Assembly (NCBI GenBank): GCA_021776335.1
Contig: JAJFGB010000007.1
Coordinates: 620,001-684,000, forward strand
DNA: 64,000 bases
Origin: Hyphococcus sp.
GTDB taxonomy: Bacteria > Pseudomonadota > Alphaproteobacteria > Caulobacterales > Parvularculaceae
Direction of reading: 5' to 3'
In this document: positions 1-64,000 of the stretch, in pieces
Layout of the letters: each line of letters begins with the position of its first letter
How positions within the stretch are numbered: position 1 is the first letter of the stretch
Program-made: the position numbers and the translations under genes
Notes under the pieces: model-generated
The model's database searches: none
The model's input: the letters and a program-made list of their open reading frames with translations, nothing else
What the model was told of the DNA's origin: nothing

Positions 1-2253
1 GCCGGGTTTTTTGAGATGTTTTCCGGATTTTGATTTCGCGCGGGCGCCGCCTGGTTTTTTGCCTTTACGCTTTGGCGAACCGGGCAGGGGATTGCTTAAC
101 ATGTCAAAACGCAAGCCGCCGGTGAGTGGCGTTGCCTCGGCAAGGCGCACCCGCACCTGCTGGCCAAGGCGATAAACGCCGCCGGTGCTTTCACCGATGA
201 TTGAGTGCAGCGCTTCTTCAAAGCGATAGCGCTCCCTCCCGATCGTGCGCATGGGGATGAACCCGTCTGCGCCGGTTTCGTCAAGCATGACAAAGAGGCC
301 GAATTTGGTGACGCCGCGAATGCGCGCATCGAACTCGGCGCCTTCGCGTTCCGCCAGAAAGCCGGCGAGATAGCGATCGGTCGCTTCGCGCTCGGCGGCC
401 ATGGAGCGTCGCTCAAGGTCGGATATCTGACTGGCGATGTCGGAAAGCGCCTTTGCTTCCTTGTCCGTTTGCCCGCCCTCGCCAAGTTTGCAGGCGCGGA
501 CAAGCGCGCGATGCACCGTCAGGTCTGCATAGCGCCGGATCGGTGATGTAAAATGCGCATAGCGCGGCAGGTTCAATCCGAAATGGCCAAGATTTTCTGT
601 GGCATAGACCGCCTGGCGCTGCGAGCGCAGGACAACTTCCGAGACCATTTCCTTTTGGTCGCGTTCACCGGCAATTTTCAAAAGCTGGTTGAAATTGCCT
701 GGGCGCACGGACCCGCCTTTTGTCAGTGTATAATCCAGCGTGCCAAGATATTCTCTGATCGCTTCAAGCTTTTCCGGATCCGGCTGATCGTGAACCCGAT
801 ACATGCGCTCCGTTTTTGCGCGTTCCAGCGTTTCTGCTGCGGCGACATTGGCGAGGATCATAAATTCTTCGATGACGCGGTGGGCGTCAAAGCGCTCGCG
901 CAGGACAATTCTTTCAACATTGCCGTTTTTATTCAAAATGATTTTTCGTTCCGGCAAATCAAGATCCAGCGGTGCGCGTTTCGTGCGTTCGGTCCAGCGT
1001 GCGCGAAATGCAGCGTAAAGATCGGTGATGGCGCGTTTGATCTCGGGGGCAGCAGCAGCGCCTTCACTGATGGCCTGCGCGTCCTCATAGGAGAGCTTTG
1101 CCGCTGAACGCATGATCCCGCGTAAAAAGCGGTGGCTTTTCTTAACGCCGCCAGCGGTTAAGAACATTTCAACTGCAAGACAGGGGCGGTCTTCATCGGC
1201 GCGCAAGGAACACAGATCGTTAGACAAGCGTTCCGGCAACATCGGCACCACGCGGTCCGGCAGATAAGTGGAATTGCCCCGCTTTACCGCTTCGGTATCA
1301 AGCGCGCCGCCGGGGCGCACAAAGAAACTGACATCGGCGATGGCGACGATGACCCGGTATCCGCCCGGATTGTCCGGCGCCGGATCGGGCTCTGCAAAAA
1401 CCGCATCGTCATGATCCTTTGCGTCAGCCGGATCGATCGTAAAGAGCGGCGTGCCGCGTAAATCGGTACGCTCGCCAAGGGCCGGTAATTTTGCGCTATT
1501 GGCCTCATCAATAATGGCGGACGGAAAATCGGTCGGGATCTGATGATTGGCGAGCGCAATCGTCGAATAGGCGCCCTTGTCGTCAATATGGCCGGCGACC
1601 GACCGAACACGGCCACGCTGCGGGCCATAACCGCGTTCATTTTTTGTTTCCACCCAAACAAGATCGCCATTTTTGGCGCCGGCTTCGTCGCCGCGATTGA
1701 TTGTAAAGGTGGTGCGGGTGCGTCGCTCGACAGGTTTGCCAATGCCGCCCTGGGGGGTCTTTTGAAAGACCGCGAGAAAACGATGTGCGCCTTTGCCGAT
1801 CGCCCTGATAATGTCGGCCTCATAGCCGGCGTCGCCGGCGGGTGTCAGCCGCGCCAGAAGCCGGTCGCCAATCCCCGGCGGTGGTTTTTGTTTTGCCGCG
1901 CGATGTGCGGAAAGGCGGATCATTGGCGGTTCGTCATCGCCGCCCCAGCCTGCGGGCATGCATAAAAGATCGCCATCATCATCGACGGACATCACATCGA
2001 TCGGCGCGACAGGCGGTAAATCGCCTGCTTTCATGATGCGTTTGCCGGCTTTCAGATCGATTGATCCGTCCGCCTCCATTTCTTTGAGGAGATTGCGCAG
2101 ATCACGACGCGCATCGCCCTTAACCTCAAAGGCGCGCGCAATATCGCGGCGCGCCGCCTCGCCAGGGTGTTTCTTGAGATAGGCAATAATGTCTTTTTTT
2201 GAGGGTAGTCCGGTGTGTTGGGTGCGCTTTGGCGCATTTTTTTTCTTGGGCAA
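1..2253 (-). CDS. rnr: Ribonuclease R, C-terminus cut by window edge
   Basis: Processive 3'-5' exoribonuclease of the RNase II/RNB family that degrades structured RNA in the cytoplasm. No ATG fits the N-terminus. The reading frame opens with a TTG at 2251-2253 (LPKKKNAPKR) and continues to base 1 without a stop, about 751 codons. A winged-helix segment lies at residues 18-60. The RNB active-site aspartates sit in TIDPADAKDHDDAVFA (about 272-287). The family signature DRVVPMLPERLSNDLCSLR is at about 332-350. An S1 domain is near 630-700 (GVTKFGLFVMLDETGADGF). A Lys/Gly-rich tail after GGLRFDMLSNP runs off the window. The adjacent topA is the usual alphaproteobacterial neighbour but is separated here by inserted genes. 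The family call is very secure; the exact start is less so, with TTG inferred from the conserved N-terminus. Confidence 0.95.
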   Translation of the reverse strand, partial: MPKKKNAPKRTQHTGLPSKKDIIAYLKKHPGEAARRDIARAFEVKGDARRDLRNLLKEMEADGSIDLKAGKRIMKAGDLPPVAPIDVMSVDDDGDLLCMPAGWGGDDEPPMIRLSAHRAAKQKPPPGIGDRLLARLTPAGDAGYEADIIRAIGKGAHRFLAVFQKTPQGGIGKPVERRTRTTFTINRGDEAGAKNGDLVWVETKNERGYGPQRGRVRSVAGHIDDKGAYSTIALANHQIPTDFPSAIIDEANSAKLPALGERTDLRGTPLFTIDPADAKDHDDAVFAEPDPAPDNPGGYRVIVAIADVSFFVRPGGALDTEAVKRGNSTYLPDRVVPMLPERLSNDLCSLRADEDRPCLAVEMFLTAGGVKKSHRFLRGIMRSAAKLSYEDAQAISEGAAAAPEIKRAITDLYAAFRARWTERTKRAPLDLDLPERKIILNKNGNVERIVLRERFDAHRVIEEFMILANVAAAETLERAKTERMYRVHDQPDPEKLEAIREYLGTLDYTLTKGGSVRPGNFNQLLKIAGERDQKEMVSEVVLRSQRQAVYATENLGHFGLNLPRYAHFTSPIRRYADLTVHRALVRACKLGEGGQTDKEAKALSDIASQISDLERRSMAAEREATDRYLAGFLAEREGAEFDARIRGVTKFGLFVMLDETGADGFIPMRTIGRERYRFEEALHSIIGESTGGVYRLGQQVRVRLAEATPLTGGLRFDMLSNPLPGSPKRKGKKPGGARAKSKSGKHLKKPG

Positions 2254-2383
2254 AAGAGAGCTTTCAAGTCATTGTGGCTGATAACAAACCGGCTTCTAGC
2301 ACGGTTCCAGCCAAGAGGGTATTAGGCCGCGGAACGCGGTTTTATTTGTTTGAAGCGTTCCGGGATTACCGCCGGGCTAATTC

Positions 2384-2400
2384 ATCGGAACTGTTCCGAT
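2384..2400. promoter_or_regulatory. Perfect 17-bp palindrome between rnr and M23 gene
   Basis: ATCGGAAC, one T, then GTTCCGAT: a perfect inverted repeat with 8-bp arms lying in the gap upstream of the rnr start. It has the size of an operator for a dimeric regulator, but no T-tract follows it and no regulator can be assigned. Function unknown. Confidence 0.3.
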
Positions 2401-2542
2401 GGTCCCTGACGGATACGCGCCATATATTTGGCGCAGCCGCATAATACAAGACACAGTGTTAATATTTTTTCCGCTGCCCACAATAGTACGAAGTCTGACG
2501 GCCATTGTTTTGGCGTTCGGCATTCTGGCTTCAAAAGGCGCT

Positions 2543-3145
2543 TCAGCCGCCAACAGTCAACGGATTGCGCCGTTTGCCATTGATCAGAATTTCGTAATGA
2601 AGGTGAACCGCCGTGGCATTGCCGCTGTCGCCGGTATGGCCGATGAGATCGCCGCGACGGACGCGTGTCCCAGCGTTAAGACCGCGCGCATAGGATGAAA
2701 GATGCCCGTAGCGGGTCTTTACGCCGCCCTCATGACGAATCAGCACCATGCGGCCATAACCTCGGGCCGTTGCTATTTTCTCGATGACGCCGTCACCGCC
2801 TGCGTAAACTGGTTCCGGCGTTTTAGTGAAGAGGTCTACGCCATGGTGAAAGCTCCCGGCGCCGCCGCGCCGTGGTCCGAACCCGGAGGAAACGCATGCG
2901 CGCACCGGCGCGCGGGCGAGGGTGACGCCGGCGACGCGAGCGAGTGGGTCGTAATTGATGATTTTCCGTTTCGTATCTGTCGTTGGCGCATTGCTGACGT
3001 GGCCAGAACAGACATGAAGTGCTGTCATGGCGCCGGCACGCGGCGATGTTCTTTGTGTCTGGCGCGAGGTTTCCTGCGGCGCGGTCGCACAAGCGGCCAG
3101 CGCCAAAGCGGCGGCAAAAATACCAACGAAACGACCCATACCCAT
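2543..3145 (-). CDS. M23/LytM-type metallopeptidase lipoprotein
   Basis: Probable peptidoglycan hydrolase or LytM-domain regulator anchored to the cell envelope. The N-terminus GRFVGIFAAALALAACATA has a hydrophobic stretch ending in a lipobox (LAAC). The C-terminal half is an M23 domain with zinc-ligand motifs HHGVD and HLHYEI and the conserved GHLSSYA and GDSGNA segments, so the active site looks intact. The domain sits at the very C-terminus, giving about 200 residues, a compact single-domain form. Three in-frame starts compete (GTG 3154, ATG 3145, ATG 3139) and none has a strong Shine-Dalgarno sequence; ATG 3145 is used. The gene is an insertion between rnr and topA relative to the common order. 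Confidence 0.85.
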   Translation of the reverse strand: MGMGRFVGIFAAALALAACATAPQETSRQTQRTSPRAGAMTALHVCSGHVSNAPTTDTKRKIINYDPLARVAGVTLARAPVRACVSSGFGPRRGGAGSFHHGVDLFTKTPEPVYAGGDGVIEKIATARGYGRMVLIRHEGGVKTRYGHLSSYARGLNAGTRVRRGDLIGHTGDSGNATAVHLHYEILINGKRRNPLTVGG

Positions 3146-3438
3146 ACACAACACGCATTTTTTCGACGAAAAACTTAACGCTCAAAATAATGCGTCTTTG
3201 ATAGGGTAAAGTTAAGGCAAAGCCTGCGTTTGTTGCGACAGTGTAACATTGATGTGATGGGCCGGCGCGGGTTGGCGGTATTCGGTCGCCAGTTGTCATC
3301 GTTTCGTATGTCCTGCGTGGCAAGAAAATATCAGCGTCTTTTGTTGGTTGAGATCAGAAAATCCTGGCTCGGTCTGGGTTCGTTGGCAAAGACGGGCAAC
3401 CAGGCGACCTCAGGCCGCCTGGAAAACCAATCGATGCG

Positions 3439-3921
3439 TTATTCTACGGGTGTGAAGTCAAACGAACTATCCGCATGGAAGTAGAATTCACACGGCGTAT
3501 CGGAGACACAGGCTGTAGTATGTTCCATTCCGGCCGGGACATACCAATATGAGCCGGGCTGCAGGTGAGGGGCTTTTTTTTCGCCCTCAAACGGGTTCGT
3601 CATTGTACCTGCTATGACCACGCCGTGATAAGCACCTGTATGAATATGCACCGGCGTTTCAAAATTTGCTGGAAACTTCCCAAAGGTGCCGTGCGGTGTT
3701 TCAGAGAACATTCCATGGGCCGGGGCGAACTGGATCGCGGGATTAATATTGATAAAACTGCGATTTTCACTCTTTATGGTGACTGATTTGCCAGCGTCAT
3801 ATGTTGCCGCAGCTGACGAGCGTGTTTCGGCACCGCTGGTATTGCTGCTAACGGCAAATACGGCAAAAGCAGCCAGGCCAACAACTGAAGTTGAAAATTT
3901 AAGCGATCGGGATGAGATCAT
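3439..3921 (-). CDS. Secreted cupin-domain protein (DUF4437-like)
   Basis: Small exported beta-barrel protein of 160 residues. The start ATG at 3921 is chosen because GGAAG lies 8 nt upstream and a signal peptide follows directly (MISSRSLKFSTSVVGLAAFA, then a Ser/Gly/Ala-rich cleavage region). Cupin features are ETPVHIHTGAYHGVVIAGTM, with His metal-ligand candidates, and PGSYWYVPAGMEHTT. Two cysteines near the C-terminus (CVSDTPC) could form a disulfide. It is divergent from the AraC regulator at 4120, which suggests regulation by that protein. Substrate unknown; the DUF4437-type assignment is from memory of the family pattern. Confidence 0.75.
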   Translation of the reverse strand: MISSRSLKFSTSVVGLAAFAVFAVSSNTSGAETRSSAAATYDAGKSVTIKSENRSFININPAIQFAPAHGMFSETPHGTFGKFPANFETPVHIHTGAYHGVVIAGTMTNPFEGEKKAPHLQPGSYWYVPAGMEHTTACVSDTPCEFYFHADSSFDFTPVE

Positions 3922-4119
3922 GATGGTCTTCCGATTGTTAAGCCCGGCCGCTAAGGGGCAATGAGACGAAGGATGCGGCGGATCAATCAGTATATTCGGT
4001 GCGCTGTCGGTTGAATTACTGAATGACCGGAAAACCAAATCGATCGTCTGAATCTATGCGTGTTAATCTTCAATATCGTTCAGGTGCTGATAGAACCCGC
4101 ATGGACGAAGGAGATCAGA

Positions 4120-5034
4120 ATGGACGATGCGCTCAGCAGTATATTCAGCATGTTGCGGCTTAAGAGCTGCGTTTACTTTCTGCGTGATTTCTGCGCGCCC
4201 TGGGGTATGTCCATGGACAAGGGCCGCTTTGCCCAGTTCCATTTGATTGTCGCCGGTATGTGCGTTGCAGAAGTGGATGGGAAAACCCATTACGCCAGAA
4301 ACGGGGACGTGTTGCTGTTTCCCCGCGGCTATCCGCACCAGCTCAAGGATCGTGAAGACACCCGGTGTTTAACCGGGTCGGAAGTGATGGCGTCGCTCGA
4401 AACGTCAACGCCGGCCTTTGTTGAGGGCGGCGAACCCGTTCGTCTTGTTTGCGGGCATTATGAGTACCGCGACACGCCGCCTGTATTGCTCATCGATCAG
4501 CTCCCCGAGTTTATCCATGTACGCGCGTTTGACGTGGCGTCGCCAAGAGCAGCAGATTCGATCGTTCCGTTGCTCCTTCGTGAGCTGGACTCCGGAAAGC
4601 CGGGCGGCAGCACCATTGTCGAACACCTGGCTGAAATCCTGCTGATCCAGACCTTGAGAGAATATGTTGCGACGGCGCCGCATTCGGCCGGTCTGCTAAA
4701 GGGGCTGGCGGACCCTCAACTTGGCCAGGCGCTGAAACTCGCACACGCTCATCCCGAATGGAATCTCTCGGTGGAGCGCCTGGCGCGTGAGGCGGGGATG
4801 TCGCGGTCGGTCTTTAGCGATAAATTTAAATCCGTTATCGGCTTGCCCCCAAGCGAATATCTCACGAAAATACGCATGGTGAACGCAATTGATCTTCTGG
4901 CGGATCAGGCAACCACGATCCCGCAAGTCGCGGAACAGGTTGGATACGCATCCGAAATTTCGTTCGCTCGTGCTTTTAAGCGTGAAACGGGCGCCACACC
5001 GAGCGAATATCGACGACGGCAGTCAATCGCTTAA
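4120..5034 (+). CDS. AraC-family transcriptional regulator with cupin sensor domain
   Basis: DNA-binding regulator of 304 residues. The N-terminal half is a cupin-type ligand domain (KGRFAQFHLIVAGMCVAEVD, then NGDVLLFPRGYPHQL). The C-terminal roughly 100 residues are the double helix-turn-helix AraC domain (LSVERLAREAGMSRSVFSDKFK, then TTIPQVAEQVGYASEISFARAFKRETGATPSEYRR). ATG 4120 is preferred over an upstream in-frame codon because AAGGAG lies 8 nt before it. It diverges from the secreted cupin gene, and the 198-bp gap between them should hold both promoters. Target genes are inferred only from this arrangement. Confidence 0.9.
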   Translation: MDDALSSIFSMLRLKSCVYFLRDFCAPWGMSMDKGRFAQFHLIVAGMCVAEVDGKTHYARNGDVLLFPRGYPHQLKDREDTRCLTGSEVMASLETSTPAFVEGGEPVRLVCGHYEYRDTPPVLLIDQLPEFIHVRAFDVASPRAADSIVPLLLRELDSGKPGGSTIVEHLAEILLIQTLREYVATAPHSAGLLKGLADPQLGQALKLAHAHPEWNLSVERLAREAGMSRSVFSDKFKSVIGLPPSEYLTKIRMVNAIDLLADQATTIPQVAEQVGYASEISFARAFKRETGATPSEYRRRQSIA

Positions 5035-5287
5035 TCGGCACGCTGCTTTACAAGGCGTTCCCTGTAATTCAGTTGCCACTCCTGATCGCTGTCGTCGGCA
5101 GTCCGGATATATTCGACATTCCCGATGACGCAGTCCTTGTAGGTGAACTCGGACCGAACGAATTCTGTGTGTCCTGAATTTTATTTAGAATCCAGAATCC
5201 AGGCGCAGCATTTGAGGCCGGATTGTGGACCATTGATCGCTGGGAACCATCAACGCGCAATGACAAAAAAAGGAATTGCGCGCGCCG
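5035..5287. other. Gap between AraC gene and topA with a residual minus-strand reading frame
   Basis: No complete gene is seen. On the minus strand a frame ending in a stop at 5033-5035 reads EFTYKDCVIGNVEYIRTADD and continues to VKQRAD, which has a protein-like composition. It has no start codon and is blocked upstream by a stop near 5177. A second frame ends just before it in LKCCAWILDSK and a stop. These could be remnants of a decayed gene, but no family is recognised. Confidence 0.25.
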
Positions 5288-7957
5288 CTACTCCGCTGCA
5301 GCTTTTACGGTTTTCTTTTTTGTTGTTTTTTTGGCGGCGGTTTTTTTCTTTGTCGCCTTTTTCTTTGTGGCTTTTTTAGCGGGCGCTTTTTTTGTCGCCT
5401 TCTTTTTGGTCGCCTTTTTCTTCGTCGCTTTCTTCTTCTTCTTCGGCGGTTTCTTTTCCTTGGCGACGATCAGTTCCAGCGCCTGTTCCATGGTTAGTTC
5501 GGTGGGTTCCATACCGCGCGGCAACGTCGCGTTGGTTTTTTGATGTTTCACATATGGGCCAAAGCGGCCATCAAGCACGCGCACCGGATCGCCGGTTTCC
5601 GGATGCTCGCCAAGTTCCTTCAGCGCGTTTGCCGCCTGTCGGCCGCGCGGATTGGCAATCTTTTCCGCAATCAATGTCACGGCGCGATTAAGACCAACTT
5701 CGAAAACTTCTTCGATGGTTGACACATTTGCGTAAGTTTTGCCGTGTTTGACGAACGGTCCGTAGCGTCCAAGCCCGGCTTCGATCATGACACCGTCTTC
5801 GGGATGTGCGCCAACTTCGCGCGGCAGCGACAACAGCATCAGCGCTTTTTCAAAATCGACGTCTTCGACCTTCCAGGTTTTTGGTACGCCGGTACGCTTT
5901 GGTTTTTCTTTTGAGCCTTTTTCAACTTCGCCGAGCTGTATGTAAGGACCGAAGCGGCCAATTTTCAACCAGACTTCAAGACTGCTGTTGGGGTCGACGC
6001 CCAGCACCTTGTCGCTGGTTTCAGGCGCATCATCGCCATTGGTCAGGGCAGATAACTGACGCGTGTGGCTGCAGTCCGGATAGTTCGAGCAGCCGATAAA
6101 GGCGCCATAGCGTCCGGTTTTCAAGGACAGTCGGCCATCATCGCAAGTGGGGCAGGCGCGCGGATCGGATCCGTCTTCTTTCTTGGGAAAAATCAGCGGG
6201 CCGAGGGACTCGTTCAGCGCATCAAGCACTTCTGAAATGCGCAACTCGCCGGTATCTTCGACGGCGGCGTGAAACTCTTTCCAGAAATTTTTGAGAAAGG
6301 CTTTCCAGTCGGCTTTGCCGGCAGAAATTTCATCAAGAGTTTCTTCAAGGTCAGCAGTAAAATCATATTCCACATATTTGCGGAAATAATTTTCCAGAAA
6401 CGCAACGACGATACGGCCTTTGGAATCCGGAATGAACCGGTTTTTGTCCATCGTCACATAGTCGCGATCACGCAAAGTGGTCAGCGTTGAGGCGTAAGTC
6501 GACGGCCGGCCAATGCCGAGTTCTTCAAGGCGTTTAACCAGGCTCGCTTCGGAATAGCGCGGCGGCGGCTGGGTAAAGTGTTGATCGGCTTTGGCATCCG
6601 AAATATCAGCGCTGGCGCCGACGGAAAGTTTTGGCAACACGCCGCCGCCATCCTCGCCATCCACGTCGTCGCGGCCTTCTTCGTAGAGCTTCAAAAACCC
6701 GTCAAATAAAATGACAGAGCCATTGGCGCGCAGGCCGGTTTTTTTATCAGCCGAGGAAAGGTCGATGACCGTGTTTTCAAGCCGCGCCGATTCCATCTGG
6801 CTCGCCATGGCCCGCTTCCAGATCAGCGCGTATAGCTTTTTCTGATCTTCGCCGAGACCCTTGATTTTATCGGGTGAGCGCGAAAACGATGTGGGCCGAA
6901 TAGATTCGTGGGCTTCCTGGGCGTTTTTGACTTTACTCTTATAGACGCGCGGGCTGCCGGGAACATAATTGTCGCCAAAGGTCGCGCCAACAGTGCTGCG
7001 CGCGTCCTGGATGGCTTCCGGCGCCATATCGACGCCGTCGGTTCGCATATAGGTAATAAGACCCGTGGTCTCGCCGCCGATGTCGATACCTTCATAAAGA
7101 TTTTGCGCGGTGCGCATGGTGCGCTGCGCATTAAAGCCAAGCTTGCGCGCGGCTTCCTGTTGCAGGGTAGAGGTCGTGAAGGGCGGCGGCGGGTTACGTT
7201 TGGCGGGCTTGGCCTCGACGGCGCCCACGGTGAATGTCGCTTGCTCGACCGCGCGCTTTGCCGCCATCGCGGCGGCTTCGTTGGCCAGCGTGAATTTTTT
7301 GAGCTTTTCGCCTTCGTGAACAACGAGGCGCGTTTCAAACGCAGCGCTGCCGCCGGACGCTGCCTGCGCGCCGACGCTCCAATATTCTTCCGGAATAAAA
7401 GTTTCGATTTCCAGTTCGCGCACGCAGATGATGCGCAGCGCCACTGACTGGACGCGGCCGGCTGAGCGCGCGCCCGGCAGTTTGCGCCACAACACCGGCG
7501 ACAGGGTAAAGCCCACCAGATAATCAAGGGCGCGCCGCGCGAGGTAGGCGTCAACCAGCGCTTCATCGATCTGCCTTGGATGCGCCATCGCTTCCTGGAC
7601 GGCGGATTTGGTGATCGCGTTGAAGGCAACCCGGTCGATCTTGACGCCTTTCAGCGCCTTTTTTTCGGTCAGGGCTTCCACAAGATGCCAGGAAATCGCT
7701 TCGCCTTCGCGATCCGGGTCGGTCGCGAGGATCAGCCGTTCGGAACCTTTTACGGCTGCGGCGATCTCGTTCATGCGTTTTTTGGAGCCCGCATCGAGTT
7801 CCCAGATCATTTTGAAATCATTGTCGGGATCGACAGAACCGTTCTTCGACGGCAGGTCGCGGATATGCCCGTAGGAGGCCAGCACCGTGAAGCCGGACCC
7901 CAGATATTTGTTTATGGTCTTCGCCTTGGACGGAGACTCAACAATGACAACTTGCAT
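5288..7957 (-). CDS. topA: DNA topoisomerase I
   Basis: Type IA topoisomerase, 889 residues, which relaxes negative supercoils through a transient 5'-phosphotyrosine. TOPRIM domain at residues 1-115 (VVIVESPSKAK, ATDPDREGEAISWHL). Catalytic Tyr303 lies in GLITYMRTDG. The toprim/gate region carries SAGRVQSVALR. A four-cysteine zinc ribbon follows (CPTC, then CSNYPDC). Next are three repeats of the form GRYGPFVKHG typical of alphaproteobacterial TopA, and a very Lys/Ala/Thr-rich tail of about 50 residues likely to hold DNA. Start ATG at 7957. Length and domain order are those expected of the family. It precedes rnr in the usual operon order, but the genes at 2.5-5.0 kb now interrupt it. Confidence 0.98.
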   Translation of the reverse strand: MQVVIVESPSKAKTINKYLGSGFTVLASYGHIRDLPSKNGSVDPDNDFKMIWELDAGSKKRMNEIAAAVKGSERLILATDPDREGEAISWHLVEALTEKKALKGVKIDRVAFNAITKSAVQEAMAHPRQIDEALVDAYLARRALDYLVGFTLSPVLWRKLPGARSAGRVQSVALRIICVRELEIETFIPEEYWSVGAQAASGGSAAFETRLVVHEGEKLKKFTLANEAAAMAAKRAVEQATFTVGAVEAKPAKRNPPPPFTTSTLQQEAARKLGFNAQRTMRTAQNLYEGIDIGGETTGLITYMRTDGVDMAPEAIQDARSTVGATFGDNYVPGSPRVYKSKVKNAQEAHESIRPTSFSRSPDKIKGLGEDQKKLYALIWKRAMASQMESARLENTVIDLSSADKKTGLRANGSVILFDGFLKLYEEGRDDVDGEDGGGVLPKLSVGASADISDAKADQHFTQPPPRYSEASLVKRLEELGIGRPSTYASTLTTLRDRDYVTMDKNRFIPDSKGRIVVAFLENYFRKYVEYDFTADLEETLDEISAGKADWKAFLKNFWKEFHAAVEDTGELRISEVLDALNESLGPLIFPKKEDGSDPRACPTCDDGRLSLKTGRYGAFIGCSNYPDCSHTRQLSALTNGDDAPETSDKVLGVDPNSSLEVWLKIGRFGPYIQLGEVEKGSKEKPKRTGVPKTWKVEDVDFEKALMLLSLPREVGAHPEDGVMIEAGLGRYGPFVKHGKTYANVSTIEEVFEVGLNRAVTLIAEKIANPRGRQAANALKELGEHPETGDPVRVLDGRFGPYVKHQKTNATLPRGMEPTELTMEQALELIVAKEKKPPKKKKKATKKKATKKKATKKAPAKKATKKKATKKKTAAKKTTKKKTVKAAAE

Positions 7958-8177
7958 ATGGGGCGCTGACCTTGGCCGAGATGGCAGTAACTGGCTTTAG
8001 GCGCGGTCTAATGCGTCGCGCGCGCCCCTTCTGTCAACCGCTCCTGCCATTGACGCAGATCAGGGCACAACCCTTAGCGGTTTATTAACCCCTATGTAAC
8101 CTATAGTTGTATTCTTAAAATGAGCGGATAACCGGGCGTGAGAGAGGCCTGGACCCGCAAATCTCCGGGAGGGAACC

Positions 8178-8381
8178 ATGGCGAACACAGAACGCCAACA
8201 CGCTGCCCATGACGAGGGCAATCACCATATTGCCGAGCCTGGCAGCGCCGCCAGCCCCACAGCGGGCTATATTGAAGAGATGGTCGCGGAAATGGAAAAA
8301 CTAGCCGCTGCCGAAGGCCTGGAGGCCTTGCGGTTCCTTTTGGGCCGCGCCCGCGAGGAAGCCGGGCGCGCTGCTGGCTGA
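8178..8381 (+). CDS. Small conserved-looking protein, 67 aa, function unknown
   Basis: A 67-residue acidic/helical protein with a clear ribosome binding site (GGGAGGGAACC before ATG 8178). The first 35 residues are polar and His/Gly-rich. The C-terminal half (YIEEMVAEMEKLAAAEGLEA, then LRFLLGRAREEAGRAAG) is predicted amphipathic helix. Similar short proteins, with a helix ending in a RFLLGRAREEA-like motif, occur in alphaproteobacteria as far as I recall. It is divergent from topA and is followed at once by tandem palindromic repeats starting at the stop codon. No function can be assigned. Confidence 0.65.
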   Translation: MANTERQHAAHDEGNHHIAEPGSAASPTAGYIEEMVAEMEKLAAAEGLEALRFLLGRAREEAGRAAG

Positions 8382-8519
8382 AGCGTGATCAGGAAAAGTG
8401 GGAACCGGTTTTCCGGTACGATCACGCGACCAGGCATTAATCGAAGCGTGATCAGGAAAAGTGGGAACCGGTTTTCCGGTACGATCACGCGACCAGGCAT
8501 TAATCGAAGCGTGATCAGG
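8382..8519. repeat. Tandem family A palindrome, 63-bp period, 2.2 copies
   Basis: Two nearly identical 63-bp units begin at 8383 and 8446, and a truncated third begins at 8509. Each unit holds an imperfect hairpin from GCGTGATC to GATCACGC with an internal AACCGG / CCGGT segment, then an 18-bp spacer. The array starts right after the stop codon of the 67-aa gene. The same palindrome recurs at 39372, 39435, 42813 and 60787. Confidence 0.9.
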
Positions 8520-8563
8520 CGTTGAAGGCTGGAAAGCCATCGACCGGAACCAATCCTGCCCTG

Positions 8564-8597
8564 ACGTCATGCTCGGATTTATTCCGGGCATCTCAGG
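8564..8597. repeat. Family C palindrome (copy 1)
   Basis: Imperfect inverted repeat GTCATGCTCGGAT / TTCCGGGCATCTCAGG. The reverse complement recurs at 39587-39617. Confidence 0.7.
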
Positions 8598-8640
8598 AAA
8601 CTGAGAGCACGCGGTCAAATAACCAAGAACCGGCGCGTGC

Positions 8641-8675
8641 TTGCCGGAGATCGTCGGAACAAGTCCGACGATGAC
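8641..8675. repeat. Family B palindrome (copy 1)
   Basis: GATCGTCGG, AACAAGT, CCGACGATG: 9-bp-class arms around a short loop. The same sequence in opposite orientation is at 39513-39542 and 53261-53293. Confidence 0.75.
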
Positions 8676-8799
8676 CGTTGTACAACTCTTAGACGCCAGC
8701 CCTCGCAAAAACGGCCGGCAAGCGGGTTGACCCACATACCGGCCGGATTCATCGCGCGCCTAAGCGCTGATCCGCGATCACCTCAGTGCGTTGCCGCAA

Positions 8800-9600
8800 T
8801 CAATCATCATCATCGTCATCGTCTGACGCGGTCACGCGAACGGTGCGATTATTGCGCGCCTGAAGCGGGCGAAAATTATTGCCCATAATATTATTGAAGG
8901 ATTTGAATTGCGCCTGTGACATGGTCGCCTGTTCCGTCAGCACAAACCAGGTGACGATCTCTGAACAAGGCGGCGTCGTGAGCGAACCGGGATAAGTATA
9001 ATATGACCCGGCGTCTGTCAGCGCGTCGCTGAGGTTCACCTCATGATGCGAAATGACCGTGTCTCCCGCCTTTTCCGGCAGGCCTTCCGCCATCAGGTCG
9101 GCTAGAAATTCACTTTTCTTGCCGAGTTTATAAAGCACGCCAACGACCGCAAGATCGCCGGACATGGCGTCGCGAAACACCGCATGCAGCTCCATCACGC
9201 CGCGCTTGCCGCGTACCGCATGTTCTGACTGGGTATGAAAATGGAACTGCAGCAGGTCGAATGGCGCGCCGCCTACATTCAGGCTGCTGCCGGTTTCATA
9301 TTCCTGCTCAATCGTATGTCCATTATTAATGAGGTGAAGCTCCGTATCCAGCAGCGTCAGCTGCAACGGGCCAAGGCTGTCGTCTTCGGTGGCTTTGCGA
9401 ATATTAATCGGGGTTTGGCGGGCGCCGGGTTCCGTTGATCTCGCGCAGGTCTCCCAGCCGGGCGTTTCGCTCCAAAATCCCGGCCCTGTGTCACCGGAAT
9501 AAGCAAAGCTCGGCCCATCCGCCGCGCTGGCGGATGAGGCGAGGCCTGCGACCATTGTCAGTGCAATGAACACATTCGTAGATTTTCCCATGATACCCAT
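8800..9600 (-). CDS. Periplasmic alpha-class carbonic anhydrase
   Basis: Zinc enzyme that interconverts CO2 and bicarbonate, exported by a signal peptide (GKSTNVFIALTMVAGLASSASAA). Family motifs are intact: RQTPINI near residue 61; zinc ligands His120, His122 (LLQFHFHTQSEH) and His139 (MELHAVF); and PGSLTTPPCSE near the active site. Two cysteines (52 and the one in PPCSE) can form the usual disulfide. Start ATG 9600 has AGGAG 8 nt upstream. The C-terminus is odd: it ends in seven consecutive aspartates after VTAS. The gene stands alone, with no adjacent bicarbonate transporter. Confidence 0.95.
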   Translation of the reverse strand: MGIMGKSTNVFIALTMVAGLASSASAADGPSFAYSGDTGPGFWSETPGWETCARSTEPGARQTPINIRKATEDDSLGPLQLTLLDTELHLINNGHTIEQEYETGSSLNVGGAPFDLLQFHFHTQSEHAVRGKRGVMELHAVFRDAMSGDLAVVGVLYKLGKKSEFLADLMAEGLPEKAGDTVISHHEVNLSDALTDAGSYYTYPGSLTTPPCSEIVTWFVLTEQATMSQAQFKSFNNIMGNNFRPLQARNNRTVRVTASDDDDDDD

Positions 9601-9840
9601 CGTGACGGCTCCTGATGTAGCGGACGATTTCTGTCGACCGTCCGGTTGTGCCCTCCAACTAGCCTGCGAAGTCTTAGCGCCGGCGACAGCGCGTCACAAT
9701 TGCATGGTAAGATTATGGGCGAATATTAACGTCACATACGCGCTATTTATATCAGAATTTTGACAATGGATCTCAGGGTTGCAGATTTCATGTTACCCAC
9801 AATGTGGTTGCACTATCGGCGTTCTGTCTTCACGCCCGCG

Positions 9841-10125
9841 CTAACGCGGTTGCGCATCTTTGTCCGCATTCAAAAGTTGCGCGGGTGAAACATTCAGCGC
9901 TTTGGCAAAACGCTCGATCAGGACAATAGTCGGATTGCACTCGCCGCTTTCCATGTGGCTGACAGCGGACTGGGTCATGCCCACCTGCAAGCCCAGCGCA
10001 TGCTGGCTGAGTTTACATTCCTCCCGAAATTTTCGGAGATTATGACCAATGATCGACCGCATATTCATTTCGGCGTTTTTGCGTTCAAATGCGATCCGCG
10101 CGCGGGATGTGTTTTCAGGGTTCAT
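9841..10125 (-). CDS. XRE-family helix-turn-helix regulator
   Basis: A 94-residue protein with one Cro/C1-type domain (IIGHNLRKFREECKLSQHALG, then LQVGMTQSAVSHMESGECNP) in its C-terminal two thirds. ATG 10125 is chosen over an upstream in-frame ATG because AGAGAGG precedes it and the upstream extension has no family similarity. It is divergent from a second XRE gene at 10297, and the shared 171-bp gap carries inverted repeats that could be the operator. No toxin partner is seen downstream, so this looks like a stand-alone repressor. Confidence 0.8.
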   Translation of the reverse strand: MNPENTSRARIAFERKNAEMNMRSIIGHNLRKFREECKLSQHALGLQVGMTQSAVSHMESGECNPTIVLIERFAKALNVSPAQLLNADKDAQPR

Positions 10126-10224
10126 CTTGCCTCTCTCGCGCCTGATGATGTTCAGGGCATTGGACAAATTTCAGGCGCGCGATCACAGGCGGTCGATCGC
10201 CTTCATTGCTCTTTAGTCTGCTAT

Positions 10225-10275
10225 GTGATACAAAACATATCACTTACGATCCTTATTATAAACCTATTTGTATCA
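10225..10275. promoter_or_regulatory. Inverted repeats in divergent XRE promoter region
   Basis: GTGATA - 7 nt - TATCAC spans 10225-10243. TGATACAAA at 10226-10234 is mirrored perfectly by TTTGTATCA at 10267-10275, only 21 bp before the 10297 start codon. The arrangement fits an operator for one or both XRE proteins. The surrounding AT-rich stretch would also hold the -10 boxes. Confidence 0.5.
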
Positions 10276-10296
10276 TAAAAGAGCTAGAAAGTTTCA

Positions 10297-10539
10297 ATGA
10301 TTGAATCGAGTCAGATCAAAGCGGCACGGGCGATGCTGGATTGGTCTCAGCAAACGCTGGCCGATAAATCAGGCGTATCACTGCCGACGATTAAGCGAAT
10401 TGAGTCCGCGGGACCCGGCCGCAGCTCGCTAGATACAATCAACGCGATCAAGATGGCTCTTGAAACCGCCGGCATTGAATTTATTCCCGAAAATGGCGGC
10501 GGGCCCGGCGTAAGGCTGCGCGAGAAAAGCGCGGGCTGA
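10297..10539 (+). CDS. Small XRE-family regulator, 80 aa
   Basis: Single helix-turn-helix domain of the Cro/C1 type: IKAARAMLDWSQQTLADKSG, then VSLPTIKRIESAGPGRSSLD. The C-terminus has the common IEFIPENGGGPGVRLRE ending shared by many small proteobacterial XRE regulators. The start codon follows AAAGTTTCA, a poor Shine-Dalgarno sequence, but there is no other candidate. It sits head-to-head with the XRE gene at 9841. Target unknown; autoregulation through the repeats at 10225-10275 is likely. Confidence 0.8.
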   Translation: MIESSQIKAARAMLDWSQQTLADKSGVSLPTIKRIESAGPGRSSLDTINAIKMALETAGIEFIPENGGGPGVRLREKSAG

Positions 10540-10879
10540 CGAGGCGGGGGTGTAGCTGACGCACAATGTTTTTGATTACGTGCGCCAACAAAGTCACTGG
10601 AACCGATCTTGGCTGGTTGTCGGCGATGTCGACCGATGTCGAACAGGTTCAGATCACCAGGACGCGCAGCCATGCACGACGCTTCAGGCAGGAAGCGGAC
10701 GCGAACGCCGCGAGGGATATCGCTGCCGGTATCGCACAGGACTTCACCTGGAAAGTTGTTCCCGCAGACGCGGATGCGTGAGGTGAAGGTCTCAATTAAA
10801 ACCGGTCATCCCGGCCTTCGCCGGGATGACGGGAGCGGGGGCAGCATTCGGAATGGCGATCGTTAATTGTGCATCCGTC
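10540..10879. other. Gene-poor stretch with one palindrome
   Basis: About 340 bp without a convincing gene. Short open frames exist on the plus strand but lack a start signal and family resemblance. The only clear feature is the palindrome at 10805-10830. The dprA-like fragment follows directly. Confidence 0.5.
10805..10830. repeat. GTCATCCCGG palindrome
   Basis: Perfect 10-bp arms GTCATCCCGG / CCGGGATGAC around CCTTCG. This is a palindrome type commonly seen between genes in alphaproteobacteria. Only one copy lies in this window. Confidence 0.7.
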
Positions 10880-10954
10880 TCAATCCCGCGAAAACTTGCC
10901 GCCTTCATGTTCAACGGTGTCGCCGGACAGGACGAGATCGAGGAGCGTATCTAT
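10880..10954 (-). pseudogene. Displaced 3'-end fragment of a dprA homologue
   Basis: On the minus strand this encodes IDTLLDLVLSGDTVEHEGG, then KFSRD and a stop. That matches the end of the intact DprA (ADSLLDLVLTGDAVEHEGG, then KFSRG, stop). About 59 of 66 bases agree with 12475-12540, in the same orientation. Substitutions are mostly synonymous or conservative, so this derives from a functional relative of dprA rather than decaying freely. Upstream of this point the frame has no DprA similarity. It marks the far border of the AT-rich block at 10.98-12.46 kb. Confidence 0.8.
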
Positions 10955-10983
10955 GTGGCAATGCTCGTAGACGACAGGTCTGG

Positions 10984-11415
10984 CTAGAACTTTTGTTTAG
11001 TCTTTTGACACTCGCTCGTTCGGATTGGCGCGCCATCGCGATTAGTATGAAAAAAATAGTGCTCGAAGGCGCCAGTCACTCTTGAAATTCTGATCGATTG
11101 AGTAACCCCAGCAAGCGTTTCATCTTCATCATCTCGATTGCTGCAAAATATGAATATCTCATTTTCAGTGATCGAGTGTTCTTCTACGTGGCCGCACAAA
11201 GGGAGATTCGGAAAATTTAAACCCTGTGTTCCGTCTGCATTATCGATAATTGCGACAACAAATCCGCCAGTTGTTGGTCCGCTCAACGAAGGGTCAGCGG
11301 TATTATGTGAATAACCATAATCGCATTGCAGCAATGTTTCTGCCAGCGCTTCATCAATGATCGATAATGAAATTCCGGCAGCAGCGATGCAAATATGTCG
11401 AATATCAATTCTCAT
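10984..11415 (-). CDS. Secreted hypothetical protein, 143 aa
   Basis: Not recognised. ATG 11415 is used because GAGGGGG lies 8 nt upstream and a signal peptide follows (MRIDIRHICIAAAGISLSII, then DEALAE). The mature part contains several cysteines (LLQCDYGYSH, PLCGHVEEH, FIFCSNRDDE, SECQ), suggesting disulfides outside the cytoplasm. Base composition is visibly more AT-rich than the dprA/plsY genes. It lies in the block bounded by the dprA fragment and dprA, back-to-back with the membrane protein at 11599. Likely acquired DNA. Confidence 0.6.
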   Translation of the reverse strand: MRIDIRHICIAAAGISLSIIDEALAETLLQCDYGYSHNTADPSLSGPTTGGFVVAIIDNADGTQGLNFPNLPLCGHVEEHSITENEIFIFCSNRDDEDETLAGVTQSIRISRVTGAFEHYFFHTNRDGAPIRTSECQKTKQKF

Positions 11416-11598
11416 GATGCCCCCTCGTGTCATTCTCGACGGTAGCATAAGTTTTGCGCGAAGGTCGGTACGCCTGTTATCCAATTTAGTATTGGATAAA
11501 GTATAGTCAATCTGCTGGTTTATTGGAAGTTCCTGATTGACCCGGTGCACCAATACGATTTTGATGGTGAGGCATACTTGGAGAGAAAGCGAGCTAAT

Positions 11599-12342
11599 AT
11601 GCCAAATAGTTCTGACTCCGGTTTTTTTCAACGTCAGTTGAGCGTTCTGGAAAAACTCTGGCCGATCAGCTTGCTCGCAATGATCTTCACTTTTCTATCG
11701 CAAATAGAAACCGTCATGCAATATTCAGCGCTGCTTGCTGAGGGATTGCTGAAATGGCGAGCGATACTTGATGCCCTGTGGGAAGTGCCGATCAATATTT
11801 TGCTTGCCTTTGTCGGCGCGGAAATAAATTTGGTTTCTCCGGTTCCTGAGGTTTTATTTTTTATGTCGGTATTTGTGTTTTCTACACTCAGGCATAATCA
11901 ATTTGACGAGATCCACAGCGATTTAGATGGCCGCGATTCGATCAACAAAATATCTGGATTGGAGTGGGTCGCATATTGGCCAGTTATTGCGTTGATGGTT
12001 GCTAGTCGTAAAGCAAACAACCACGTAGTTTTTGTAATTCCCTACTCGCTCAGCATAGCGATTATTGCATTCGTTTTCTTTAAATCGGTTTTTTTGACAC
12101 TTGCCATACCAATAATCGTTTTGGCGTTGACGGTAATTTTAATAAAAACAGATAAAAGCAACTCCAAATTCGCACGTGGCATTGGCGTATTCATTGTCTT
12201 TACAAGTCATATTATTGTGTACTACTCAGTAGTAATCATAATGCTCTCGTATGCATTGGAGAGCGTTGCAGATCCGGCCGGGCAATTCAAATGTGACGCG
12301 TTTGAGGCGAAAGACTTGGAATTACCGGCCTATTGTAAATGA
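11599..12342 (+). CDS. Multi-pass membrane protein, function unknown
   Basis: Not recognised. About 247 residues with several hydrophobic segments: WPISLLAMIFTFLS, ILLAFVGAEI, a pair around VFVIPYSLSIAIIAFVFF and VFLTLAIPIIVLALTVIL, and GIGVFIVFTSHIIVYYSVVI. A cytosolic-type loop with RHNQFDEIHSDLDGRDS lies in the middle, and the C-terminus carries two cysteines (FKCDAFEAKDLELPAYC). ATG 11599 is used; an in-frame GTG at 11545 is possible and neither has a strong ribosome site. Strongly AT-rich compared with the flanking backbone genes, consistent with horizontal acquisition. Confidence 0.6.
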   Translation: MPNSSDSGFFQRQLSVLEKLWPISLLAMIFTFLSQIETVMQYSALLAEGLLKWRAILDALWEVPINILLAFVGAEINLVSPVPEVLFFMSVFVFSTLRHNQFDEIHSDLDGRDSINKISGLEWVAYWPVIALMVASRKANNHVVFVIPYSLSIAIIAFVFFKSVFLTLAIPIIVLALTVILIKTDKSNSKFARGIGVFIVFTSHIIVYYSVVIIMLSYALESVADPAGQFKCDAFEAKDLELPAYCK

Positions 12343-12469
12343 TGCTTTTGATCGAAATCAAATGGTGGCCAAGGAATGTGGGCGGCAATCGTTTCGAGTT
12401 AGCGTGGTAAACGCATCGGGACCATTGCGCGGATGGACGTAGGCAGAACTCGGTTAATCGCGGCCCCAG

Positions 12470-13609
12470 CTAACCCCGCGAAAATTTGCCGCCTTCATGT
12501 TCAACGGCGTCGCCCGTAAGGACGAGATCGAGGAGGCTATCAGCCACAAGACCCGCAGGCGCCGCGATCTCGCGCAGGATTTCATCACGGTGGAGCGGGG
12601 TGAAACTTAACAGTTCCAAAAGCTGTGCGCGCAGGGCCGCTGTGTCAGCATCATTTTGCCGTGAAGACTGACTGTTCAGCGTCGTATCGAAAAAACCCGT
12701 CTGTTGTTCTTGGGAACGAGGGATTTGCGCGTTGAGGGCTTCCAATATGTCGTCAGCATTCTGGATCAGCGTCGCGCCGTCGCGGATCAGCTTGTTGGCG
12801 CCAGCGCATCTGGGATCGAGCGGTGAGCCGGGCGCTGCAAAAACCTCGCGGCCCTGTTCAAGCGCATAGCGCACGGTGATCATGGTGCCGGAGCGTGCTG
12901 CGGCTTCAACCACCACGACGCCGCGCGAAAGACCGGAAATGATACGGTTGCGTTTTGGAAAATCGCGTGCGGTTGGGTGGTACCCCATGGGGCATTCCGA
13001 GATGACGGCGCCATTGTTGATGATCTGCTCTGTCAGCGCTTGATGTTCGGGCGGGTAAATAACATCGACGCCGCCAGCGACGGCGGCAATCGTGCCCGTC
13101 TCCAATGATGCTTCATGGGCAGCGCCGTCAATGCCGCGCGCTAACCCTGAGACAATGACAAAGCCCGCCCGGCCGAGATCAGCGGCAAGGAGCCGCGCAA
13201 ATTTGCGGCCGGCGCCGGAGGCGTTGCGGGCGCCGATAATGGCCACGGCCGGTTTTTGAAAAAGCGCCGGGTCGCCGCAGACATAGATCAGCGGCGGTGG
13301 GGCGGGGATTTCAGCGAGCATCGCCGGATAGTCGGGCTCGCAAGATGCGATCAGTCTCGCGCCGCAGCGCTCGGCCTGATGAAGCTCTTCTTCCAGCTTT
13401 GCGCGATTGGCCGGTTTGTGTGGTCGTTTACCGGGGAGGTCAGCGAGGGCGGCGAGTGCTTCATCCGCTGCGCCATATTTTGCAATGAGTTGTTGAAACG
13501 TCACCGGGCCGATATTGGGCGTGCGAATCAGCTGCAGCCAGTCGAGACGTTCGCGCTCGTCAAGCTGACGCACTGGTTTCTTCTTTCTTGGCGCCGATTT
13601 TTGCTTCAA
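12470..13609 (-). CDS. dprA: DNA-processing protein DprA
   Basis: Loads RecA on incoming single-stranded DNA during transformation. 379 residues: an N-terminal helix-hairpin-helix/SAM-like region (LIRTPNIGPVTFQQLIAKYG, about 27-46); a Rossmann-like DprA core (IGARNASGAGRKFARLLAAD, GFVIVSGLARGIDGAAHEAS, AGGVDVIYPPEH, RNRIISGLSRGVVVVEA, SGTMITVRYALEQGREVFA); and a C-terminal winged-helix DML1 domain ending in EHEGGKFSRG. The start ATG at 13609 overlaps the plsY coding end by 50 bp, so the two are co-transcribed. Its 3' end is the sequence duplicated as a fragment at 10880-10954. Confidence 0.96.
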   Translation of the reverse strand: MKQKSAPRKKKPVRQLDERERLDWLQLIRTPNIGPVTFQQLIAKYGAADEALAALADLPGKRPHKPANRAKLEEELHQAERCGARLIASCEPDYPAMLAEIPAPPPLIYVCGDPALFQKPAVAIIGARNASGAGRKFARLLAADLGRAGFVIVSGLARGIDGAAHEASLETGTIAAVAGGVDVIYPPEHQALTEQIINNGAVISECPMGYHPTARDFPKRNRIISGLSRGVVVVEAAARSGTMITVRYALEQGREVFAAPGSPLDPRCAGANKLIRDGATLIQNADDILEALNAQIPRSQEQQTGFFDTTLNSQSSRQNDADTAALRAQLLELLSFTPLHRDEILREIAAPAGLVADSLLDLVLTGDAVEHEGGKFSRG

Positions 13610-14159
13610 CGCCTGCGATCAGGCGGTCGATATTGTCACGGTGTCGTATGAAAATAAGCACGGCCATGAAAACCGCAGCGATCGCAAAACCTGGTTTACC
13701 CAAAGCAAACAAAACAAAAGGCGAGGCGCTGGCGGCGACCAGCGCCGACAATGAGGAATATTTTGAGAGCGTTGCTGTGCCGAGCCAGATTGCGCCTGCG
13801 AAAATGCCTGCCGTAAAATAAAGCGCAAAAAGCGTTCCCATAAAAGTTGCAACGCCTTTGCCGCCCTTGAATTTCAGCCAGGCCGGATAGCAATGGCCAA
13901 GAAAAGCAGCAGCGCCGGCAATCTCCGGGCGCCAATTGAGATAGTAAGCAATCCCAACCGCTATAGCGCCTTTGCCGCCATCAAGCAGCAGCGTTGCGAG
14001 TGCAAGATCCTTGCGGCCCGTGCGTAATACATTGGTTGCGCCTATATTGCCGGAGCCAATCTCGCGAATGTCGCCAAGGCCAGCCATTTTGGTTAGCACC
14101 AGGCCGAAGGGAATGGCGCCGAGAAGATAACCGAGAATTGCCGCCAGTATCATCGTCAT
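13560..14159 (-). CDS. plsY: Glycerol-3-phosphate acyltransferase PlsY
   Basis: Inner-membrane enzyme that transfers acyl from acyl-phosphate to glycerol-3-phosphate, the first step of phospholipid synthesis. 199 residues with five predicted membrane spans. The three PlsY motifs are present: GSGNIGATNVLR, a Gly/Lys-rich phosphate site (KFKGGKGVATFMG), and a short C-terminal motif with HRDNIDRL. The end overlaps dprA by 50 bp and the start lies 9 bp after the SDR gene. Gene order pyrB - SDR - plsY - dprA is consistent with one transcription unit. Confidence 0.97.
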   Translation of the reverse strand: MTMILAAILGYLLGAIPFGLVLTKMAGLGDIREIGSGNIGATNVLRTGRKDLALATLLLDGGKGAIAVGIAYYLNWRPEIAGAAAFLGHCYPAWLKFKGGKGVATFMGTLFALYFTAGIFAGAIWLGTATLSKYSSLSALVAASASPFVLFALGKPGFAIAAVFMAVLIFIRHRDNIDRLIAGVEAKIGAKKEETSASA

Positions 14160-14168
14160 GGATTTTTC

Positions 14169-15194
14169 CTAAACCACGCCATATTTGATCATGCTGTCGG
14201 CCATGGCGATGCTCATTTCCTTCAGTGAGCGCGGTTCCCAGCCGAGAACCGCTTTGATCCGCGCATTATCAAGGTCGCGGCGGCGGCCCAGGCCCGGGAC
14301 AATCTGTTTCAGCGCCGGATTAAAATGCTGCATCAGTTTTGGCAGCCAGTCGGGCAATTCGCCCGTGGGAATTTTATATCCATCGTCGCGAAAATGCTGG
14401 TCAAGAATTTTCGCGACTTCGCTCATCCAGCAAAATTCAATGGCGCAGATAAATCTCTGACCCGCGGCCTGGGGCGTCGTCATGGCGGCAAGGTGAGCGC
14501 TGGCGACGTCGCGCACATCGACGCAGGAAAAACCAATCCGCGGGCAGGCGGGCATGGTGCGGCTCATCAATTGCCGGACGAGTTCGCCCGAGGTGCCGGA
14601 ATCCGTGTTGAGGATCGGTCCGAGAATGGCGCCGGGGTTAATCACCGCAAGCTCCATTCCAGCGCCCTCGCTTTTGACAAAATCCCAGGCGGCGCGTTCC
14701 GCAATGGTTTTTGATTTCTCATAAGCCCCGATCTCGGGACTGAGTGTAATCGACCAGTCATCTTCATTAAATGTATGTGCGGGTTCGTTTGGATGGCCGG
14801 CGGATACTGCTGCGACCGATGACGTCATCACCGTGCGCTTGACGCCTGCCTTTGCTGCCGCCCGCAACACGCGCAGCGCGCCGTCGCGTGCGGGCCCGAT
14901 CAGGTCGTCTTCATGTTTCGGCTGGCCGATGATGAAAGGTGAGGCGATATGTTGAACATAGTCGCATCCGGCGATTGCTGCGTCCCAGCCATCATCGCTT
15001 GTGAGATCGCATTGATGGAGCGTGAGCCGGTCATCCGCTTTCACATGGCGCGCGACGCTCTCGCGGACTTCTGGTTCGCGCGCGGGAGAACGCAGCGTGC
15101 CGCGCACATTGTAACCATGTTGCAAAAGCAGGATCACTGTGTGCAGCCCGACAAAGCCGGTTGCGCCGCTGACAAGGACGGTTTGATTTGTCAT
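14169..15194 (-). CDS. Extended SDR, NAD(P)-dependent epimerase/dihydroflavonol reductase-like
   Basis: 341-residue Rossmann-fold oxidoreductase. Nucleotide-binding GATGFVGLHT near residue 10. Catalytic Tyr/Lys in YEKSKTIAER, with the upstream Ser in MTSSVAAV. INPGAILGP follows, and a C-terminal substrate region ends in LGWEPRSLKEMSIAMADSMI. The pattern resembles aldehyde/dihydroflavonol reductase-type SDRs more than sugar epimerases; the substrate cannot be read from sequence. It sits between pyrB and plsY, a position occupied by pyrC in many alphaproteobacteria, and no dihydroorotase is seen in the window. Confidence 0.85.
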   Translation of the reverse strand: MTNQTVLVSGATGFVGLHTVILLLQHGYNVRGTLRSPAREPEVRESVARHVKADDRLTLHQCDLTSDDGWDAAIAGCDYVQHIASPFIIGQPKHEDDLIGPARDGALRVLRAAAKAGVKRTVMTSSVAAVSAGHPNEPAHTFNEDDWSITLSPEIGAYEKSKTIAERAAWDFVKSEGAGMELAVINPGAILGPILNTDSGTSGELVRQLMSRTMPACPRIGFSCVDVRDVASAHLAAMTTPQAAGQRFICAIEFCWMSEVAKILDQHFRDDGYKIPTGELPDWLPKLMQHFNPALKQIVPGLGRRRDLDNARIKAVLGWEPRSLKEMSIAMADSMIKYGVV

Positions 15195-15207
15195 GAACGG
15201 CTCCTGT

Positions 15208-16224
15208 TTAAGACGTCAAAAGCGCATCGAGCGCCGCCATGCGGGCCGCGACGCCGTAAAAGACCTGGCGCAAAATCAGTGAGCGCTCTTTATCGTCGGC
15301 CAACGCGCCATCAATTTCAACGCCTCTGTTCATGGGGCCGGGATGCATGATTTTAGCGCCCGGTTTGGCGAATTTGATCGTTTGATGGGTGAGGCCAAAT
15401 TCATCAAAATAGCCTTGCGCCGCGTCGCGGCCGCCATCGTCCATACGCTCGAACTGCATACGTAACCCCATGACGACATCGGCCGCTTCAAGACCGTCGC
15501 GCAGATTGTAATGGCGCTCGATATCCGGCAGCAGATCATCACCCGGCATCAAATGCGCCGGACCGACAAAACGCACTGTGGCGCCGAGGCGGGAAAACAA
15601 TCGCGCGTCGGAACCGGCGACGCGGGAATGTTTAACGTCGCCGCAAATCGCAATCGTCAAATCCTCGATGGCGCCGAAACTTGAACGGATCGCCGCTGCA
15701 TCAAGCAGGGCTTGGGTTGGATGTTCTTTGACGCCGTCGCCGCCATTGACGATCACGCAGGATAAAAGCTGATCGAGGGTTTCATGAAGGCCCGGTTCCT
15801 TTGCCCGCACGATCATCACATCGGCGCTCATGGCGGCGAGCGTCTGGGCGGTATCCACAAGGCTCTCGCCCTTATGAACGGACGATGCGTTGACCGGGAC
15901 ATTCACCACATCGGCGCCGAGCTTTTTGCCGGCGAGATCGAATGAGAGATTGGTGCGTGTTGAATCTTCAAAAAACAGGTTGATCTGGGTTTTGCCCGCG
16001 AGGCGTGGCGGGGCCGGTTCAGCGCGTTTTAAAAAGCCGGCATAGTGCTCGGTGAGATCGAGCAGAAACGCGATGTCGCTGTCGCTCAGATCGTCAATGC
16101 TGATCAGGCGGCGCGCGCTAAAGCCGCCTTGAAGCGGGGAGGGTCGTTGAGGGGATGCCATTAAGGACGGAGGTTTAGCGGGGCGAGCCGATTCCGGCAA
16201 GCGGGTGGAGGGCCTGGGCGCCAT
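15208..16224 (-). CDS. pyrB: Aspartate carbamoyltransferase catalytic subunit
   Basis: Second step of pyrimidine synthesis: carbamoyl phosphate plus aspartate to carbamoyl-aspartate. The carbamoyl-phosphate loop is FFEDSTRTNLSFDLAGKKLG; Asn follows STRT where many family members have Arg. Further motifs are KGESLVDTAQTL, NGGDGVKEHPTQALLD, LRMQFERM and IMHPGPMNRGVEIDG. The start is uncertain: TTG 16248, ATG 16224 and ATG 16161 are in frame, none with a good ribosome site. ATG 16161 gives about 317 residues, nearer the family norm; the longer forms add a Pro/Ser-rich extension. The end lies 13 bp before the SDR gene. Confidence 0.95.
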   Translation of the reverse strand: MAPRPSTRLPESARPAKPPSLMASPQRPSPLQGGFSARRLISIDDLSDSDIAFLLDLTEHYAGFLKRAEPAPPRLAGKTQINLFFEDSTRTNLSFDLAGKKLGADVVNVPVNASSVHKGESLVDTAQTLAAMSADVMIVRAKEPGLHETLDQLLSCVIVNGGDGVKEHPTQALLDAAAIRSSFGAIEDLTIAICGDVKHSRVAGSDARLFSRLGATVRFVGPAHLMPGDDLLPDIERHYNLRDGLEAADVVMGLRMQFERMDDGGRDAAQGYFDEFGLTHQTIKFAKPGAKIMHPGPMNRGVEIDGALADDKERSLILRQVFYGVAARMAALDALLTS

Positions 16225-16303
16225 GCTTATCTGAGCGGTCGAGGCCAAAAAGAGCCGTCTCGACCTGTAACTCTATTTATAATACATTTAGAGGTCATAA
16301 TTT

Positions 16304-16981
16304 ATGGAGAGAATGATGGTGACAGAAGCACTGCAAATCATAGTTTTACTTCTGTCTGGCTTGGGTTTGACTGGCGTTACCGGTGCCTATTTTGAACAAC
16401 TCATTCTCCGGCGTACAAACACGATCAAACGTCAGATGCTTATGCTGGAGGTCTGTGAAAAGGCAGTTGCAATTAACGAGACGCTGAGAGAAGCCGGAAC
16501 GGCTGGCGCCGATCTAAAAAATATGACGCATGTGCTGGAGGAGTTTGACAATTTTCTCGGTGTGCAGCGTAATGGAACAAATGCTCTTAGCGGCGACTAC
16601 GAGAAAATATTTTTGAATGAGTTTGATAAACAGAAAAGCATTGGCAGTGACGTAAACACCAATCTTGCAAAAAAATTCGTAGAATACAGTCAAAAAAATG
16701 TGTTTTTTCGATATTTTACCGCGCCAGGATTTTCCAATTTTCCCTCATTTGTTTATTTTTCTATTTTTGTATTATTAACACTCATAATCATTTGGTTTTC
16801 AATTGTAGGCGTTACTTACCCATTTATGGAGCGCGAACAATCGGAAGACCTCGCAACTTTTTGGTTGGGGTTGACGATGATGATGTTGGTCGTTTTTGGC
16901 CTCATGCAGGTATTTCGACAGCTCAACAGGCGTGCGTTTATGCGCGATATCAAAGAAAAAATTATTGATGCGCAAAAGTAA
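16304..16981 (+). CDS. Membrane protein with two-part membrane topology, unknown function
   Basis: Not recognised. 225 residues: an N-terminal hydrophobic helix (LQIIVLLLSGLGLTGVTGAY), a polar soluble middle of about 110 residues rich in Glu/Lys/Asn, then two membrane helices (FVYFSIFVLLTLIIIWFSIV and LGLTMMMLVVFGLMQVF) and a basic tail. The arrangement resembles small sensory or phage-defence-type membrane proteins, but that is only an impression. A second ATG at 16313 has GGAGAG just upstream and may be the real start. The DNA is clearly AT-rich compared with pyrB, suggesting acquisition. Confidence 0.6.
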   Translation: MERMMVTEALQIIVLLLSGLGLTGVTGAYFEQLILRRTNTIKRQMLMLEVCEKAVAINETLREAGTAGADLKNMTHVLEEFDNFLGVQRNGTNALSGDYEKIFLNEFDKQKSIGSDVNTNLAKKFVEYSQKNVFFRYFTAPGFSNFPSFVYFSIFVLLTLIIIWFSIVGVTYPFMEREQSEDLATFWLGLTMMMLVVFGLMQVFRQLNRRAFMRDIKEKIIDAQK

Positions 16982-17140
16982 AACGCTCAGCGCGCGCCAG
17001 AATCAAATGTTTTCGTTGGACACAGTGAAAGCCCGCTACTCACGCCGCCCTTGCCGATTCGGCCTTTGGGCGCGCGGCTATTTCCACCAGAAGCAAGAAA
17101 CATCAATTGTTCCAGCGCGCATATCGGCTACATTGATTTG

Positions 17141-18046
17141 ATGTTGCCAAATCGAGATTTACTGAGTGTATTGGGCGGCGTTTGCGGCCAGCTTGAAGAC
17201 GATCAATCGCTTGACTTGCTGTCGAAGCGATCAGGATGGTCCAGGTTCCACTTCCATAGAGGATTTAAACAGACCCTCGGAGAGACACCAAAGCAATATA
17301 TCATGCGGCTCCGCATAGAGCGCGCCGCAGCTTTGCTCGTATCGAGTTCTCAATCTGTGCTTGGCATCGCCTTGTCTGTCGGGTTTGACAGTCACGAGGT
17401 ATTCATCCGGGCGTTTCGGCGTCAGTATAATTGTTCGCCCTTGCAGTATCGGTCTGAAGCGCTCAGAGACGCAACGCGTTCTGAACGCAAGCAACACCAA
17501 CATGTCGTCCGATCAACCGGACCTTGTGTTCATTTGTTTCACGCATCGATGGAGCAAGCAGCAGGAGAAATCGATATGCCAACGCTCAAGGTCGAACGAA
17601 TAGAGGTCGGCGCACAGCCCATCTTGTTCATCCAACGCAGGGTTGCACGGACCCAGTTGCAGCCGCTGTTTGCTGAGTGTTTCCCCAAAATATTCGGGCA
17701 TTGCATGCAAACCGGACTGGCCATGGCCGGTCAGCCAATCGCAAGATACGTGGCTACCGGCGCAGGGTTGTGGACCGTTGATTGCGCGATACCGCTCGCT
17801 GAAGCGGCTTCGGGTGAAGGGGAAATGCAGGCCGGTCAGCTTCAGGCAGGACCGGCAGCCTTCGCTGTTCATCAGGGCCCGTATGATCGGCTCGCAGAAA
17901 CCAACGCTGCGATAGAGCAATGGATCGAAGACAACGGATTGCAAAGCGATGGACCAGCCTGGGAATCCTACATTACCGACCCCGCGCAGCATCCTGATCC
18001 AGCAGATTGGAAAACCGGGGTTTACTGGCCGCTTGCCAAGGTATGA
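17141..18046 (+). CDS. AraC-family regulator with GyrI-like effector domain
   Basis: About 301 residues. The N-terminal third is an AraC DNA-binding domain (LSKRSGWSRFHFHRGFKQTL, then GETPKQYIMRLRIERAAALL and VGFDSHEVFIRAFRRQYNCS). After a linker a second module starts at MPTLKVERIEVGAQPILFIQ and runs to the end, with the GyrI-like/SOUL-fold effector pattern (YRLAETNAAIEQWIEDNG-like helix, AWESYITDP, then TGVYWPL). This domain order is typical of Rob/SoxS-like multidrug sensors. ATG 17141 is used; an in-frame TTG at 17051 is possible but unsupported. No obvious target gene is adjacent. Confidence 0.82.
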   Translation: MLPNRDLLSVLGGVCGQLEDDQSLDLLSKRSGWSRFHFHRGFKQTLGETPKQYIMRLRIERAAALLVSSSQSVLGIALSVGFDSHEVFIRAFRRQYNCSPLQYRSEALRDATRSERKQHQHVVRSTGPCVHLFHASMEQAAGEIDMPTLKVERIEVGAQPILFIQRRVARTQLQPLFAECFPKIFGHCMQTGLAMAGQPIARYVATGAGLWTVDCAIPLAEAASGEGEMQAGQLQAGPAAFAVHQGPYDRLAETNAAIEQWIEDNGLQSDGPAWESYITDPAQHPDPADWKTGVYWPLAKV

Positions 18047-18090
18047 CCGTCTTTGGCGAAACTTTGCCGGCGCCACTTAGAATATAGCGT

Positions 18091-18132
18091 TTACGTTTTC
18101 TTTGGCGCTTTCATCAGCCACATCAAGCCGGC
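18091..18132 (-). pseudogene. Displaced 3'-end fragment of the small membrane gene beside ruvX
   Basis: Minus strand reads AGLMWLMKAPKKT and a stop. The intact gene at 22513-22872 ends AGVMWLIKAPKKT and a stop. About 34 of 40 bases match 22513-22552 in the same orientation, and most differences fall at third positions or are conservative. No start or further similarity upstream. It sits 4.4 kb from the intact gene, on the far side of the CadC-like and ELWxxDGT genes. Confidence 0.65.
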
Positions 18133-18205
18133 CCGAAATCAACACCCGTATTGCTGACAAAGGTTACCTGTGTTTTTGTAAAGTTTGACCAGTCGGCGTT
18201 GACCT

Positions 18206-18238
18206 CTGTAAGGTATTTCCCTGAATTATGCCTTACAG
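18206..18238. promoter_or_regulatory. Inverted repeat CTGTAAGG / CCTTACAG
   Basis: Perfect 8-bp arms with a 17-bp spacer, 40 bp downstream of the CadC-like gene. There is no T-run, so it is not an obvious terminator. It may be an operator or part of an element end. Function unknown. Confidence 0.3.
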
Positions 18239-18277
18239 TAAACGCTCGCCCAGGATTTGAATAAGTCAAAGGCGCCT

Positions 18278-20218
18278 TTAATTTTCAATTGCTTTCAGCA
18301 CGGTTTCGCAATCGTAGTATTGGGAAACGTCATTGCAAAAATCCGGCATTCTGCCAGTTGTGCGCCACAATTCAGCGATTCCCAATTCTTCGGCCAGCTT
18401 CAGAACACGTGGCTGACGCCGCAATGATTGTGCGGTTGGTTTGTACAGATGATGGACCATGAAATATGACCCTTCTCGAATGCCCATCTGAACAATTTCA
18501 AACGCCTGATCTTCTGCGCCGAGAATGAGTAGGTAATCAAACATTTCATGCAATGGCGCTTTGCGCGTTTTGGCAGCGTCGATCATCTGTTCGATCGCTC
18601 GCCCGCGATCGCCTGAGTTGGAATTACGGAGCCCGGCGATTAACGCCTGACGCAACGCGACACCGTGCTGTGAGGGTCTGACATTTAACCACTCTTCTGC
18701 GGCGTCAAGTTCGCCTTTTAGAATATGAATCTCGAACAACCCCTCCCAAAGAAAGTAAGCCTTAACGCCAAGATCATTCCATGCGCGCAAAAAAGTTGCG
18801 CGTGCGCTGTCATACTCACCAGCAACCATTAAGAGAAACCCAAGCGTGATATATTCGCCGCCTTCCAACGGATCGAGCTCTACGCCATTCTTTGAGTGAA
18901 TGACTGCCTCCTCGATCCATCCAGCGCGGCCATAGTTAAATGACATCGTGTTGAGAACGCCGGTATGGTGCGGCGCCAGAGCAAATGCCCGCTCTGTGAA
19001 CGCCATTCCCGCGGTATATTCACCACGCTGATCTTCATATGCTGCAAGACTAAGATAAGGCTGAGCTAACAACGGATCGAGGCTTACAGCATGCTTCGCA
19101 GCCTCTTTTCCGTTCGAAACATAATTTTCCAAATCCTTTTGCGCATAACGCGGCAACACAATCCACGCCTCGCTAAGCGCGGCCCAGGCTTCGGCAAACT
19201 CGGGATCCTGCTCAACGGCGTTTTCAAATAATCGGATAGCAGCACGTATCGGCCCTTCGCCCTTTCGTTGCCATAGGGCTTTGCCTTCAAGATACATGCT
19301 CCAGGCGTCTAAATTGTTCGTTGGAGCGGCCAATGCGTCGTTATTCAAAATATTAGCATCCAACGCATCTGCGACGGCAAGGGCAATCGTGTCTTGAATG
19401 AGGAAAATATCACTGTGTTGGTTGTCAAAAGTGTCCGACCACAGATGATAACCAGTTTTGGCGTCTATAAGTTGCGCCGTCACGCGCAAATTCTCGTCAT
19501 CGCGACGCACACTGCCTTCAATCAGATATGCAGCCCCAAGCGCCGCGCCGATTTCGTCCATATTGCGAGACTGATTACGGAATTGGAACGAAGACGTTCG
19601 TGCGACGACCCGCAGGTCGGGTGACTGGGCTAGTCTGTTTAATATCTCTTCCGCCAATCCATCGACGAAATAAGTATCTTTATCGCTGTCGCCAAAATTG
19701 GCGAATGGCAGGACCGCAATCGATATGGGCGCTGCTGACTCAGCTGGCGTGAATTGACGATACAGGAAGAAAACAGCAAGTACGGCCAACACGCATGTTA
19801 GCGCCGAAACAAACGGTCTACGCCATGGCAACGGCGCCTTATCAATATCAACCAAATCAGCGATTGAGGGCGATATTCGGAGGTTTGCCTGTGCGTCAGC
19901 GCCGGCAGGCTCAACAGGGCAGACAAGACGGTACCCTTTTTTGGAAATTGTCTCGATATATTTCGTACTGTCGCCGTCTCCGCCCAGCGCTTTTCGCAAT
20001 TTGGCGACTGTTTTGTAAACCGGGTTGTCGCCCATGGCGCGCCCGCCCCAGACGCGGTTGATGAAATCATCTGCGCTGACGACCTCGCCTTGCCGCTCCG
20101 CCAGGTAGACAAGCAGCGCCATAGATTTCGGCTCTATGATGGTCACGCCTGCCGGGCATGACAGGCGATTCATATCAGGCTCGACCAGCCATGCGCCAAT
20201 TCGAAAGGCGTCAACCAA
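18278..20218 (-). CDS. CadC-like membrane regulator with TolB-like and TPR regions
   Basis: 646 residues. Residues about 1-105 form an OmpR/CadC winged helix (EPKSMALLVYLAERQGEVVS, then VWGGRAMGDNPVYKTVAKLR and IETISKKGYRLV). One membrane helix follows near 132-152 (FVSALTCVLAVLAVFFLY). Outside it is a TolB/FlgO-type domain (ISIAVLPFANFGDSDKDTYF, then GLAEEILNRLAQ), and a long TPR region completes the protein. This layout senses an envelope or periplasmic signal and binds DNA from the membrane. The start is a TTG at 20218, supported by GGGAGAG just upstream; no ATG fits the conserved N-terminus. Divergent from the secreted propeller gene at 20502, its likely target. Confidence 0.88.
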   Translation of the reverse strand: MVDAFRIGAWLVEPDMNRLSCPAGVTIIEPKSMALLVYLAERQGEVVSADDFINRVWGGRAMGDNPVYKTVAKLRKALGGDGDSTKYIETISKKGYRLVCPVEPAGADAQANLRISPSIADLVDIDKAPLPWRRPFVSALTCVLAVLAVFFLYRQFTPAESAAPISIAVLPFANFGDSDKDTYFVDGLAEEILNRLAQSPDLRVVARTSSFQFRNQSRNMDEIGAALGAAYLIEGSVRRDDENLRVTAQLIDAKTGYHLWSDTFDNQHSDIFLIQDTIALAVADALDANILNNDALAAPTNNLDAWSMYLEGKALWQRKGEGPIRAAIRLFENAVEQDPEFAEAWAALSEAWIVLPRYAQKDLENYVSNGKEAAKHAVSLDPLLAQPYLSLAAYEDQRGEYTAGMAFTERAFALAPHHTGVLNTMSFNYGRAGWIEEAVIHSKNGVELDPLEGGEYITLGFLLMVAGEYDSARATFLRAWNDLGVKAYFLWEGLFEIHILKGELDAAEEWLNVRPSQHGVALRQALIAGLRNSNSGDRGRAIEQMIDAAKTRKAPLHEMFDYLLILGAEDQAFEIVQMGIREGSYFMVHHLYKPTAQSLRRQPRVLKLAEELGIAELWRTTGRMPDFCNDVSQYYDCETVLKAIEN

Positions 20219-20501
20219 AACACTCTCCCGGAGCGTATTGCCAAAAAACCGTCAGATTTTTCGCTAACAATTTGGAAATGCGCAATGTTTTGAAATCATT
20301 ATGGCGATCCTCCAGATAAAATCCAGATAAATTCCCAAAGCCCGGCAGGTTGCGCGCCTCGTTCATGCGCACAGTCAAGACAGTTCAGATCCTTATTCCA
20401 TTGGGCTGATTGCGACCGACGTATAGTCAGCCCAATTAAAAACACGAACTCAATCCGGATCTGATTTCGAGACGGCCCAATAATCGTTTACAGGAGCTAA
20501 A

Positions 20502-22214
20502 ATGACAAAGAAATTAAACTGGCTGACGATCGCAGCATGCATTTTGGCGGCCAGTTTATTGTCGCCGGCTGACGCATATATATTCTACGATTGTAATCAA
20601 AAGGGGTCGTTGACAACGCCGGCGATGGTCGCTGACATCAATCCCGGCCCACCTGACGCAGCAAAGATCTACCTCGGGCGCGTCAATCAACATAGCCACA
20701 TGATCCAGTATCGCGGTGATCTCTATTTTCAAGCGGACAATGGGTCGAGCGGATCTGAACTCTGGAGAATTTCCAATGGCGGCTCACCCCAACTCGTTCA
20801 GGATTTAGCGCCGGGAATTGAAAGTTCGTCGCCGCACTCTTTTGTCATTTTGGGGGCGCGCGGCAATTACCCAGGCAAGCTTTATTTCGCCGCCTCGACG
20901 CCGGTCACCGGAGAAGAGTTATACGTTTACGACGGCGCCTCAATCACGCTTGCAGCAGAATTGACACCAGGCCCTGAAGGCGGCGCCCCGATAGACGGGC
21001 TCATACGTTTTCAAGATTCAATTTATTTCGTACAGCGTGAAAAAATCGGTAACATATTTGCCTGGCGATTTGATGGATCGACCGTTGAAAAGGTTCAATC
21101 CATCAATCAAAGTGGCGCGCTGACACTAAATCATAATCCGGATTATAAGTCGCGGTTTTTCACGCATTTTGATGGAAGATTGTACTTTGTACTGATCGAC
21201 TACGCTCAACCAGCTTACAGTCTGTTTTCATTTGACGGCTCATCAGTAGAGCACGTGAAAGATTTAACCTCACCAGTTTCGGGATATTTTCCAATCCGGC
21301 GGTTCGATCTTGGCGTATATCAAGGCGCCCTCTATTTCGGTTCTGTCATCACTCAGCAGAGCAATGCCTTCATAGGCGTTGAACAGCTTTGGCGTTATGA
21401 TGGCCAGGGCGCGCCGGTGATCGTTAGCGATGGACTGGCTAATGTTGAATGGGACCGCACGCAAGCACGAGACTTTCAAATATTCAAAGATAATTTGTAT
21501 TTCAAAATTGGTGCTGAGCTTCATCGTTATGATGGCGGTGAAGTTAGAAATTTGACCTTTGAATCAAGTGCCGTGCCAAATGTGCATACTGGACTGTCAA
21601 CCTATTCAACCAATTTGATAAACACTCTTTTCTTCAGTGGCTTTGTCGATAACTCGTTATATGCAGAGCCCTATATATTTGGCGGCGCCAGCGCCAACTT
21701 GTTGGCGAATGTGAAACCGGACAATCAAATCCCGCCAGGTTCACATCCGACGCGCGGCGTTCAGGTTGGAAATGATTTTTATTTCTATGCAGATGATGAG
21801 GCTCACGGCCGTGAACTCTGGTCATTTCGCGAGAGCAATCTCGTAGGTCTTGAGTGTCTAGTCGTCGTTGCGCCCATTTGGGAAAACTGGTTTGATTGGG
21901 ATGTTGAGCGGCGAACTGTAATCGTCAAGTCACATCTATTAACGCCGGACGCCGCGCCTGAACGCTTATTTTCGAAATATGTCGATGTCACGCGCGGTGA
22001 AGAGAGCCGCATTGAGGCGGTGACCTTTAATGAAGAGCAAAATCCCGTTCCGTATGCGTATGGGTTCTTTACCTCGATCACGGACTCACTAACGGGCGCA
22101 TTAATCGAATATGGTCACGAAATTATCGGCGTTCCCTCCGAGCGCGACCGTGAAGTGTTTGATCGTCAGGTGATAGAGCTTAAGGAAGGCCTGCCTGGCG
22201 CATCGGGTCGATAG
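20502..22214 (+). CDS. Secreted ELWxxDGT-repeat beta-propeller-like protein
   Basis: 570 residues with a signal peptide (LNWLTIAACILAASLLSPAD, then AY). Repeated units of about 50-60 residues carry GSELWRISNGG, GEELYVYDGAS, QLWRYDGQG and GRELWSF, preceded by patterns such as GDLYFQAD, GKLYFAAS and DNLYFKIG. This is the ELWxxDGT-type repeat thought to build a beta-propeller. Function of the family is unknown, probably carbohydrate or surface binding. ATG 20502 has AGGAG 6 nt upstream. The C-terminal 110 residues after LVGLECLVVV lack repeats. Divergent from the CadC-like regulator. No PEP-CTERM tail, so it is not an obvious exosortase substrate. Confidence 0.75.
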   Translation: MTKKLNWLTIAACILAASLLSPADAYIFYDCNQKGSLTTPAMVADINPGPPDAAKIYLGRVNQHSHMIQYRGDLYFQADNGSSGSELWRISNGGSPQLVQDLAPGIESSSPHSFVILGARGNYPGKLYFAASTPVTGEELYVYDGASITLAAELTPGPEGGAPIDGLIRFQDSIYFVQREKIGNIFAWRFDGSTVEKVQSINQSGALTLNHNPDYKSRFFTHFDGRLYFVLIDYAQPAYSLFSFDGSSVEHVKDLTSPVSGYFPIRRFDLGVYQGALYFGSVITQQSNAFIGVEQLWRYDGQGAPVIVSDGLANVEWDRTQARDFQIFKDNLYFKIGAELHRYDGGEVRNLTFESSAVPNVHTGLSTYSTNLINTLFFSGFVDNSLYAEPYIFGGASANLLANVKPDNQIPPGSHPTRGVQVGNDFYFYADDEAHGRELWSFRESNLVGLECLVVVAPIWENWFDWDVERRTVIVKSHLLTPDAAPERLFSKYVDVTRGEESRIEAVTFNEEQNPVPYAYGFFTSITDSLTGALIEYGHEIIGVPSERDREVFDRQVIELKEGLPGASGR

Positions 22215-22512
22215 CTGCGCGGGTCCGTCAGGGGACGCCTTCGGCTGGGTGATCTTCAAGGGGCGTTCCTGCACGCAGATACATCTAAGATGTGGTTCAG
22301 CTTCGCTGCGATTAGCTGTTATGGAGGATGAACCACCGGTGCGAGACGGTCTCGGCGTTGTCTGAAAAGCCTCAGCTTTTCCCGGTCAGCGTGTGATGTG
22401 TTTATGACCGCCTCCGGCGAAAGGCCGCCAAGGCCAGTTCTGTTTGCCAATGACGCGGGGTGCGCCTGTGGCGAGTCAATTTCAACTTGAGGCGTGTGCC
22501 TGAAAGATGGAA
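22215..22512. other. 298-bp gap with no recognised gene
   Basis: Convergent gap between the ELWxxDGT gene and the small membrane gene. Several short inverted repeats are visible (for example GAGACGGTCTC) but no family member, promoter or gene is recognised. It forms the right border of the block that starts at the displaced fragment near 18.13 kb. Confidence 0.4.
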
Positions 22513-22872
22513 TTACGTTTTCTTGGGCGCCTTAATCAGCCACATCACGCCAGCGCCGATGATGACGACATCAATCAGAAACATGATCGGCAGCGCCGCA
22601 GGCCCGCCATTGGAAAGATAATTTGCGCCGCCAAGACTAATGCCGATCGCACAGGCGGCAATCGCAGCGATGATCGCGTTGCGGCTGTGGCTTTTCGAGC
22701 CGTCATTGGTGTCGCGGCGCACGTAAAAGCCAATCACAGTGTAAATCAGGCCAAAACCCGCCAGCGGCCACGCAAGGCCGGGGACGATGCCGAGCATCGC
22801 GACGAGAAGATGAAAAATGCCGGTCAGCATCAACAGCGCGATGATGAGCATGCGAAGATTTTGTCGTGTCAT
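22513..22872 (-). CDS. Small four-helix membrane protein coupled to ruvX
   Basis: 119 residues, function unknown. Predicted membrane helices: LRMLIIALLMLTGIFHLLVA, LAWPLAGFGLIYTVIGFYV, IIAAIAACAIGISLGGANYL and ALPIMFLIDVVIIGAGVMWL, with a Lys-rich end (KAPKKT). Start ATG 22872 overlaps the ruvX stop (ATGA), indicating translational coupling, although ruvX itself is not membrane-associated. The last 14 codons recur as a diverged fragment at 18091-18132. Confidence 0.75.
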   Translation of the reverse strand: MTRQNLRMLIIALLMLTGIFHLLVAMLGIVPGLAWPLAGFGLIYTVIGFYVRRDTNDGSKSHSRNAIIAAIAACAIGISLGGANYLSNGGPAALPIMFLIDVVIIGAGVMWLIKAPKKT

Positions 22873-23336
22873 GATGTAAGGCCCCTGATTCTGTCGATCG
22901 CCCCCTGCAGTATAAAGGTCGCCGCCATTTCGTCGATCTTTTCCGCACGTTTGGCGCGGCTGGTGTCGAGGGCGATGAGATCGCGCTCCATCGCCACTGT
23001 GGAAAGCCGCTCGTCCCACAAGGCGATGGGCAGGTTGAGGACGCGCGGGAGGTTTCGGGCAAAGGCGCGCGTTGACTGGGCGCGCGGACCCTCGCTGGCG
23101 TCCATATTGAGCGGGAGGCCAATGATGACGCCGGTGATCTTCCGCTCAGCGGCGAGGGCCGCCAGCCTTTCAGCGTCCTGGGTGAATTTTTTGCGGCGGA
23201 TGGTTTCAACCGGCGTGGCGACCATGCGCGCCGGATCGCACACCGCGACGCCGATTGTCTTCTCGCCAAGATCGAGGCCGAAAAGCGCGCCGGACACGCC
23301 GAATGCCGCAGCCTGTTGTTCAAATGTCTCTGTCAT
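22869..23336 (-). CDS. ruvX: RuvX/YqgF, putative pre-16S rRNA nuclease
   Basis: 155 residues with the RNase H-like fold of the YqgF family, implicated in 16S rRNA 5' maturation and once proposed as a Holliday-junction resolvase. The first catalytic Asp lies in GALFGLDLGEKTIGVAVCDP. GVIIGLPLNMDASEGPRAQS follows, with LWDERLSTVAMERDL and the last Asp in AEKIDEMAATFILQGAID. ATG 23336 starts 5 bp after a TAG, with no strong ribosome site. It is divergent from the metallopeptidase gene. In many alphaproteobacteria it lies beside gatC and pyrB, as the flanks here still show. Confidence 0.95.
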   Translation of the reverse strand: MTETFEQQAAAFGVSGALFGLDLGEKTIGVAVCDPARMVATPVETIRRKKFTQDAERLAALAAERKITGVIIGLPLNMDASEGPRAQSTRAFARNLPRVLNLPIALWDERLSTVAMERDLIALDTSRAKRAEKIDEMAATFILQGAIDRIRGLTS

Positions 23337-23395
23337 GGCTCAATAGTAACATTGTTCGTCAAGGCCGGTCGATTAGGGGCCGCAGGGGATTACAG

Positions 23396-24787
23396 GTGAC
23401 CGGCGCCAAATTTCTTTCACGATTGCTGATCGTTCTGTTTTTGGTCATGGGCGTGGCTATCGTCGTCGTCACAGCGATGATGAGCCGTCCGCCGCCGCCC
23501 AAAGAGATTGAGATTGCTATTGAGCAGCTTGACGGCGCCCAGGTTCGCGTTGCGTGGCGATCTGTGCGCAGTCTGGAGGCGCTGAATTTTGAAGCGCTCG
23601 CCGGCGCGTATCGTGATCGGCGATGGCAAATCGAAACCCCTGGATTTGGCATCAGCTATGATGAGGGCGTCGCCCGGCTTGCGCGCCGCGATGGTAAACC
23701 CTTCATTGGTGTTGCTATCACCATGGAGGCGGACGGTGTTCGTCTGCCCAAGGAATACCAACCATTAGCTGAATATGGAGAAGGCGGCGTTCTTGTTTAT
23801 ACCGGGCATTTCCATCCGGTGGGGAAAGACGGCGCCCGTTTGGATGCGATGTTTAATTTTGCAGCAGCACCGGATGCAAAAGTTGCCGCATTTGGCGATC
23901 ATGCTGCCGTAATGAAGGATTGGAAGAGCCCGCTTGCCCATCCCGCCTTTATTTATTTCGGGCCGCTAAGCCCCGTTGAAACCACTCATGTGATTACGCT
24001 GATCGATCTAACAGCGCCGCAATGGATCATTGAAGAATTCGACAGGCTGACACCGCGTGCCTTTGACTATTTCGCGACGGTGTTCGGCGCCTCGCCGGAG
24101 AGGGAGGTGAAGCCCAATTTGTTTTTAGCAGCGCGCCCTGGTGGGAATGAGGGGCGCCTTTCTTATGCCGGCGATGCGCTGCCGGGGCAGTTTCAGATCA
24201 CCCTCGATGGCGCAGCATGGCGCACGCAATCAATGCAGGGGGAAGATATCTTCCGGCGCTCGACTTTGCATGAGGCGTTTCATCTCTGGCAGTCTGCATC
24301 CGCGTCGCTGGGTGGCGAAGACGATGCGGCGTGGATTCATGAAGGCGGCGCCGATGCGGTCGCTGTCGACGCCATGGTCGCCCTTGGTTTTTGGGACGGT
24401 GATGATCTGGCAGCCTTCGCGGCCGCGGCCAGGCGTGATTGCGCAGCGGGTCTCAATGAGGGTTCTTTGTCACGCGCTGAGGAACGGCGCGCCTTCACGG
24501 CGCTTTATGCCTGTGGCTATCTCATCGCCGAGGCTGTCGCTCGCGCAGATGGAACGACGGCGACAGCCTTCTGGCGGGACTTCATGGCCGAGGCCAAAGG
24601 GGGCGGTGGCTATGGAGACGGTTTTTTCTTTGATTTTGTCGCCGCGCGCACTGGCGATGAGGATTTTTCCCGCGCGCTCAAAGAATTCGTGCGGATGCCG
24701 CTTGCGGACCCGGCCCGGGAAATCGACCGGCTGCTGGCAGCCGCGCCTCGGGCTTCATCTCCACTTGCGCCGGGAGAAAGGCGTTGA
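23396..24787 (+). CDS. Membrane-anchored HExxH zinc metallopeptidase-like protein
   Basis: 463 residues from a GTG at 23396, chosen because AGGGG lies 7 nt upstream and a membrane anchor follows (FLSRLLIVLFLVMGVAIVVV). The zinc site is STLHEAFHLWQS with His292, Glu293 and His296, and a third ligand Glu316 in AWIHEGGADAVAVDA. That is the gluzincin (M1/M61-like) arrangement. The remaining sequence, including a beta-rich N-terminal domain (LVYTGHFHPVGKDGARLD), is not specific to a known subfamily. Substrate unknown; exposure to the periplasm is inferred from the anchor. The next gene, gatC, starts 47 bp downstream. Confidence 0.75.
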   Translation: MTGAKFLSRLLIVLFLVMGVAIVVVTAMMSRPPPPKEIEIAIEQLDGAQVRVAWRSVRSLEALNFEALAGAYRDRRWQIETPGFGISYDEGVARLARRDGKPFIGVAITMEADGVRLPKEYQPLAEYGEGGVLVYTGHFHPVGKDGARLDAMFNFAAAPDAKVAAFGDHAAVMKDWKSPLAHPAFIYFGPLSPVETTHVITLIDLTAPQWIIEEFDRLTPRAFDYFATVFGASPEREVKPNLFLAARPGGNEGRLSYAGDALPGQFQITLDGAAWRTQSMQGEDIFRRSTLHEAFHLWQSASASLGGEDDAAWIHEGGADAVAVDAMVALGFWDGDDLAAFAAAARRDCAAGLNEGSLSRAEERRAFTALYACGYLIAEAVARADGTTATAFWRDFMAEAKGGGGYGDGFFFDFVAARTGDEDFSRALKEFVRMPLADPAREIDRLLAAAPRASSPLAPGERR

Positions 24788-24834
24788 TAGGCCTTCGCGC
24801 CTGCAAGAGCCGTCAAAACCAATGAGAACCGACT

Positions 24835-25134
24835 ATGTCCATAGATAAAGATACTGTCCGTAAAGTTGCGCGCCTGGCGCGTATCGCCGAGCCAGAGGAA
24901 CGGCTTGAGCCGCTGGCGAAAGAGCTGTCGGACATTTTTGGCTGGATCGAGCAACTGAACGAGGTCGATGTCGAGGGCGTTGAGGCCATGGCCTCGACCG
25001 TTGATGTTTCGCTGCCTATGCGCGCAGACCAGTTACAGGGCGGTTCAATCGGTGGCGGCCAGCCCGACAATGTCGTCGCCAATGCGCCGAAAACCGAAGA
25101 CAATTTCTTTGTCGTGCCGCGAGTGGTGGAGTAA
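24835..25134 (+). CDS. gatC: Asp/Glu-tRNA amidotransferase subunit C
   Basis: 99 residues; the small subunit that clamps GatA and GatB in the complex converting Asp-tRNA(Asn) and Glu-tRNA(Gln) to the amidated forms. Typical sequence: DKDTVRKVARLARIAEPEER, then ELSDIFGWIEQLNEVDVEGV and the C-terminal APKTEDNFFVVPRVVE. It starts the gat gene group, but a secreted-protein gene begins 3 bp after its stop and separates it from gatA. Confidence 0.96.
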   Translation: MSIDKDTVRKVARLARIAEPEERLEPLAKELSDIFGWIEQLNEVDVEGVEAMASTVDVSLPMRADQLQGGSIGGGQPDNVVANAPKTEDNFFVVPRVVE

Positions 25135-25137
25135 GCG

Positions 25138-25629
25138 ATGAGTCGTTGGCGCAATATTTTTCTAGTGGGTTTTGCGGCGCTTTTCGTGATGGCGCCGGCC
25201 GCTGGTATCGCGTGTATGGTCGAGAGAGATTTCGACATCTCACATATCCGACTTGCAGATGTTGTCTTTAGAGGCGAAGTGGTCAGCTACGAAGTGGTTC
25301 AACGACAAATAAATGGCCTCGAAGCGCGCTACGCCACGATTGACTTAAATGTCATCGAGACATTGAAGGGAGAGACGCGCGAGCATTGGAAGGTGTATTG
25401 GCAGAACTCCACCTTTGAATTACCTGAGGCTTGGGAGTTTGAAACTACAGTTTATGTGGCCGGTAGTCTGTTGAAGGGTGTTGATTACATACCAAGCGAT
25501 ATGTTCTCTGATTGGCTTACTGTGGTTCAGGCGCCCTGCTCAAAACCGTTTTTTCTTCCTGGCACTGATGAAAGCCGCGAGCAGCTTGAAAGTGCGCTGA
25601 CCGAAGCTTCATCTTCACACAATAATTGA
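25138..25629 (+). CDS. Secreted hypothetical protein inserted between gatC and gatA
   Basis: 163 residues, not recognised. Signal peptide [20 protein letters not shown] followed at once by a cysteine (IACMVERDF). The mature part has a strand-rich pattern ([39 protein letters not shown]), reminiscent of the small CbiQ/NTR-like beta-barrel proteins that begin with a conserved Cys, but this is only a resemblance. A second Cys is in QAPCSKPFF. It starts 3 bp after gatC and its stop overlaps the region just before gatA, so it is carried in the gat transcript without an obvious link to tRNA amidation. Confidence 0.65.
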
Positions 25630-25640
25630 TTGAAACGATT

Positions 25641-27119
25641 ATGACCGACATCTCAAATCTCACGCTCGCCAAACTGCGCGACGCCCTCAAAGCAAAAAAA
25701 GTTTCCGCGAGCGAAGCGACCGACGCTTATCTCGGACGCCTTGAAGCGGCGAAAGAACTGAACGCTGTCATAACGCTCACGGCGGATAAGGCCCGCGGGA
25801 TGGCGAAAGCCTCGGACGCGCGCCTTGCCAAAGGCGAGGGCGGCGCTCTTGAAGGCATACCGCTCGGTATCAAGGATTTATTCTGCACTGAAGGCGTTTT
25901 GACGACAGCGGGCTCGCATATTCTTGACGGGTTCACGCCGCGTTATGAATCGACGGTGTCGAGTAATCTCTGGCGCGATGGCGCGGTGATGCTTGGCAAA
26001 CTCAATATGGATGAGTTCGCCATGGGCTCCTCCAACGAAACAAGTTTTTATGGACCGGTCGTCAATCCGTGGCGGCGCGCGGGCGATCCAACGCCTTTAA
26101 CGCCGGGCGGTTCGTCGGGCGGATCAGCAGCATCGGTGGCGGCGCATTTGTGCGCAGCGGCAACAGCCACGGATACGGGCGGGTCTATTCGTCAGCCTGC
26201 GTCTTTAACGGCGACGGTCGGCGTTAAACCCACCTATGGACGCTGCTCACGCTGGGGCGTCGTCGCGTTTGCCTCCTCGCTCGATCAGGCTGGCCCGATT
26301 GCGCGGGACACGCGTGACGCGGCGATTATGCTGAAAAGCATGGCCGGCCATGATCCGAAAGATTCGACGTCCATTGACTGTCCGGTGCCTGACTATGAGG
26401 CGGCGATCGGCCAGTCCGTAAAGGGTCTCAAGATCGGTGTGCCAAAGGAATATCGTCTTGATGGTATGCCAGCGGAAATTGAAACGCTGTGGCAGCAAGG
26501 CATCGACTGGATGAAGGATGCGGGCTGCGAGATTATCGATATCTCTCTGCCGCTTACCAAATATGCGCTGCCGGTCTATTATATTGTCGCGCCCGCTGAA
26601 GCGTCTTCGAACCTGGCGCGCTATGACGGCGTTAAATTTGGTCACCGCGCAAAAACCTTCGACGACATTACGTCGATGTATGAAAACTCGCGTGCTGAGG
26701 GCTTTGGTGATGAAGTAAAGCGCCGGGTTTTGATCGGCACTTATGTTCTGTCTGCCGGCTATTATGACGCCTATTATTTGCGCGCGCAGAAAGTCCGTAA
26801 AAAGATTTTTGATGAATTTACGGAAGCCTACAAGAAAGTTGATCTGATCCTGACCCCATCGGCGCCGTCGGCGGCATTTGGGCTTGGTGAGAAAGCCGAC
26901 GATCCTGTGCAGATGTATCTGAATGACGTCTTCACCGTCACCGCTAATCTTGCGGGCATTCCCGGCGCCTCTGTGCCTGCAGGGCTCGATGCGCAAGGCC
27001 TGCCCTTGGGGCTGCAATTGCTGGCGCGCCCGTTCGACGAAGAAACCATGTTCAAGGGCATGTACGCGATGGAACAGGCAGCGGGCTTTTCGGCGCGACC
27101 GGATGAGTGGTGGGCGTGA
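25641..27119 (+). CDS. gatA: Asp/Glu-tRNA amidotransferase subunit A
   Basis: 492 residues; amidase-signature subunit that releases ammonia from glutamine. Catalytic Ser-cisSer-Lys elements are present: Lys in [14 protein letters not shown], the cis-Ser in [17 protein letters not shown] and the nucleophile Ser in [14 protein letters not shown]-terminal [20 protein letters not shown] is the family pattern. ATG 25641 is taken as start ([16 protein letters not shown]); an in-frame TTG at 25626 overlaps the upstream stop and would add only five residues. Its stop overlaps the GTG of the next gene (GTGA). Confidence 0.97.
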
Positions 27120-27862
27120 CCCGCACTTATCGTGAAATTACGTATATGGCGCCGACGTCGTCGCCGATCGAAACCGACGCTTATATCGCGCCCGCCGAAG
27201 GTGATTGGCGCGTTGTGGTGATTCCGGGCACGCCCTGCAATAAGCTGCAATTTGTACGGTTTTTACGCACGGCGCCGGCAGGCGTCGAAATTGTCGTCGT
27301 CACCCGGCCCGGCTTCGGCAAGGGCCATCGCGAGGCCTATACCGATTGGGACGATCAACTCGCGGCGATTAAGCCATTCCTGCCGGGCGGTGAATGGGGC
27401 GACAAAAAAATTGTGACCCTTGGCGTTTCTTATGGCGGTGAGCTGGCGCTAAAAGCGGCGCTCGATTTTCCCGAGGCGGTGCGGGGCGTTGTGACCGTGG
27501 CGGCGCTTATTGATGAGCCTCATGATTATGCGCTGACGCTTGAAAAACTCGGCGGGACGGCAGGGGTTGAGGATTTAGTGCCTGATCACTGGCACAAGGT
27601 GCGTGCGGAAGTCGCTGGTCGACGCGATCAGATTGGCCCGTTGCTGGATCAGCTGAGATCGCTTGATGCGCCCGTCGAAGTCCTGCATGGCGATTTTGAC
27701 GCCATCGTACCGAAATCAAATGCGGATAAGCTGATGCAGTTTCTCGGGCCGAAAACCGGCGCCGCTTTTGATCTGGTTCCCGGCGGTACGCACTTTATGG
27801 AATTGCAATATCCGCGACGACTGCATGCGGCCGTCCAGCGGGTGATCGAGCGGTCGCTTTAG
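27116..27862 (+). CDS. Alpha/beta-hydrolase, tandem copy 1
   Basis: 248 residues. Nucleophile elbow GVSYGG (Ser near 105), acid in [13 protein letters not shown] and His in [10 protein letters not shown] give a full catalytic triad; the oxyanion-type strand is [11 protein letters not shown]. The start is a GTG at 27116 inside the gatA stop (GTGA overlap), deduced because the downstream paralogue begins MTRNYHEITY and this one reads [10 protein letters not shown]. It is carried in the gat transcript. Substrate unknown; likely an esterase/lipase-type hydrolase acting in the cytoplasm, as no signal peptide is present. Confidence 0.82.
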
Positions 27863-27976
27863 AGCGCCGCATTTTTCCGTGAAAAGGGAAGTGAACAGGA
27901 ATTGAGGACCGCGCGTTCTTTGTGTGGTCGCCAGGCAGTCACAATAAATGCTCCGCTGAACACATAGAGCCGAGAA

Positions 27977-28726
27977 ATGACCCGCAACTATCATGAAATA
28001 ACTTACACGGCGCCGATGGCTTCACCGGTTGAAACCGACGCTTATATTGCGCCGGACGAGGGCGACTGGCGCGTTGTGGTGATTCCAGGCACGCCCTGCA
28101 GGAAACGTCTTTTTACGCGGTTTTTGCGCACGGCGCCGCGCGGCGTCGAAATTGTCGTTATCGCGCGACCCGGTTTCGGCAAAGGCCATCGAGAGGTCTA
28201 TACCGATTGGGATGATCAGCTCGCGGCGATCAAACCATTTCTGCCAGGCGGCGCATGGGGCGACAAAAAAGTTGTAACGCTCGGCGTTTCCTATGGCGGT
28301 GAGCTGGCGCTGAAAGCGGCGCTCGACTTTCCCGAGGCGGTGCGGGGCGTTGTCACCGTGGCGGCGCTGATCGACGAGCCTCATGATTATGCGCTGACAC
28401 TGGAAAAAATTGGCGGGGTTGCCGGGGTCGAGGACTTTGTGCCTGATCGCTGGCACAAAGTGCGGGCGGAAATCGCCGGGCGGCGCAGTCAAATCGGTCC
28501 GTTGCTTGAGCGGCTGTCAGCGCTTGATGCGCCGGTGGAGATCCTCCATGGCGACTTTGACGCTGTGGTGCCGAAATCCAACGCTGATAAACTGTTGCAG
28601 CATCTCGGACCGAAGACCCAGGCTGGATTTGATCTGGTGCCGGGCGGCACCCATTATCTGGAGCTGCAATATCCGAGACGGCTCCACGCCGCTGTTCAGC
28701 GGGTGATCGAGCGATCTGCGCCCTAA
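27977..28726 (+). CDS. Alpha/beta-hydrolase, tandem copy 2
   Basis: 249 residues and close paralogue of the gene at 27116 (well over 80 percent identical by eye, along the whole length). Triad: Ser105 in [11 protein letters not shown], Asp in HGDFDAVVPKS, His in GGTHYLELQ. Differences cluster in the 40-60 region and around residue 165. A 114-bp spacer separates the copies, so this is a recent tandem duplication. The next gene, gatB, starts 63 bp downstream. Function unknown, as for copy 1. Confidence 0.85.
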   Translation: MTRNYHEITYTAPMASPVETDAYIAPDEGDWRVVVIPGTPCRKRLFTRFLRTAPRGVEIVVIARPGFGKGHREVYTDWDDQLAAIKPFLPGGAWGDKKVVTLGVSYGGELALKAALDFPEAVRGVVTVAALIDEPHDYALTLEKIGGVAGVEDFVPDRWHKVRAEIAGRRSQIGPLLERLSALDAPVEILHGDFDAVVPKSNADKLLQHLGPKTQAGFDLVPGGTHYLELQYPRRLHAAVQRVIERSAP

Positions 28727-28789
28727 ACTGGTTGCGCGTTCGCCCGCCTGCGGGGTAAACCGCATGAAATATCTGGAAGAGTAAAAAAA

Positions 28790-30259
28790 ATGACCGAACC
28801 GCGAAAACTGCTGCAGGGATCAACCGGCGACTGGGAAGTCGTTGTCGGGCTTGAGGTCCATGCGCAGGTATCATCAACCTCGAAGCTGTTTTCCGGCGCC
28901 AGCGCTGAATATGGCGCAGGGCCGAACGAAAATGTTTCGCTGGTTGATGCGGCGATGCCCGGCATGCTGCCGGTGATCAATAAGTATTGCGTCGAGCAGG
29001 CAATCCGGACAGGCCTTGGTCTCAATGCCAAGATCAATCTGTGGTCGCGCTTTGACCGCAAGAATTATTTCTATCCCGACCTGCCGCAGGGCTATCAGAT
29101 TTCTCAGTTTAAAGATCCGATTGTCGGCGAAGGCGAAATCGAGGTTGAACTCGATGGCGGCGAGACGATCAATGTAGGGATCGAACGGCTGCATCTGGAA
29201 CAGGACGCCGGCAAGTCGATCCATGACCTGGCGCCGAACGCATCCTATGTGGATCTTAATCGCTCCGGCGTTGCTTTAATGGAAATCGTGTCAAAGCCGG
29301 AATTGCGTTCCGCCGAAGAAGGCGCTGCGTATTTTTCAAAGATTCGCACCATCGTGCGTTATCTCGGTACGTGTGACGGCAATATGGAAGAAGGCTCCAT
29401 GCGCGCCGATGTCAATGTCTCGGTGCGCCGTCCGGGCGAACCACTTGGCACGCGCACGGAAACCAAAAATGTCAATTCGATCCGTTTTACAAAACAAGTG
29501 ATCGACTTTGAGGCGCGCCGGCAAATCGAAGTGCTTGAGGCTGGCGGCACGATCGATCAGGAAACATTGTTGTTCGATCCAAAAACCGGCGAGACGCGGA
29601 CCATGCGCTCAAAGGAAGACGCCCATGATTACCGCTATTTTCCAGACCCCGATCTGTTGCCGCTGGAGTTTGATCAGGCCTGGGTTGATGAAATAAGGGC
29701 GAGCTTGCCGGAACTGCCTGATGCAAAGAAGCACCGTTTCATGGATGAGTATGGGCTGTCGCCTTATGATGCGCTCGTTCTGGCGGCGGATCAGCAAAAG
29801 GCCGCATTTTTTGAGAACGTTGCGAAAACCCGTGACGGCAAGCTGGCGGCGAACTGGGTCACCGGCGATTTGTTTGGCGCGCTTAATAAGGATGGGCTGG
29901 ATATTGCCGACAGCCCGATCAGCGCGAAAAAGCTTGGCCAGTTAATTGATCTCATCACGGACAAAACAATTTCCGGCAAGATCGCGAAGGATGTTTTCGC
30001 CCTGATGTTTGACGGCGAAGAAACCGGAGACCCGGCGGAAATTGTCGAAAAGCGTGGGCTTAAACAGGTTACCGATACTGGCGCGATTGAGAAAGTCGTC
30101 GATGATATTATCGCCGCCAACCCGAAACAGGTCGAGCAGGTCAAGGAAAAGCCAAAAACCATGGGCTGGTTTGTCGGTCAGGTGATGAAAGAAATGCAAG
30201 GCAAGGCAAACCCGCAAGCGGTGAATGAGATTTTGAAAAAGAAACTGGGCATTGAATAA
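28790..30259 (+). CDS. gatB: Asp/Glu-tRNA amidotransferase subunit B
   Basis: 489 residues; the kinase-like subunit that phosphorylates the misacylated aminoacyl group and binds tRNA. Signature [20 protein letters not shown] near residue 15, [17 protein letters not shown], the [19 protein letters not shown] segment and [11 protein letters not shown]. The C-terminal 150 residues form the helical and YqeY-like tail ([20 protein letters not shown]). Start ATG 28790 has GGAAGAG 9 nt upstream. It completes gatCAB, now spread over 5.4 kb by inserted genes. Confidence 0.98.
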
Positions 30260-30263
30260 TTAG

Positions 30264-30767
30264 ATGTCAGACGCACCGAAAAATATCATCAGAGCAAAAG
30301 ATCAGGCCGATTCGGCATTTTCTTTTCGCCACCCGCTCGGCGAGGGCGGATCCGAGATTACGATGACCATGCTGGCGCGCGCTGCAGGCCTTAAGCGCGC
30401 TGGCGTGAATATGGGCCGGGTGCCGCCCGGCAAGGAAGCTTTTGTCTATCATCGCCATCACAATGAAGAAGAATGGGTCTATATTCTTGAAGGCAGCGCT
30501 GTTTCCGACATTGAGGACGTAAAAGAAGACGTCGGTCCGGGCGATTTCATCGCCTATCCAGCGGGCGTTGCACATAACCTTAAAAACAATGGTGAAACGG
30601 ATCTTGTTTATCTGATGGGCGGTGAAACAAGCACCGTTGAAGTCGCGGATTTTCCGCGCCACGGAAAACGCCTGCTTCGCGCCGGGGACCGCATTGAGTT
30701 TGTGGATGAAAAGGCGACTGAACCGTTTGTTCCTGACATTCGGCCGGTGGGCAGCGAAAAAACTTAG
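30264..30767 (+). CDS. Cupin-domain protein
   Basis: 167 residues forming a single cupin barrel: motif 1 FVYHRHHNEEEWVYILEGSA (two His and Glu as metal ligands) and motif 2 GPGDFIAYPAGVAHNLKN with the distal His. No signal peptide, so cytoplasmic. It starts 4 bp after gatB with a weak ribosome site. Such proteins bind small metabolites or act as dioxygenases or isomerases; nothing narrows the choice here. The gene may be co-transcribed with gatB. Confidence 0.8.
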   Translation: MSDAPKNIIRAKDQADSAFSFRHPLGEGGSEITMTMLARAAGLKRAGVNMGRVPPGKEAFVYHRHHNEEEWVYILEGSAVSDIEDVKEDVGPGDFIAYPAGVAHNLKNNGETDLVYLMGGETSTVEVADFPRHGKRLLRAGDRIEFVDEKATEPFVPDIRPVGSEKT

Positions 30768-30851
30768 ACGCAGTCCGCTTCAGAGGGTAAAAGCCCGTCA
30801 ACTGCAGTCAATCAACTGTGTCCAAAACCGCATTAAAGGTGGGAGAACAAA

Positions 30852-31895
30852 ATGACAAAAAAGCACGACAGCATCCTGAGCACGATTGGTAATACGCCGG
30901 TCATACGGATCAATAAGCTGGGGCCTAAAGGCGTCAATCTTTATGTGAAGTCGGAAGCTTTTAATCCGCTTGGCTCGGTAAAGGACAGACTGGCGCTGGG
31001 CGTTATCGAGGCGGCTGAAAAATCCGGCGATTTAAAGCCCGGACAAACCGTGATTGAAGCAACCAGCGGCAATACCGGCATTGGTCTGGCAATGGTCTGC
31101 GCAGCGAAGGGCTATCCGCTGGTCGTCACTATGGCGGAGAGTTTTTCCGTAGAAAGACGAAAACTGATGCGCTTTCTCGGCGCCAAGGTGATTTTGACCC
31201 CGGCGCCAATGAAGGGCACCGGTATGGTTGAAAAAACAAAAGAACTTGCAGAGAAACATGGATGGTTCCTCACGCGCCAGTTTGAGAATGAGGCCAACCC
31301 CAACATGCATGAACGTACGACGGGGCCTGAAATTATGGCCGCCTTCAAGGGGGAAAAACTCGACTACTGGGTTACCGGGTTTGGCACCGGCGGTACGCTG
31401 ACAGGCGTCGCGCGCGTCCTTAAGAAAGAAAGCCCGGATACGAAGATCGTTGTCTGCGAACCGCCTGATGCGGCGATGCTCTCAAGCGGCGCGGCGCAGG
31501 AACGCAATCCGGATGGCAGTCCCTCGGCGTCGCACTCGGCATGGACGCCGCATCCGATTCAGGGCTGGAGCCCGGACTTCATCCCGAAGATCACATCAGA
31601 GGCTGTTGACGCAGGCGTCATTCATAAAATTATCAAAACGCCGCCGTCTGAAGGCATGAAATGGTCACGCGAACTGGCCCAGAAAGAAGGCATCTTTGTC
31701 GGCATTTCCGCCGGAGCGACGTTTGCTGCGGCGATTGAAATCGCCAATAACGCCGCCGAGGGCACAACCATTCTGGCGATGCTGCCCGATACCGGAGAGC
31801 GGTACCTTTCAACGCCACTCTTTGGCGACATCGAAGCGGAAATGAGCACCGAAGAGGTCGAAATCTCGCAATCGACGGCGGGCTATCAACTCTAG
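30852..31895 (+). CDS. cysK: Cysteine synthase A (PLP-dependent)
   Basis: 347 residues of the cysteine synthase/fold-type II PLP family: O-acetylserine plus sulfide to cysteine. The PLP lysine is in FNPLGSVKDRLALG (near 45). Substrate loop EATSGNTGIGLAM, phosphate-binding GFGTGGTLTGVARVL and C-terminal LPDTGERYLSTPLF are all conserved. It is slightly longer than the usual 310-330 residues because of a small insertion around PDAAMLSSGAAQERNPDGSP. GGGAG precedes ATG 30852. Cystathionine beta-synthase-like activity is an alternative, less likely. Confidence 0.93.
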   Translation: MTKKHDSILSTIGNTPVIRINKLGPKGVNLYVKSEAFNPLGSVKDRLALGVIEAAEKSGDLKPGQTVIEATSGNTGIGLAMVCAAKGYPLVVTMAESFSVERRKLMRFLGAKVILTPAPMKGTGMVEKTKELAEKHGWFLTRQFENEANPNMHERTTGPEIMAAFKGEKLDYWVTGFGTGGTLTGVARVLKKESPDTKIVVCEPPDAAMLSSGAAQERNPDGSPSASHSAWTPHPIQGWSPDFIPKITSEAVDAGVIHKIIKTPPSEGMKWSRELAQKEGIFVGISAGATFAAAIEIANNAAEGTTILAMLPDTGERYLSTPLFGDIEAEMSTEEVEISQSTAGYQL

Positions 31896-31897
31896 AA

Positions 31898-31920
31898 GCG
31901 GTTTCACGGTTCGAAAACGC
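31898..31920. repeat. Truncated family A palindrome
   Basis: Half copy, 3 bp after the cysK stop codon: GCGGTTTC, then ACGGTTCGAAAACGC. This is the AAAA-arm type seen at 42813 and 60787, lacking the middle. Confidence 0.5.
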
Positions 31921-32081
31921 TACCAGGAAAATGCCTGAAACAAAGTTGACGAAGCGGGCATGCTCGCAAAAAGTTGATCGATGCGTCGAGGCTGCCGCCC
32001 ACTGCAATATGGCGATGCCGGCAGACAATGCTTCGGGTTTGCCTTAATGTGGCATTCGGGCGGGCGGAATGGAGGAGATCG

Positions 32082-32492
32082 ATGAACAGATCATTACTGT
32101 TGATTACGGCGCTGCTGCTGAGTGCATGCGCGTCGGACGGCACGGCGGAAAACAGGCGTGCGGAACGCGCCGCAGAACGCCTGGCGGAATTTGACCGCAC
32201 CGGGGAAATGACCACCTGCCTCAGTGTCAGGCGGATCGATTCTATCACGGCGCTCGACGAGTATAATTTTCTCGTTCGTGTTGGCGTGAATCAATATTAT
32301 CTGAACGAAGTTTCTCGCTGCAGCGGCGCGGATGACAGCTTCAATCGTATACAATATGAGCTCTCCAATTCATTGCTCTGCCGCAACCAAATCATCAGAA
32401 TCGTCGATAACAGTGCAAACATTACTGTTGGGTCGTGCGGTCTGGGCAGCTTTGAACGTCTGACGAAAAAAGTGGAAGAAGCTGACGAATAA
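32082..32492 (+). CDS. DUF6491-like lipoprotein
   Basis: 136 residues with a lipoprotein signal (NRSLLLITALLLSACASDGT). The mature domain has the pattern TTCLSVRRIDSI, an internal strand with FLVRVGVNQYYLNEVSRC, LLCRNQIIRIVD and the closing SCGLGSFERL: four conserved cysteines spaced as in the DUF6491 family (family name from memory). ATG 32082 has GGAGGAG 6 nt upstream. A paralogue follows at 32594, 101 bp downstream. Function unknown. Confidence 0.72.
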   Translation: MNRSLLLITALLLSACASDGTAENRRAERAAERLAEFDRTGEMTTCLSVRRIDSITALDEYNFLVRVGVNQYYLNEVSRCSGADDSFNRIQYELSNSLLCRNQIIRIVDNSANITVGSCGLGSFERLTKKVEEADE

Positions 32493-32593
32493 CGGCGTCT
32501 TGGCGGTCATTCACGCTTGCGTGAGGGCGGTTTATGCTAGGCAAACTGTGTTATTTTGCCCTTCCGGGGACGAATTAACGAGGAATATTGCTC

Positions 32594-33013
32594 ATGCGTT
32601 CTATACAGAAATTTGCCGGACCAATGTTTGTGGCCGCTGGACTTGCGACGGCGCTGATGGTCAGCGCCGCCAATGCTGAAGGCGACCACGCCGCCAAGGT
32701 GCTTGCGGGCTACGAAAAGACCGGCGACAGCACTGATTGTATTCGGCTCTCCATGGTCAGGGATTCCGATCCGCTTGATGATTTCGCGATCCTGTTCGAA
32801 GTCCGAGGCGGCGCGATGTATCTCAACGAGTTGGACGGACGGTGCGCCGGCCTGGAGCGTGAACGTCGCTTCAGCTTTACAACCCCGCAAGCGCAGATCT
32901 GTAAAGGCGATATCATCAGCGTCACCGACACTTTTGGGACCTTCAAAGGCACATGCGGTCTAGGTGAATTCCAGGCGCTGACGCCGATACCGATTGAAAC
33001 AGCGTCCAACTAG
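32594..33013 (+). CDS. DUF6491-like secreted protein, paralogue
   Basis: 139 residues with a signal peptide (FVAAGLATALMVSAANAEG) rather than a lipobox. It shares with the previous gene STDCIRLSMVRDSDPLDDFA (compare TTCLSVRRIDSI), the MYLNELDGRCAGL block, QICKGDIISV and the closing TCGLGEFQAL. The two look like an old tandem duplication with one copy lipidated and the other released. ATG 32594 is used; a TTG 6 bp upstream is possible. A strong terminator follows at 33049. Confidence 0.72.
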   Translation: MRSIQKFAGPMFVAAGLATALMVSAANAEGDHAAKVLAGYEKTGDSTDCIRLSMVRDSDPLDDFAILFEVRGGAMYLNELDGRCAGLERERRFSFTTPQAQICKGDIISVTDTFGTFKGTCGLGEFQALTPIPIETASN

Positions 33014-33048
33014 TTTCGACGCCGCAAATTTTTGGCGCCAACATTAGA

Positions 33049-33083
33049 GCCCTGGCCGGTTTGTTCTGGCCAGGGCCTTTTTA
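33049..33083 (+). terminator. Rho-independent terminator
   Basis: Perfect 9-bp stem GCCCTGGCC / GGCCAGGGC around GGTTTGTTCTG-type loop, followed by CTTTTT. It lies 36 bp past the DUF6491 paralogue and just before the GST gene. Confidence 0.9.
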
Positions 33084-33096
33084 ATTGGGGAATTTA

Positions 33097-33783
33097 ATGA
33101 TCGATCTTTTTTACTGGCCGACGCCAAATGGCTGGAAAGCCTCCATCATGCTCGAAGAGCTTGGCGCGCCCTATGAGCTTCATCTCGTTAATATTCTTCA
33201 GGGCGATCAGTTCAAAAAAGACTTTTTGAAGATTGCACCGAACAACCGGATGCCGGCTATCGTTGATTCAGACGGGCCCGATGGAAAGCCGGTCTCGGTT
33301 TTTGAATCGGGCGCCATTCTTCAATATCTCGGGCGAAAGTTTGAACGGTTTTATCCTCAGGATGAACGAACGCGCATTGCGGTGGAGGAATGGTTGTTCT
33401 GGCAAATGGGCGGCCTCGGGCCCATGGCGGGACAGGCGCATCATTTTGTGCGCTACGCACCGGAACAAATCCCCTATGCCATGGATCGCTATGTCAATGA
33501 GTGCAAGCGGCTATACGGCGTGCTTGAAAAGCGCCTTAAGGATCGTGATTTTCTCGCCGGTGAATATTCGATTGCTGACATAGCGTCATTCGGTTGGGCG
33601 GTTTCACATGAATGGCACAGGGTTGATTTCGATGAATTTCCCAATGTCAGGGCCTGGTTTGAGAAAATATCCTCACGCGAAGCCGTGCAGCGCGGCCTTG
33701 CCGTAGGCGCAGAAAAAATTGCTGAAACGAGAGCGCTGGCTGATGATGAAGAGGCCAAGAAGAATTTATTTGGCAAGAAATAA
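33097..33783 (+). CDS. Glutathione S-transferase (YfcG/YghU-like)
   Basis: 228 residues in two domains. N-terminal thioredoxin fold: MIDLFYWPTPNGWKASIMLE, with Asn/Gly near the catalytic site instead of Tyr/Ser, and NNRMPAIVD as the cis-Pro segment. C-terminal helical domain with FLAGEYSIADIASFGWA. The WPTPNGWK pattern is that of YfcG/Nu-class disulfide-bond reductases. ATG 33097 is used because GGGG lies just upstream. It stands alone behind a terminator. Probable role in thiol/peroxide metabolism. Confidence 0.88.
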   Translation: MIDLFYWPTPNGWKASIMLEELGAPYELHLVNILQGDQFKKDFLKIAPNNRMPAIVDSDGPDGKPVSVFESGAILQYLGRKFERFYPQDERTRIAVEEWLFWQMGGLGPMAGQAHHFVRYAPEQIPYAMDRYVNECKRLYGVLEKRLKDRDFLAGEYSIADIASFGWAVSHEWHRVDFDEFPNVRAWFEKISSREAVQRGLAVGAEKIAETRALADDEEAKKNLFGKK

Positions 33784-33945
33784 CAGTACACAGAGCAAGC
33801 AAAAAGACGCTGGTTAACAAAACATGTTCAAACAGTAAATGAATGTATAACGCTGCATTAACGCGATCTTAGCTTAGCGCCCATCATCCTCTTCATGGTT
33901 AATCCGATCGCAGTTGTGCGGTGGGGACCAAGTAAGGGGTCGAAA

Positions 33946-34230
33946 ATGACAATGACGATGAGCGTTAAATCGCTTGATGTCGCAGAACCAATCCTGAGCA
34001 GCGAAGAAATGTATCGGTTGGGATTAGCGGCGTCGACAGGCGGGGAAATGGGCGAGCTGGATTTGGTCACCGCCCATAAATGGTTCAATCTTGCAGCAAT
34101 GCTGGGCAGCCTTGAAGCGCGCGCATATCGCGCTGAACTTGCCAATGAAATGGCGCCTGAAGAAATTGCAGAAGCGCAACGTCGTGCGCGCGAATATATC
34201 GCAACACATCGCGCAACGCTTCACGCCTAA
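33946..34230 (+). CDS. Short Sel1-like repeat protein
   Basis: 94 residues. A single Sel1/TPR-like unit is clear: EMYRLGLAASTGGEMGELDL, then VTAHKWFNLAAMLGSLEARA, and the tail EEIAEAQRRAREYIATHRAT. Short proteins of this kind are common in alphaproteobacteria, function unknown. ATG 33946 is preferred because AAGGGG lies 9 nt upstream; an in-frame ATG at 33895 is possible. It ends 4 bp before the convergent gene at 34235. Confidence 0.75.
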   Translation: MTMTMSVKSLDVAEPILSSEEMYRLGLAASTGGEMGELDLVTAHKWFNLAAMLGSLEARAYRAELANEMAPEEIAEAQRRAREYIATHRATLHA

Positions 34231-34234
34231 ATTT

Positions 34235-34708
34235 TCAGATTTCACGTTTTAGAGCGGCGTTAAGGGCCTTGGGGTCTATCGCACCGCTGGCGCTCAGGAC
34301 GCTCACCGCGTTTCGCCGGAACGGCAATTTTTGAACCTCGGCGAGATTATCATATGATGGACGTGTGACGCCGCGCAGCGCCTGACGCTGACCATCCGAC
34401 ATATCCCTCCAGGCAAGACGACGTTCGGCGCGAAATCGCGCCCGGTCTGCCGGCGCCAGTGACCGGTATATAGCCGGCGTCACGGCTTCGATTTCTCGTG
34501 ACTGCGACAGCCGCAGGGACTTTTCAAAAAAATCCGACGCCATCTGATCAATGATCGCTTTTTCATAGTCAGCGAGCACATGCCAGCTGATATCGGTCCA
34601 ACTGATGGCTGCCGGAAGCGCGCGGGCGACCGGCTCGCCTGCATTGACGCGCAATGAGCCAAACAGCACAAAAGAGAAAATAACCCCGAAGAGAAGCGGT
34701 CTACGCAA
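34235..34708 (-). CDS. Secreted hypothetical protein, 157 aa
   Basis: Not recognised. N-terminal signal segment PLLFGVIFSFVLFGSLRVNA, then a helical, Arg-rich mature part with LAPADRARFRAERRLAWRDM, SDGQRQALRG and PSYDNLAEVQ. It resembles in composition the small helical periplasmic proteins of the CpxP/DUF3106 type, but no motif proves it. The start is a TTG at 34708 with GGGG 8 nt upstream; no in-frame ATG precedes the signal. Convergent with the Sel1-like gene. Confidence 0.6.
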   Translation of the reverse strand: MRRPLLFGVIFSFVLFGSLRVNAGEPVARALPAAISWTDISWHVLADYEKAIIDQMASDFFEKSLRLSQSREIEAVTPAIYRSLAPADRARFRAERRLAWRDMSDGQRQALRGVTRPSYDNLAEVQKLPFRRNAVSVLSASGAIDPKALNAALKREI

Positions 34709-35041
34709 CGAATTACCCCAGACGACAGCGAGCGGACCCTAGCAAAGAGGCGTTTCCCGGCGTTGAAGAGAGCCGGTGCAATTTGCGTCTATCGGATTAA
34801 CCAAGAAATCAGCCAGGCCGGTTGCCTGAACCTGAAACGGGCTGGCGCCTGGCGGATAGTGATGCCGGCGCTCTATGCCCGGGGGGGGCGGTCAGAAAAC
34901 GTGCCGATACGGCCTCTTTTTGTGAATGAGCAGGATATTCATGGGGGGCGGCCTTGCAAAGAACTGGCGCTTGGCTTAGACGACCGGTCTTCCAGCGACA
35001 GCCCCCGGGCAGGCGCTCACTAATGATGACAGAGGTTACCC
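34709..35041. other. 333-bp gap upstream of rpmF
   Basis: No gene, repeat family member or clear promoter is recognised. A run of eight G at about 34880-34887 is notable as a possible slippage tract, but it is not in a gene. The rpmF promoter must lie at its right end. Confidence 0.5.
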
Positions 35042-35224
35042 ATGGCCGTTCCAAAGAGTAAGATCACCCCGTCACGACGCGGTATGCGCCGCAGCCACGA
35101 CAAGCTGGCGAGCGCGACTTATATCGAAGACAAGGATTCTGGCGAATTGCGTCGGCCGCATCACATCGACCTCAAAACCGGCAAATATCGGGGTCGCCAG
35201 GTGCTGGAGCCAAGCGAGGATTAA
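35042..35224 (+). CDS. rpmF: 50S ribosomal protein L32
   Basis: 60 residues, the alphaproteobacterial L32 pattern: [20 protein letters not shown], then [16 protein letters not shown]. Zinc cysteines are absent, as is usual in this class (C-minus form). ATG 35042 follows AGAGG. A strong terminator follows at 35254, so it is transcribed alone. Confidence 0.97.
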
Positions 35225-35253
35225 ATCGCTGTCCAACGACCTGCTTAACAATC

Positions 35254-35286
35254 GCCGCCCTTTTTGAGGCGGCGTTTGCTTTTTTG
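35254..35286 (+). terminator. Rho-independent terminator of rpmF
   Basis: Stem GCCGCC / GGCGGC with the loop CTTTTTGA-type, followed by GTTTGCTTTTTT, 30 bp past the rpmF stop codon. Confidence 0.85.
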
Positions 35287-35337
35287 GCGCCGAAAAGGGT
35301 AGATTCTCCTGGGCTGTGGGGCCCGGGGAAAGATCAA

Positions 35338-35916
35338 ATGCAGATATTCTGGAAGCTTGCTTGTCTCGCTGGCCTTTGCCTGGTGTCGGGGTGCGTTGTT
35401 TATCCGTACCAGACGGCGTTTGCGGGTTGCGACGCTGAGGCGGGCGATTGCTACAGTTATTGCGAGCAATTTGCCGATGTGCCTGATGACTATCAGGCGT
35501 GTCACGCTGATTGTGAAATCGGCGCCAACCAGTGCTTTGCTGACGCCCGTGCGGAGTATCAGTATACACAAGCGGGGCCTGGCATATCGCAGTGGCAGGG
35601 ACGCCACGGTTATTGGTACCCAGATCGCGGATATATTTTCAGCTTCAACTATTATGGCGGCAGCCCGTATTATACGCCTTACTACGGGTATAACCGGCGC
35701 GGTAATCACGGGCGCCGGGGTCATCGAGGCGGGCGCAACAGAGGCGGCAATGCGAATCCGCCGGCAAACCAGCCGCCACAGTCTTCTCCACCGCCGCAAT
35801 CTTCTCCACCGCCGTCCTCGTCGCCGCCTCAGGCCACGCCGCCGCCGAGAAGTCAGCCCCGGCCACGACCAACGCCGCGACCCCGTGAGGAGCGGCGGCA
35901 CAAGAAGGACAATTAG
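35338..35916 (+). CDS. Cys-rich, proline-tailed lipoprotein
   Basis: 192 residues. Lipoprotein signal KLACLAGLCLVSGC. Next comes a segment with six cysteines (GCDAEAGDCYSYCEQFAD, then ACHADCEIGANQCFAD), a Tyr/Gly-rich stretch (GGSPYYTPYYGYN), Arg/Gly repeats, and a Pro/Ser/Gln tail built of PPQSSPPP-like units ending in basic residues. The tail suggests crossing or binding the cell wall. ATG 35338 has GGGGAA 8 nt upstream. No family recognised; composition makes homology search prone to false hits. Confidence 0.65.
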   Translation: MQIFWKLACLAGLCLVSGCVVYPYQTAFAGCDAEAGDCYSYCEQFADVPDDYQACHADCEIGANQCFADARAEYQYTQAGPGISQWQGRHGYWYPDRGYIFSFNYYGGSPYYTPYYGYNRRGNHGRRGHRGGRNRGGNANPPANQPPQSSPPPQSSPPPSSSPPQATPPPRSQPRPRPTPRPREERRHKKDN

Positions 35917-35961
35917 GCGTCGATTAGAGGCTGGTTGCACTCCGCGTGCGGCGGTCTATAG

Positions 35962-37272
<1,311 letters not shown>

Positions 37273-37275
37273 ACC

Positions 37276-37743
37276 ATGAGCGCGCCCATCATCCGTACAG
37301 CGACGAAAGCGGATCAGGATGAAATTCGTGCGCTCATTTTTACCATTCTCAATGAATATGCATTGGAACCGAGCCCGAAAACCATCGACGGCGACCTCGA
37401 TGACATTGAAGGGTTTTATCATGACGGCGTCTTTGATGTGTTGGTCTCCGCTGATGGAGACATCATGGGTACAGTGGGCTTAAAGCCAACCGGCGATGGT
37501 GTTTGCGAATTGCGCAAGATGTATTTGAAAACGAGCTTTCGCGGCCGAGGCCATGGCGGGCGGCTTTTGAAACACGTCATCGCCAGCGCCAGGGATCTTG
37601 GGATGAGCCGGATCGAACTTCAAACCGCGCGCGTTCTTGAAGAGGCGATCGGTCTCTATGAGAAATTCGGTTTTCGTGAAATCGAACATGACGCAATGGA
37701 AAATCGTTGCGATCATGCGCTGGCGCTGGACCTGACCGCCTAA
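37276..37743 (+). CDS. GNAT-family N-acetyltransferase
   Basis: 155 residues with the GNAT fold: GTVGLKPTGDGVCELRKMYL, then the acetyl-CoA loop SFRGRGHGGRLLKHVIASA and the C-terminal ARVLEEAIGLYEKFGFREIE. It begins 3 bp after the eno stop codon, with no ribosome site of its own, so it depends on eno translation. Substrate unknown. Confidence 0.85.
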   Translation: MSAPIIRTATKADQDEIRALIFTILNEYALEPSPKTIDGDLDDIEGFYHDGVFDVLVSADGDIMGTVGLKPTGDGVCELRKMYLKTSFRGRGHGGRLLKHVIASARDLGMSRIELQTARVLEEAIGLYEKFGFREIEHDAMENRCDHALALDLTA

Positions 37744-37829
37744 AGCGAACAGGCATGTCAACTTTGTGCCTTTAACGTTTCATTAACCAATTTCAAGCGA
37801 GGTGAGTCGGCAAGAAAGAGCCTGTTCCC

Positions 37830-38183
37830 ATGTTGCGTTCCCGCTTCCTTTTCGATGTTGTGTTTCCAGCTTTGGTGATGTGCTGGGCGGCCGTTCTTGT
37901 CTACAGCGCAATTGCCAGCGATACCGGGTATCGAGCGCTTTTTGCGCTGGAAGCAGAAGTCGAAAACAAAGCGGCTGAAGTCGAGGCTTTGCGCACCCGG
38001 CGACGCGCACTGGAAAAAAGCGCTGATCTCCTGAATTCCCGTTCGCTCGATCCTGACCTCGCCGATGAGCGCATCCGGTCGATCCTCGGCTATACAAGGC
38101 CCGGCGATACGGTCCTGTCGCGCCGCGAGCTTGACCGGATACTCGAGGCGCCGGCTGTCGATAATACCAACGGTCAAAAGTAA
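37830..38183 (+). CDS. ftsB: Septum formation protein FtsB/DivIC
   Basis: 117 residues; bitopic cell-division protein of the FtsQLB complex. One membrane helix (FDVVFPALVMCWAAVLVYSA), then a coiled coil (FALEAEVENKAAEVEALRTR, then ALEKSADLLN), the short region around RSLDPDLADERIRSILGYTR that is usual after the coil, and RRELDRI near the end. The last five residues (TNGQK) and the TAA are encoded by the start of a repeat, so the native C-terminus may have differed. Located between eno and pdhA, as in related genomes. Confidence 0.93.
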   Translation: MLRSRFLFDVVFPALVMCWAAVLVYSAIASDTGYRALFALEAEVENKAAEVEALRTRRRALEKSADLLNSRSLDPDLADERIRSILGYTRPGDTVLSRRELDRILEAPAVDNTNGQK

Positions 38184-38282
38184 CCGTTGGGCGTTCAAAC
38201 GCCACGCAGGCTTGCGCGCCATAAGGCGCGGCGACCGGTCGGTCTTGCCAGAGCGAAAATGAAGGGTTCATTTCCGCTCTGG
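38165..38282. repeat. Family E structured repeat, copy 1
   Basis: About 118 bp with four hairpins: CCAACGG / CCGTTGG (38167-38190), GGCGTT / AACGCC, a GC-rich CGCGCC / GGCGCG stem, and CCAGAGC / GCTCTGG (38248-38282). The first part overlaps the end of ftsB. A second copy with compensatory stem changes is at 49291-49427. It lies 94 bp before pdhA. Confidence 0.8.
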
Positions 38283-38375
38283 TGAAGGAATTAACGGGAT
38301 TTCATGCCTAAAACTCCCGCTTGTCCGGCGCGGCTCCGCCGCGTATGAGATGCCGGTTGAAAACCGGAGAGCCCC

Positions 38376-39368
38376 ATGGCTGACAAATCCAAGGCGAAAT
38401 CGAACCTGACCGCAACGACGGACGAGCTTCTCGCCTATTATCGCGACATGCTGCTCATCCGGCGCTTTGAAGAAAAAGCCGGCCAGCTTTACGGCATGGG
38501 TCATATTGGCGGGTTTTGTCACCTTTATATCGGTCAGGAAGCCGTCGTTGTCGGGATGGAGGCGGTCAAGCGCGAGGGCGACCAGACCATCACCGGTTAT
38601 CGCGATCACGGCCATATGCTGGCCTGCGGCATGGACCCGAAAGGCGTGATGGCGGAACTCACCGGCCGGGAGGGCGGCTATTCCAAGGGCAAGGGCGGCT
38701 CCATGCACATGTTCTCCAAGGAAAAGGAGTTCTATGGCGGCCACGGCATTGTCGGTGCGCAAATTCCTCTCGGCGTCGGACTCGCCTTCGCCAATAAATA
38801 TCGCGAAGAACCAAAAGTGAGCCTTACTTATTTTGGCGATGGCGCGGCGAACCAGGGCCAGGTCTTTGAGGCGATGAACATGGCGCAGCTGTGGAAACTG
38901 CCGGTCGTGTTTGTGATCGAAAATAATCAATACGCCATGGGGACCAGCGTCACGCGCTCTCATTCGGAAACGCATCTTTACCGGCGCGGCGCCTCTTTCG
39001 GCATTCCTGGTACGGAGGTTGACGGTATGGATGTGCTGGCCGTGCGCGAAGCAGCGCGCGATGCGATGGAGCATGCGCGTACAGGCGAGGGCCCCTATAT
39101 TCTTGAAATGAAGACCTATCGCTATCGCGGCCATTCCATGTCCGACCCGGCGAAATACAGATCCCGCGAAGAAGTCGACGATATGCGCGAGCATAATGAT
39201 CCGATCAAGCGCTGCGAAATGCGCCTTTCCGAAAACAGCTTTGACGATCCAGCGGCGCTGAAAGCGATCGACAAGGAAATGAAGGCAATCGCCAAAGACG
39301 CGGCTGACTTTTCTCTTGAAAGCCCGTTCCCTGCGGCGGAAGAACTCTATACGGATATTTCGGCTTAG
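38376..39368 (+). CDS. pdhA: Pyruvate dehydrogenase E1 component alpha subunit
   Basis: 330 residues; thiamine-diphosphate subunit of the pyruvate dehydrogenase complex. RRFEEKAGQLYGMGHIGGFC and HLYIGQEAVVVGMEA at the N-terminus; TPP/metal motif FGDGAANQGQVFEAMNMAQ to VIENNQYAMGTS; phosphorylation-loop region YRYRGHSMSDPAKYRSREEV. Length is as expected. pdhB (E1 beta) is normally the next gene but is absent: a cluster of palindromes starts 4 bp after the stop codon and unrelated genes on the minus strand follow. Confidence 0.95.
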   Translation: MADKSKAKSNLTATTDELLAYYRDMLLIRRFEEKAGQLYGMGHIGGFCHLYIGQEAVVVGMEAVKREGDQTITGYRDHGHMLACGMDPKGVMAELTGREGGYSKGKGGSMHMFSKEKEFYGGHGIVGAQIPLGVGLAFANKYREEPKVSLTYFGDGAANQGQVFEAMNMAQLWKLPVVFVIENNQYAMGTSVTRSHSETHLYRRGASFGIPGTEVDGMDVLAVREAARDAMEHARTGEGPYILEMKTYRYRGHSMSDPAKYRSREEVDDMREHNDPIKRCEMRLSENSFDDPAALKAIDKEMKAIAKDAADFSLESPFPAAEELYTDISA

Positions 39369-39371
39369 GGA

Positions 39372-39416
39372 GCGTGATCAGGAAAAGTGGGAATCGGTTT
39401 TCCGGTTCGATCACGC
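39372..39416. repeat. Family A palindrome after pdhA
   Basis: GCGTGATC ... GATCACGC hairpin with the internal AATCGG / CCGGTT segment, 3 bp after the pdhA stop codon. Confidence 0.85.
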
Positions 39417-39434
39417 GACCAATTAAGATTTAGA

Positions 39435-39478
39435 GCGTGATCAGGAAAAGTGGGCACCGGTTTTCGGTTCGGTCACGC
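39435..39478. repeat. Family A palindrome
   Basis: Second copy in tandem 63 bp on: GCGTGATC ... GGTCACGC, with CACCGG in place of AACCGG and one base missing in the middle. Confidence 0.8.
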
Positions 39479-39512
39479 GACAAACAAAATTCTGGCAGTC
39501 GCTTATCGCAGT

Positions 39513-39542
39513 CATCGTCGGGCTTGTTCCGACGATCTCAGG
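39513..39542. repeat. Family B palindrome (copy 2)
   Basis: CATCGTCGG, GCTTGTT, CCGACGATCTCAGG. Opposite orientation to the copy at 8641. Confidence 0.8.
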
Positions 39543-39586
39543 CAGCCCAAAGCAACTATCGATTAATTCCAAGGCAGTTCCCGTCG

Positions 39587-39617
39587 CCTGAGATGCTCGG
39601 AATAAATCCGAGCATGA
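39587..39617. repeat. Family C palindrome (copy 2)
   Basis: CCTGAGATGCTCGGA, ATAA, ATCCGAGCATGAC: reverse complement of the element at 8564-8597. Confidence 0.75.
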
Positions 39618-39653
39618 CTCATGGTGATCATGTTGGCGCGTCGTGACCTGCTT

Positions 39654-39920
39654 TCAACCGGAAGCCCCATCGCCTTCAGCGTGTAAATGCATTTCACATC
39701 CATCATGTTCGAACATTACGTGGTGATCAAATTTTGAATCGCCATTCGTGCATGCTCCGTAATCTTCTCCAAGCGCTCCACTCAATGGAACATAATACAT
39801 GCAATGGAGACATTGCTGTATGCGCCACTCTTCCAAATAGCCTGGTTCTTCTTGACGCCGGTTTCGATGAACCATCCAGCGCTGGAAAACAGCGCCGCGA
39901 TCAATTTTGTTCGTCTTCAT
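39654..39920 (-). CDS. Small four-cysteine protein resembling the DUF3027 core
   Basis: 88 residues. Conserved-looking core: CLHCMYYVPLSGALGEDYGA (Cys37, Cys40), CTNGDSKFD (Cys57) and VMFEHDGCEMH (Cys75). Two CxxC/C-type pairs with nearby His suggest zinc binding. The pattern matches my memory of DUF3027, a family known mainly in larger actinobacterial proteins. ATG 39920 follows AGAGGAAG, a good ribosome site. It lies 21 bp downstream of the SolA-like gene on the same strand, so it is probably in that operon. Function unknown. Confidence 0.7.
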   Translation of the reverse strand: MKTNKIDRGAVFQRWMVHRNRRQEEPGYLEEWRIQQCLHCMYYVPLSGALGEDYGACTNGDSKFDHHVMFEHDGCEMHLHAEGDGASG

Positions 39921-39941
39921 TCTGGTTCTTCCTCTATGCCC

Positions 39942-41075
39942 CTACGGCGACCCAAACCGCCCAACCCCCAAAAAATCAAACGCGCTTTGTGTTTCGCCAT
40001 TGATCGCAAGATCCGCAAGGGCTTCGCCAATCACGGGTGCGAATTTGAAACCATGCCCGGAAAGGCCTGCGGCAAAGCAAACGCGCTTATCTCTCGGATG
40101 CGCATCAATGATAAAATGGCTGTCAGGACTCGTTTCATAAAGGCATTGTTTTGCATTGGAAAAATCCTGTGGCGCGTCGGGCATGATTTCTCGCAAGAAT
40201 TCCTTGACGCCGGCAGCTTCATCGGGCGGCGGCTGGGTCGGGTCTGTCGCGCTTTCGAGCACTGTGCCGCCCGTATGCTCGCCAAGTTTGACGCCGTCGC
40301 CGTCAATGGCGGGAAAGCCGTAGAAAAATCGTCCATCTTCGCGGTCAATGGCGAAAGGCGGGAAGTTGCTTCCAAACAAATAGGATTTGTCGCCCGGCGC
40401 AATCCAGAAGAGGGTCTTGCGCAACGGTTTGATGGGAACGTCGAGCCTCAAAAGGTCATTGCCCCAGGCGCCGGGCGTAATGATCAGGCGATCAAATGTT
40501 TCCCGCCCGTCTTTAGTGGCGAGTTCAACGCATTTGTCGGAGACTGACCAATCCGTCACATTTGTGCGCGGCCTTATGGTCCCGCCCATTTCCGTAATTT
40601 TTGCAAATAGATGATTGAGGACGCGATCCGCGCGTATGAACCCCGCCTCGGGTTCAAAAACAGCGTCATAGCCGTCCGGTTGACGAAAATGCGGATAGCG
40701 CTTGGCGGCCTCTTGCCGGGTCAGGTCCTCTATGGTGATGTCATGCTCAAATGCGCCGCGTCGCATCCCTTTTATGAGATTTCCGTTTGGCGCGCCGATC
40801 ATAAAAACGCCAATCTGGTGAAAGAGTTTTTCCGGCGCTTCACTTTCCATGGCGCGCCACAATGAAATCGCCTGCCGGAGCAGCGGTACGTAATCGGGAT
40901 GCTCAAAATAGGCGAGGCGAAAAAGGCGCGTCGGCCCGTGCGAGCTGCCGCGATCATGCCTCAGATCATATTGTTCAAAAAGCTGCACATTGGCGCCGCG
41001 CATTAAAAGCGCGTAGGCCGCTGATGCGCCGGCGATGCCGGCGCCGATAATTGCGCAGTTGAGTTTTGCCGTCAC
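39942..41075 (-). CDS. SolA/sarcosine-oxidase-like flavin oxidase
   Basis: 377 residues from a GTG at 41075, chosen because GGAAGG lies upstream and the FAD-binding strand follows at once (NCAIIGAGIAGASAAYALLM, with GxGxxG). Other family features are GSSHGPTRLFRLAYFEHPDY, EPEAGFIRADRVLNHL, RLIITPGAWGNDLL and the C-terminal CFAAGLSGHGFKFAPVIGEA. This is the monomeric sarcosine oxidase/N-methyltryptophan oxidase group. The covalent-FAD Cys is normally just before the C-terminal motif; Cys in NAKQCLYETSPD fits. The upstream GNAT gene ends 8 bp before, so the two are co-transcribed. Confidence 0.88.
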   Translation of the reverse strand: MTAKLNCAIIGAGIAGASAAYALLMRGANVQLFEQYDLRHDRGSSHGPTRLFRLAYFEHPDYVPLLRQAISLWRAMESEAPEKLFHQIGVFMIGAPNGNLIKGMRRGAFEHDITIEDLTRQEAAKRYPHFRQPDGYDAVFEPEAGFIRADRVLNHLFAKITEMGGTIRPRTNVTDWSVSDKCVELATKDGRETFDRLIITPGAWGNDLLRLDVPIKPLRKTLFWIAPGDKSYLFGSNFPPFAIDREDGRFFYGFPAIDGDGVKLGEHTGGTVLESATDPTQPPPDEAAGVKEFLREIMPDAPQDFSNAKQCLYETSPDSHFIIDAHPRDKRVCFAAGLSGHGFKFAPVIGEALADLAINGETQSAFDFLGVGRFGSP

Positions 41076-41083
41076 GGGCCTTC

Positions 41084-41578
41084 CTACCGGAGTTGCTTCG
41101 CCATGATGATCACGCGCTGCTTTTTGTCTTCCCAAATGCGCTCGAATTTGTCGCTGGCAATTGTGAAGCCGAGCTTTTCATAAATATCCATGGACGCGGT
41201 CAGGCCCTCGGTTGTTTCAAGAAAAACCTCGCGCCAGGCCGCTTGTTCCGCAGCGTAGTCCATGGCCGCCTGAATAAGCTGTTTACCGAGCCCCGTGCCG
41301 CGCATTGTTGATGACACCAGCACCCAACGCAGCTGGCCGCGGTCGCCGCGATCGACCATCGCCGTGCAGCCGACCAGGTCAGCCCCGCGCTCGGCGAGCC
41401 AAACCCGCCCCCTGGCGTCATTATCAAGAATGAATTCGGCGACCGTGCGCGCCACATGGGCTTCAAAAGTTAACCCGAAATGGCTCGCTTCCCCCTCATA
41501 ACTCTCGCCATGAAGCTGAATAAGCCGCCCCAAATCGCCGGAACGCAGGGCTGTGCGGATTGTAAGGGTGTCGGTCAT
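41084..41578 (-). CDS. GNAT-family N-acetyltransferase
   Basis: 164 residues from ATG 41578, which follows GAAGAG. Acetyl-CoA motif region GQLRWVLVSSTMRGTGLGKQ and LIQAAMDYA, then the C-terminal EGLTASMDIYEKLGFTIASD. First gene of the operon with the SolA-like oxidase. It diverges from the glycosyltransferase gene at 41669. Substrate unknown; an amine handled with the oxidase is conceivable but not shown. Confidence 0.85.
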   Translation of the reverse strand: MTDTLTIRTALRSGDLGRLIQLHGESYEGEASHFGLTFEAHVARTVAEFILDNDARGRVWLAERGADLVGCTAMVDRGDRGQLRWVLVSSTMRGTGLGKQLIQAAMDYAAEQAAWREVFLETTEGLTASMDIYEKLGFTIASDKFERIWEDKKQRVIIMAKQLR

Positions 41579-41668
41579 CTCTTCGCTTATGGTTAACTTC
41601 TTACCGAGTATTCTAGTCCCAGGGGGCGCATACGCCAGCTTGGCGTCAAAAATAGAATTCTGTCGCAG

Positions 41669-42811
41669 ATGAGCGCCATGGACATACAGCACAATCCACG
41701 TCTGGCGTTAAACCGCTCGATTGTGCTCCATATATTTCCGTCATTTGGATATGGCGGGCAACAGGCGCGATTTGCGACCCTGGCTGCGGGACTTTGCGAT
41801 GAGTTTCGCCACCATGTGGTGTCACTTGATGGCGATGTCACGGCGCAGGCGCTTCTCTCCGGTAATGCGCCGGTAGAAATTTCAGATTATCACGCCAAAA
41901 AATCCTCGCTGGCGAGCATTTCAAATATTACGCATTTTCGAAAACTGATGACGGCTGTGAATCCAGGTCTTTTATGCACCTATAATTGGGGCGCCATGGA
42001 AGCGGTGATGGCGAACCGTTTAGGCCCGCGTATTCCACACATTCATTTTGAAGATGGATTCGGCAATGGCGAAAATCCGGACAGCCAGTCGGGAAAGCGC
42101 ATCGCGACGCGGCGGTTTTTGTTGAACACCAGCACGGTTGTCGTGCCGTCGCGCACATTGGAGACAATAGCGACCGATGTCTGGAAACTGAAATCGAAAC
42201 GCGTGCGCTACATCGCGAATGGTGTCGATATTGATCGGTTGCAGGGCGCGCCTTCTGCCGTCAGCACGACGGTATCCATTGGAACACTTGGTTGCCTGCG
42301 GCCGGAAAAAAATCATCTGCGTCTGATCAACGCCTTCATCACGGCTGATCGCGACAAACGCGCGAGCCTCACCATTGTCGGCGACGGCCCCATGCGTGAA
42401 ATGCTGATTGGTTCCATCAAAGTCAGCAACGTAGAAGATCGTATCTTTTTACCGGGGGCAACAGCAACGCCCGAGGACGCCTATCGCAATTTTGATATTT
42501 TCGCGCTGTCGTCGGATACCGAGCAGGCGCCGCTTTCGATGATGGAAGCAATGGCGGCGGGGCTGCCCGTTGTGGCGCCGAATATCGGCGATATCGCAAC
42601 AATGATCTCCGACGAAAACCGTGCTTTGATCACGCCAGCAGGCGACGATGACGCTTTTGTCTACGCGCTGGCGCAATTAATTCAAAATCCCACGGAGCGC
42701 GCGCAGCTTGGCGCAGCGAACCGGGCAAAAGCGCGCAAAGCGTTCGCTCTTGAGCCAATGATTGAGGAACATCGCGCACTCTATCTGGCGGCTGTGCAGT
42801 CAAATGGCTAG
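41669..42811 (+). CDS. Glycosyltransferase, GT4/GT-B type
   Basis: 380 residues; likely sugar transfer onto a lipid-linked or surface glycan. GT-B features: the N-terminal Gly-rich loop FPSFGYGGQQARFATL, a middle segment with VVPSRTLETIATD and IANGVDIDRL, and the nucleotide-sugar site of family GT4 (GDGPMREML, then SSDTEQAPLSMMEAMAAGLPVVA). Donor and acceptor unknown. The start may be ATG 41678 instead. It opens the cluster that includes the CelD-like, amidotransferase and exosortase genes. Confidence 0.9.
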   Translation: MSAMDIQHNPRLALNRSIVLHIFPSFGYGGQQARFATLAAGLCDEFRHHVVSLDGDVTAQALLSGNAPVEISDYHAKKSSLASISNITHFRKLMTAVNPGLLCTYNWGAMEAVMANRLGPRIPHIHFEDGFGNGENPDSQSGKRIATRRFLLNTSTVVVPSRTLETIATDVWKLKSKRVRYIANGVDIDRLQGAPSAVSTTVSIGTLGCLRPEKNHLRLINAFITADRDKRASLTIVGDGPMREMLIGSIKVSNVEDRIFLPGATATPEDAYRNFDIFALSSDTEQAPLSMMEAMAAGLPVVAPNIGDIATMISDENRALITPAGDDDAFVYALAQLIQNPTERAQLGAANRAKARKAFALEPMIEEHRALYLAAVQSNG

Positions 42812-42812
42812 A

Positions 42813-42856
42813 GCGTTTTCAGCAAAAGTGTTTACGGTTTTGCGGTTCGAAAACGC
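42813..42856. repeat. Family A palindrome, AAAA-arm type
   Basis: GCGTTTTC ... GAAAACGC: the same hairpin as at 8383 and 39372 but with TTTT/AAAA instead of TGAT/ATCA in the outer arms, a compensatory change. It starts 2 bp after the glycosyltransferase stop codon. Confidence 0.75.
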
Positions 42857-42890
42857 GACGAAAAAACCCCCGTATCGGGCTTACTAGAAT

Positions 42891-44000
42891 ATGGTTCAGC
42901 CAAACCGATCTAAGGCCACCGTGTCGCGGCTGGATGCGCCGAAAGATTTTCTCCAGGACTGGGCGGCGCTCTATCCGAAATCCGGTAATGCTACATTTTT
43001 CCAAAATCCGGCCTGGATGTCCGCCTGGCTCGCTGACATTCCTGCAGAGACAGAACTTTTTCGCATTGAAGTGCGCGACGGCGATGATGTGAAAATGCTC
43101 GGCGTTGTCGGGGCGGCGGTGCGTCGGGCGCCCGCCTTGCTCGGTTTTTCCGAAGCGCGGCTCCATGAATTTGGGCTGCCGGAATATGACGCCATTTATG
43201 TAGAATATAATGACTTTCTAACGGTACGAGACGCAGAGGATTTGCGGGCCGCCGCATTGCATGCGTTGCTTGATCATTTCGCTGCGACCGACGGCATCGT
43301 CTTTCGCAATGCCACGCCGGCGATGACGCTGGCTCTGAAAGAAATGGCCGTAAGCCGGTCGATGAGTCTGCGTATTCTCAATGAGCAGCCAGTTTATGGC
43401 TGTGATCTGGCGACGGCCCGCGCCAAAGAAACTGATTTCATCGAAACGCTCAGCGCCGGCCTGCAATCAAAGATCCGTCGATCGATGCGGCTTTATGAAG
43501 AGCGTGGGGCGCTTAGCTGTCATGTAGCGCAATCGCCAGCGGAAAAAGAGCGCGCCTGGGCGACGCTCGTCGAGCTTCATGAAACAACATGGCGCGCGCG
43601 CGGGCAATCAGGGGTTTTTGCCAATCGCGATCTGGTGGCCTTTCATGAAAGGCTGTGCGCTGCAGCGCCAGAGGCCTGTCAGCTGTTCGAGGTAAAGGCC
43701 GGCAATCAAACAATCGCGGTGCTTTACAATTTCCTCAATGGTGAAACCGTGATGAATTATCAAAGCGGGTTTCTTTACGAAGAAGATAACAGGTTGACGC
43801 CAGGTTTTGTCTGTCATGCTCTTGCATGCCAGCATTATATGAAAGAGGGCTTTGCGCTCTATGATTTTCTGGCAGGAGACGCGGATTATAAAAAGCGGCT
43901 CGGCGAACAACAAACGACATTGACGTCGCTCGCGCTTGATCGGCCAAGCTTTCGCCGTTCAGTCCGTGACGCTGTAAAGGGTTTAACGGGCCGCCCGTAA
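42891..44000 (+). CDS. CelD/BcsL-type acyltransferase (FemAB-like fold)
   Basis: 369 residues of the double-GNAT acyltransferase group linked to exopolysaccharide and exosortase clusters. Diagnostic stretch: FIETLSAGLQSKIRRSMRLY, then VELHETTWRARGQSGVFAN and the C-terminal YNFLNGETVMNYQSGFLYEE followed by DFLAGDADYKKRLGE. Adds an acyl group to a glycan or amino sugar, by family analogy. Its end overlaps the convergent amidotransferase gene by 18 bp. No ribosome site of note before ATG 42891. Confidence 0.85.
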   Translation: MVQPNRSKATVSRLDAPKDFLQDWAALYPKSGNATFFQNPAWMSAWLADIPAETELFRIEVRDGDDVKMLGVVGAAVRRAPALLGFSEARLHEFGLPEYDAIYVEYNDFLTVRDAEDLRAAALHALLDHFAATDGIVFRNATPAMTLALKEMAVSRSMSLRILNEQPVYGCDLATARAKETDFIETLSAGLQSKIRRSMRLYEERGALSCHVAQSPAEKERAWATLVELHETTWRARGQSGVFANRDLVAFHERLCAAAPEACQLFEVKAGNQTIAVLYNFLNGETVMNYQSGFLYEEDNRLTPGFVCHALACQHYMKEGFALYDFLAGDADYKKRLGEQQTTLTSLALDRPSFRRSVRDAVKGLTGRP

Positions 44001-45863
44001 AAACGCATCAAACATAATGACCGTCCAAAGCTCCTGGGCGCAATTGGCGATGCCGGATCGATGGGCGATGGCCATGCGATCGATCGCGGCTTCGTTAAAG
44101 AGCCCGCTCTCACGCCAAAGATGGGATGCGTTGAGACGCAATAGCGGATTGCCATCACGCTGTCGCATCCAACCTGCGATGGGCAGATCAAACCCTCTCT
44201 TTGTGCGCGAAGAAAACCCACGGCCGAGACGGGGCGCCAGCGCTTCTTTCAAAATCCGTTTTCCGGTCGTTCCCTCCAGTTTATAGGAGGATGGCAGAGA
44301 CCCGGCCCATTGGATGAGCTGGTGATCGAGGAAGGGTGCGCGCAGCTCCAGCCCATGGGCCATGGCGGTGCGATCAGTTTTGACCAGCATTCGGCCGGGT
44401 AGCCAGGTGGTAAGGTCGGCATATTGGGCGCGGGCGAGGGGATCGTCGCTGTTTGCCTCTGCCATCGCTTCCGTGATTACTGAATGAGGGTGGTAACCAT
44501 CAAGGCTGCGTTTCAAATCTGTGCTGAGCATCGCTTGAACGCGCATCGGCAGATTGATCGCGACCGCCGCCGCATAACCTTCGGCGCTTGGGCGCGCGAG
44601 GGCCTGAAAAGTTGTCTTGAAACGCAAAGTTTGTGGCGCCCAGTCGAGTTTTGGATAGAGCGTTCCCGCGGCGCCAAAGACGGCGCGCCGTGCAGCAAGC
44701 GGCGCCGCCTCGCGCATTTTTTCTTCGGCGAGGTAAAACGGATAGCGCCGATAGCCCGCAAATATTTCATCAGCGCCGTCGCCGGTCAGCGCGACGCTCA
44801 CATGTCGCCGCGTTTCCTGCGCCACCATAAAGGACGGGAAGGCTGATGTGTCGGCGAAAGGTTCGCCAAAAGCCGATGCGACCTGATCAATCAGTGATGC
44901 AGCGCCGCAATCGGCAACCAGCTCATGGTGTGTTGCGCCAAATTTATCGGCGATGCCCCGCGCATAAGGGCGCTCGTCGTGCGTTTCTTCATGAAAACCA
45001 ACATTGAACGTCTCGAGAGGCGCGCCGGTTTCCGCCATGGACGCGACAATCCCGGCGGAGTCCGTGCCGCCCGATAGAAAGGCGCCAAGCGGCACATCGG
45101 CGTTCATCTGACCTGCCACCGCATCGTCGAGATAGATACGCAGCATTCTTGCGGTGTCGTCAAATGCCATTGCGCCGCCCGATGCGATGACCGGGCGCCA
45201 ATAACGCTGAAGGCGAGGGGCGCGTCCCGGCTCAATTGTCAGCGTGTGTGCAGCGGGCAATTTATGAATGCCGCGATAAATGGTTTTTGGATCGGGAACG
45301 TAACCGTAAAAACAATAGTCAGCGACGGCGCGCGGATTAAGCTCTGTTTCGATCATGCCTGACGCGATGAGGGCGCCAATCTCTGACGCAAAAAGAAAAA
45401 ACCCGTCCTCTGTGGTCGCGTAATAGAGCGGACGCTCGCCAAGACGGTCACGCGCCAGGGTCAACCGCTTTTGATCAGGTTCCCAAAAAGAAAAGGCGAA
45501 CATGCCGCGCAGCCGGTGCAGGAAATCCGGCCCTTCGAGGGCCAGTCCTTCGGCGAGCACTTCCGTATCCGATCGGGTTTTGATTTGTACCTGTGAGGAA
45601 AGCTCGCCGCCAAGCGCGCCGTAATTATAAATCTCACCGTTAAACGACAGAACGCATTTGTTCGTTTGTGCGTGAAAGGGCTGCGCGCCGCCGGGCCTAT
45701 CAATAACGGCAAGGCGGCGGTGACCAAAGCCGACACCCGGCGCGAAGAAAAATCCTTCGCCGTCGGGTCCGCGATGAGCGAGCGCGTCATTCATGCGCTT
45801 CAATGCTGTGCGATTAATCGCCCGTGCTGCTTTCAGATCAATAATGCCTGCTATGCCGCACAT
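43983..45863 (-). CDS. Asparagine-synthase-like amidotransferase, exosortase-associated type
   Basis: 626 residues. The N-terminal glutamine amidotransferase domain has nucleophile Cys2 (MCGIAGIIDLKAAR), HRGPDGEGFF and LSFNGEIYNYGALG. The C-terminal synthetase domain has the PP-loop LGAFLSGGTDSAGIVASMA and SVALTGDGADEIFAGYRRYP. Members with this length and pattern sit in exosortase A/EPS clusters and are thought to modify the surface polysaccharide. A proper asparagine synthetase role is less likely. ATG 45863 is fixed by Cys2. It starts 3 bp after the exosortase stop codon, so the two are co-transcribed. Confidence 0.92.
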   Translation of the reverse strand: MCGIAGIIDLKAARAINRTALKRMNDALAHRGPDGEGFFFAPGVGFGHRRLAVIDRPGGAQPFHAQTNKCVLSFNGEIYNYGALGGELSSQVQIKTRSDTEVLAEGLALEGPDFLHRLRGMFAFSFWEPDQKRLTLARDRLGERPLYYATTEDGFFLFASEIGALIASGMIETELNPRAVADYCFYGYVPDPKTIYRGIHKLPAAHTLTIEPGRAPRLQRYWRPVIASGGAMAFDDTARMLRIYLDDAVAGQMNADVPLGAFLSGGTDSAGIVASMAETGAPLETFNVGFHEETHDERPYARGIADKFGATHHELVADCGAASLIDQVASAFGEPFADTSAFPSFMVAQETRRHVSVALTGDGADEIFAGYRRYPFYLAEEKMREAAPLAARRAVFGAAGTLYPKLDWAPQTLRFKTTFQALARPSAEGYAAAVAINLPMRVQAMLSTDLKRSLDGYHPHSVITEAMAEANSDDPLARAQYADLTTWLPGRMLVKTDRTAMAHGLELRAPFLDHQLIQWAGSLPSSYKLEGTTGKRILKEALAPRLGRGFSSRTKRGFDLPIAGWMRQRDGNPLLRLNASHLWRESGLFNEAAIDRMAIAHRSGIANCAQELWTVIMFDAFLRAAR

Positions 45864-45866
45864 GGC

Positions 45867-46724
45867 TCAGATCGCCTCCCGTTCCCGGCGGTCGGCCAAA
45901 CGGCGGCCAATGGCAAGGAGGATCACAATCATCACGGCGTAGAGGGCAAGCCCGATTAAATAATGATCAGCAGCGATGCGCCATTCCGGCGGCGTCACGC
46001 CGGCAAGAAAAATGATTGCGGAAATGCGCAGGATATTTGTCGCGATCGCCGCAGCGACGGCAATTGCAGCGAACATCAATGCTTTTTCCCAGCGACTGAA
46101 CCAGGCATGCGCGAAATATGCTGACGCCATCAGCGCAACAAGAAGAAAATTCAGGCCGGCGCAGGCTGCGGCGATATTAAAGCCGCCTGCTTGCGTGATG
46201 ATCACGGTGCCGTTGTTGATGAGACCGACACCGCCAAGTTTGAGCAAGGCGGAAACGCTTATCGTTGTGATCGTCTGAAGGCCCGGGACCAAAACCTCGC
46301 CAAAGGGAACCATGAAATAGAGAAAGGCGAGCGGAAACGCGTATTGGCGCGTGACAGCCAGCCCAAAGATCACTGCAACGCCGGCGATGAGCAGGCTGAC
46401 AAAAGCGAAATGCTCGATAAGGGCGATGCCAGCGACCTGTCCGGCAAGCCACAAGAGCGCGGCCGCGAGAACCAGGCCGCATGCAATAAAATTCGCTTTC
46501 GGCAAGGGCGCTTCGTGGCGATGCGCATAGATCATCCATAGGGCCATCGGCGCGACGAAAAACCCATGACGCCAGGAAGATGATGTCGCCCACAGCGTCA
46601 CCATTTCAGCGACGGTCGATTGCAGCAAAGTGATACAGGCGAGCACAAATGCGCCATAGGCGGCGATCAGCGCGGCCCATCGGGGCTGTGAAACAGCGAC
46701 ATTGTTAACGCTTGCAACGGTCAT
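45867..46724 (-). CDS. Exosortase (XrtA-like)
   Basis: About 285 residues; polytopic membrane cysteine protease/transpeptidase that processes PEP-CTERM proteins. Catalytic residues are in place: Cys188 in FNIAAACAGLNFLLVALM, Arg233 in ATNILRISAIIFLAG and His254 in IAADHYLIGLALYAVMI, with about eight hydrophobic segments. It lacks the C-terminal EpsI domain found on larger exosortase A proteins. ATG 46724 is used; ATG 46787 is also in frame and neither has a clear ribosome site. It leads an operon with the amidotransferase. No PEP-CTERM substrate is seen in this window. Confidence 0.88.
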   Translation of the reverse strand: MTVASVNNVAVSQPRWAALIAAYGAFVLACITLLQSTVAEMVTLWATSSSWRHGFFVAPMALWMIYAHRHEAPLPKANFIACGLVLAAALLWLAGQVAGIALIEHFAFVSLLIAGVAVIFGLAVTRQYAFPLAFLYFMVPFGEVLVPGLQTITTISVSALLKLGGVGLINNGTVIITQAGGFNIAAACAGLNFLLVALMASAYFAHAWFSRWEKALMFAAIAVAAAIATNILRISAIIFLAGVTPPEWRIAADHYLIGLALYAVMIVILLAIGRRLADRREREAI

Positions 46725-46848
46725 GGCGGGAGAAGTGCAAAACCGCCGCCAGGAGGGCGGGGCTGTTAACCACGCTTCGGGGCCCATGTTTATTTTCGAG
46801 CGTGCTTCCAGCCGGATTCGGTTGTGATTAAGGTGAAGCCCTCATTCA

Positions 46849-46895
46849 CCCTCATCCTGAGGAGCCGTTCGAAGAACGGCGTCGCGAAGGATCGG
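46849..46895. repeat. Family D structured palindrome, left copy at GIY-YIG gene
   Basis: CCTCATCCTGAGGAGC arm, inner hairpin CCGTTC-GAA-GAACGG, then GTCGCGAAGGATCGG. It encodes the last 14 residues and the stop of the GIY-YIG protein. It is the mirror image of the copy at 47240-47285. Confidence 0.85.
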
Positions 46896-47205
46896 ACGAA
46901 AATGATGGCCTCACACCACGCTGGGATAACGCTTGCAACGCGGCACTGTCACCGCGAATGAGCGCCTGTTTTTTTGCTCGGTTCCAACCCTTGATGCATC
47001 GTTCGCAGGCGACCATTTCGTCATAGCGATGGAAATTCTCGCTCCAGACCAATTCAACGGGACGACGGCGAAATGTATACGATTGCGTATCCCTTCCGGA
47101 ATTGTGCTGAGCGACACGTATTTCCACGGTATCGCCGCGATGCGAACCAACGTAGTAGCTGCCGTCTGCGCAATTCAGCATATATACGACACCGACTACG
47201 CGCAT
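46852..47205 (-). CDS. GIY-YIG nuclease-domain protein (UPF0213 type)
   Basis: 117 residues. GIY-YIG motifs are intact: GVVYMLNCADGSYYVGSH (Tyr8, Tyr18), EIRVAQHNSGRDT (Arg30), and the metal-binding Glu68 in CERCIKGWNRAKKQALIRGD. Residues about 104-117 (SDPSRRRSSNGSSG) and the stop are read out of the left palindrome, so the gene end is made by the repeat. The start, at 47205, is 35 bp from the right palindrome. The whole unit 46849-47285 is 437 bp. Related small proteins have no settled function; a repair or nuclease role is assumed for the family. The layout suggests a link between this nuclease and the palindromes. Confidence 0.88.
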   Translation of the reverse strand: MRVVGVVYMLNCADGSYYVGSHRGDTVEIRVAQHNSGRDTQSYTFRRRPVELVWSENFHRYDEMVACERCIKGWNRAKKQALIRGDSAALQALSQRGVRPSFSSDPSRRRSSNGSSG

Positions 47206-47239
47206 TTTCCTGTTCCCGTTGATGGCGCTATGCCTGTTG

Positions 47240-47285
47240 CCGATCCTTCGCGACGCAAAGCTTCACTTTGCTCCTCAGGATGAGG
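47240..47285. repeat. Family D structured palindrome, right copy at GIY-YIG gene
   Basis: CCGATCCTTCGCGAC, inner hairpin GCAAAG-CTTCA-CTTTGC, GCTCCTCAGGATGAGG. The outer arms are identical to the left copy in reverse, while the inner stem has a different sequence but still pairs. Confidence 0.85.
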
Positions 47286-47309
47286 ATTGTATTCTGGCAC
47301 AGAGATTTG

Positions 47310-49268
47310 CTACCTATTCTTGCGACCGTCGATCAGCGCATCGACGACGCTGGGATCAGCGAGCGTTGAAATATCGCCAAGGGCTGAATGTTCATTCTCG
47401 GCGATCTTGCGCAGGATGCGACGCATGATTTTTCCTGACCGGGTTTTTGGCAGCGCCGGCGTCAAGTGAATGAGATCCGGTTTGGCGATCGGTCCGATTT
47501 CCTTGCGCACCCAGTCCGAAAGTTCTTTTTCAAGCGTGGATGTGTCGCCTTCAATTTCCGACTCTGCGTCTTCCATCAACGTCACATAGGCGTAAATGCC
47601 CTGGCCCTTGATGTCATGAGGATAGCCGACGACGGCGGCCTCGGCGACTTTGTGATGAGCGACAAGGGCGCTTTCAACTTCGGCTGTTCCCATACGGTGA
47701 CCGGAGACATTGATGACGTCATCGACACGGCCGGTGATCCAGTAATACCCATCCGCGTCGCGCTTGGCGCCGTCACCGGTGAAATAAAGACCCGGATAAG
47801 TTTTAAAATAGGTGTCGATGAAACGCTGATGGTCGCCATAGACACTGCGCATCTGACCGGGCCAAGAACCGGCAATGACGAGATTGCCTTGCGCTTCACC
47901 TTCAAGAAATTCGCCATTGGCGTCAACGATAGCGGGGAAGATCCCCGGTAGCGGCTGCGTCGCAGAGCCGGGTTTTAGATCAGTGGCGCCGGGTAAAGGC
48001 GAGATCAAAACGCCGCCGGTTTCCGTCTGCCACCAGGTGTCAACAATCGGCAGCTTTCCGTCGCCGACAATGTTGTAATACCACAGCCAGGCTTCCGGAT
48101 TGATCGGCTCGCCGACGGTGCCAAGCAGACGCAAAGATGACCGGTCTGCGGCTTTAACAAAATCGTCGCCGTCGCGCATCAATGCGCGGATCGCGGTCGG
48201 CGCTGTATAAAAGATTTCGACTTTATGTTTTTCAACAACGCGCCAGAAGCGTGATGCGTCGGGCCAGGTCGGCACGCCCTCAAACATTAGTGTCGTCGCG
48301 CCATTGGCGAGCGGTCCATAGACTATATAAGTGTGACCAGTAACCCAGCCGACATCGGCCGTGCACCAATAGATTTCACCGGGCCGGTAATCGAAAACAA
48401 GTTCATGAGAATAGGCGGCATAGGTGAGATAGCCGCCCGTTGTATGGAGAACGCCTTTGGGCGTTCCCGTTGACCCGGAAGTATAAAGTATAAACAGCGG
48501 ATCTTCGGCGTCCATTTCTTCAGGCGCGCAATCCGGGGAGACATCATCGCGGGCTTCGCCATACCAAAAAAGATCGCGGCCCGGCGCCATGGCGATATCA
48601 GCGCCGGTGCGTTCAACCGTCAAAACCAGCCTGACGCCATCGGTTTTTTCCAGCGCTTTATCCACATTGGTTTTTAATGGCACTGTCTTGCCGCCGCGCA
48701 CGCCTTCGTCAGCGGTGATGACCGCAACGGCGCCGCAATCTTTAATGCGGCTGGCGAGAGCGTCCGGCGAAAAGCCGCCAAAGACGACGGAATGAACGGC
48801 GCCGATCCGCGCGCAGGCGAGCATGGCGTATGCTGCTTCGGGAATCATTGGCATATAAAGAACAACGCGATCGCCGCGATTGACGCCGCGCGCCTTTAAG
48901 AGATTCGCCATGCGGCAGGTTTCTTCGAAAGCCTCCGCGTAGGTTATTTTTTTGTCGGTTTTCGGATCATCGCCTTCCCAGATGATGGCGATATCGTTGG
49001 CGCGCTCCGGCAAATGGCGGTCGAGGCAGTTGACACTGGCGTTTAGTTTGCCGTCGTAAAACCATTTGATATGGAGATCATCAGCGTCAAAGGAGACGTC
49101 TTTGACTTTTGTAAAAGGCGTGGACCAGGTAATCCGCTGGGCGACTTCCGACCAGAAATCCTCTGGATGCTCAGCGGCGCGCCGGTGCATCTCAGCCGCT
49201 TTGTCAGCATTGACGAGGGTATTTTTTGCAGCAGCGCCGCTCACTTTGACGATTGTGTGGTCAGTCAT
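47310..49268 (-). CDS. acs: Acetyl-CoA synthetase
   Basis: 652 residues; AMP-forming acetate activation, ATP plus acetate plus CoA to acetyl-CoA. Adenylation motif [59 protein letters not shown] and the regulatory acetylation lysine in [14 protein letters not shown] near the C-terminus. ATG 49268 is chosen over a long upstream frame because GGAGAAAG lies 5 nt before it and the upstream part is the family E repeat. Probably allows growth on acetate. Its neighbours are unrelated, so it is likely a single transcription unit. Confidence 0.98.
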
Positions 49269-49290
49269 GTCTTTCTCCAGAGTCTCTAAA

Positions 49291-49427
49291 TACCAACGGG
49301 CAAAAAGAATGACCGTTGGGCGTTCAATCGCCACGCAGGCTTTCGCGCCATAAGGCGCGGCGGCCAAAATACCCAAGAGGGGCGGCCTTACCAAAGCTCA
49401 AAATGAGTGGGTCATTTCGTGCTTTGG
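49291..49427. repeat. Family E structured repeat, copy 2
   Basis: Matches 38165-38282 closely from CCAACGG through CGCCATAAGGCGCGGCG, then a 15-20 bp longer spacer, and ends in the hairpin CCAAAGC / GCTTTGG where copy 1 has CCAGAGC / GCTCTGG. It lies in the leader region of acs, in antisense orientation to it. Confidence 0.8.
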
Positions 49428-49482
49428 TAAGAGGAGAACCTAAGCGATCCGGCGGGCCAGTGCAAAGAGGACCAATGCTGAT

Positions 49483-50622
49483 TTAATCGAGCGTGCGCTT
49501 GTAGCGCAGCATCGCAATGCCGACAGCGATCGCAGTGAAGATGCTCATGGCCACAAGCGCGTCCTGAACATCACCAAAGCTCGCGCCTTTCAGCATAACG
49601 CCGCGTACAATGCGCAGAAAGTGGGTGAGAGGCAGGCCCTCGCCGATCATCTGCGCCCATCCGGGCATGCCGCGAAAGGGAAACATAAAGCCGGAGAGCA
49701 AAAGCGACGGGAGAAAGAAAAAGAAGGTGAGCTGCATCGCCTGCATTTGCGATTTGGCGATGGTTGAAAACGTAAAGCCGAGCGCAAGATTGGCGAGCAC
49801 GAAAATCCCGACACCTAATAGTAACAACCACAAAGACCCGGCGAAGGGTACGTTAAAGAGAAAATGCGCCGCTAAAAGGACGACGGTCGTTTGAATGGCG
49901 CCGACGCCCGCATAGGGCGTGATCTTGCCGATCATGACCTCAATCGGTTTTGCCGGCATTGCCAGAAGGTTTTCGATAGTGCCGCGTTCGGCCTCTCGGG
50001 TCATCGCCATGCCGGTGATCATCACCAGCGTCATCGTCAGGATCACGCCGAGAAGGCCCGGCACAATATTATATTGCGTAATAGCTTCGGGATTATAGCG
50101 GGGATGGATGACAAGCTCGAAGGGCGCCGGCGTCGCGGCGAGAGGCGACAGCGATCCTTTTAGGTCGTGACGCAGAGCGCGATTGAATATTGCGTCCGCG
50201 CGGGCGATGGCGTTGGAAGAAGCTGCGGGGTCAGAGGCGTCGGCTTCAATCAGCAATTGCGGGCGCTCGCCTCTGATCAGTCGTTCGGTAAATCCCGCCG
50301 GGATTGAGATGACAAAAGCAACATCGCCGCGTGCGAGAAGACGCGCGCTTTCCCGCGGGTCGGGCGTTTCCAGCACAAGATCATAATAGCCTGATGTTTC
50401 AAGCGCCTGCAGCAGCGTTCTGACAATCGGCGTTTGTTCTTCTACATGAATAGCGGTGGGAAGATCTTTCGGGTCCGTGTTGATGGCAAAACCAAACAGC
50501 ACAAGCTGCATCACTGGAATGGCGAACATCATGGCGAAGGTGATCCGGTCACGGCGCATCTGCACGAGTTCTTTGACGAAGATGGCGCCGATACGCGCGG
50601 ATGTGCCGGCGCCGACCATCAT
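49483..50622 (-). CDS. ABC-2 type transporter permease (YhhJ/YbhR-like)
   Basis: 379 residues; membrane subunit of an exporter. N-terminal hydrophobic anchor (MFAIPVMQLVLFGFAIN), a large extracytoplasmic domain of about 150 residues, then five membrane helices with the ABC-2 signature region MAMTREAERGTIENLLAMPA and LPSLLLSGFMFPFRGMPG. Start overlaps the ATPase gene (ATGA). Together with the ATPase and the membrane-fusion protein it forms a tripartite efflux pump; only one permease gene is present, whereas the E. coli ybh system has two. Confidence 0.92.
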   Translation of the reverse strand: MMVGAGTSARIGAIFVKELVQMRRDRITFAMMFAIPVMQLVLFGFAINTDPKDLPTAIHVEEQTPIVRTLLQALETSGYYDLVLETPDPRESARLLARGDVAFVISIPAGFTERLIRGERPQLLIEADASDPAASSNAIARADAIFNRALRHDLKGSLSPLAATPAPFELVIHPRYNPEAITQYNIVPGLLGVILTMTLVMITGMAMTREAERGTIENLLAMPAKPIEVMIGKITPYAGVGAIQTTVVLLAAHFLFNVPFAGSLWLLLLGVGIFVLANLALGFTFSTIAKSQMQAMQLTFFFFLPSLLLSGFMFPFRGMPGWAQMIGEGLPLTHFLRIVRGVMLKGASFGDVQDALVAMSIFTAIAVGIAMLRYKRTLD

Positions 50623-51548
50623 GCATGAACCCGCTGGTCAGCGCCGGCGCGCGCCATGAGCGCAATGAAAGCATCTTCAAGGCTGGGGCGAACTTCTTCC
50701 CAGTGAACATCGGCGCTGCGTTCATTGCCAATAACCGACTGGATGAGGTCTCTGTCATGCCCGCTGATATGCAGGGCGGCGCCAAAATAAGCGGCGTAGT
50801 CGACGCCCTTTCGGCCTTTCAGTTCTTCGGCAAGGCGTCTCACGCCATCGCCTTCACCACGGAACGTGAAAAGACCGGACGCCGTGATGATATCGCTGAC
50901 CAGGCCTTGCGTCAGAATTTTGCCATTGGCGAGATAGACAATGCGGTCGCAGCGTTCAGCTTCATCCATATAATGCGTGGAAACGAGAACGGTCATGCCT
51001 TGCGACGCGAAATGATGGATCTCATCCCAGAAATCCCGCCTTGCCTGAGGGTCAACGCCGGCTGTTGGCTCATCGAGGAGCAACAGTTTCGGCGCATGCA
51101 TGGTGACGGCGGCAAGGGCGAGGCGTTGTTTCCATCCGCCGGAGAGGGCGCCGGCGAGCTGATGCTGCCGATGGGTGAGGCCAAGGTTTTCAAGTGTTTC
51201 ATCGACTTTTTGTCGCCGCTTCGGCATCTGATAAAGACGCGCGACAAAATCGATGTTTTCCCGGATCGTCAGATCGCCCCAGAACGAAAATTTCTGGGTC
51301 ATATAGCCGGTTGATAATTTGATCTGATCGGTGTCGCGCGCGATGTCATAGCCAAGACACTCGCCTTCGCCTTCGGTCGCCTGCAAAAGCCCGCAGATCA
51401 TTCGGATTGTTGTGGTCTTGCCTGAACCATTAGGTCCAAGAAATCCCCAGACTTCGCCGTGCGGCATCTGAAGATCAACGCCGTCAACGGCAGTCTTGTC
51501 GCCGAAGCGTTTAACAAGGCCGCGCACATCGATAGCGAGCCCGGTCAC
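50619..51548 (-). CDS. ABC transporter ATP-binding protein
   Basis: 309 residues. Walker A GFLGPNGSGKTTTIRMICGL, Q-loop in TGYMTQKFSFWGD, signature LAGALSGGWKQRLALA, Walker B KLLLLDEPTAGVDPQARRDF and H-loop STHYMDEAERCDRI. A C-terminal domain of about 90 residues follows the nucleotide-binding domain. It overlaps both neighbours by 4 bp (ATGA), so its translation is coupled with the HlyD protein before it and the permease after it. A single ATPase domain, unlike the double YbhF. Confidence 0.94.
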   Translation of the reverse strand: MTGLAIDVRGLVKRFGDKTAVDGVDLQMPHGEVWGFLGPNGSGKTTTIRMICGLLQATEGEGECLGYDIARDTDQIKLSTGYMTQKFSFWGDLTIRENIDFVARLYQMPKRRQKVDETLENLGLTHRQHQLAGALSGGWKQRLALAAVTMHAPKLLLLDEPTAGVDPQARRDFWDEIHHFASQGMTVLVSTHYMDEAERCDRIVYLANGKILTQGLVSDIITASGLFTFRGEGDGVRRLAEELKGRKGVDYAAYFGAALHISGHDRDLIQSVIGNERSADVHWEEVRPSLEDAFIALMARAGADQRVHA

Positions 51549-52504
51549 GGGACGAAAACATCGACGGGCAGGCCGGGTCGCAATAAGCCGCTGTCGGCGA
51601 GCCGCGCCTCTACGAGAAAAACGAGCTTTTCACGCGAACCCGCGCTGTAAATGACCGGCGGCGTAAATTCCGCTTCACTGGCGATATGGGAGATGACAGC
51701 GTCAAGCGGCACATCGGCGCCGTCGGGGGAGATCTCGACCGGGGCGCCAACGGAAACAGACATAAGATCTGCCTGCGGAACAAAGAATCGGATTTTCAGA
51801 TTGCCCCGGGGCAGGATGGCGACGACCGGCGCGCCTGCGCGGATAAATTCACCTTTGCGCTGATGGATTTCTTCAACGCGGCCGCTGACTTGCGCATGAA
51901 TGCTGCGCTGGCCAAGTCGCCAGTCGGCTTCATCGAGCGCTGCCTTTGCAGATGCGCTCGCGGCGGCGGCGGCGTCTTGCGCTGCGTCCCGCCCGGCCAG
52001 CTTAGCGACCTCGATGGCTTCTTGCGCGGCTTTCACGCGCGCCTGCGCTGCCTTGTGATCGGCGGTGACCTGATCGCCGCGGGCAAGCGATGCATTGCCT
52101 TCTTCCACCAGCGGCAACCAGCGATCCATCTCTGCCTTGGCCTGCGTGTGTCGCGCTTTTGCTTCTTCTAACTGCGCTTCAAGAGCGGCGATCTCATCCG
52201 CCCGGGCGCCTGTCGCAATATCGCGCGCCTGCGCGTCCGCTTGCGCTGCACGGCCGGCGGCTTCGGCATATGATGCCTTTTGTTGATCTTGATCGAGCTG
52301 GAATAGAAGATCGCCGACACCGATTTCATCGCCTTCGCGCACCTCCAGCGATTGCAGCCATCCGGCCTGCGGCGCCGCGACGTAAATATATTCCGCTTCC
52401 ACGTAACCGACATAAACGCCGTCATTATCTGCGGGCGCGCAGGCGACCATCATGCCGGCTAAAGCGACGGGGAGGGTTGTTTGAATAAGGCGCATCCGGA
52501 TCAT
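51545..52504 (-). CDS. HlyD-family membrane-fusion lipoprotein (YbhG-like)
   Basis: 319 residues. Lipoprotein-type signal ([19 protein letters not shown], lipobox VAC). Lipoyl half-motif [20 protein letters not shown], an Ala/Glu-rich coiled-coil hairpin ([40 protein letters not shown]), then the second lipoyl half and the barrel ([40 protein letters not shown]). Bridges the ABC permease to the outer membrane. It overlaps the TetR gene (ATGA) and the ATPase gene (ATGA). Confidence 0.92.
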
Positions 52505-53139
52505 GATGCTGTCTCCGGCCTTGGCGCCAGGGCGCGCAGCAGCATTTTTCCGTGCAAGGCAAACAACGCTTCAAGGTCGACTGTTGCCGTCTCGTCGTTG
52601 CGTTCAAAAACCACATGCCAGATCGCCGATAAGATCATGGGCGCAATAACAAGCCGGGCGGTTAGCTGTGGGTTTTCAATATTAAGCTCGCCTGTTTCTC
52701 CGGCGCGCCTGAGAATATTTTCGATCACCTTGAGGCCGCGTTCGATGACCGCGCGGCGATAGGCGTTCACCACATCGGGAAAGGCCGGCGCATCCGCAAT
52801 GAGGATTTTCATGATTTTCGGCACTGCAGAGGTGCGTACGAGGAGAGGCGCAAGCTGCGTAAACGACTGGATCGCTGTCGTTGCGTCTGGCGCTGCGCTT
52901 GCGGCGGCCTCTACGCGTTCCACATTCGGCAAGGCGTAGACATCAACGAGCGCGCCGAACAACGCCTCTTTGGATTTGAAATAAAGATAGAGGGAGCCCT
53001 TGGAGAGGCCAGCACGCGCCGCGATGTCGTCCATGCGCGCGGCAGTGAAGCCGCGCTCAAAAAATTCATCCAGCGCCGCGGCCAGCAAAGCCTGGCGGCG
53101 TTGATCTTTTGCTTCTTCGGTGCGGGCGCGTTGTTGCAT
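52501..53139 (-). CDS. TetR-family repressor of the ABC exporter operon
   Basis: 212 residues. The N-terminal helix-turn-helix ([20 protein letters not shown], then [20 protein letters not shown]) is the TetR/AcrR consensus. The C-terminal ligand domain resembles CecR/YbiH. It is first in an operon of four genes joined by ATGA overlaps with HlyD, ATPase and permease. A 36-bp palindrome lies 5 bp upstream of its ATG, so it probably represses itself and the pump. Effector unknown; hydrophobic drugs are typical for related systems. Confidence 0.93.
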
Positions 53140-53143
53140 GATA

Positions 53144-53179
53144 CCATATAAATAACTGACCAGTCAGTTATTTATATGG
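53144..53179. promoter_or_regulatory. TetR operator, 36-bp perfect palindrome
   Basis: Arms CCATATAAATAACTGAC and GTCAGTTATTTATATGG (17 bp each) with a CA centre. The core ACTGACCAGTCAGT is similar to operators of AcrR/TetR proteins, and the flanking AT stretch could hold a -10 box. It sits 5 bp before the TetR start codon. Confidence 0.85.
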
Positions 53180-53260
53180 ATGAAAAGAGGAGATTGCAAG
53201 CCTTTCGGGACAAAAAGGGGGTTCGATAGGGTTTGGGGGCCTGATCTCTTCGGCTTTTCC

Positions 53261-53293
53261 GTCACCGTCGGGCTTGTTCCGATGATCTCAGGT
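53261..53293. repeat. Family B palindrome (copy 3)
   Basis: CACCGTCGG, GCTTGTT, CCGATGATCTCAGG. Two arm differences from the copy at 39513. Confidence 0.7.
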
Positions 53294-53307
53294 GGCTGTG
53301 GGCAAAA

Positions 53308-53355
53308 CCATCCTTCGAGGCTCGCGGCTTTGCCGCTCGCACGTCAGGATGAGGG
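53308..53355. repeat. Family D palindrome, solo copy
   Basis: CCATCCTTCGAGG, CTC, inner hairpin GCGGC-TTT-GCCGC, TCGCACGTCAGGATGAGGG. Same outer ends as at the GIY-YIG gene but with a third, unrelated inner stem. No nuclease gene is nearby. Confidence 0.75.
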
Positions 53356-53394
53356 TGGTGTTTAGCGGGACAAAATAAAAAGAGAGCGCTGGCG

Positions 53395-54798
53395 CTAATT
53401 TATCTGCGCGGCTGTGTCTGAAACGACAAAACAGGCAACGCCTTTTTCCGTCAGGCCGGCGCAAGCGTTCGCCGCTTCGGCTTCTGACATGGCGATAATG
53501 CGGGCGCGATAAAGTGTGGAGCCGTCACTGCGTATAGTTGGCACCACCGTCCGTGCACGTGCAGTTAGTCCGCCTTTGGCGATGGCGTCTTCGAGCTCGG
53601 TTTGCGCCAGTTCTTTGGTTGAATAAGCGCCGATCTGAACATTCCAGTCAAATTCCGTCAGTAACTCGCGATCGCCCTGACCGACAAAGCCGTCATCTTC
53701 CGGTATCAGGGATGCAAGGCGTGTGCGTTCAAATTCGTTGAAGTCATCCGTTTCGGCGACAGCGATCAATGCGCCGAGCTGGTCGGATTCCGTCGCAATC
53801 GGGTCGACAGGCTCGTTCAGCGCCGCTGCGGCGCTCAATATCTCCAGGCGCAAGGCGTCGCTGTCTGCAATCGTCGGAACCGCCTGTTGGCGTTCCAACG
53901 CTGCAAGTTCCAGTGCCGCTAACAATGTTGGTTTTATGCGCGGACTTGGTTTTTTTCGGTGCAGGGCAGCGATAAGTGTCGGTTTTTTTGCGATTTCCGC
54001 AAAGCCGTTATTGAGAATATCGCGCATATGCCGGTCACGCGTGGCCGATGAGCGGCCGCCAAGAACAATACCGATGAGGCGCTGGTCTTTGCGCACCGCG
54101 GTTGTTGCGAGATTGAAACCGGATCTGCGCGTATAGCCTGTTTTCAACCCATCGGCGCCGGGAAAAGTTTTGATCAGCTTGTTATGGGTCCGGTAGGTGC
54201 GTCCGTTCCAGGTAAATTGCCTGATTGAAAAATAATCGAAATATTGCGGAAAATCCTGCGTGATCCGCTGAGCAAGCGTCGCCATATCCCGCGCGGTCGT
54301 AACCTGTTTCGAATTTGGCAAGCCTGAAGCATTGCGGAAGGTGGTGCGCGACATACCAATCGCACGCGCCCTCGCTGTCATTTTCTGCGCGAAGCGCCAT
54401 TCCGAGCCGGAAATTTTTTCTGCAACAGCGGCGGCGACATCATTGGCGGATTTTACGACCAGCGCTTCGATGGCGGTTTCCACATCAATTGTCGATCCGC
54501 TTTTAATGCCGAGTTTCGACGGCGGCTGGCCGGCGGCGCGTTTTGACACTTTAATTTTTGAGGTAAGCGTCAACTTGCCGGCTTCTATCTCTTCGAACAG
54601 GAGATAAAGCGTCATCATCTTGGTGAGGGAAGCTGGATATCGCCTGCCATTGGAGTATCGGCTGAACAAAACGTCGCCGGACTCCGCATGCACGACATAG
54701 GCTGCATATTTGGAATTGGCCGTAGCGTGCGGCGCCAGACCGCCAAACAGGGCAAGAACCAGCGCAAGAACTGTTACACGACGAAATACCATACTCAT
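53395..54798 (-). CDS. D-alanyl-D-alanine carboxypeptidase with C-terminal SPOR-like region
   Basis: 467 residues. Serine peptidase of family S11: active-site SLTK in YPASLTKMMTLY (Ser near 58), SAN in VVKSANDVAAAVAEKISGSE and KTG in GADGLKTGYTRRSGF. It trims peptidoglycan stem peptides in the periplasm. Signal peptide VTVLALVLALFGGLAPHATA. After a linker of about 90 residues the C-terminal segment (WNVQIGAYSTKELAQTELED, then ARIIAMSEAEAANACAGLTE) has the SPOR-domain pattern, which would bring it to the septum. ATG 54798 follows GAGGG. No neighbour in an obvious operon. Confidence 0.93.
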   Translation of the reverse strand: MSMVFRRVTVLALVLALFGGLAPHATANSKYAAYVVHAESGDVLFSRYSNGRRYPASLTKMMTLYLLFEEIEAGKLTLTSKIKVSKRAAGQPPSKLGIKSGSTIDVETAIEALVVKSANDVAAAVAEKISGSEWRFAQKMTARARAIGMSRTTFRNASGLPNSKQVTTARDMATLAQRITQDFPQYFDYFSIRQFTWNGRTYRTHNKLIKTFPGADGLKTGYTRRSGFNLATTAVRKDQRLIGIVLGGRSSATRDRHMRDILNNGFAEIAKKPTLIAALHRKKPSPRIKPTLLAALELAALERQQAVPTIADSDALRLEILSAAAALNEPVDPIATESDQLGALIAVAETDDFNEFERTRLASLIPEDDGFVGQGDRELLTEFDWNVQIGAYSTKELAQTELEDAIAKGGLTARARTVVPTIRSDGSTLYRARIIAMSEAEAANACAGLTEKGVACFVVSDTAAQIN

Positions 54799-55004
54799 TA
54801 AGCGACCCTCGCTTATTCCAAAAAGCTTTTCAATATCTCGAGAGCCCCAGCCCCCAAAATCAGCAATTTCTGAATGCCCGGCCCGATAGAAACCCGCCCG
54901 CCGGGCTTATGCCGGTGATCAGCAAACGCCGTGCCGCATATTGGGCAGGGCGATTAAATCATCTCTGAACAGGGTAAATGGAATGTTAACGATAAATTCA
55001 CGTT

Positions 55005-55083
55005 TTGCGGCGCACAAAATATTGTGCAGCGCAGCAATTTCTCTTGACTTCACCTTTAATCCGATTATGTTGCACTGCACAAA
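55005..55083 (+). promoter_or_regulatory. Promoter region of phasin gene with TGC-rich repeats
   Basis: TTGCGGCGCACAA (55005-55017) and TTGTGCAGCGCAGCAA (55022-55037) form an inverted pair around AATA, and a third site TTGCACTGCACAA is at 55070-55082. Similar TGC-rich palindromes are bound by PhaR, the phasin repressor. A possible -35 TTGACT (55044) and -10 TATGTT (55066) lie between them. The repressor link is inference. Confidence 0.5.
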
Positions 55084-55147
55084 CGGCGTTATGAGACAAA
55101 AAGTCGTTTAAAATCATTAATTTATAAAATATCCTCCGGAGAAACAC

Positions 55148-55594
55148 ATGACTGAGACGAAGAAAACCGCCAAGCCGGCTGATGCGTTTGAAACGCTGAC
55201 GGCTATGAGCCCTGACGCCTTTAAGGGCGGCTATGAGAAATTCGCCGAAGGCGTCTCCACCATGGCTGATTTCCAGAAAGACACCTATGAAGCTTTTGTC
55301 GCTTCAGCTGGCGCTTTCGCAAAAGGCTTTGAAAAGCTGGCCTCCGAGCAGAGCAATTTTGTAAAGACAGCGTTTGAAGGCGCCGCCGCCAACGCACAAG
55401 CGGTTGCTTCTGCGAAAAGCCCTCAGGAAGCCTTTGACCTGAACAGCGAATTTGCCCGCAGTTCTGTGGAAAACAATCTCGGCCAGGTGAATAAAGCCGC
55501 TGATTTGTGGATCGAAACGACAAAGGAAACAGTTGAGCCGCTGACCGTGCGTTACGGCGAACTGGTTGAGAAAATCCAGGCTTTCCGCCCGTAA
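55148..55594 (+). CDS. Phasin-family protein
   Basis: 148 residues; amphipathic helical protein that coats polyhydroxyalkanoate granules. Signature region FEKLASEQSNFVKTAFEGAA, then SPQEAFDLNSEFARSSVENN and VNKAADLWIETTKETVEPLT. Rich in Ala/Lys/Glu, with no signal peptide. Preceded by CTCCGGAG and followed by a strong terminator, so it is monocistronic. No PHA synthase is in the window, but the family call is good. Confidence 0.9.
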   Translation: MTETKKTAKPADAFETLTAMSPDAFKGGYEKFAEGVSTMADFQKDTYEAFVASAGAFAKGFEKLASEQSNFVKTAFEGAAANAQAVASAKSPQEAFDLNSEFARSSVENNLGQVNKAADLWIETTKETVEPLTVRYGELVEKIQAFRP

Positions 55595-55623
55595 GATATT
55601 TCCTCCCTTTTAGTTGCGTATCA

Positions 55624-55655
55624 GGCCCGGCAGTAATTCTGCCGGGCCTTTTTTG
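55624..55655 (+). terminator. Rho-independent terminator of phasin gene
   Basis: Perfect 10-bp stem GGCCCGGCAG / CTGCCGGGCC around TAATT, followed by TTTTTTG, 30 bp past the stop codon. Confidence 0.92.
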
Positions 55656-55870
55656 TGCCCTCATGGCGCACTATTTATATTGATGCGCTGCATTGTGAGA
55701 CGGTGTGGCGTCCGAATTGTGCTATTTTGCGACGACGCCTCCCTAAAAAAGCGGCGTGATCACAAGTTTGCGTCTTTTCAACCTTGTGCGGCTACATATC
55801 TAAAAGAAGCGGTCGCAAATCAGCGTTGCGGCTGCCAAGTGGAAATATTGGACAGAATTTAGAGTTGATC

Positions 55871-56224
55871 ATGGCTGAAGATAACGAGAACAATCAGGAC
55901 GACGACCAGACCCCAGGGCGTGGCCCGGGGCACGGCGTTGATGTCGTCACTAAAACCGCGCCGAAGACAAAGCGCCCATCGCTTTACAAGGTGCTTCTCC
56001 TGAACGACGATTATACGCCGCAGGAGTTTGTGGTGTGGCTCTTACAGGCGGTCTTTAAAAGAGACCCCGAAGAGTCGGTCAGGATCATGCAGCATGTGCA
56101 TCAAAACGGCGTCGGGATTTGTGGTGTTTACACTTATGAGGTTGCCGAAACAAAAGTGGCGCAGGTGATGGAATTGTCCCGCCGCAACCAGCATCCGCTG
56201 CAATGTACAATGGAACGGGAGTAA
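55871..56224 (+). CDS. clpS: ATP-dependent Clp protease adaptor ClpS
   Basis: 117 residues; delivers N-degron substrates to ClpAP. Typical core [20 protein letters not shown], then [20 protein letters not shown] and [20 protein letters not shown]. An acidic flexible N-terminus ([19 protein letters not shown]) precedes it. ATG 55871 is used. It is followed after 4 bp by clpA, the normal partner. Confidence 0.96.
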
Positions 56225-56228
56225 GCGC

Positions 56229-58559
56229 GTGGCGTCATTCAGTAGAAGTTTAGATGAAGCACTGCACCGCGCAATCGCGCTGGCGACGGAACGTGAACAT
56301 GAGCTGGCGACGTTGGAGCATCTTCTCCTGGCGCTGACCGAGGATCGCGATGCGGCGGCAGTGATGCGCGCCTGCAATGTCGATGTCGATTTACTACGCC
56401 GCAATCTCAATGAGTTCATCGAAAATGACCTGACAAATCTCCCGCTGGAAGCTGGTGAACAGTCAAAACCGACCGCCAGTTTCCAAAGGGTTATTCAGCG
56501 TGCAGTTATTCACGTTCAATCGTCTGGTCGTGAAGAAGTGACGGGCGCAAATGTACTTGTCGCGCTGTTTGCCGAACGCGAGTCGAATGCTGCGCATTTC
56601 CTGCAAGCTCAGGATATGACCCGCTTCGACGCCGTAAATTACATTTCCCATGGCCTCGCCAAACGGCCAGGTGAAGCACAGACACGCAGCCCCCGCGGCG
56701 TCAATGAAGACGCTGATCAGGGCGGTGGCGGCAAGCAGGAAAGCGCACTGGAGGCTTATTGCGTTGATTTGAATACAAAAGCGCGTGCCGGCAAAATTGA
56801 TCCGCTGATTGGCCGCGCTGCGGAGGTTGAACGCTCAATCCAGGTGCTTTGTCGGCGGCGCAAGAACAACCCGCTTCTGGTGGGCGATCCGGGTGTCGGC
56901 AAAACGGCGATCGCCGAAGGGCTCGCGCGTCAGATTGTTGATGAAGAAGTGCCGGAAGTTTTGGCGAAATCAACGATTTACTCCCTTGATCTGGGCGCGT
57001 TGTTGGCGGGCACACGCTATCGCGGTGATTTCGAAGAGCGCATCAAAGCGGTCTTGAAAGAGCTCGAGGACCACGAAGATGCGATTTTGTTCATCGATGA
57101 AATTCACACAGTGATCGGCGCCGGCGCGACGTCCGGTGGAGCGATGGACGCATCGAATTTGCTAAAGCCTGCGCTTCAATCAGGCACGCTGCGATGCATG
57201 GGATCGACAACCTATAAAGAATACCGACAGCATTTCGAAAAAGATCGTGCGTTGGCGCGACGTTTTCAAAAGATCGATGTGGTTGAGCCGTCAAAGGACG
57301 ACACCATTCAAATCTTGCGGGGCCTGCGTCCATATTTCGAAGAACATCACAAAGTAAAATATACCGATGAAGCCATTACTGCTGCGGCCGAGCTGTCATC
57401 GAAATATATGACCGACCGCAAGCTGCCCGATAAGGCGATTGACGTCATCGATGAGGCGGGCGCCCGGCAAATGTTATTCCCGGAAGACAAGCGCAAGAAA
57501 GAGATCGACACGCCGGAAATCGAGGAAGTTATCGCCAAAATGGCGCGCATTCCTGCGAAATCCGTCTCGAAGACCGACGTTGAGCGGCTGCAAAAGCTGG
57601 GCGAGGATCTGCGGCGCGTGGTGTTTGGCCAGGACGAAGCCATCGACCAACTGGCAGCAGCGATCAAACTCAGCAGGGCGGGTCTGCGTGAACCGGAAAA
57701 GCCAATCGGTTCTTATCTTTTTGCCGGGCCCACGGGCGTCGGCAAAACTGAAGCCGCCAAACAGCTTGGTCTGGCGCTCGGTGTCGAGCTGATCCGGTTC
57801 GACATGTCGGAATATATGGAACGCCATACGGTCTCGCGCCTCATCGGCGCGCCGCCCGGTTATGTGGGCTTTGATCAGGGCGGGCTTTTAACCGATGCCG
57901 TCGATCAGCACCCGCATTCGGTGTTGCTGCTCGATGAAATCGAAAAGGCGCATCCGGAGATATTCAATATCCTTTTGCAGGTCATGGATAACGGTACGCT
58001 GACGGATACCAATGGCCGCAAAATTGATTTCCGCAATGTGATCATCATCATGACCACCAATGCAGGGTCGTCCGATGCGGCGAAATTCGCCATCGGCTTT
58101 GCAGGCGGCAAGAAAACCGACGAAACCGATATTGCAATTACGCGATTGTTCTCGCCGGAATTTCGCAATCGCCTTGATGCGACCATTCAGTTTGCAGGCC
58201 TGTCGCCGGTGATCATTAATCGCATCGTTGAGAAATTTGTTCTGCAACTGGAAGTGCAGCTCGCGGATCGCAACGTCACATTCGAGTTGGCCGAAGATGC
58301 AACGCGCTGGCTTGCTGAAAAAGGCTTTGACGATGAAATGGGCGCGCGGCCATTGGCGCGCACCATCCAGGAACACATCAAGAAACCGATTGCCGATGAA
58401 ATCCTGTTTGGCAGCCTGAAACATGGCGGCGTCGTTAAAGTGCTGGTCGATCAGAAGGATAAATCGAAACTTGCTTTCGAATATCTACCGGACCCCGAAG
58501 AGCCGAAGAATCCGGAAGAGGGCGGCGAAGGCGGCAACGTGCCGGCGCTGGTGGAATAA
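56229..58559 (+). CDS. clpA: ATP-dependent Clp protease ATP-binding subunit ClpA
   Basis: 776 residues; unfoldase ring of ClpAP. N-domain at 1-145 ([20 protein letters not shown]). First AAA+ module: Walker [14 protein letters not shown], with [20 protein letters not shown] and [15 protein letters not shown]. Second: Walker [18 protein letters not shown] and the [20 protein letters not shown] segment. A ClpP-binding IGF-type loop is present ([12 protein letters not shown]). The start is a GTG at 56229, 4 bp after clpS. The C-terminal end is acidic ([16 protein letters not shown]). Confidence 0.98.
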
Positions 58560-58679
58560 CGCCTCACGCACAACATAACGAGGCAGACCGATTTCGCCGG
58601 CATGTGTAGAGCCGCCAAATAACTCAGGCGTCAATCCGCGCCATTGACGGGCGCTGGCCAATCAGCGAATTTCCTGATT

Positions 58680-59366
58680 ATGACAAGTGCGCTTGAGCTT
58701 CACGAACGCTATGAGACCGACGGCTATGCGCTTGTGGAGCGCGCCGCCGCGCCCGAGGTCGCGAAAAACCTGCTGGCGATTATCCATGCAAACATGACGA
58801 TGAAGCCAGGCATGTTGAAAAACTTCCTGTCGGAACCGCGTGTCAATGAAATGCCGGCCTATGAGTTTTACGGCTACCGGTTGCCGTCAGTGATGGCATT
58901 TCATTGGGGATTGACCTCCCGTATCAGCGATATCGCCGGCAAGAGATTGCTCCCGACTTATGCGTTCTTTCGGGTCTATCCGAAGGGCGATCGTTGCCTC
59001 ATTCATACGGACCGGCCGTCATGCGAGCACAGTTTCTCTATGGCGCTGGGTTATGGCGACGACATTGTCTGGCCGCTGGAGATTGGCGAGAAGTTTCATG
59101 AAGAGCGTGAGGCGGCAGACCGGCCCAAGGCAGAAGATTTTGAAGACGACGCCTATAAGGCATTGATGCTCAATCCTGGCGACGCCATCATTTATCACGG
59201 CGTCAATTATCGCCATGGCCGGTCAATGCCTAATCCAAACCGCTGGTCGGCGCATATGTTCCTCCATTGGGTCGATGCTGACGGTCCGTTCAAGGAATGG
59301 GCGTTTGATCGCAAGGACTTCCCGACTGATACTGATTTTCCGTTTCCGGGCGCTGGCGCGAAATAA
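58680..59366 (+). CDS. Putative Fe(II)/2-oxoglutarate oxygenase, tandem copy 1
   Basis: 228 residues. The HxD motif His109-Thr-Asp111 in GDRCLIHTDRPSCEHSFSMA and the distal His in IIYHGVNYRHGRSMPNPNRW (His173 or His179, with Arg181 as possible 2OG ligand) give the facial-triad pattern. The N-terminus LHERYETDGYALVERAAAPE is typical of dioxygenases that start with a helix and strand. Subfamily and substrate are not recognised. ATG 58680 is used; a TTG at 58644 is in frame. A close paralogue follows, separated by 68 bp. Confidence 0.65.
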   Translation: MTSALELHERYETDGYALVERAAAPEVAKNLLAIIHANMTMKPGMLKNFLSEPRVNEMPAYEFYGYRLPSVMAFHWGLTSRISDIAGKRLLPTYAFFRVYPKGDRCLIHTDRPSCEHSFSMALGYGDDIVWPLEIGEKFHEEREAADRPKAEDFEDDAYKALMLNPGDAIIYHGVNYRHGRSMPNPNRWSAHMFLHWVDADGPFKEWAFDRKDFPTDTDFPFPGAGAK

Positions 59367-59434
59367 GGCCACTGCGGGGTGGGGGGCCTTCAATTTATTG
59401 ACCGACATATTTCAATCAAAGAATTTGTGACGCT

Positions 59435-60115
59435 ATGACCAATGCCAAAGAACTTCGCCAACGCTACGACACTGACGGGTACACGCTTGTTGAAGATGCG
59501 GCGCCACCGGAGGTCGTCAAAAACCTGCTTGGCGTTATTCACGCGAATATGACGGCGACGCCCGGCCTGCTGGAGAAATTCAAATCCGGCTCGCAGGTCA
59601 ATGCGAAAAAAGGGTACGAGTTTTACGGTTACCGGCTGCCCATGGTGATGGCGTTTCATTGGGGCCTGACATCGAGAATGAGTGAGATTACCGGAAAGCG
59701 ATTATTGCCCACCTACGCCTTTTTCCGGGCCTATCTCAAAGGCAATCGTTGTTTTATCCATTCCGACCGGCCGGCGTGTGAACACAGCTTTTCAATGTCG
59801 CTCGGTTACAGCGATGATATCGTCTGGCCGTTTGATATCGGCACGCAGCATTTTGAACCGGGAGACGGGGCAAGCCTTCCAATGACCGACGATTTCGAGG
59901 GGGCGGACTATTCGACCCTGAATTTGAAGCCGGGCGATGCTGTGCTCTATCACGGTGTTAATTATCGTCATGGCCGATTGGCGCCCAACCCCAATCGCTG
60001 GTCGGCACATATGTTTTTACATTGGATTGACGCTGACGGACCTTATCAGGAATGGGCGTTCGACAAGGGAAGTTTTCCCGGCGACGTCGATTTCCCCGCG
60101 CACCAGGGCGAATAA
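59435..60115 (+). CDS. Putative Fe(II)/2-oxoglutarate oxygenase, tandem copy 2
   Basis: 226 residues, about 60 percent identical to copy 1 by eye. The HxD becomes His-Ser-Asp in NRCFIHSDRPACEHSFSMSL; the distal region is LYHGVNYRHGRLAPNPNRWS. Both copies keep YEFYGYRLP, MAFHWGLTSR and KRLLPTYAFFR, which must be important for the fold or substrate. Both end in an acidic DVDFP/DTDFP patch. Function unknown; the duplicate probably acts on a related substrate. The minus-strand terminator at 60113-60151 separates it from the DM13 gene. Confidence 0.65.
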   Translation: MTNAKELRQRYDTDGYTLVEDAAPPEVVKNLLGVIHANMTATPGLLEKFKSGSQVNAKKGYEFYGYRLPMVMAFHWGLTSRMSEITGKRLLPTYAFFRAYLKGNRCFIHSDRPACEHSFSMSLGYSDDIVWPFDIGTQHFEPGDGASLPMTDDFEGADYSTLNLKPGDAVLYHGVNYRHGRLAPNPNRWSAHMFLHWIDADGPYQEWAFDKGSFPGDVDFPAHQGE

Positions 60116-60151
60116 AAAAAGGCCGCCGCAAGGGAAGGGGTCGCGGCGGCC
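60113..60151 (-). terminator. Rho-independent terminator of DM13 gene, possibly bidirectional
   Basis: Perfect 9-bp stem GGCCGCCGC / GCGGCGGCC with a 13-nt loop. Read on the minus strand it is followed by seven T, placing it 60 bp after the DM13 gene. On the plus strand only TTCTC follows, so it is weaker for the oxygenase gene. Confidence 0.8.
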
Positions 60152-60211
60152 TTCTCAACAACGCGTTCCCAAAAGTGGGGGAGAGAGAACGCGCTACTTG
60201 GGGGGATTTCG

Positions 60212-60661
60212 TTAGACGAGGTCTGCGGCGCTCCACAGTTTTGAATAGGCCTCGCAATGAATGAGGATTGATTTGTAATCGGCGAGATCGACGCCTGCCG
60301 GGATTTCATAGGTCTGCGCGCCCTTATTGCTGGAAAGCGGCGCAATCAGCATCGAACCATTGGTTGCGTTCTTGCCATTCGCATCAGCGGCGGCGAGTGG
60401 TGATAGAAAGATTTTTAAATCCGGGGCTTTGCGCGTTTTGAAATCATCGGACAGCTTAATCAACATTCTGTCGCCCTCTTTGACGATGGACCAGTCACCG
60501 GACGACTTGAACGATTTTTTCGACCAGACGCCTGAATGAAGCATCTCTGATGCCGCATGCGCTTCATCCGCGCTATGATTGTGATCAGCCCATGCTGGCG
60601 CCGTTGTGGCGCCGACGGTCAGGGCTGTTGCGGCAAACGCGCTTAAAACCAGGTTTTTCAT
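60212..60661 (-). CDS. Periplasmic DM13-domain protein
   Basis: 149 residues. Signal peptide LVLSAFAATALTVGATTAPA. DM13 domain: GVWSKKSFKSSGDWSIVKEG, KAPDLKIFLSPLAAADANGK, and the strongly conserved YEIPAGVDLADYKSILIHCE then AYSKLWSAADL. DM13 domains are proposed redox modules; the near-invariant Cys is present in ILIHCEAYSK. A His-rich stretch (DHNHSADEAH) after the signal may bind metal. GGAAG lies before ATG 60661. Monocistronic. Confidence 0.85.
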   Translation of the reverse strand: MKNLVLSAFAATALTVGATTAPAWADHNHSADEAHAASEMLHSGVWSKKSFKSSGDWSIVKEGDRMLIKLSDDFKTRKAPDLKIFLSPLAAADANGKNATNGSMLIAPLSSNKGAQTYEIPAGVDLADYKSILIHCEAYSKLWSAADLV

Positions 60662-60786
60662 ATTTTGGTCCCACTTCCTTATTTCGAAGGCGCGGTTGCG
60701 CCGCTTTCTGGAACTGGAGATAGGCGCAGCGCCCGCTCACGTGCAAAACACGAGCGCGGGAGCAAGATTACGAATGCGTGAAGAGC

Positions 60787-60831
60787 GCGTTTTCAGGAAC
60801 AGTGGGAACCGGTTTTCCGGTTCGAAAACGC
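60787..60831. repeat. Family A palindrome, AAAA-arm type
   Basis: GCGTTTTC ... AACCGGTTTTCCGGTTC ... GAAAACGC, best preserved AAAA-arm copy, in the gap between the DM13 and HIT genes. Confidence 0.85.
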
Positions 60832-60933
60832 GATAAAGAAAATCTGAAATATTTATCGGCTTCGCAACCAAACTTCTGGTTTGGATGAAGCAAACCAACA
60901 TTGATGATGACACAGTAAAACTCAAAGGCTGGG

Positions 60934-61368
60934 TTAAAGCGCCGCCCTGATTTTCGCCGCTGTCGGTTCGAGAATTGCGGTGTCCGCTGGTCCGCCGCTC
61001 GCATGTGACGCCAGTGCGCGACCTTCATAAACCGGGATAATATGGAAATGCAGGTGGAAGACGGTTTGACCTGCGGGCGCGCCGTTAAATTGCGCGATGC
61101 GAATGCCATCAGGCTCCAGGCCGTCATTAACGCCTGCAGCAATGCGTTGGACCGCGTTCATCAAGACGGTGAGATCATCGGCATTGATATCCAATAGGTT
61201 TGTTGCCTGTATATTCTTGTGGACAACAAGACAATGGCCTTCGCTTTGGGGAAAGACATCCATGAAGGCGAGCGTATCGCCCGTCTCCGCAATTTTGACG
61301 CAGGGGATTACGCCTTTGATGATTTTCGCAAAGATATTGTCGGCGTCGTAAACGGTTTTCAGACTCAT
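60934..61368 (-). CDS. HIT-family protein (histidine triad hydrolase)
   Basis: 144 residues; nucleotide phosphoramidase-type hydrolase. HIT motif QTVFHLHFHIIPVYEGR with the His-x-His-x-His triad, and the N-terminal FAKIIKGVIPCVKIAETGDT. Its ATG overlaps the stop of the DUF2007 gene (ATGA). Physiological substrate unknown; a role in clearing AMP-linked by-products is likely for the family. Confidence 0.93.
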   Translation of the reverse strand: MSLKTVYDADNIFAKIIKGVIPCVKIAETGDTLAFMDVFPQSEGHCLVVHKNIQATNLLDINADDLTVLMNAVQRIAAGVNDGLEPDGIRIAQFNGAPAGQTVFHLHFHIIPVYEGRALASHASGGPADTAILEPTAAKIRAAL

Positions 61369-61595
61369 GCCTGATCATCCTCATCGATAGCAGCCGCGCC
61401 CGATTGAGCGTTAGCGAGCAATGTTAGCGCTTCGGCTTCCTGATTGTCCGGTACAGCGATGCGCACGCCGCCCGGCATCGGCAGCACTGAATTGATCGCG
61501 CCATCAAGCAGTTCAGCGTCAATACCGTGGGATTGTAGAAAACCGACAATTATTTTGGCTTCCTGCTGATTATGCGTGCGTTCGATGGTTTTCAC
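61365..61595 (-). CDS. DUF2007-type small protein
   Basis: 76 residues matching the DUF2007 pattern: a beta-alpha-beta unit RTHNQQEAKIIVGFLQSHGI then DAELLDGAINSVLPM and GVRIAVPDNQEAEALTLL. The family binds no known ligand. It is coupled to the HIT gene by a 4-bp overlap and lies 11 bp after the FemAB-like gene. Confidence 0.8.
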   Translation of the reverse strand: MKTIERTHNQQEAKIIVGFLQSHGIDAELLDGAINSVLPMPGGVRIAVPDNQEAEALTLLANAQSGAAAIDEDDQA

Positions 61596-61606
61596 AGCGA
61601 TCTATC

Positions 61607-62764
61607 CTATGTGGTTTTCTTGAATGGCATGTAATCACGCAACGCCTCGATTTCCATACCGGTTTGCGCGCGTTCCGCCTCAAGGTAATTATCTATGGCG
61701 CCGCGGAATCCGTCATCGCAGATCCAATGGGCGGAATAGGTCGGGATGGGTTCATAGCCCCGGGCAATTTTATGTTGGCCTTGTGCGCCCGCTTCGACAC
61801 GGGAGAGCCCGTTCGCAATGGCGTAGTCAATGGCCTGATGGTAACAGATCTCGAAATGCAGAAATGGCACGTCTTCAGTACACCCCCAATATCGCCCATA
61901 AAGTGTATCGCCGCCAATGAAATTGAGCGCGGCGGCGATCGGCTCGCCTGCGCGTTCAGCGACGATCATTAACAGTCTCTCCGGCATGCATTCGGCGACC
62001 AGTCGGAAAAAGCCCCTTGTCAGATAGGGCTCGCCCCATTTTCGGGCGCTGGTGTCCTGGTAGAAAACCCAGAACGCGTCCCAATGGCGTTCCTCAATGT
62101 CTGCACCCATCAAATGCCGGATGGCGACGCCTTCCGCGTGCGCGTCACGACGTTCGCGGCGGATCGCTTTGCGCTTGCGCGAGGAGAGCTGGCCGAGAAA
62201 ATCATCGAAGCTTTTGTAATCGCGATTAAACCAGTGAAACTGTTCGCCGATGCGCTGCAGGAAATCTGCGCGGGCGAGGGTCGCCTGATCTTGGTCCGTC
62301 GTAAAATTCACATGAAGAGAGCTCGCGCCCATTTGCTGCGTCGCCTGGCGTAGAGCGACCGCAAGCTGAAATCTTGAGGCGTTTGTTTTCGCGAGCAGCC
62401 GCGGCCCTGGAACTGGCGTAAAGGGCGCAGCACAAACAAGCTTGGGGTAATATCGCCCGCCGGCGCGCATATAAGCGTCCGCCCAATGATGGTCGAACAC
62501 ATATTCGCCCTGACTGTGGCCTTTGGCGTAAAGCGGCGCGACACCGGTGACGGCGCCGTGCTCTTCGAGAACAAGATGCATCGGCGCCCAGCCGGCGTCT
62601 GGCGCGACGGATCCGGACCGCTCGAGGGCGCGGAGAAATTCATGAGCGATAAATGGATTAAAGGGTTGGTCTGCCGGGTTGGCGAGCGCATTCCAGATAT
62701 CACCGTCAATGTCGTCGATTGACGACACCGACCGCGCCAGCAATGCGTCTGACCCGTCTGCCAT
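61607..62764 (-). CDS. FemAB-like (COG3146) GNAT-fold protein
   Basis: 385 residues of the PF04339 FemAB_like/COG3146 family, common in proteobacteria. Typical sequence: NPFIAHEFLRALERSGSV, YVFDHHWADAYMRAGGRYYP, the LSSRKRKAIRRERRDA segment, YLTRGFFRLVAECMPERLLM and VEAGAQGQHKIARGYEPIPT. Two GNAT-like halves are expected. Acyl donor and substrate unknown. Its ATG overlaps the RidA stop by one base (TGATG), so RidA and this gene are translationally coupled. Confidence 0.9.
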   Translation of the reverse strand: MADGSDALLARSVSSIDDIDGDIWNALANPADQPFNPFIAHEFLRALERSGSVAPDAGWAPMHLVLEEHGAVTGVAPLYAKGHSQGEYVFDHHWADAYMRAGGRYYPKLVCAAPFTPVPGPRLLAKTNASRFQLAVALRQATQQMGASSLHVNFTTDQDQATLARADFLQRIGEQFHWFNRDYKSFDDFLGQLSSRKRKAIRRERRDAHAEGVAIRHLMGADIEERHWDAFWVFYQDTSARKWGEPYLTRGFFRLVAECMPERLLMIVAERAGEPIAAALNFIGGDTLYGRYWGCTEDVPFLHFEICYHQAIDYAIANGLSRVEAGAQGQHKIARGYEPIPTYSAHWICDDGFRGAIDNYLEAERAQTGMEIEALRDYMPFKKTT

Positions 62765-63225
62765 CAGCTGATTTCAAAGACGCCATCGACTTCGACGGCG
62801 GCATTCATCGGCAGAGCCGGCGCGCCGACGGCGGCGCGTGCATGACGGCCAGCATCGCCGAAGACGGCGACCATCAAGTCCGATGCGCCATTGATGACGA
62901 CCGGCTGGTCAATGAAATCGCCGGTGCAGTTGACGAAGCCACCGAGTTTGACGACACGCTTGACCCGGTCGAGATCGCCGCCGCACGCTATTCTCAATTG
63001 CGCGATGAGATTAACGCCGCAGGCCTGGGCGGCATCTATACCCGCTTCGAGCGAGACATCCTTTCCCAATTTGCCGGTGATCAACCCATCGGGACCGATC
63101 GACACTTGTCCGGAAATGAAAACGAGATTGCCGCTGACGACAAAGGGGACATAGTTGGCAACCGGCGCAACAGGTTCAGGTAGCACAATACCGAGTTCGG
63201 CGAGATGGTGTTCGATGCGGGACAT
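62764..63225 (-). CDS. RidA-family protein
   Basis: 153 residues; trimeric enamine/imine deaminase family. Sequence: NYVPFVVSGNLVFISGQVSI, GLITGKLGKDVSLEAGIDAA, LDRVKRVVKLGGFVNCTGDF and the closing ARAAVGAPALPMNAAVEVDG. The catalytic Arg of canonical RidA (in RxAVGVxxLP) is represented by ARAAVGAPALP. AAGGAG lies 6 nt before ATG 63225. It leads the operon RidA - FemAB-like - DUF2007 - HIT. Confidence 0.93.
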   Translation of the reverse strand: MSRIEHHLAELGIVLPEPVAPVANYVPFVVSGNLVFISGQVSIGPDGLITGKLGKDVSLEAGIDAAQACGVNLIAQLRIACGGDLDRVKRVVKLGGFVNCTGDFIDQPVVINGASDLMVAVFGDAGRHARAAVGAPALPMNAAVEVDGVFEIS

Positions 63226-63297
63226 GAGGGCTCCTTATTTCCGTATTGTTAGTGTTGGCCGCGAAAGCCCTGGGGTCAATCGGGCAGCCTGGTCAAA

Positions 63298-64000
63298 TTA
63301 TTTGCGCCGTCGCAAGCTGCGGCCCGCCTTGACGGCGTCGCGGCCGAATTTGCCTCTGATGGCGTCAATGGCCTTTTCCTGCGCCGCGATTTTCTCATTA
63401 TCATCGCCGAAAAGATCGCCCGGTCGCTCGTCGCTTTCGGTCGCCAAATCCGAATAGCCGACGCCAATCAGCCGATAGGCTTTGCCTTCGGCAGCCTCGT
63501 GCAGCATTGGTTTGGCGGCGGCAAAAGCAGCGCGGGCAAGATTGGTGGGCTGGCCCACCGTGCGCCGTCGGGTGATCGTTTTAAAACCGGCCGTTTTCAG
63601 TTTAAGCGTTACAACCCGGCCTTCGAACCCACTGGCTTTCATTCGTGCGGAAACTTTTTCACACAATTCCCAAAGCAAGTCCTCGAGCCATTGCGGGTCT
63701 TTGATGTCGCTATTGAAAGTTGTTTCTGAGGAAACTGATTTTGTGTCCCGGTCGGGTTTGACGCGGCGCACATCATCGCCCCGGGAAAGGCGCGCCAGCC
63801 GCAGGCCGAGTTCGCCATATCGTTTGCCAAGTGTTGATGCATCCATTTGTTGCAGTTGCCCAACAGTCCTAAGGCCGTCTTTTTCAAATTTTTCAGTCAT
63901 CGCTTTGCCAACGCCCCAGATCAGCGAGATCGATTGCCGCGCAAGAAATTCTTTTGTCTCCGCTTTGCCGATAATAGAAAAACCACTTGGCTTATCGAGG
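63298..64000 (-). CDS. dinB: DNA polymerase IV, N-terminus cut by window edge
   Basis: Translesion Y-family polymerase; the C-terminal two thirds are visible, from DKPSGFSIIGKAETKEFLAR at the window edge. Conserved parts: the helix-hairpin-helix region (SLIWGVGKAMTEKFEKDGLR, then TVGQLQQMD) and the little-finger domain (SVSSETTFNSDIKD, then KLKTAGFKTITRRRTVGQ and ERPGDLFGDDNE). The catalytic palm lies outside the window. The C-terminus is basic (AVKAGRSLRRRK). It ends 72 bp before the RidA start, on the same strand. Confidence 0.95.
   Translation of the reverse strand, partial: LDKPSGFSIIGKAETKEFLARQSISLIWGVGKAMTEKFEKDGLRTVGQLQQMDASTLGKRYGELGLRLARLSRGDDVRRVKPDRDTKSVSSETTFNSDIKDPQWLEDLLWELCEKVSARMKASGFEGRVVTLKLKTAGFKTITRRRTVGQPTNLARAAFAAAKPMLHEAAEGKAYRLIGVGYSDLATESDERPGDLFGDDNEKIAAQEKAIDAIRGKFGRDAVKAGRSLRRRK

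Follow-up and report, generated by a model that had tools for sequence, protein, structure and literature searches.

The locus

The window is the whole 64,000-nt stretch of DNA analyzed here, part of a 4.18-Mb Hyphococcus sp. genome (G000; G001 etc. are genomes of relatives, and L numbers designate loci). It includes a short GIY-YIG nuclease gene lying between two palindromes, with the following features in and around it:

45867..46787, minus strand: exosortase-like membrane protein gene (xrt; name from the protein reading alone), left border of the insertion site
46850..47285, no strand: whole palindrome-gene-palindrome unit, 436 bp
46850..46895, plus strand: left palindrome, type A (GAGGAG..GTCGCGAAGGATCGG), inner stem GCCGTTC/GAACGGC
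46852..47205, minus strand: GIY-YIG nuclease gene (PF01541), 117 aa, C subfamily (CADGSYYVGSHRG)
47240..47285, minus strand: right palindrome, type A, in mirror orientation, inner stem GCAAAG/CTTTGC
47310..49394, minus strand: acetyl-CoA synthetase-like gene (acs; name from the protein reading alone), right border of the insertion site
53309..53354, minus strand: solitary B-like palindrome, a dispersed relative, 5′ arm two mismatches from CCTCATCCTGAGGAGC

A preliminary description of this DNA had proposed a 437-bp unit of a GIY-YIG gene and two mirrored palindromes, and apart from the one base pair this is what is found. The outer arms are identical on both sides, as it had stated: CCTCATCCTGAGGAGC at 46850-46865 and GTCGCGAAGGATCGG at 46881-46895 in the left palindrome, and, read on the minus strand, CCTCATCCTGAGGAGC at 47285-47270 and GTCGCGAAGGATCGG at 47254-47240 in the right. 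It was also correct that the inner stems are unlike in sequence and nevertheless pair, and that the protein ends inside the left palindrome, which encodes, on its opposite strand, the C-terminus from about residue 104 and the TGA stop. At the other end, 34 bp lie between the start codon and the right palindrome. The DNA match between this unit and that of G014, which spans the gene, begins at 46848, the palindrome edge.

The nuclease

The 117-aa protein matches PF01541 (E 3.4e-12; 46.9 bits, cut-off 22.6), the sole domain above its cut-off. Among 34 proteins compared, Y8, Y18, G20, H34, and E68 are invariant and R30 is nearly so; the conserved GIY/YIG tyrosines, Arg, His, and Glu are presumably the catalytic residues. 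An AlphaFold model has a mean pLDDT of 85.2; confidence is low in the tail, which starts near residue 98 and corresponds to the region reaching into the left palindrome. The closest solved structures are UPF0213 GIY-YIG proteins, both by profile (1zg2, E 6.8e-17; 1ywl, E 1.3e-13) and by fold (1zg2, E 3e-5; 1ywl, E 8e-4), followed by Slx1 and the N-domain of UvrC (E > 0.01); we know of no palindrome association for UPF0213 proteins. For the C gene, dN/dS lies between 0.037 and 0.153 in the 14 pairs, out of 15, that gave a value, showing strong purifying selection.

A phage, plasmid, or defense origin was considered and rejected: the search gave just four distant phage and four plasmid records, and at E 0.01 the protein matches no family in PHROG or PADLOC; nor does it have an NCBIfam.

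Palindrome types, copies, and folding

With up to three mismatches allowed, CCTCATCCTGAGGAGC has three matches in the window vs. 0.27 expected, a number reached in 0 of 100 shuffles. The pattern CTCATCCTGAGGAGC-N{4,30}-CGAAGGAT occurs twice in the whole genome, both occurrences being the window pair, and the reversed-pattern control gives none. A second type (B, with GAGGTG or GAGGCG), defined by a pattern that does not match the window pair, has 29 copies in G000 and again none in the reversed control. Chance origin of the palindrome pattern was ruled out by these counts against shuffles and reversed controls.

The two types are differently distributed in this genome: type A is found around the window gene only, while type B is dispersed and also surrounds a second GIY-YIG gene (L001). 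Both single palindromes and head-to-head pairs occur at scattered places in G000, 22 of the 29 B copies forming 11 such pairs (spacing 24-29 bp in all 11 of the close pairs). Since type A is present in G000 as its two flanking copies only, the A unit has no dispersed offspring there; in G014, type A accounts for 28 of 29 copies among the palindromes listed.

Several of the head-to-head B pairs in G000 lie close together around the B-type GIY-YIG gene, no more than about 4.5 kb from it (G000:C8:308440-312895; L001, L013-L019), as if palindromes land beside their own gene. Separately, the spacers of some pairs look alike by eye (L016/L035 and L023/L029, among loci L012-L035), which hints that pairs were copied as pairs.

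As single-stranded DNA, both window palindromes are predicted to fold better than their shuffles (z -3.0 and -2.7), with 0 of 200 and 2 of 200 shuffles folding as well. The predicted optimal fold of each is two small hairpins (CCTCA-TCC-TGAGG and the variable stem), with no single long stem. Pairing at the outer five positions of the variable stem is 0.947 for type A (57 distinct palindromes; shuffled mean 0.436) and 0.805 for type B (86 distinct palindromes; shuffled mean 0.523).

Association within the genus

Across 28 genomes of the genus, PF01541 matches yielded 70 small GIY-YIG genes, 14 of them in the C subfamily (CADGSYYVG and near forms). CCTGAG..CGAAGG palindromes adjoin all 14 C genes, on both sides in 11 cases, and none of the other 56; by a looser pattern, two of these 56 (L081, L127) have a palindrome at a greater distance, 222 and 418 bp beyond the domain. 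Nor was one found within 300 bp of the uvrC ORF at any of 23 loci, several of which are cut at one end. With uvrC and the other small genes lacking the palindrome, a generic GIY-YIG association was ruled out.

The larger remaining group, the N subfamily (NGTLYIG), goes with a different palindrome, TCATTCCCGCGAAAGCGGGAATCC-like, which adjoins 32 of 52 N genes, none of the 14 C genes, and none of the four other genes. The density of this CGTC/dRS3-like palindrome is 1.95/kb near the gene (68 in 34.9 kb) vs. 0.022/kb more than 800 bp away (2 in 91.6 kb).

Enrichment beside GIY-YIG genes across genomes had been set beforehand as a test that could refute the idea of a nuclease-palindrome unit; it is strong, and specific to one subfamily. 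The link therefore stands for the CADGSYYVG subfamily, though not as a general one: most other small genes have a different palindrome family or none.

The N genes and their CGTC/dRS3-like palindromes look like a parallel system (L066-L134, e.g., L067, L075, L109, L121). A further small GIY-YIG match in G000, the third, belongs to another type; it is interrupted by a TGA, and no such palindrome adjoins it (L004; G000:C8:168191-168331).

One simple explanation would be that the palindromes are ordinary terminators, or hairpins stabilizing the mRNA, beside a small gene. They do lie at gene ends and are predicted to fold, and one of them supplies the stop codon. Their frequent presence on both sides, a class specific to the gene subfamily, their absence at uvrC and the other small GIY-YIG genes, and arms conserved beyond what a terminator needs make this extremely improbable.

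Association beyond the genus

Relatives were collected from public genomes by protein alone, the best 80 of 91 representing 79 distinct loci; these are not all independent, since 11 of the 79 are the genus loci again and L205 and L206 come from one assembly. Around these best 80 of 91, a general palindrome pattern gives 195 matches in the 51.1 kb within 300 bp of the gene (3.82/kb) and 34 in the 514.3 kb more than 1 kb away (0.066/kb), with none near or far for the reversed-pattern control; the first pattern used gives 169 in 46.3 kb near the gene vs. 24 in 514.3 kb far from it. Of the loci in this set with at least 200 bp on each side, 71 of 74 have a palindrome, 47 of them on both sides. Three loci (L173, L210, L214) have none by the general pattern, yet variant palindromes are visible in their sequence: in L173 the arms are CATGGTGAGC..GACGAACCATG, a paired change from CC/GG to GG/CC. 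Hosts among the same best 80 of 91 include Caulobacter, Roseibium, Thiobacillus, Aromatoleum, Desulfobacterota, Nitrospirota, Dadabacteria, and Chloroflexi, although many relatives are MAGs and their host labels may therefore err.

Variant arms (TGGTGAGC..GAACCA-like) adjoin C genes in L173, L224, L227, L228, and L233. Here GG/CC stands where the usual arms have CC/GG, so that both sides of the outer stem have changed together.

At class level (289 genomes), the gene is found in 30 genomes and a narrower palindrome pattern, which undercounts because it misses the window A type (GTCGCGAAGG), in 40. At least two palindromes are present in 19 of the 30 genomes with the gene vs. 13 of the 259 without it (Fisher p 4e-14), and at least 10 in 12 of 30 vs. 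4 of 259. A specific association of this gene subfamily with a palindrome superfamily is thus shown, at the level of sequence, across many bacteria. Three observations count against the palindromes and gene forming a mobile element: by the narrow pattern, 11 of the 30 genomes with the gene have fewer than two palindromes; 13 of 259 have at least two with no gene found; and the nearest flanking pair, while inverted at 36 of 49 loci, is direct at 13.

The genomes with palindromes and no gene would fit another possibility, that the palindromes are REPs moved by some other enzyme (a RAYT or other transposase), with the GIY-YIG gene a passenger. PF01797 matches, found in 9 of the 28 genus genomes (7 of them over the cut-off, including the palindrome-rich G014 and G016), would also be consistent with this. 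Neither G000 (99.5% complete) nor G001 (99%, one contig) has such a match, however, and a RAYT as the mover in G000 was ruled out on that ground, there being no PF01797 (Y1) match in the genome. A one-to-one pairing of GIY-YIG subfamily with palindrome family would not be expected for a passenger, nor would recurrence in Betaproteobacteria, Desulfobacterota, and Chloroflexi, and the idea seems very unlikely.

Co-inheritance of gene and palindrome class

On a tree of 82 C proteins, which has few columns and many weak forks, palindrome class requires 14 changes vs. a mean of 46.0 for shuffled classes, and 0 of 200 shuffles were as low. Paralogs within one genome have the palindrome class of their own clade (L175/L186; L168 and L180/L190; L162/L189; the window gene and L001). 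Palindrome class is shown to follow protein clade on this tree; because flanks are inherited with the gene, this is partly expected, and alone is no proof of recognition.

Matching in trans is mixed, judged by eye among the palindromes listed. Dispersed palindromes match the flanks of the resident gene in G014, G114, G211, and G254 and for the B gene of G000; they do not in G001 and G015, in G227, or for the two listed for G143; and G007, G011, and G055 have both matching and other types. For this reason, no conclusions are rested on it.

Sites with and without the unit, and duplicated blocks

The existence of sites with and without the unit in relatives, also set beforehand as a refuting test, was examined at two places, and both kinds exist. 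The first is the acs-xrt site of the window. The acs locus was found in 25 relatives, of which 22 have xrt as its neighbor in the sequence compared, and in all 22 both the GIY-YIG gene and the unit are absent from that position. The sites were compared by distances, a MAFFT alignment of the junctions being uninformative: the gap is approximately 3-88 bp in 17 relatives and 168, 246, 938, 952, and 1,208 bp in the other five. A solitary B palindrome is present at this site in G010, and no palindrome at the other 21.

The second is the X-Y site, where the sister A units of G001 and G014 share one orthologous position, with neighboring genes other than those of the window unit. Both borders could be read in 17 genomes: two (G001, G014) have the unit, G002 has a solitary A palindrome, G008 has a B pair, and 13, including G000, have no palindrome by pattern. 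The site is a plain 30-39 bp gap in G024, G004, G020, and G019; in several other genomes, including G000, it holds different sequence of some hundred bases.

Other repeats are seen here as well. In G002, G018, and G015 (L255, L262, L273) the X-Y site has another repeat-like sequence, ..CTTCCCCCGCAAGCGGGGGAAG.. and near forms, and in G010 (L268) a different inverted repeat, CCTCATCCTTATCTGTG.., unlike both palindrome types; the site seems to attract repeats.

These sites bear on the possibility of a homing-type selfish gene, which would cut palindrome pairs elsewhere and be copied by repair from an intact unit, the palindromes serving as homology arms. The GIY-YIG family includes homing endonucleases; the gene often lies between two head-to-head pairs (- + gene - +; e.g., L001, L102); and G002 has its solitary A palindrome at just the site where G001 and G014 have the unit. 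That palindrome may equally be a remnant, though, and targets of the kind needed are mostly absent, from 13 of 17 X-Y sites by pattern (four of these being the plain gaps) and from 21 of 22 acs-xrt sites. Homing of this kind is on balance improbable, if somewhat less so than a passenger gene.

Borders can be read most directly where one genome has two copies. In a Caulobacterales MAG, L168 and L180 have a single gene-spanning block in common (4879-5312 in both) that runs from the outer edge of one palindrome to the outer edge of the other; beyond these edges, further palindromes alone match, and there are no flanking ORFs in common. Identity is 42/44 and 45/46 in the palindromes and 275/344 in the intervening stretch, and the two genes differ with dS 1.12 (dN/dS 0.039). 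Ends better conserved than synonymous sites are expected if they are recognized; gene conversion could do likewise. In a deltaproteobacterial MAG, L213 and L219 have a block in common that begins 8 bp beyond the left palindrome and stops at the outer edge of the right palindrome, the L213 copy of which is decayed. The element ends thus coincide with inverted repeats in both pairs, apart from that decayed right end. No target-site duplication was evident by eye at the filled sites of the window and of the X-Y position. At the level of sequence, this shows a block that has been duplicated within genomes, is bounded by the palindromes, and occupies different chromosomal sites in related species.

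It is not a very active element, if it is one, as many units have long been at one site (the Marinicaulis B, Caulobacter B, and Thiobacillus units); the common neighborhood of many close pairs of loci also speaks against high activity. Such long residence in many lineages, together with the purifying selection and the tie of the sister subfamily N to a CGTC/dRS3-like palindrome, would suit a different role: a site-specific single-strand nuclease, like the Ssn enzymes discussed below, kept for a host job such as limiting DNA uptake or recombination at marked sites. The palindromes would then be its sites rather than mobile offspring, and past moves of the unit would be due to general recombination. 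We regard this as unlikely, while giving it more weight than the alternatives above. Same-genome copies have a palindrome-bounded block in common and the units of sister species are at different sites, so that an element fits better than a fixed host gene. The two ideas are mutually compatible.

A probable mobile element with a GIY-YIG enzyme

Association and mobility of the unit are well supported by these comparisons. The proposal that nuclease and palindrome form a mobile unit like RAYT/REP is correspondingly supported, by the specific association, the unit-free sites, and the borders at palindromes. Probably, though with considerable room for doubt, the unit is a compact mobile element of the REP type, with a single-domain GIY-YIG nuclease as the enzyme that acts on the cognate palindrome.

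We infer recognition and nicking or cutting of the palindrome by the nuclease, movement driven by it, and copying by host replication, along the following lines. The two palindromes would be both the ends of the element and the cognate sites of the nuclease, which would recognize them most likely as single-stranded hairpins exposed during replication or DNA uptake. It might nick at or beside the conserved CCTGAG..CGAAGG arms, after which host replication and repair could copy the freed 3′ end or fragment elsewhere. Palindromes and pairs found in isolation would then be non-autonomous offspring. Copying is assigned to the host because GIY-YIG enzymes hydrolyze DNA and are not known to form a covalent intermediate like that of a RAYT. 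We know of no GIY-YIG enzyme that transposes, and of no covalent strand-transfer chemistry in this family.

If the nuclease does drive the spread, this would be selfish DNA moving without a transposase-type enzyme. The unit provides a candidate enzyme for repeats whose spread had lacked an explanation. What enzyme underlies this widespread class of bacterial repeats can now be tested directly, given a protein of 117 residues and a substrate of 46 bases.

Comparison with known systems

One of the nearest parallels is in Neisseria, where Chenal et al. (Nat Commun 2025) reportedly describe Ssn proteins as GIY-YIG site-specific ssDNA nucleases linked to the NTS/dRS3 genomic repeat. Ssn is said to act on the dRS3-type repeat and to alter natural transformation. 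The statement in the preliminary description that no GIY-YIG system of this kind was established is, given these nucleases, probably out of date. Ssn is similar in being a small GIY-YIG nuclease with a cognate repeat both beside its gene and dispersed (here, type B is dispersed); it differs in that the dRS3-type palindrome resembles that of the N subfamily, not the CCTGAG..CGAAGG of the C subfamily.

A literature search at the level of titles and abstract openings gave no link between GIY-YIG proteins and REPs; the string CTCATCCTGAGG occurs in two unrelated papers. Among the closest systems in layout are the REP/RAYT elements (REPtrons, Nunvar 2010, PMC2817692; REPINs, Bertels 2011, PMC3116915). 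These too are small, with a single gene and two inverted flanking palindromes, and their palindromes are dispersed singly and as inverted pairs. Stems that keep pairing while their sequence changes are a further likeness. The differences lie in the enzyme, here a GIY-YIG nuclease where a RAYT is a Y1/HUH transposase, and in the palindrome, which has no GTAG tag but a CCTC-type one (5′ end CCTCATCC). The unit may work like REP/RAYT, yet it is not one, as the enzyme was tested and is different (PF01541, no PF01797).

The palindromes themselves are closer to the CGTC REPs, which, in the passages of Di Nocera 2013 (PMC3733652) drawn on here, are largely alphaproteobacterial and mostly in head-to-head pairs, have a tag that may read TGTC or CCTC, a stem of 8-9 bp that begins AT, a loop of 4-5 bases, and in most cases a CCA tail, and include Neisseria CGTC-1 repeats equated with dRS3. 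The window palindromes share the tag and the AT start (CCTC-ATCC..GGAT), and type B the head-to-head pairs; unlike CGTC REPs, the window pair has two conserved arms with a variable inner stem and no CCA tail. CGTC palindromes are closer to the N-subfamily palindrome than to the C-subfamily one, and the strings CCTGAG and GAAGG are absent from the main text of Di Nocera 2013. According to the passages drawn on, CGTC REPs “apparently lack a dedicated transposase”; they leave the mover open and name no nuclease for these repeats (PMC3733652).

Two GIY-YIG subfamilies of one genus are tied to two different palindrome families. A tentative extension, to which we would give somewhat less than even chances, is that there is a general class of REP-type elements run by hydrolytic GIY-YIG nucleases, with one palindrome family per subfamily and spread by ssDNA nicking and host copying: CCTGAG..CGAAGG for C (seen beside the gene in Alphaproteobacteria and as far afield as Chloroflexi) and the CGTC/dRS3-like family for N. 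If true, this would explain the spread of CGTC-type repeats, thought to be without an enzyme.
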